From the NCBI GenBank assembly GCA_013042125.1, contig JABDQS010000208.1, forward strand, positions 1 to 19,462: DNA of 19,462 bases. The letters run 5' to 3'. Numbering within the stretch: the first letter of the stretch is position 1; the number at the start of each line of letters is the position of its first letter. The notes under the pieces were generated by a model. The model was not told where the DNA came from, searched no databases, and saw nothing but the letters and a program-made list of their open reading frames with translations. This document shows positions 1-19,462 of the stretch, piece by piece. A program made the position numbers and the translations under genes. Origin of the DNA: Eudoraea sp. GTDB lineage: Bacteria; Bacteroidota; Bacteroidia; Flavobacteriales; Flavobacteriaceae.

Positions 1-189
1 CTATGGGCCAGCAGGGTCTATCCTTCTCTACCCAATCAATCAGGATCAAGTAACAATACATTTATCTTGAATTGTGAAAAAGGGCTTGCAACAATAGCCA
101 TAACTCATTGGGCGACAGGTTTAATAAAATAACCCTGGTGCGGCAACGTATACTGAGATAGACTGATTATTTTTCTATATTAGTCTCAG

Positions 190-3135
190 ATGTTGGTAAA
201 ATTGACCAAAGTACTGCTCAGCCTTTTTTTGTGTTGCATATCTTCTCATATTTCTGCACAACAGTATAGCTATGTTCAATACAATGCTGACTCTGGAGCC
301 CCTTTTGACAAGGTATCCACCGTTCTTCAGGATCAGGACGGCTTTGTATGGATTGGTAGCCAAAACGGTTTGTATCGGTTTGATGGCAGCAATTTTGACG
401 TTTATAGCATGCATACCAAGAGTCAATTCATTCATCAGATCCATAAACGTGAAGATCAACTGCTGTTTGTAAATGATATGGGCATCTATCAAATTGATGA
501 TCTGCTTAAGCAGCCAAAAGTAACTACTTTACTGGAAGGCACTATAAATGAAACAAACGGACTACCCTTTTATCCCAATGATTTTGCCCTGGGCAAAGAT
601 CAAGACATTTGGCTCGCTCAATCTAATCACAGCGTTGGGAGGTTACAAGAAGGAGATTTCAAAACCTATCGATTTTCCAAAACTATTAAAGCACAAAAGC
701 TCGCGATACATAAAGATTCAGAAGGTGGTATTTGGGTGCTGAGTCCCCTGGATGGTTTATTCTACTATGATAAAACCACAAATACTTTTGAAAAAAAGCT
801 GAACATTAAAAATGGGAAAACCTTATTAATTCACAAGGATCAGCTTTTAGTGGGAAGCGATGCCCTACATGTCTATACAATTCGAGAAAATAAGCTCCAA
901 GCAGAGAAAACAATTGAGCTGGATGATGACCAGATCACAGCGATGTATACAGATCAAAATGATCGATTCATCATTGGGACCGGGAAAGGAAAGTTATTTA
1001 TTATATCCGATCTGAACGATCCTCCACAAACTGTGTATGGAGCCAATGAAGCTCACAGGGTGGAAGAATTAGATTTTGGATATATCCATGAAATTTATGT
1101 AACTAAAGACAGTGTAAGTAATAATGATAAGCTTTGGATTGGTTCGGAAACCGGACTATGGTTGCTCCAACAACAATTTTTCAAAACCGTGAAAAATTTA
1201 CCCCTCAATAATCCTATCAGTATTGCCATTGGAAATGAAGGAAAAGCCTGGGCGCCTATTAATTATTTATACGAGATCTCTCCAGATGAAGATGAATTCA
1301 CTGCAGAGCCCATCTTTGATAATTTACAGGCAAGTGCCGTTGCTCAAGACAAAGCCGGGTTCCTATGGGTGACCACCAGTACCCCGCAAGTTGAATTACT
1401 AAAATATGCCAATAACAAGATCGTTAAACGTTACGATGACTTCCATGACCGGGGAGAGGCCATTTTTAATCTTTATCCGGACAGTGAAGGGAACCTTTGG
1501 TTTTGCCAGGCGCCTTTAAATAAACCTATTATTGGTATTGCAAAGATCAATGCAACCGGGGAAATTAAGTATTACGATGAGACCAAAGGTTTTTCCAGCA
1601 GGGTTCTGGCGATCAAAGAAAGTGCCCTGGGAGAAATATATGCCGTTGGTATCGGAGAAAAAAGTTATTTGTATCGCTTTGATCCGGAGCAGGATCTATT
1701 TGTGAACCTCAGCCCTGCCCTTCCTTTTAAAGCCATCCTGAATTTTGAAGCCCATGACTTAACCATTGACGACCGTGGTATTGTATGGTTAGCAACTACC
1801 GATGGCTTGCTACGTTACGATGCCGAAAAAATTACACTGATCCAAAATGACATTTTAGGTCAGGAAGAAGTGAGAGGAGTAGCGCATTATTCCAATAATA
1901 ATGTGTGGATCTCCACGGCCACTAAAGGACTGGTTTTTCACCAACAAAATGCTTCCACCGTTTTAGGTGAAATAGAAGGATTACCTGCCGTTATAAGTGC
2001 CTACCGATGTATCACCACAGATGCTCAGGGACGCCTTTGGGCAGGTACAGCAGAAGGCTTGGTATACTCACGCATTTCAGCGGCCACTCTTCCCTATTCA
2101 AATTCACCGAGGATAAGAAAAATAATGATCGATCAAAGCGAGTTTACCAAAGGCTTTGAGGAGGTGTTAGAACTAAAAGAGAGTCAAGAGCTCAATTTGC
2201 ACTTAACGAATTTATCCTTTCCTGCCAAAAATGTCCAATACCAATTCAGACTACTTCCAAAAGAAGATAGACAGGTTATGTTGGAAGAACAACTCTGGCA
2301 ATCTAACGGAAATAACAACATCCTCAGCTTACCCCAGATCGAAACAGGTGATTACTACCTGGAATTACGTGCCAGACAACCAGGGGGCTATCAATGGAGT
2401 AAACCCCTGGAAATTCCGATAAACATATTTCTACCATGGTATGTGCAAACATGGTTTGTTTATAGTTCCATTGCTCTGCTACTTTTGCTCATATCGTATT
2501 ATTTTCGATTTTATGTAAAACAACGTTTCAGCAGACTACAACAAGTCCTGAAGTACTCCAATGAAAAGTTGGCCTTGAAGGAGGCCCAACTCAATCTAAA
2601 GATTCAAGAATACAGAGAGCAGCAGGAAGAATTGGATAATGCAAATTCTAATATCCATACCCTTGAACTTTTTATCAAAGAAATTCCCAAAAAGGCATCT
2701 TGGAACGATATAATTACTGCAATGGGCAAGGCCGTTACCCAATCGTTAGAAATAAACGCTTTTGAAATTGCATTTAAAGAAAAAAATGAGATCATACACA
2801 AGGGTTATTCCGACCAGGAACGAAGTGGCTATACCTTTAGAAGTAAGGCCTTCAACCCTAAAAACAGTTTAACATGCTGGGCTATGGCCAACAATCAGGA
2901 AGTCTTAATTAATGACTTCAAAAAGGAGCATATGATATACATTGGAGAAAAAGCTGCTTACCGTTTTAGTTCTTTATTATTTATTCCTTTTAAATTAGAG
3001 AATGATCAGCCGGTAGTATTATGTGCTTACAGTATTAAAAGAGATCAATTCGACCATAATGATCTGGTGATGTTCAGAATTTTAGCTCAGTTCATCTATT
3101 TTTCAATTCGCGAGGAAATAACCAAAAAAGTATGA
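190..3135 (+). CDS. Two-component-regulator-propeller (Reg_prop/Y_Y_Y) membrane sensor with C-terminal GAF-like domain
   Basis: Residues 1-23 are a signal peptide ending at ISA-Q. Residues about 25-630 form a periplasmic beta-propeller with Reg_prop-type strands (for example GFVWIGSQNGLYRFD at 51-65, GIVWLATTDGLLRYD at 530-544, GRLWAGTAEGLVY at 614-626). A Y_Y_Y-like immunoglobulin-fold domain follows at about 675-747, one membrane helix at about 750-772, a cytoplasmic coiled coil at about 780-825, and a GAF-like domain at about 835-978. Family members normally end in a histidine kinase, GGDEF, or AraC/LuxR DNA-binding domain; none is present, so the output must be non-canonical or pass to a partner. 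The stop overlaps the start of the ion-channel gene (ATGA), implying translational coupling. No clear Shine-Dalgarno sequence precedes the ATG, which is normal for Bacteroidota. The domain architecture is seen directly; the ligand and output are unknown. Confidence 0.9.
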   Translation: MLVKLTKVLLSLFLCCISSHISAQQYSYVQYNADSGAPFDKVSTVLQDQDGFVWIGSQNGLYRFDGSNFDVYSMHTKSQFIHQIHKREDQLLFVNDMGIYQIDDLLKQPKVTTLLEGTINETNGLPFYPNDFALGKDQDIWLAQSNHSVGRLQEGDFKTYRFSKTIKAQKLAIHKDSEGGIWVLSPLDGLFYYDKTTNTFEKKLNIKNGKTLLIHKDQLLVGSDALHVYTIRENKLQAEKTIELDDDQITAMYTDQNDRFIIGTGKGKLFIISDLNDPPQTVYGANEAHRVEELDFGYIHEIYVTKDSVSNNDKLWIGSETGLWLLQQQFFKTVKNLPLNNPISIAIGNEGKAWAPINYLYEISPDEDEFTAEPIFDNLQASAVAQDKAGFLWVTTSTPQVELLKYANNKIVKRYDDFHDRGEAIFNLYPDSEGNLWFCQAPLNKPIIGIAKINATGEIKYYDETKGFSSRVLAIKESALGEIYAVGIGEKSYLYRFDPEQDLFVNLSPALPFKAILNFEAHDLTIDDRGIVWLATTDGLLRYDAEKITLIQNDILGQEEVRGVAHYSNNNVWISTATKGLVFHQQNASTVLGEIEGLPAVISAYRCITTDAQGRLWAGTAEGLVYSRISAATLPYSNSPRIRKIMIDQSEFTKGFEEVLELKESQELNLHLTNLSFPAKNVQYQFRLLPKEDRQVMLEEQLWQSNGNNNILSLPQIETGDYYLELRARQPGGYQWSKPLEIPINIFLPWYVQTWFVYSSIALLLLLISYYFRFYVKQRFSRLQQVLKYSNEKLALKEAQLNLKIQEYREQQEELDNANSNIHTLELFIKEIPKKASWNDIITAMGKAVTQSLEINAFEIAFKEKNEIIHKGYSDQERSGYTFRSKAFNPKNSLTCWAMANNQEVLINDFKKEHMIYIGEKAAYRFSSLLFIPFKLENDQPVVLCAYSIKRDQFDHNDLVMFRILAQFIYFSIREEITKKV

Positions 3136-4214
3136 AGAATCAATGGTTTCACATAGTGATCTTGTTATTCTTTTGTGGGAATAGTTTGCATGCCTTTGCT
3201 GAAAGAGATACGCTTACCGTAGGGATCTACCACAATCCCCCTTTTGTGATCAAAACCCAGGATGATGGTTTTGAAGGATTGAGTATTGAATTATGGGAAA
3301 ACATAGCACAGTCTGCGGACCTCAACTATCGTTATGAAGTATATTCTGATTTCATAGGTATTTTGAAAAGACTTGAGTACCGGGATATTGATCTAACCAT
3401 TAACCCGATGGATGTGAATTATTCGCGGGTTGATAAATTTGATATGACGCAGCCCTATTTCATTTCCAGTATTGGTGTAGCTATACCATACTTGAACCGC
3501 TCACCATTAACCGTTTTTATCAGTAATATTTTCTCACTAGCTTTTTTTGAAATTATAGTGTTACTCATTCTTGTCATTTTTGTCTTTGGCTTTTTTCTAT
3601 GGCTCGTTGAACGCAGGCACAATAAATTTCAATTCCGTCCCGGTCTGTTGGGCCTTTTTGACGGGTTATGGTGGTCTGCAGTTACCATGACAACTGTGGG
3701 TTATGGTGACAAAGCTCCCAAGTCGAATGTAGGCAAAGCGATCGCCATTATCTGGATGTTTACTGCAGTGATCATTATTTCTAGTTTTACTGCCGGTATT
3801 GCGTCTACTCTAACAATTAGCGGATTACAAACCGACATACAAAACCCCGAGGATATTCGATTGGTGAAAAATATCTCAGTTGTGGGTGCTTCCACCGGAG
3901 AGTCCTATTTATTGCAAGAAGACATCCCTGTCCATAAGACGTATGCCTCACCTATTCTTGCCCTCAGGGCACTTGCTAAAAAAGAAAATGATGTGCTGCT
4001 GTACGACCGGACCATTTTACAGTATTACATTAATCGACTTTCATTAGATGAAAAGGTGAAGCTATTACCCTTCACTCTGAAAGAGCATTACCAAAGTTTT
4101 ATGTTACCAAAGAACCACCCTGATTTTGACCTGATCAATGTTGGTTTGATGAAGGAGATACAGAAGGAACGCTGGGGAGATTTGCAAAGAAAGTATGATG
4201 TTAAGGGGAAATAG
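3132..4214 (+). CDS. GluR0-like ligand-gated potassium channel (ionotropic glutamate receptor family)
   Basis: Residues 1-23 are a signal peptide. Residues 26-120 are the first lobe (S1) of a bacterial solute-binding protein family 3 domain. M1 follows at about 134-160, a pore loop at 176-195 with the K+ filter TVGYGD (188-193), and M2 at about 201-229. The second ligand lobe (S2) spans about 241-356. This S1-M1-P-M2-S2 order is that of Synechocystis GluR0. Arg99, in the context SRVDKFDMTQPYF, lines up with the agonist alpha-carboxylate-binding Arg of iGluRs. Asp292, in VLLYDRTILQYYI, lines up with the acidic residue that binds the agonist amino group. SFTAGIASTLT at 218-228, at the end of M2, resembles the eukaryotic SYTANLAAFLT gating motif. 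An amino-acid ligand and K+ selectivity are therefore inferred. The gene overlaps the propeller sensor by 4 bp. Confidence 0.93.
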   Translation: MKNQWFHIVILLFFCGNSLHAFAERDTLTVGIYHNPPFVIKTQDDGFEGLSIELWENIAQSADLNYRYEVYSDFIGILKRLEYRDIDLTINPMDVNYSRVDKFDMTQPYFISSIGVAIPYLNRSPLTVFISNIFSLAFFEIIVLLILVIFVFGFFLWLVERRHNKFQFRPGLLGLFDGLWWSAVTMTTVGYGDKAPKSNVGKAIAIIWMFTAVIIISSFTAGIASTLTISGLQTDIQNPEDIRLVKNISVVGASTGESYLLQEDIPVHKTYASPILALRALAKKENDVLLYDRTILQYYINRLSLDEKVKLLPFTLKEHYQSFMLPKNHPDFDLINVGLMKEIQKERWGDLQRKYDVKGK

Positions 4215-4254
4215 TATCAGAATAAAGCCGGTTTATTTATAAAATTTAACAGAA

Positions 4255-5517
4255 ATGAATTTCTTTAAAAACAGAGGATCAATCTACACACTTATCATTA
4301 TCCTGGGCTTCCTTGGGTGTAAGTCGGCCACTCAATGGCAAGGGCAGGCACCGATCAGGAAGGTCAGCACTAAAACGGTACCTGTTCAACGGCAGTACAA
4401 AGGTATTTTTGATCTTGGGGATGGCGTATATGTATCTAATGATTACAGCGGTGCCCGTATGAATGGTGTGGCGCGTACCAACGATACCCTAATTTCTGTT
4501 TTGATAACTTCTGAGAATTTGCCCATTAATCCAAGCCCCTGGTATGGCTTTAAAATATGGTCAGAAAGTGAAAAAGATCTGTATGTGAAACTCACCTATA
4601 ATGAAGATGCCTTTCACAGGTACTTCCCAAAACTCAGTGAAAATGGTTCTAATTGGGAAGCCTTGGATTCCCTGAAGTATACCTCGGTAAAGAAGTTCTT
4701 TAACGAACGAGAATTGGCAGAAAGCATTACAATGCAGCTGTCGGTGAACACAGACACACTGTGGATCTCTGCTCAGGAATTGATCACCTCCTCAGTTGTC
4801 GATAGCTGGTCGGATACATTGTTGCGTAATCCTTTTATTTCAAAATCTGCTATTGGGGAAAGTAACGAGGGGCGACCCATTAATTTGCTAAAAATTGGCG
4901 AAAGCGACGATCAAAGAATGATCATGGTGATTTCCAGACAGCACCCACCGGAGGTAACCGGGTTTTTAGCCATGCAGGCGTTCATTGAAACCCTTTGCGC
5001 AGATACAGACATTGCAAAACGTTTCAGGGCAAGATATAACACCTATGTGGTTCCTCTTGTAAATCCGGATGGCGTGGATAATGGCCATTGGCGACATAAT
5101 TATGGCGGAATTGATCTGAATAGGGATTGGGAGAGTTTTAATCAACCGGAGACTCGCTCTATCCGGGATTTTATGAAACAGAAAGTAGTACAAACGGGCG
5201 GTAAATTTTATTTTGGAGTCGATTTTCATTCAACCTGGGAAGATATTTTCTATACGATCACCCCTGAATTAAAAGGAAACATGCCCGGCCTGGTACCCAA
5301 GGTAATTGCCGGCCTGGAAGGTGAGTTCCCGGGTTACAAACCCAATATAAGGCCCAGTCCCGGAACGGGTAATAAAATTAATTCTACGGCTTTCTTCTTT
5401 TTCGAATTTGGGGCCGAGTCGTTTACATACGAGGTTGGTGACAACACACCCCGGGAATTTGTTCGTAAAAAAGGAGAAACTACAGCCATGAAATTAATGG
5501 AGGAACTATTGAAATAA
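4255..5517 (+). CDS. M14 family zinc carboxypeptidase lipoprotein (cytosolic-carboxypeptidase-like N domain)
   Basis: The start is a short signal sequence ending in a lipobox-like FLGC, giving Cys22 as the lipidation site. The -3 Phe is slightly unusual. Residues about 50-180 form a beta-rich N domain with INPSPWYGF (91-99), characteristic of the N domain of CCP/AGBL-type M14 enzymes. The catalytic domain (about 195-420) has zinc ligands His230 and Glu233 (HPPE), substrate-binding GGIDLNRDW (Asn289, Arg290), the third zinc ligand His325 (DFHS), and catalytic Glu393 (TYEVGD). All key residues are present, so it should be active as a surface or periplasmic exopeptidase removing C-terminal residues. 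It lies 40 bp after the channel gene, with only a weak A/T hairpin (AATAAA/TTTATT, 4221-4237) between, so cotranscription is possible. CCP relatives favour C-terminal glutamate; the specificity here cannot be read from sequence. Confidence 0.9.
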   Translation: MNFFKNRGSIYTLIIILGFLGCKSATQWQGQAPIRKVSTKTVPVQRQYKGIFDLGDGVYVSNDYSGARMNGVARTNDTLISVLITSENLPINPSPWYGFKIWSESEKDLYVKLTYNEDAFHRYFPKLSENGSNWEALDSLKYTSVKKFFNERELAESITMQLSVNTDTLWISAQELITSSVVDSWSDTLLRNPFISKSAIGESNEGRPINLLKIGESDDQRMIMVISRQHPPEVTGFLAMQAFIETLCADTDIAKRFRARYNTYVVPLVNPDGVDNGHWRHNYGGIDLNRDWESFNQPETRSIRDFMKQKVVQTGGKFYFGVDFHSTWEDIFYTITPELKGNMPGLVPKVIAGLEGEFPGYKPNIRPSPGTGNKINSTAFFFFEFGAESFTYEVGDNTPREFVRKKGETTAMKLMEELLK

Positions 5518-5536
5518 AAGATTAACTAAGTTAGAT

Positions 5537-5884
5537 ATGGAAATAAAAGACAACCACATAAGTTACATTGAATTTAAGGCCAAAGACCTTGAAAAAACAA
5601 AGAAATTCTATTCAGCCTGTTTTCATTGGTCCTTTACAGATTATGGAGAATGGTATGTTTCTTTTTCGGAAAGCGGACTTTATGGTGGCTTTGAAAGAAC
5701 TGAAAATGACATTGTAAATGGTGCACTGGTTGTTTTATATCACAAAGACCTGAAACTGATCAAAAGTAAGATCATAACTGCCGGCGGTAACATAACAAAA
5801 GACATATTCTCTTTTCCGGGTGGTCGCAGATTCCATTTTACTGATCCCTCAGGAAATGAATTAGCTGTTTGGTCTGACAACTAA
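5537..5884 (+). CDS. VOC family (glyoxalase/bleomycin-resistance fold) protein
   Basis: This 115-residue protein has the betaalpha-beta-beta-beta pattern of the vicinal oxygen chelate fold twice: an opening strand HISYIEFKAKDLEKTKKFY (7-25) and a closing half ending in FHFTDPSGNELAVW (about 99-112). The DPSGNELAVW ending is typical of glyoxalase-like proteins in Bacteroidota. It is cytosolic, with no signal peptide. It starts 19 bp after the M14 peptidase stop, so it may share that transcript, although no functional link is evident. The substrate cannot be assigned: members include lyases, dioxygenases and drug-binding proteins. Confidence 0.88.
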   Translation: MEIKDNHISYIEFKAKDLEKTKKFYSACFHWSFTDYGEWYVSFSESGLYGGFERTENDIVNGALVVLYHKDLKLIKSKIITAGGNITKDIFSFPGGRRFHFTDPSGNELAVWSDN

Positions 5885-5931
5885 CATGAACTAAGAACAC
5901 AAACCCAAGCAAAACAGCTGCATATAAAAAC

Positions 5932-6660
5932 ATGTCAAAGGAATATGACGAAATTACGGCATTCCATTACGCGGCATATCGTCCTTCCCTGCATTCAAGA
6001 ATCTTAAGCAACTTCTTTGCAGGAAATAGTAAATACGCTCTTGGCTTAGATGTAGGATGTGGTACAGGACATTCCTCAATTGCAATAGTAGCTTATTGTA
6101 AGAAGGTCATAGGGATTGATCCAAGTAAAGACATGTTACAAAGATCTCTTGCCCACCCTGGTGTGGAATACATACTGTACGATCGTAAAAATCTTGATTT
6201 TGCAAATGATCAATTCGACATAATTACTTTTGCGGGTTCCCTTTATTACGCAAAATCCCAACAGCTACTGAATGAAATAGTAAGGGTATGTAAGGATGAT
6301 GCGAGAATTCTGGTCTATGATTTTGAAATACCCCTGGACAAAATACTTCAGCTCTTGAAGGTTGGGAGCCATTCAAAACAACCATCTGAATATGATCATC
6401 AGGTAAATTTTTCCGGCCTTGATCAAAAAAGTATAACGCTGGAAAAGGAACTAAGCCAGTCATTTTCAATAAACATATCAATATCAAATCTCTCTCATTT
6501 ATTATTATCTTCTAAGGATAATTATACTGTTCTTAGAAAGAAATTTGGGGATGGTGATCTCTACATTAAAGTATCGCAAAAATTACATACGGTCCTAAAT
6601 TCTGAAAAGACAGCTGTTAAAGCCATGACGTATTCAACATTTTACAGTGTTATAAAATGA
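5932..6660 (+). CDS. Class I SAM-dependent methyltransferase (Methyltransf_11 type)
   Basis: Motif I, GLDVGCGTG, is at residues 38-46, followed by an acidic strand-2 residue in IGIDPSKDML (Asp63) that should bind the SAM ribose. Motif IV-like FDIITFAGSLYY is at about 95-106, and VRVCKDDARILVYDF (117-131) is the usual post-motif strand. At 242 residues it is full length for the UbiE/Methyltransf_11 group. The C-terminal half (about 150-242) is not diagnostic and sets the unknown acceptor. The stop overlaps the next gene's start (ATGA), so the two are translationally coupled. The product is probably cytosolic. A small-molecule acceptor is likely but inferred only from the family. Confidence 0.9.
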   Translation: MSKEYDEITAFHYAAYRPSLHSRILSNFFAGNSKYALGLDVGCGTGHSSIAIVAYCKKVIGIDPSKDMLQRSLAHPGVEYILYDRKNLDFANDQFDIITFAGSLYYAKSQQLLNEIVRVCKDDARILVYDFEIPLDKILQLLKVGSHSKQPSEYDHQVNFSGLDQKSITLEKELSQSFSINISISNLSHLLLSSKDNYTVLRKKFGDGDLYIKVSQKLHTVLNSEKTAVKAMTYSTFYSVIK

Positions 6661-7193
6661 GAACCCTGATAGAAACAGATAGATTATTAATACGAGAGAT
6701 CACTCCGGTTGACAAAGAGGATCTATTTGTCCTGCATTCTGATCCGGACGTACAAAAATATACGGGAGAAGCTGTGGTTGAGTCTGTGGAAGAAATAGAA
6801 AAAGCCATTGAGGAAAGAATTGAGCATTACAAGCAATTCGGTTTTGGAAGGTGGGCCATAGTTTTAAAGGATGGAATGCAATTTACAGGCTGGGCAGGCT
6901 TGCTGTACCTGCCAGAATTTGATGAAATTGATCTTGGTTATAGATTCCTGCCACAATATTGGGGGAAAGGGATCGCCACAGAGGCATCTCATGCAATTCT
7001 TAACTACGGTTTTGAAACACTCAAATTAGATAAGATCGTGGCCATTGCAATGAAAGAAAATATAGCATCGATAAAGGTGATGGAAAAAGTAGGAATGGAA
7101 TTCTATAAAGTTGCTCCTTATGAAGCAGGGGAGAAAGATGCAGTTTGGTATAAGTGCGACCAAAACATAATTTCAAGAAATAAATCGCAATAA
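6657..7193 (+). CDS. GNAT family N-acetyltransferase (RimJ/RimL-like)
   Basis: The 178-residue protein opens with TDRLLIREITPVDKEDLF (7-24), the standard N-terminal strand and helix of RimJ/RimL-type GNAT enzymes. It has the acetyl-CoA pyrophosphate-binding stretch QYWGKGIATEA (100-110) and the later NIASIKVMEKVGMEF (135-149), where the Asn and the aromatic residues are conserved in the family. It transfers an acetyl group from acetyl-CoA to an amine. Whether the target is a protein N-terminus, an amino acid or a drug cannot be told. It overlaps the upstream methyltransferase by 4 bp, which suggests joint production, but no known pathway pairs the two. Confidence 0.92.
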   Translation: MRTLIETDRLLIREITPVDKEDLFVLHSDPDVQKYTGEAVVESVEEIEKAIEERIEHYKQFGFGRWAIVLKDGMQFTGWAGLLYLPEFDEIDLGYRFLPQYWGKGIATEASHAILNYGFETLKLDKIVAIAMKENIASIKVMEKVGMEFYKVAPYEAGEKDAVWYKCDQNIISRNKSQ

Positions 7194-7232
7194 TCACGTA
7201 CCTTAATCAGGGATTTAGATAAAACTAAAATT

Positions 7233-8201
7233 ATGAAAACATCAATATCGATTTTAGGCAATCTTTTGCTAACACTAGTTTTATCTAACTGTTTCGCACA
7301 ACAAGCAATAATTACAAAGATTACTGATGACGACACAGATTATACCGGACCTATGATAGATATGCATAGCCATGCTTTTAATGAGAACAGTTCATTCAGT
7401 CTTATGTTAGGAAAGGAAATGGATCTTGCTATGACCGGTAAGATCTATAAAGCATCTGCTTCTATGGAAAAACTGAGGGAAGAAACACTAGCTAAATTCG
7501 AAGAATACAATATTGTGAAAGCAATGGTGTCACAAGGAGAACTATGGTACGAATTCGCTCCGGAGAAGGTGATCATTGGAAATAATCATTTTCTGTCCAT
7601 AGAGGAACTAAGGCTTAAACACAAAGAAGGAAAGTTAGATGTATTGGGGGAAGTAGCTCCTAACTATCAGGGCATCTTGCCTACCGACGACTCCTTGAAG
7701 GATTACTACGATCTTGCTGAAGAATTAGGTGTCCCCATTGCCTATCATTTATTTCCCGGTGGACCTCCGGGAGGCGCCTATATCATGTATCCTGAAATAA
7801 GGGCATTTCAAGGTAAGCCACTGCAATTAGAAGAAATTCTGTTCTCACACCCGCGAATGAAAATCTATATAATGCATGCAGGTTGGCCATATTTGGAAGA
7901 CATGAAGGCACTTATGTATGCACATCCGCAGGTGTACGTAGATCTTGGAGTGATAGATTGGGTATTGCCAGTTAAGGAATTTCATCACTTCCTTAAAGGC
8001 CTGGTAGATGCTGGTTTTGGTAAAAGGATCATGTTCGGTACAGACTCAATGATATGGGTAGATACCATTGATGATGCCATTGCCGCAATTAATTCCGCAG
8101 ATTTTCTTTCCATGGAACAAAAAGAAGACATATTTTACAACAATGCTGCAAGGTTCTTGAACTTAACAGATGAAGAAATTAAGAAACATAAAGGTCAATA
8201 A
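7233..8201 (+). CDS. Secreted amidohydrolase family protein (metal-dependent hydrolase, TIM barrel)
   Basis: Residues 1-22 are a signal peptide (cleavage after CFA, before QQ), so the enzyme acts in the periplasm or outside. The barrel starts at MIDMHSHAF, with the metal-binding HxH at His45 and His47. Further candidate ligands are His172 (AYHLFPGG), His215 (IYIMHAGWP) and Asp271 (MFGTDSMIW), which is the order expected for the amidohydrolase_2 (ACMSD-like) group. At 322 residues it is full length. The reaction could be decarboxylation or hydrolysis of an amide, lactone or similar bond; nothing here fixes the substrate. It sits directly before gamma-glutamyltransferase on the same strand with a 71 bp gap. 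Export of an ACMSD-like barrel is somewhat unusual, since better known members are cytosolic. Confidence 0.88.
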   Translation: MKTSISILGNLLLTLVLSNCFAQQAIITKITDDDTDYTGPMIDMHSHAFNENSSFSLMLGKEMDLAMTGKIYKASASMEKLREETLAKFEEYNIVKAMVSQGELWYEFAPEKVIIGNNHFLSIEELRLKHKEGKLDVLGEVAPNYQGILPTDDSLKDYYDLAEELGVPIAYHLFPGGPPGGAYIMYPEIRAFQGKPLQLEEILFSHPRMKIYIMHAGWPYLEDMKALMYAHPQVYVDLGVIDWVLPVKEFHHFLKGLVDAGFGKRIMFGTDSMIWVDTIDDAIAAINSADFLSMEQKEDIFYNNAARFLNLTDEEIKKHKGQ

Positions 8202-8272
8202 ACTGAAGCGCAATAGGTTAATTAATATCCTATTTACATCCAAATCCTATTAATCTGTCTTTTTAAAAACCC

Positions 8273-9958
8273 ATGAGCAAATTATTATACCCAAGATCAC
8301 TTTTCTTTATATCCTTTTTTTTTATTCTTATTTCCGGTTTTGCCCAAACCTATGCAAAAAATGGCATGGTGGTTTCAGATAATGAAGTTGCTTCCCAGGT
8401 TGGGGTAGCTGTTCTTAAAAAAGGAGGCAATGCCATTGATGCGGCCATTGCCACTGCTTTTGCCCTGGCAGTAACACATCCCCAGGCTGGCAATATAGGC
8501 GGAGGTGGTTTTATAGTCTATATGAATGCTTCCGGCGCTACCACCACGATCGATTTCAGAGAAAAAGCTCCTTTAGCTGCTACTTCTGATATGTTCCTGG
8601 ACGAAAACGGAAAGCTTATTATGGGTAGTAATCACAAGGGATTAAAGTCGGTGGGAGTGCCGGGTACGGTAGCCGGGCTTTATATGGCACATGAAAAATA
8701 CGGAGTGCTGCCATGGAAAGAGTTGGTGCAGCCATCTGTAGATCTGGCAAAAAATGGAATGATCCTTACTTTCACCCTCGCCACACATGCCAGGCGCTCG
8801 CAAGAAGGTGCATCAGCTTTTTTAAAAGAATACTTTAAAAACCCAAATGGAAAATTGGTAGATTTTGGGGAGGTCTGGAAACAGCCGGCATTGGCCAAAA
8901 CATTAGAACAGATCCGGGATAAGGGAAAGGATGGGTTTTATAAAGGAAAAGTGGCCAGTGAGATCCATAAATTCATGAAAGCGAATGGTGGGATCATAAC
9001 CCGAAAAGACCTGAAAGAATATACTGCCGTTGAACGAGCTCCTATGAAAGGCACCTATAAAGAATTTGAGATCTATTCCATGCCTCCGCCAAGTTCCGGT
9101 GGAGTGGCACTCATTGAAATGATGAACATCATGGAGTTGGCCAACTTAGATTCTATACAATTTAATTCTACGGCCTATGTACATCTGGTAGCGGAGACCA
9201 TGCGAAGAGCATTTGCAGATAGAGCAGAACATATGGGTGATCCTGATTTTAATCCCGAAATGCCCATTGAAAAGTTGACCTCTAAAGAATTTGCGCAAAA
9301 AAGATATAGCAATATCGATCTTGAAAGGGCCTCTGTAAGCGATTCAACCAAATTCGGACAACTCTATGATGGTGCTAACACCACGCACCTATCCGTAATA
9401 GATAAAAATGGCAGTGCCGTTTCTCTGACCTATACCCTGGAGTATTCCTATGGTTCTCAATTAGGCTCTCCCAAACTGGGCTTTATCTTTAACAATGAAA
9501 TGGGCGATTTCAATCCGCAGCCGGGTTACACGGATCGTGATTGGCTGATCGGTACCGATCCCAACATTATAAAACCCGGTAAACGGATGCTCTCCAGTAT
9601 GACACCTACCATTGTTGCTAGAGAAGGTAAACCCTATCTGGTAATTGGTAGTCCCGGAGGGCGAACAATAATAAACACCGTTTTTCAAACAGTTCTTAAT
9701 GTATTGGAATACGAGATGCCAATACACAAGGCTATTGAAGCAATGAAAATTCACCATCAGTGGCTCCCGGATAGGTTGATCTTTGAAACCCACTTAATGT
9801 CCCCGGACACACAAAAGGCGTTAGAGGAGATGGGTCATACGCTCTACGGCCGCAGCAATCTCGGCAGATTAATGGGTATACTAAATTCAACTGAACAAGG
9901 TGTTTTCATTGGGGCCTCAGATTCATCCAGTCCGGATGGGGCCGCCGTGGGGTACTAG
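8273..9958 (+). CDS. ggt: Gamma-glutamyltransferase (gamma-glutamyl transpeptidase / glutathione hydrolase)
   Basis: The protein is exported: residues 1-24 are a signal peptide ending GFA-Q. It is made as a precursor that cleaves itself before Thr370 in GANTTHLSVID, giving large and small subunits with Thr370 as the nucleophile. Arg96 in DFREKAP matches the E. coli Arg that holds the gamma-glutamyl carboxylate, and GSPGGR (459-464) forms the oxyanion hole. The segment between QPG and KRMLSSMTPT matches the E. coli lid-loop region in length, unlike lidless Bacillus enzymes. The C terminus GASDSSSPDGAAVGY is intact; the family's DPR is here DSS. It removes gamma-glutamyl groups from glutathione and related peptides in the periplasm, releasing glutamate or transferring it to amino acids. 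The full 561 residues give high confidence. Confidence 0.97.
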   Translation: MSKLLYPRSLFFISFFFILISGFAQTYAKNGMVVSDNEVASQVGVAVLKKGGNAIDAAIATAFALAVTHPQAGNIGGGGFIVYMNASGATTTIDFREKAPLAATSDMFLDENGKLIMGSNHKGLKSVGVPGTVAGLYMAHEKYGVLPWKELVQPSVDLAKNGMILTFTLATHARRSQEGASAFLKEYFKNPNGKLVDFGEVWKQPALAKTLEQIRDKGKDGFYKGKVASEIHKFMKANGGIITRKDLKEYTAVERAPMKGTYKEFEIYSMPPPSSGGVALIEMMNIMELANLDSIQFNSTAYVHLVAETMRRAFADRAEHMGDPDFNPEMPIEKLTSKEFAQKRYSNIDLERASVSDSTKFGQLYDGANTTHLSVIDKNGSAVSLTYTLEYSYGSQLGSPKLGFIFNNEMGDFNPQPGYTDRDWLIGTDPNIIKPGKRMLSSMTPTIVAREGKPYLVIGSPGGRTIINTVFQTVLNVLEYEMPIHKAIEAMKIHHQWLPDRLIFETHLMSPDTQKALEEMGHTLYGRSNLGRLMGILNSTEQGVFIGASDSSSPDGAAVGY

Positions 9959-10038
9959 AGAAATCCCTATTTGGGACATCCCTTTATTGTAAGTTGCTTG
10001 CAGGAATTTTTTGTAATTTCATTTAAAACCATGTCATC

Positions 10039-10389
10039 TTGGAGAGAAGATGTTTAGAGTGTAATGAGGTCTTTAAGGGACGGATAGACAAAAAGTTCTG
10101 TTCGGATTACTGCCGTAATGCCTATAACAATAAGCTGAACAAAGACAGCAAGAACCTGCTGCGCAATATAAATAATCGCCTAAGAAAGAATTACCGTATT
10201 CTGGATAGTTTCACTTTAAAAGAAGGCAAAACAAGGACAACCAAGACACGACTGTTAGATAAGGGGTTCGACTTTGAATATCTAACCAATCTCTACACTA
10301 CTAAAAAAGGAACGACCTATTATTTTGTGTACGACCTGGGCTATCTGCCTCTGGATAATGACTACTATATGATCGTAAAAAGAGAATAG
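10039..10389 (+). CDS. Small Zn-ribbon-like cysteine protein, unknown function (TTG start)
   Basis: Four cysteines (Cys5, Cys8, Cys21, Cys25) in the pattern CLEC...FCSDYC should bind one zinc ion, followed by RNAYNNKLN. The pattern resembles the N-terminal zinc ribbon of small conserved Bacteroidota proteins of about 110-120 residues. The remainder (about 30-116) is basic then aromatic-rich (TTYYFVYDLGYLPLDNDYYMIV), with no recognised enzyme motif. No ATG exists in frame before the zinc motif: the preceding in-frame stop is at 10024, and TTG at 10039 is the only standard start that keeps both CxxC cysteines. An ATG at 10031 lies in another frame and runs only eight codons. The protein is cytosolic. 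A nucleic-acid-binding role is plausible but inferred. Confidence 0.78.
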   Translation: MERRCLECNEVFKGRIDKKFCSDYCRNAYNNKLNKDSKNLLRNINNRLRKNYRILDSFTLKEGKTRTTKTRLLDKGFDFEYLTNLYTTKKGTTYYFVYDLGYLPLDNDYYMIVKRE

Positions 10390-10418
10390 CCCCGGAAAAT
10401 ATCCAGGGCTATTTTATA
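10385..10418. terminator. Bidirectional rho-independent terminator between convergent genes
   Basis: The arms AATAGCCC (10385-10392) and GGGCTATT (10406-10413) pair perfectly. One C-A mismatch and an inner GG/CC pair extend the stem, which is followed by TTTATAAG. The plus-strand gene's stop codon lies inside the left arm. Read on the minus strand, the stem is followed by CTCTTTTT, so it can also end transcription of the CBS gene. Confidence 0.75.
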
Positions 10419-10435
10419 AGAATTGATTCTGTTTT

Positions 10436-10906
10436 CTATTTATAATTGTGGCTGGTAAGCTTTAAGGCTGCAATCACAATATCCTTCCGACTTATTTGAC
10501 CAACCAACAGGCCTTCTTTCATGACAGGTAAACGACGGCGATGGTTCTTGTGAAACACGCCGGCAGCATCAAAAATGCTCATATCGTGTGGAATGGTCTC
10601 AACTTCTTTTGTCATAAATTTTTCCACACTTTTATCAAGGATAGGCTGATTAAAATATCTGCTTTCAGAGATCTCTTTCATGCAATCGGCCTCAGAGATG
10701 ATCCCAACTAAAAATCCGTTGTCATCCAATACAGGACCTCCGGAAATACGATTTTTTGCAAAAGATTCCATCACCTCCAAGATGGACTGATCCGGACTAA
10801 AAGTGATCAGTTTTCTGGACATATAGTCCTCCACCAAAATAGGGGCATCGTACTCTTTTTTGGACACTTCCTTGGCTCTACGCCCCATAAAACTTTTGAT
10901 CCCCAT
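10436..10906 (-). CDS. CBS domain-containing protein (tandem CBS pair)
   Basis: Two CBS motifs fill nearly all of the 156 residues: about 26-78 (VEDYMSRKLITFSPDQSILEV through LVGIISEADC) and about 97-148 (KFMTKEVETIPHDMSIFDAA through LVGQISRKDIV). A tandem pair folds as a Bateman module that binds adenosine nucleotides such as AMP, ATP or SAM and normally switches a partner protein. The first 20 residues are basic and probably unstructured. No catalytic domain is attached, so it must act through a partner or as a nucleotide-binding switch; the partner is not identifiable here. It converges on the Zn-ribbon gene and diverges from the M28 peptidase across a 121 bp gap. Confidence 0.93.
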   Translation of the reverse strand: MGIKSFMGRRAKEVSKKEYDAPILVEDYMSRKLITFSPDQSILEVMESFAKNRISGGPVLDDNGFLVGIISEADCMKEISESRYFNQPILDKSVEKFMTKEVETIPHDMSIFDAAGVFHKNHRRRLPVMKEGLLVGQISRKDIVIAALKLTSHNYK

Positions 10907-11027
10907 ACTTGTTCGTTTTAAAATGGTTAGTATTAAATATACATATTTTGCGTGAATCTCCTAAAATTAGTCGTCAAACTGTATAGACCGCTTAGAATTA
11001 TTTACTTTTAGGGGAGATTTATTTAGC

Positions 11028-13310
11028 ATGAAAAACATACGGCTATGGGCCACGTTACCCCTTTTAATCCTGGCAATTTTTTGGAGTTATAGATCCCTGA
11101 TGCCTTCAGTTGGTAATACAAGTGTGGAAGAAGAATACGGCTTTTCCACAGATAAGGCACTTACCCATGTGGAAGCAATGTCTAAACAGCCACATGCCGT
11201 TGGGTTCCCCGCCCATGCAACCGTTAGAGCATATATTGTTACTGAACTTGAGAACATGGGCTTGGAAGTATCCCTTCAGGAAGGGTATACAGCGGGTGAT
11301 TGGGCCAACTATAGCAAAGCCGTCAATATTGTATCGAGAATAGAAGGATCCGGGGAAGGCAAAGCTTTATTGCTCCTCTCCCACTATGATAGCAGTCCGC
11401 ACTCTTCCCTGGGTGCCAGCGATGCAGGCAGCGGCGTGGCCACTATCCTGGAAGGCATTCGTGCCTATCTTGCGAAGAATGTGACACCCAAAAATGATAT
11501 CATTATTGTGATCACAGATGCCGAAGAGTTGGGCCTTAACGGTGCAGATCTTTTCGCGAACCGGCACCCCTGGACAAAGGATGTAGGATTGGTCCTTAAT
11601 TTTGAGGCGAGGGGTAGTGGAGGACCTGGTTATATGTTCATGGAGACCAACCGGGGTAATGAGCAGCTCATAAAGGAATTTGTGACTGCCAATCCGCACT
11701 TTCCGGTAACAAATTCACTGGCATATAGCATTTATAAATTACTGCCAAACGATACAGATCTAACTGTCTTCAGGGAAGACCAGGACATCGAGGGATTTAA
11801 TTTCGCCTTTATAGACGATCATTTTGACTACCATTCGGTTCGTGATTCACACACAAGATTGGACCGCAATTCTCTCACGCATCAGGGTAGTTATCTAATG
11901 CCCTTATTGACTCATTTTAGTGAAGCAGATCTGGGTAGTTTGAAAAGCCTTAATGATTACATTTATTTCAACATCCCCCTATTTAAGATGGTAACCTATC
12001 CATTTGACTGGATATGGCCCATGTGGATACTTTCTCTTGGAATCTTTATTATTCTTTTGGTTTTGGGATTCAGAAATAGCATTTTGAACATAAAAGAGGT
12101 GTTTCAGGGTTTTGTTCCTATGACAGCCTCACTTCTGATCAATGGAATAGTGGGCTATTTTGCCTGGACAATGATAATAGCACTCTATCCGGGCTATAAA
12201 GACATATTACAGGGATTTACGTACAATGGCCACACTTATATCCTGGCATTGGCACTCTTCTCTTTGGCTATCTGTTTCTGGGTTTATTCGAGGTTTAAAA
12301 AAATTAGCATTCCCAGCCTTCTTGTGGCTCCTGCACTACTTTGGCTGGTGATCTGTGGAGTGGTAGCGCAATACCTACCGGGTGCCAGCTTTTTTATTAT
12401 ACCGGTATACGCACTACTCGTTTGTCTGGCCATCTTGATTCATCAAAAAGAACCGGATCCGTATTTACTCTTGTTTTTGTTGCTCCCGGCCATATTCATA
12501 TATAGCCCTTTCATAGCTATGTTCCCAATAGCGCTTGGTCTTAAAATGTTGGTGACCACTGCCCTATTCACCACCCTTACGTTTTGGCTTCTTTTACCCT
12601 TGTTAGCAAGCTATCCAAAGAAAAAGTTATTAGGTTCACTTTTATTTACAGGGTTCATAATTACGCTGGCTGTGGCTCATTTTCAATCTGGCTTTACAGA
12701 AGAAAAGGCAAAACCAAGCAGTTTAGTTTACATTCTGGACGCGGACACTAAAAAAGCACAGTGGGCCACCTATGAAAAACAGCTATCTGATTGGACCTTA
12801 GCGGTACTAGGATCGGAGAATTCCTTACCCGAAAAGACCAACAATACAAACATTTACAGCAAATACAATTCGGGATACACCCATGTGTCGGCAGCCCCTG
12901 TAAAGGACATAACCGAACCTGTGGTTACCATTGAAAAAGACACCACCCTGGAGGGAAATCGAATGTTGGAGGTTGGTATTTTTCCTCAACGTGGAGTAAA
13001 TCGCCTTGAAGTTTTTACAAATTCCACTCAGATAAAAAAGGCAAGCATAAATGGAATAGAACTCTCGGAATATTATTTAAAGCAGCGTAGAGGTACCCGA
13101 CTTTTCACGCACTACATCAGTGATAATGACTCCACCATTTTGGAGTTGAGCATCCCTGCCGGAGCAGAGTTGGAATTAACACTATACGAAGCATCCAATG
13201 ATCTTTTGGCACATCCATTGTTTTCTGTCCCGCAAAGGCCAAAAGATCTTATCCCAATGCCCTTTGTGTTGAACGACGCAGTCATCATAAAAAAAACAAT
13301 ACGCCATTGA
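11028..13310 (+). CDS. Membrane-bound M28 family metallopeptidase (Fxna/ERMP1-like architecture)
   Basis: Residues about 5-23 are an N-terminal membrane helix. The M28 domain (about 40-300) has all expected dizinc ligands: His119 (SHYDS), Asp132 (SDAGSG), the catalytic Glu166 and ligand Glu167 (DAEELGLNGADLF), Glu193 (NFEARGSGG) and His269 (DYHSVRD). Residues about 328-551 hold around eight hydrophobic helices, and residues about 555-760 form a soluble beta-rich tail. Catalytic domain plus polytopic membrane part plus C-terminal tail recalls eukaryotic ERMP1/Fxna and related bacterial M28 proteins. It likely acts as an aminopeptidase with the catalytic domain on the periplasmic side. The stop overlaps the next gene's TTG start. 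No ligand is missing; the specificity is unknown. Confidence 0.93.
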   Translation: MKNIRLWATLPLLILAIFWSYRSLMPSVGNTSVEEEYGFSTDKALTHVEAMSKQPHAVGFPAHATVRAYIVTELENMGLEVSLQEGYTAGDWANYSKAVNIVSRIEGSGEGKALLLLSHYDSSPHSSLGASDAGSGVATILEGIRAYLAKNVTPKNDIIIVITDAEELGLNGADLFANRHPWTKDVGLVLNFEARGSGGPGYMFMETNRGNEQLIKEFVTANPHFPVTNSLAYSIYKLLPNDTDLTVFREDQDIEGFNFAFIDDHFDYHSVRDSHTRLDRNSLTHQGSYLMPLLTHFSEADLGSLKSLNDYIYFNIPLFKMVTYPFDWIWPMWILSLGIFIILLVLGFRNSILNIKEVFQGFVPMTASLLINGIVGYFAWTMIIALYPGYKDILQGFTYNGHTYILALALFSLAICFWVYSRFKKISIPSLLVAPALLWLVICGVVAQYLPGASFFIIPVYALLVCLAILIHQKEPDPYLLLFLLLPAIFIYSPFIAMFPIALGLKMLVTTALFTTLTFWLLLPLLASYPKKKLLGSLLFTGFIITLAVAHFQSGFTEEKAKPSSLVYILDADTKKAQWATYEKQLSDWTLAVLGSENSLPEKTNNTNIYSKYNSGYTHVSAAPVKDITEPVVTIEKDTTLEGNRMLEVGIFPQRGVNRLEVFTNSTQIKKASINGIELSEYYLKQRRGTRLFTHYISDNDSTILELSIPAGAELELTLYEASNDLLAHPLFSVPQRPKDLIPMPFVLNDAVIIKKTIRH

Positions 13311-14119
13311 AACCACGTATTGGAATATTAGGTTGTGGCTGGCTGGGATTTCCCCTGGCCAAACGCTTTATTTCCATGGACCACCGCGTAAGTGGCACTA
13401 CCACTACCAGGGCCAATTTAAATATTCTCAGCAATGAAGGAATATTAGCATATTATGTGGAACTGTTCAACAAAGGCGTGAAAGGTTCTCTTATAGATTT
13501 TCTGAAAGATTTAGATATCCTGATCATTAATGTGCCTCCTATGCGTAAATCGAAGGAGCAAAATTATTTGAGTAAAATGACTCAATTATATGAGGCAGTT
13601 AAGATCATGCATCTTAAGAAGATCATTTTTGTCAGCAGCACTACGGTGTATGGGGAGGTAGAAGGAGAGGTCACGGAAAAATCGGTTCCCAAACCAGGCA
13701 GCGATTCGGCCAGGAACCTATTGGCTGCAGAGAAATTATTTACGTCTAACAAAGATCTGGATACCACAGTGGTTCGCTTCGGGGGTTTACTGGGTCCTGA
13801 CCGCCACCCGGTAACCTATTTATCCGGACAACATGAACTATCTAATGGAGACGACGTCATTAACCTGATCCACTTAGAGGACTGTATTTTAATTTTAACT
13901 AGTATAATCACCAATGAATGGTGGGGAAAGCTCATCAATGGAGTTTACCCGGATCATCCAACGAAAAGAGCTTATTATACCAAAGAGGCAACCAAAAGGG
14001 GCCTTCCCGCTCCGGATTATACGAAAGGTTACGCAGGTAAAACCGGGAAGGTCATCAAAACCAAAACGCTGGATGCCCTCAAATTTAAATTTAGTACCCC
14101 ATTAGATACTTCTTCCTGA
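13307..14119 (+). CDS. NAD(P)-binding SDR/epimerase-like protein (YeeZ-like), TTG start
   Basis: The protein opens directly with a Rossmann nucleotide-binding strand and loop, GILGCGWLG (6-14, GxGxxG), as in E. coli YeeZ-type proteins. SSTTVYG at 110-116 matches the SSxxVYG segment of extended SDR enzymes. The expected catalytic YxxxK is not recognisable; the corresponding stretch reads SARNLLAAEKLF (134-145), so this may be an atypical SDR with another activity. The start is TTG at 13307 within TTGA, overlapping the M28 gene stop by 4 bp. No ATG occurs before the first Rossmann strand, so the rare start looks genuine. The product is cytosolic and the substrate unknown. Confidence 0.88.
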   Translation: MKPRIGILGCGWLGFPLAKRFISMDHRVSGTTTTRANLNILSNEGILAYYVELFNKGVKGSLIDFLKDLDILIINVPPMRKSKEQNYLSKMTQLYEAVKIMHLKKIIFVSSTTVYGEVEGEVTEKSVPKPGSDSARNLLAAEKLFTSNKDLDTTVVRFGGLLGPDRHPVTYLSGQHELSNGDDVINLIHLEDCILILTSIITNEWWGKLINGVYPDHPTKRAYYTKEATKRGLPAPDYTKGYAGKTGKVIKTKTLDALKFKFSTPLDTSS

Positions 14120-14201
14120 AAAGCCGAGTATTCTTCCTAATTCCTTTCCATAATTGCGTCATTTTAAAGTTTTTGATAAGAAAAGACCAAAAAAAAAGTA
14201 G

Positions 14202-14209
14202 TAGTTTTG
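14202..14209 (+). promoter_or_regulatory. Candidate Bacteroidota -7 promoter element for the TPR gene
   Basis: TAGTTTTG matches TAnnTTTG exactly and lies 13 bp before the first ATG of the TPR protein. A TTTG at 14172-14175 is the nearest -33 candidate, but 26 bp lie between it and the -7 element, a little longer than usual. A run of nine A residues lies between the two. Confidence 0.45.
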
Positions 14210-14222
14210 CCGCACTAATTTT

Positions 14223-14927
14223 ATGATCATGAAAATAAGAATCGCGATCCTTTTTATTGCTGTTAGTTTGTGTAGTTATGGCCAAACCACTTCTGAATTA
14301 AAGACTCATTACGAAGCATTTTATAAGGAGATGAAAGCTCAGGGTGATGTTAGTGGGGTGATCAATGCCCTTACACATTTAATTGTTCTTCAACCTTCAC
14401 AACAACGAAGAGATACACTGGCCTTTGTATATGCAAATAACAATCAGCATATGCAGGCATTAAATACAATCGGGATAGAAAAGAATGCCTCCGATTCTGA
14501 TCTGGCAGTACAGGTAAAGGCAATAAGTCTGAAAGCTCTGAACCAGCCTAAACGTGCTTTGGAACAATTTGAGGTTTTATACCAACGATCTCCCAATCCC
14601 TATCTGGCCTATGAATTGGCAGATCTGAAGATCCAAACCGGAGATAATGCCGGAGCATTTACCAACATAGAATTTGCTCTTGGTTCGGTAAAAGAGGGAA
14701 TGACCTACGCGTTCTACGAAAGACAACAACCCTACGAAGTATCCCTAAAGGCGGCCCTGCTACATTTAAAAGGTTTAGTACAGTACAACACGGACCGTAA
14801 CAATATTGATGCAGCTCTTGCCAGTTTTGATGAAGCCCTCACCCTCGATCCCAATTTTAATTTGGCCAGCCTCAGCAAACAGGCGTTGGAGTCAAGGAAA
14901 AATAATCCGGAAGAAGAAAAGAATTAA
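14223..14927 (+). CDS. Secreted tetratricopeptide-repeat protein
   Basis: A signal peptide spans residues 1-20 (MIMKIRIAIL... ending CSYG-QTT), so the protein is periplasmic or surface-associated. The body is helical, with TPR-like units around residues 88-122, 127-157 and 184-216; the last includes the hallmark IDAALASFDEALTLDPNF. TPRs mediate protein-protein contacts and no enzyme domain is present. The second in-frame ATG at 14229 (MKIRIAIL) is equally plausible as the start and leaves a more comfortable leader after the candidate promoter at 14202. The tail is charged and low complexity (SRKNNPEEEKN). It sits alone between a promoter and a strong terminator, so it is probably monocistronic. 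Its partner and role are unknown. Confidence 0.85.
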   Translation: MIMKIRIAILFIAVSLCSYGQTTSELKTHYEAFYKEMKAQGDVSGVINALTHLIVLQPSQQRRDTLAFVYANNNQHMQALNTIGIEKNASDSDLAVQVKAISLKALNQPKRALEQFEVLYQRSPNPYLAYELADLKIQTGDNAGAFTNIEFALGSVKEGMTYAFYERQQPYEVSLKAALLHLKGLVQYNTDRNNIDAALASFDEALTLDPNFNLASLSKQALESRKNNPEEEKN

Positions 14928-14954
14928 AAAGGGAGGCAAATGCCTCCCCTTTTT
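14926..14954. terminator. Strong bidirectional rho-independent terminator
   Basis: GGGAGGC (14931-14937) and GCCTCCC (14942-14948) form a perfect GC-rich stem with an AAAT loop. Five A residues precede it and CTTTTT follows, so T-tracts exist in both directions. It lies between the convergent TPR and trehalase genes and should serve both. Confidence 0.92.
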
Positions 14955-14986
14955 GATTATTGATCTAGTTTCAATTCTAAGTTAAG

Positions 14987-16576
14987 CTATTCTACTGTTT
15001 CCATTTCATCCAACATCTTTTTAAAGACGAGGGCAACACCGTTGGTCCAGCCAAAGCCATCCTGGGTTTCGTATTCACCTCCCCCGGAAAGCAGGCTAAT
15101 GTCCTCTACATTGTATTTTTCCATCATCTTACCGGTGTCATTGTAAACCCGTTCATTTAAAGCCAGCCAACGTTGCATAATGGTTTTGGCCTCATCTACA
15201 TACCCATAATTCAGCAAACCCTGAACGGCCATATACTGCAAGGGTGCCCACCCATTAGGAGCATCCCATTGCTGTCCGGAATGTTCCAGCGTGGTCACCA
15301 AACCGCCGTCCTTCAGGAAGTCGGACATAAGTTTATCCCTAACACCTTTTGCCTGTTCCGGGGAGGCAAGTTCGAAGAACAAAGGAAATACGCCTGCCAG
15401 AGTAGGTGTTCTGGCAAAACCCTTTTGGGTGTAATTGTAATCGTAAAAATAGTTCTCATCAGCATTCCAAAATAGCTTTTGAATGCTTGTTCTTCGCTCT
15501 TGGGCCTTGTACAGAAACAATTCCTTGTTTTCTTCATCTTCATTTAATTCATAGCCTTTGGCGATGCTCTTTTCCATAAAATACAACAGGCAATTGAGAT
15601 CTATAGCAAGAATGTCCGCAGTTTTGGTAGATCCAAAATCATCTTCTGCGGTATACCATCTGCTGCTAAAATCCCAGCCGGATGCGGCCCCTGATCGCAT
15701 ATTTGTATAGAGTTCTATCTTATCGGCTCTGGAGTTCAGTTCGGAAGCTAAATGGAAATCTTCCTTGTACGATTCAGGCCTTGGAGTGGTACCGCTATCC
15801 CAATAGCGATTAAGGAAAAGCTCCTCTTCCATTCTAACGACATACTTATTTGGGGAATGTATCCCTTTAACCCCTTTCGCACCCTCCATCCAAAACTCGT
15901 ATTCTTTCAGGATCATAGGAGCGTATTCGGTGAATATCTCCGGATCCTCTCGCGATATGGCATCTACCATTAACGCATAGAACGGGGGTTGAGATCTGCT
16001 GAGGTAATAGTTCCGTGTACCGTTGGGAATAAACCCAAGTGAGTCTATCAGAAAGCTAAAGTTGTCTACCATACTTTTGGCAAGTTCTTCCTGATCATCA
16101 ACCAAGAGCCCTTCCAGCGTAAAATAACTATCCCAGTAATAGATCTCTCTAAAGCGCCCGCCAGGCACTACATACTTATAGGGCAGGGCTATTCTCGAGG
16201 AATTCTCAACGGCGGTATCTGGTCCTCTGCTTAGCTTGCCCCACATACTGCTTATATGCTCGTACATGGTCTTTGTGGTATCAGTAACTATGACCTGTCC
16301 TGAATTGAATTGATCCGTAAAATGAGCAGAAACAAAGTCATTCAGGGAAAAATCAGCGTCCATCTTTTCCTCCTCATACATTGCGGCCAATTCTGCATAA
16401 GGTCTGTCCGGAACAAGGTCCACAAAGGTTTTGGAGTCTTTAAAGATAGCTTTTAGTTGCACTTCCTTAAAGAGCTCCGTATTGTAAAAATCGGTAGCTA
16501 AAACCTCTTTTTGTTCTTGTCTGCATCCTGTAATTAGGAGAAAGGAGAGCAGGAAAAAATGATAGAAATACTTCAT
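14987..16576 (-). CDS. treA: Alpha,alpha-trehalase, GH37, lipoprotein
   Basis: Both trehalase signatures are present: PGGRFREIYYWDSY (138-151) and QWDAPNGWAP (436-445). Asp302 in SGWDFSSRW and Glu501 in GGGEYETQDGFGW occupy the positions of the catalytic acid and base of E. coli Tre37A. The N terminus has a hydrophobic stretch and lipobox LITGC (Cys18), so the enzyme should be membrane-anchored, in the periplasm or at the outer surface. It hydrolyses trehalose to two glucose molecules. At 529 residues it is full length. It is the third gene of a probable minus-strand operon, 59 bp after the SnoaL-like gene, and shares a bidirectional terminator with the convergent TPR gene. Choosing treA rather than treF rests on export. 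Confidence 0.95.
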   Translation of the reverse strand: MKYFYHFFLLSFLLITGCRQEQKEVLATDFYNTELFKEVQLKAIFKDSKTFVDLVPDRPYAELAAMYEEEKMDADFSLNDFVSAHFTDQFNSGQVIVTDTTKTMYEHISSMWGKLSRGPDTAVENSSRIALPYKYVVPGGRFREIYYWDSYFTLEGLLVDDQEELAKSMVDNFSFLIDSLGFIPNGTRNYYLSRSQPPFYALMVDAISREDPEIFTEYAPMILKEYEFWMEGAKGVKGIHSPNKYVVRMEEELFLNRYWDSGTTPRPESYKEDFHLASELNSRADKIELYTNMRSGAASGWDFSSRWYTAEDDFGSTKTADILAIDLNCLLYFMEKSIAKGYELNEDEENKELFLYKAQERRTSIQKLFWNADENYFYDYNYTQKGFARTPTLAGVFPLFFELASPEQAKGVRDKLMSDFLKDGGLVTTLEHSGQQWDAPNGWAPLQYMAVQGLLNYGYVDEAKTIMQRWLALNERVYNDTGKMMEKYNVEDISLLSGGGEYETQDGFGWTNGVALVFKKMLDEMETVE

Positions 16577-16635
16577 AGGTCAGTTATATAAATAAATCTT
16601 TAAGTCCCGTGATCCGGTCATTAGTTAGTGAACTT

Positions 16636-17133
16636 TTATTGTTTGATAAGTGCTTTTACATAGGTGCTATCTCTTTCCTTTTTGAGGGCTATAACCGGAT
16701 CTATCTCCTCGTTGGGGATGGTGACAGACAAGACGTAATGTGCGATCTTCCATTTCCCATTTTCCTTTTTAAGGACGCCAGAGCCCCGGCAAAGTTGCAT
16801 CCATGTATCCAGCAGTTCATCGAACCATGCTATGGTCCCGGATGGGTCAAGATAGATGTTTCGTTGGATAGCCTTAAAGTCCCATGCTTTTCCCTTGTCA
16901 AAATAGGGCTTTGAAAAGGCCATGAACTCGGTTTTATTCCACACTTCAGCTGCATCGGTACCAATGAATATTGCATCTTCGGTCATCAATCCAAAATAGT
17001 TTTCAAAGTTGGCCTCTCCGGCAGCAATATGCCAACCGTCTACGATACTATGAATTATTTCCTTATCAGAGGTCTGAGCCTGAATTTGACCGAGTAGCGT
17101 GAGAGCGAAGAAAATACCTGGTAGTTTATTCAT
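16636..17133 (-). CDS. Secreted SnoaL/NTF2-like (DUF4440-type) protein
   Basis: Residues 1-19 form a signal peptide ending QA-Q, so the protein is exported. The remaining region (about 22-150) has the NTF2-like cone-fold pattern: an opening helix EIIHSIVDGWHIAAGEANFENYF (25-47), then TEDAIFIGTDAAEVWNKTEFMAF, and a final strand pair NGKWKIAHYVLSVTIP (125-140). This is typical of SnoaL_3/DUF4440 proteins, a fold used by both isomerases and binding proteins; no catalytic residues can be named. Its ATG overlaps the end of the upstream lipoprotein gene by 8 bp, so the two are translationally coupled, with trehalase following. The substrate is unknown. Confidence 0.85.
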   Translation of the reverse strand: MNKLPGIFFALTLLGQIQAQTSDKEIIHSIVDGWHIAAGEANFENYFGLMTEDAIFIGTDAAEVWNKTEFMAFSKPYFDKGKAWDFKAIQRNIYLDPSGTIAWFDELLDTWMQLCRGSGVLKKENGKWKIAHYVLSVTIPNEEIDPVIALKKERDSTYVKALIKQ

Positions 17134-17620
17134 CGGATAGTAATTGAAGATCGAGGGTATTGTTTACGATCACATTAAATTGATTGCGTAGGGCATTGTA
17201 GGCTTCCATCATTTCAACAGCCGGTTCTGTAGCATCGATCCGATATTCAACCGCTGCCCTTGTTTTTAAGATAAACGTTTTCATAACCTTTTGTCTGCTC
17301 CTAACCTGGGGTAGGTCAAATTCAGGAGGGTATTTTGAATCTTCCAATGCTTTTTGTCTTTCAACCAGATCGTCCAGAACAAAAGCAAGGTCTTCCTCAT
17401 TCTCAACTTTGTACAAAGCATCAAAACCAATATTCAAGGCATTGAATTCCATCCAATCCCTGGAAATTTCGGAGGCCTTGGCATTTAAGATAACCCTTTG
17501 GGGTATTGCCGTTACCTGCAAGAACTGTAGCTCTTCCTTAATTTCCTCTTTTCCTTCTGCAGACTCCTGACAAGCAACTGAGAGAAGTAAAAGGAAGAAT
17601 GCAGACATTATTTTTCTCAT
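17126..17620 (-). CDS. Uncharacterised lipoprotein, helical
   Basis: From ATG at 17620 the protein begins MRKIMSAFFLLLLSVAC, a clean lipoprotein signal with Cys17 as the lipidation site. An upstream in-frame TTG at 17635 would add five residues and spoil the compact signal, so the ATG is preferred. After a short acidic linker (ESAEGKEEIKEE), the rest is predicted largely helical, with long charged stretches such as LAFVLDDLVERQKALEDSKY and a C-terminal NALRNQFNVIVNNTLDLQLL. I recognise no domain. It is first in the minus-strand operon with the SnoaL-like protein (8 bp overlap) and trehalase, and diverges closely from the threonine dehydrogenase gene. Function unknown. Confidence 0.8.
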   Translation of the reverse strand: MRKIMSAFFLLLLSVACQESAEGKEEIKEELQFLQVTAIPQRVILNAKASEISRDWMEFNALNIGFDALYKVENEEDLAFVLDDLVERQKALEDSKYPPEFDLPQVRSRQKVMKTFILKTRAAVEYRIDATEPAVEMMEAYNALRNQFNVIVNNTLDLQLLSDE

Positions 17621-17649
17621 AGAACGAATGTACAAATTTTAATAAAAGC

Positions 17650-17657
17650 TATCTTTG
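17650..17657 (+). promoter_or_regulatory. Candidate Bacteroidota -7 promoter element for threonine dehydrogenase
   Basis: TATCTTTG matches TAnnTTTG exactly. Transcription would begin near 17662-17665. An open reading frame starting with TTG at 17655 overlaps this element, so that TTG would not be in the mRNA; the in-frame TTG at 17685 becomes the likely start. No clear -33 TTTG is visible. Confidence 0.5.
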
Positions 17658-17684
17658 GAAGGAACTTCAATAATTCCATTCCCA

Positions 17685-18623
17685 TTGCAAAAGTCAATTC
17701 TCATTTTAGGGGCCTGCGGCCAAATTGGTACAGAACTAACACTGGCCTTAAGAGATAAATATGGAAATGAGAACATTATTGCCAGTGATATACGAGAAGG
17801 AACAGAGAACCTAATGTCTTCAGGGCCTTTTGAGATACTCGATGCAACCAATTACGACGCCCTCGAAGATACCGTAATGCATTATGAAGTTGAAGAGGTC
17901 TATTTAATGGCAGCAATGCTGAGTGCAACGGCAGAGAAATTTCCGGAACGCGCATGGAACCTCAACATGAACTCTCTTTTTAATGTCCTTAATCTGGCTA
18001 AGGAAAAGAAAATAGAAAAGATATTCTGGCCCTCAAGTATTGCCGTTTTTGGCACAAATACTCCAAAGGATAGAACACCGCAGCATACCTTAATGGAACC
18101 AAGTACGGTGTATGGCATAAGCAAGCAAACGGGGGAACGTTGGTGTGCTTATTATCATGCCAAGTATGATGTGGATGTGCGCAGTGTGCGGTTTCCCGGG
18201 CTTATCAGTTGGAAAACACTGCCCGGAGGAGGCACAACAGATTACGCCGTGGAAATATATATTGAGGCCATAGCAAAAGGAAGATACAGCTGTTTTCTTC
18301 AAAAAGGAACCAAATTACCAATGATGTTCATGGATGATGCCATACGGGCAGCAATTGAATTAATGGAAAGCGATGGGTCAAAACTTACTATCCGCTCTTC
18401 CTATAATTTAGCAGCTATGAGCTTTGCACCCGAAGAGATCGCTAAAAGCATTCAAACGGTGTTGCCTGATTTCAAAATATCCTACGATCCGGATTTCAGA
18501 CAGGCGATAGCCGATTCATGGCCCTGTAGCATTGATGATTCGCGGGCTAGAAAAGATTGGGGGTGGATACCAGAATTTGATCTGAAGAGAACTACTGCCG
18601 AAATGCTGGAAAACCTCAGTTAA
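17685..18623 (+). CDS. tdh: L-threonine 3-dehydrogenase, SDR (NAD-dependent epimerase/dehydratase) type
   Basis: The frame begins with QKSILILGACGQIGTEL, a Rossmann GxxGxxG loop at the very N terminus, as in Flavobacterium-type L-threonine dehydrogenases. Counted from the upstream TTG at 17655, Ser127/Ser128 (WPSSIAVFG) and Tyr153-x3-Lys157 (TVYGISK) form the SDR catalytic set; subtract 10 for the start used here. Further family-typical stretches are YLMAAMLSATAEK, GLISWKTLPGGGTTDYAV, and DFRQAIADSWPCSIDDS. The enzyme oxidises L-threonine to 2-amino-3-ketobutyrate with NAD+, feeding glycine and acetyl-CoA formation. No ATG is available at the N terminus. TTG at 17685 is chosen because it sits next to the first beta strand and downstream of the -7 element at 17650. 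The gene is cytosolic and stands alone between divergent and convergent neighbours; no 2-amino-3-ketobutyrate CoA ligase gene is visible here. Confidence 0.92.
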   Translation: MQKSILILGACGQIGTELTLALRDKYGNENIIASDIREGTENLMSSGPFEILDATNYDALEDTVMHYEVEEVYLMAAMLSATAEKFPERAWNLNMNSLFNVLNLAKEKKIEKIFWPSSIAVFGTNTPKDRTPQHTLMEPSTVYGISKQTGERWCAYYHAKYDVDVRSVRFPGLISWKTLPGGGTTDYAVEIYIEAIAKGRYSCFLQKGTKLPMMFMDDAIRAAIELMESDGSKLTIRSSYNLAAMSFAPEEIAKSIQTVLPDFKISYDPDFRQAIADSWPCSIDDSRARKDWGWIPEFDLKRTTAEMLENLS

Positions 18624-18657
18624 GGCAGCTCTGAACTACTTTTACCAGGGATCAGTA

Positions 18658-19074
18658 TCAAAGCAGGAAGGATGCTGAAGGATCGATAAGAAAGCGGTCA
18701 TTAAGAGCCTCTCTGCCAAGAAGCATCTGATACTCCATAGTTGTCCTATTTGCCAAATTGAGTTCTATATCATAGGTTATATCGCCCATTGTTATTGGTG
18801 TTTTGATCATAATCCGTTTTTCGGAAATTTCATTTGAGGTCTTTACCTTTCGTTGTGTCAACACAGGGGTTTCACATATTGCAGAAACGGGTTTTTCGTC
18901 TACCTTATAATTAACCTCAAACCGAACCCATTTCTTATTTTTCTTTTTAAATACCTCAATATTGGTAGCTTGCAAAGAGGACGTTTTTGCACCTGTATCT
19001 ATGCGGGCATCAATTTTTGAGATTCCCAGTTCTTCAAGAGCACAACGCTCAACACTACCTATGATCTTTAGCAT
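18658..19074 (-). CDS. Retropepsin-like / RimB-type putative ATP-dependent zinc protease domain protein
   Basis: The whole 138-residue protein matches the small family named putative ATP-dependent zinc protease, whose structure is related to retropepsin. It has ARIDTGAKTSSLQA (23-36) with the aspartic-protease-like DTGA (Asp26), a central strand pair, and the closing MLLGREAL (117-124) that corresponds to the family's LLGR turn. It would act as a dimer if retropepsin-like. In many genomes this family neighbours rimK, which adds glutamates to ribosomal protein S6; no rimK gene is visible here, and the next gene upstream is a VOC protein. It converges on the threonine dehydrogenase gene with a 34 bp gap and no obvious terminator. 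The cellular substrate is unknown. Confidence 0.88.
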   Translation of the reverse strand: MLKIIGSVERCALEELGISKIDARIDTGAKTSSLQATNIEVFKKKNKKWVRFEVNYKVDEKPVSAICETPVLTQRKVKTSNEISEKRIMIKTPITMGDITYDIELNLANRTTMEYQMLLGREALNDRFLIDPSASFLL

Positions 19075-19142
19075 TTCGTTCAGGGATATTACAGCAACTT
19101 ATCTAGTTGTCTTTTTTAATGGAAATCTGAATTAATTTTCCT

Positions 19143-19462
19143 TTAAGATGCAAACACTTGCTTGGTTGCTTTAAATTTTTTGAATTCCACCATATAGCCA
19201 TTGGGATCTTCCACGAAGAAGGAGGTATGTTCACCTTTTTTATCCTGTAAAAAGATAAATGCCGTGATAGGTTCTTCCCTTTTATCGGAGAGTTTATTAA
19301 ATGTGATGTCCCAGGTTTTCTCATCGAGGATAACTCCAAAATGAAATGCAGGAAGTACGGTATCGCCAAACTTATAGGACTTGTAAATGAATGAAAATTC
19401 ACCCGACTTGGTAAAGGTGATCTGATTGCCAAACAAGTCAATGTCTGCCCACTGCGTTGAAT
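19143..19462 (-). CDS. VOC family protein, 5' end truncated by window edge
   Basis: The frame stays open to the right edge of the window, and the codons before any internal start read STQWADIDLFGNQITF, a conserved stretch of glyoxalase-like VOC proteins (family form WxDxDLFGHQ). A TTG at 19436 is therefore not the true start; the gene begins outside the window. The closing half contains AFHFGVILDE, with a metal-position His, and SFFVEDPNGYMVEFKKF, with a Glu near the end, both typical of the second betaalphabetabetabeta unit. It is unrelated in detail to the VOC gene at 5537. The product is cytosolic as far as can be seen, and its substrate is unknown. Confidence 0.85.
   Translation of the reverse strand, partial: STQWADIDLFGNQITFTKSGEFSFIYKSYKFGDTVLPAFHFGVILDEKTWDITFNKLSDKREEPITAFIFLQDKKGEHTSFFVEDPNGYMVEFKKFKATKQVFAS

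Follow-up and report, generated by a model that had tools for sequence, protein, structure and literature searches.

Why would a bacterial sensor protein with no recognisable signalling enzyme be encoded by a gene that runs directly into that of a potassium channel? The question arises from the window, a stretch of 19,462 nucleotides from Eudoraea sp. (contig JABDQS010000208.1), in which the two genes had been proposed to form one signalling unit. Because the gene of such a sensor adjoins that of a K+ channel akin to the glutamate receptors of the brain, it is suggested that sensors of this type act by way of an ion channel. We find that the same two-gene unit is carried by some marine bacteria and that the module itself is well supported, while physical contact between the partners, the direction of control and the ligands are matters that we infer.

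Organization of the gene pair

The features of the locus are as follows.

190..3135, + strand: sensor gene, 981 aa, encoding a signal peptide, an HTCS-like propeller ectodomain, a TM helix, a coiled coil and a GAF domain, without a known output domain
190..258, + strand: signal peptide, aa 1-23 (hydropathy)
259..2439, + strand: predicted periplasmic ectodomain, aa 24-750, with the fold of the BT4663/BT3049 hybrid-sensor periplasmic domains
2449..2511, + strand: single TM helix, about aa 754-774 (hydropathy, AlphaFold model)
2515..2682, + strand: coiled-coil linker, about aa 776-831 (model, largely low-confidence)
2698..3114, + strand: GAF-like domain, about aa 837-975, predicted cytoplasmic (GAF_2 matches in the family; model)
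3132..3135, + strand: ATGA, in which the sensor stop and channel start overlap
3132..4214, + strand: channel gene (GluR0-type K+ channel), 360 aa, encoding a signal peptide, S1, M1, pore, M2 and S2
3210..3491, + strand: ligand-binding lobe S1, about aa 27-120, with Asp94 at 3411-3413 and Arg99 at 3426-3428
3537..3620, + strand: M1 helix, aa 136-163 (hydropathy, model)
3690..3710, + strand: K+ selectivity filter TTVGYGD, aa 187-193 (sequence)
3726..3821, + strand: M2 helix, aa 199-230 (hydropathy, model)
3846..4193, + strand: ligand-binding lobe S2, about aa 239-354, with Asp292 at 4005-4007

The ATGA overlap described in the earlier note is borne out by the open reading frames of the window (190-3135 and 3132-4214, both +). 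A scan of positions 1-6000 gave 14 promoter-like sites against 15.7 in shuffles and 9 terminator-like sites against 5.1 (sd 1.9), with no terminator-like site on the + strand near the sensor/channel junction; we draw no conclusion from these counts.

The sensor had been labelled a Reg_prop/Y_Y_Y protein. The first half of that label stands by sequence (Reg_prop, 5e-23 in Pfam), whereas Y_Y_Y has no Pfam match in the window sensor and is matched by only 3 of the 47 family members in alignment A2; it can be kept on the grounds of fold, since the sensor model resembles the periplasmic domain of the BT4663 sensor, its best structural match. That model (mean pLDDT 84.6) consists of beta structure up to residue 747, a helix from 754 to 831 comprising the TM segment and coiled coil, and a C-terminal domain of alpha/beta type; across residues 791-820, block pLDDT drops to 48-56. 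The GAF_2 match of the window sensor itself (5e-5, 24 bits) is below the curated cut-off of 28.6, and a sequence comparison of this domain with solved structures returned no match at E<=1; GAF_2 is nonetheless matched by 46 of the 47 members (alignment A2, E<=0.001). Gln24, directly after the signal peptide, is invariant in all 47.

The channel half of the pair appears to be what it had been taken for, a ligand-gated K+ channel, and its SBP_bac_3 and Ion_trans_2 matches and TTVGYGD filter point to the GluR0 type. SBP_bac_3 (28-355) is split by Ion_trans_2/Lig_chan (143-245; Ion_trans_2 at 145-227), so that, in the model and its fold matches, a two-TM pore separates the S1 and S2 halves of a type-3 binding protein. 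The same filter is present in 26 of 27 coupled channels examined, and in the remaining one, L092, the contig ends before it. Little of the channel is predicted to be cytoplasmic.

A sensor family without known output domains

Does the sensor lack an output domain because the window's copy is damaged? Recent mutational loss of a kinase can be rejected, as close homologues share the same architecture: full-length members are about 920-1000 aa long and have the GAF-like end in common, with no kinase match. A close homologue carrying a kinase was looked for and not found, whether among the 47 members of alignment A2 (none matches a kinase, GGDEF or DNA-binding family at E<=0.001), among the best 120 of 143 sensor matches listed (no kinase or other known output domain), or in the 69 sensor entries P0241-P0309 of a further search (no kinase). 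The lower-ranked matches P0339 and P0351 likewise list no output domain. The model and these family counts thus agree with the earlier description of a coiled coil and GAF-like end without a kinase, GGDEF or DNA-binding output. Fusions of sensor and channel were absent from the 120 + 120 sensor matches listed, in which the length limits would admit one.

The nearest relatives of the ectodomain outside the family are histidine kinases. These remote relatives share 25-29% identity with the sensor, over the ectodomain alone; four were found by ectodomain, all with HisKA/HATPase and three with a receiver too, and the sensor search of the class sample scored two first-look candidates per genome. 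In an ectodomain tree the GAF group has an SH-aLRT of 94, in a quick search with SH-aLRT only, midpoint rooting, sequences cut to the first ~760-900 residues and long branches flagged. Because the family has no known output domain and its nearest outside ectodomain relatives are histidine kinases, it appears that a kinase-type ectodomain gave up its output, acquired a GAF end instead and became tied to a channel. The sensor has the Reg_prop periplasmic sensor domain expected of an HTCS, but we do not file it there because HisKA, HATPase, receiver and DNA-binding output domains are found in 0/47 members; by its GAF_2 matches it can be described as a GAF-domain signalling protein.

Conservation of the pair

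If the pairing were incidental, the two genes should be found apart in most close relatives. They are not. In a survey of 388 Flavobacteriaceae genomes, the 16 with a channel of the close type (>=46% identity) are also the 16 with a sensor, the two genes lying next to each other at all 19 places where either was detected, and 11 genomes with distant channels only (<=41%) have no sensor match. A second set of 199 genomes, overlapping the first, has the channel in 10 and the sensor in 10. These sensor searches scored two first-look candidates per genome in the 388 and four in the 199; a fuller look at 11 pair-bearing genomes, covering most or all candidates, turned up at least 13 strong matches to the sensor, all of them at pairs already known. 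Taken over 30 genomes, the coupled loci number 33 after de-duplication. All 33 have the sensor upstream of its channel and on one strand with it, and a candidate start for the channel falls between -14 and +10 nt of the sensor's stop codon. The spacing allows a 4-nt overlap at 23 of the 33; it is the nearest option at 20, a start at -1 being nearer at the other three. Such adjacency is far beyond chance, and the conserved neighbourhood that the earlier note had suggested looking for is there in 19/19 places and 33/33 loci. These counts are of genome loci; metagenomic proteins, including the deepest sensors P0303-P0309, stand outside them, and the copies assigned to Saprospiraceae/Lewinella (L038, L046-L049) come from metagenome bins.

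Related channels without such a partner are many. No sensor lies next to any of 45 distant channels (40 + 5) within the stretch fetched, a scope we give because some uncoupled loci stop near a contig end. Of 18 close same-strand genes upstream of distant channels, the 10 scanned include no propeller protein. The 909-aa upstream neighbour at L133 has a HEAT_2 match only. Three genomes (G103, G126 and G1030) contain two diverged pairs, and each partner lies beside its own. The pair is rare and patchy; with 16 of 388 family genomes carrying it, and just 4 of 9 in the window's own genus having a channel match, it is not essential.

The coupled channels form one clade (support 100/100), and sensor and channel distances correlate with r=0.99 over 24 pairs, a mirror-tree correlation that is expected from shared descent alone. 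L038 is placed differently in the sensor and channel trees. The pairing is reciprocal over deep divergence, down to about 28-30% identity for the sensor and 46% for the channel, while the surroundings change: among flanking ORFs of >=80 aa, only the pair is common to all 33 loci, and the next family is found at 6. A laminarinase-like GH16 is a neighbour at 6 of the 33 coupled loci, and of 8 searched genomes with that GH16, 6 have it adjoining the pair. The M14 peptidase gene at 4255-5517 was considered as a third member and rejected, being beside the pair at only 2 of 33 loci.

The ligand pocket of coupled channels

For the pocket counts we used the coupled channels of alignment A1, 33 in all, of which 23 come from loci and 10 are metagenomic proteins 75-82% identical to the window channel; this set is distinct from the 33 coupled loci. 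Arg99 is kept in all 33 and Asp292 in 31, with Asn in L050 and His in L086; from the iGluR literature, we take this arginine and acidic residue to be the anchors of the alpha-amino acid. Position 94, the equivalent of T480 in GluA2 numbering, is Asp in the window channel when aligned to GluA2. Thr or Ser is found here in 38 of 38 uncoupled channels but in 1 of 33 coupled ones, and Pro294 in 36 of 38 uncoupled channels and none of the 33. Asp or Glu at position 94 is confined to the window-like sub-clade; a Thr-to-Asp switch across the whole coupled clade was rejected, as seven deeper coupled channels carry T, A, V, I, H, H and L. Because 32 of 33 coupled channels have lost the Thr/Ser, glutamate is in doubt as their ligand. 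Membership in the GluR0-type family stands, as we do not take Thr/Ser at this position to be defining. Only N132, L156 and S322 are channel columns at least 95% conserved in coupled and below 20% in uncoupled channels, and with just three such columns there is no clear interface patch.

Models for sensor and channel function

Sensor and channel very probably act as one unit. Whether the sensor directly modulates the channel is a more evenly balanced proposition, and the earlier idea of one signalling unit therefore stands as to the pairing (19/19, 33/33), with contact and direction of control still conjectural. Our working model, which we hold to be about as plausible as its opposite, is a two-gene membrane signalling module: an inverted, GluR0-type K+ channel would be served by the sensor as its own auxiliary or gating subunit. 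The hybrid-kinase-type ectodomain would have had its kinase output replaced by the coiled coil and GAF domain. The propeller ectodomain and the channel clamshell would both be periplasmic and might meet there, and the sensor may have taken over some or all of the channel's control from a free amino acid. The signal sensed by the propeller would be a glycan or something at the cell surface, perhaps a fragment of beta-1,3-glucan, and the GAF domain would either sense a small molecule as a further, cytoplasmic input or read out the state; the output would be K+ flux or membrane potential, not phosphotransfer. A more specific version, which we think less likely than not, is that on one occasion in evolution a polysaccharide sensor of the kinase type exchanged phosphotransfer for ion flux, and that an iGluR-type K+ channel of the inner membrane is gated by that sensor's ectodomain, which replaces or joins the amino-acid and GAF ligands.

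It is also conceivable, if unlikely, that sensor and channel are separate proteins, co-translated but never touching, that serve a shared response such as one to algal glucan or to osmotic change. Adjacency might reflect co-regulation only, as contact cannot be shown by adjacency alone, and the GH16 neighbour indicates that the neighbourhood can recruit other genes. Against this, reciprocal pairing over such divergence and in changing surroundings is, in our judgement, a strictness rare under plain co-regulation, and the sensor would be left without any recognised output. Alternatively, the channel might be the input and the sensor its reporter, with K+ flux, membrane potential or ligand state altering the sensor and the coiled coil and GAF domain signalling to a partner such as a kinase or cyclase in trans. 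Ends of this coiled-coil/GAF kind are usual in signalling proteins that form dimers, and both the conservation of this end and the small cytoplasmic part of the channel would fit; but no third gene accompanies the pair at more than 6 of 33 loci, so the partner would mostly have to be unlinked, and we think this arrangement rather improbable. That the sensor is a decayed hybrid two-component protein lying beside a channel by chance is the least credible account. Its remote ectodomain relatives are indeed full kinases, but the uniform length and common GAF-like end of the family, together with adjacency at every coupled locus, already contradict it.

Comparison with known systems

No description of a propeller sensor paired with a K+ channel was found in the open-licence literature searched, and the excerpts of two GluR0 papers (PMC2950845, PMC13099474) contain no such sensor partner. 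Assays in E. coli deficient in K+ uptake have been used for GluR0 (PMC13099474). Relative to GluR0 of Synechocystis and other prokaryotic iGluR-type K+ channels, the window type differs in its strictly adjacent sensor partner and in the loss of the pocket Thr described above. With the Bacteroidota hybrid two-component sensors BT4663, BT3049 and BT4673 the window sensor shares ectodomain sequence and fold, but it has no HisKA, HATPase, receiver or DNA-binding domain, ends in a GAF domain and is encoded in a pair with a channel. If the more specific, once-rewired version of our model proves correct, the pair would represent a new mode of bacterial signal transduction, in which detection of food or neighbours is turned directly into membrane potential. 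The pair would then be a receptor-coupled ion channel of natural origin, and its sensor the first partner known to be dedicated to a prokaryotic glutamate receptor. A further likeness is to AMPA receptors with TARP or cornichon, in which the gating of an iGluR pore is set by a dedicated membrane partner. Structures of such complexes are listed among the structure matches, and we use the likeness as a working idea only: in our case an unrelated single-TM propeller/GAF protein takes the partner's place, and its pairing with the channel is one of genes.

Results

Sensor-channel pairing is real, reciprocal and old, and the pair has a sparse, patchy distribution. In a set of 199 Flavobacteriaceae genomes, 28 matched the channel query and 8 the sensor query; the sensor's 10 places each lie immediately upstream of a channel, and the channels so paired are precisely the 10 of at least 46% identity. 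In a larger, overlapping draw of 388 Flavobacteriaceae genomes, any channel (E<=1e-60) was found in 27 and the close channel type in 16, at 19 places; the sensor was found in the identical 16 genomes and 19 places, plus a contig-end fragment in genome G1032, and sensor matches were absent from the other 11 channel-bearing genomes, whose channels are 35-41% identical. A scan of named genomes gave 19 channel loci, all with the sensor directly upstream. De-duplication left 33 coupled loci (channel with sensor adjoining) from 30 genomes, the window included; the adjacency that the earlier note asked about beyond the window held at 19 of 19 places in the 388 genomes and at 33 of 33 coupled loci. 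Further afield, 31 genomes of a 395-genome phylum sample had a channel, the sole close one being the window's own, and the sensor query matched the window and four proteins in a 395-genome class sample, those four over the ectodomain only. Within the window's genus, 4 of 9 genomes had a channel match. One coupled-locus channel (G1032:C193:2206-3281) is broken across two frames, through sequencing error or as a pseudogene.

At every coupled locus the sensor comes first, on the channel's strand, with a candidate channel start within -14 to +10 nt of the sensor stop. The two genes could overlap by 4 nt in 23 of the 33, and in 3 of these a start at -1 is an option as well. When flanking ORFs of at least 80 aa were clustered across the 33 loci, only the two pair genes were common to all (the next family occurred in 6 loci, the ones after that in 4), so a general conservation of gene order does not account for their adjacency. 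No sensor lay in the stretches fetched around 45 distant channels. Eighteen same-strand genes lie close upstream of distant channels, and the 10 scanned for domains were RecQ, IPP transferase, an S24/HTH repressor, a beta-lactamase-family protein, a proton-antiporter-type subunit, a secreted nuclease/phosphatase, DcuC, a histidine phosphatase, a PLP enzyme and one HEAT_2 protein.

Neighbouring genes of pairs and channels
L041:7194-8051 (+), GH16 laminarinase-like lipoprotein; also beside the pair in L043, L088, L089, L206 and L207
Window 4255-5517 (+), M14 zinc carboxypeptidase, some 40 bases past the end of the channel gene
L084:2490-3782 (-), M14 zinc carboxypeptidase, 47% identical to the window's, after a distant pair
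Window 8273-9958 (+), gamma-glutamyltranspeptidase
Window 11028-13310 (+), M28-peptidase protein
Window 14987-16576 (-), trehalase-family protein (PF01204)
L133:6063-8792 (-), 909-aa gene with a weak HEAT_2 match only, sharing 29 bases with a very distant channel (29%)

The gamma-glutamyltranspeptidase and M28 protein might both set amino acids free on the outer side of the cell membrane; neither is among the recurrent neighbours of the pair. The 909-aa gene is possibly another channel-linked partner.

The commonest extra neighbour is the GH16 lipoprotein (at 6 of the 33 coupled loci and none of the 45 uncoupled), whose closest solved relatives are endo-1,3-beta-glucanases (4bq1, E 1e-12). It follows the channel in genomes G106 and G062, precedes the sensor in G103, G126, G1030 and G1043, and is away from the pair in G958 and G147. 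A close copy (75-100% identity, 100% being the query itself, in G106) occurs in 8 of 13 pair-bearing genomes searched and adjoins the pair in 6 of those 8. The two arrangements fall on sub-types with sensors only ~30% identical, which suggests that GH16 became associated with the pair at least twice; but the query was picked for its adjacency to the pair, two genera are represented twice and the window's own bin (74% complete) gave no match. Beta-1,3-glucan as a signal is therefore no more than a lead.

A channel tree of 67 rows has one branch (100/100) that splits 27 coupled from 40 uncoupled channels. Sensor and channel distances correlate across 24 pairs (r=0.99) and within the 18 near ones (r=0.91), values that none of 2000 permutations reached, and across six distant pairs (r=0.97; reached by 28 of 2000). 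Since shared descent alone suffices for such correlation, we count it as co-inheritance and not as contact. The main groups of the two trees agree, with L038 placed differently, and two diverged pairs coexist in each of G103, G126 and G1030, every channel beside its own sensor. The pair also occurs in Saprospiraceae/Lewinella bins (loci L038, L046, L047, L048 and L049), with copies within or just beside Flavobacteriaceae rows in both trees and L046-L048 nested among them; this suggests transfer as a unit, known from bins in which misbinning is possible.

As to the sensor's origin, the deepest sensor (L089) was used as query, and the best 120 of 324 matches were listed with precomputed Pfam lists. 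The 69 protein entries P0241-P0309, down to 32% identity to L089, carry no known output domain there. After them comes a step in E-value, 1.7e-140 to 5e-61, at which histidine kinases begin; GGDEF, SpoIIE, cyclase and sigma-54-activator proteins stand further down. Two of the lower matches, P0339 and P0351, also list no output domain. Neither P0241-P0309 nor the 120 listed of 143 proteins matched by the C-terminal third of the window's sensor (residues 640-981) include a kinase, so the kinase-bearing close homologue that would have told against the earlier note's reading is absent from the matches listed. The four class-sample ectodomain relatives are HisKA/HATPase proteins, three with receiver domains and the fourth running off its contig. 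In a quick tree of 38 ectodomains, the 15 of GAF type form one group (SH-aLRT 94) beside these relatives. The simplest history would be a single replacement of a kinase output by the GAF end, the sensor either capturing a K+ channel or being captured by one; its direction hinges on the tree's midpoint root.

The channel's amino-acid pocket was compared in an alignment of 38 uncoupled channels with 33 coupled ones, of which 23 come from loci and 10 are metagenomic. All of them have Arg99, and Asp292 is present in 31 of 33 coupled and 38 of 38 uncoupled; in iGluRs the residues at these positions bind the ligand's alpha-carboxylate and alpha-amino groups. Every one of the 38 uncoupled channels has Thr or Ser at position 94, which corresponds to Thr480 of GluA2, whereas only 1 of the 33 coupled channels does: the 26 window-like members have Asp or Glu there, and the 7 deeper members T, A, V, I, H, H and L. 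Pro294 occurs in 36 of the 38 uncoupled channels and in none of the coupled.

Discussion

Sensor and channel very probably form one unit. Signal peptides are predicted on both proteins, and the termini of GluR0 are reported to lie outside, the reverse of KcsA (PMC13099474), so that the large domains of both are predicted to be periplasmic. We favour the view that the sensor serves the channel as a gating or auxiliary subunit, because it has no other recognised output, the channel gene adjoins it wherever its context is seen, and sensor-less channels keep the usual pocket; its signal and any clamshell and GAF ligands would then converge on K+ conductance. The pocket has changed just in those channels that gained a sensor, and looks relaxed in the deeper members, as would be expected if control had moved partly to the sensor, but the same substitutions might instead reflect a different small ligand. 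That the sensor, as such a subunit, directly modulates the channel we regard as an even bet, and the identity of any ligand as weakly supported.

Each part of the pair belongs to a known kind. Searches of open-licence literature found no description of the pairing, and the main text of a survey covering 100 prokaryotic glutamate-receptor-like sequences (PMC2950845) does not contain the terms neighbor, operon, Bacteroidetes, Flavobacter, genomic context or propeller. New to us is so strict a combination, with a channel as the only conserved neighbour of a reg-prop sensor. It is tempting, if still rather doubtful, to see in the pair a bacterial K+ channel gated by a receptor.
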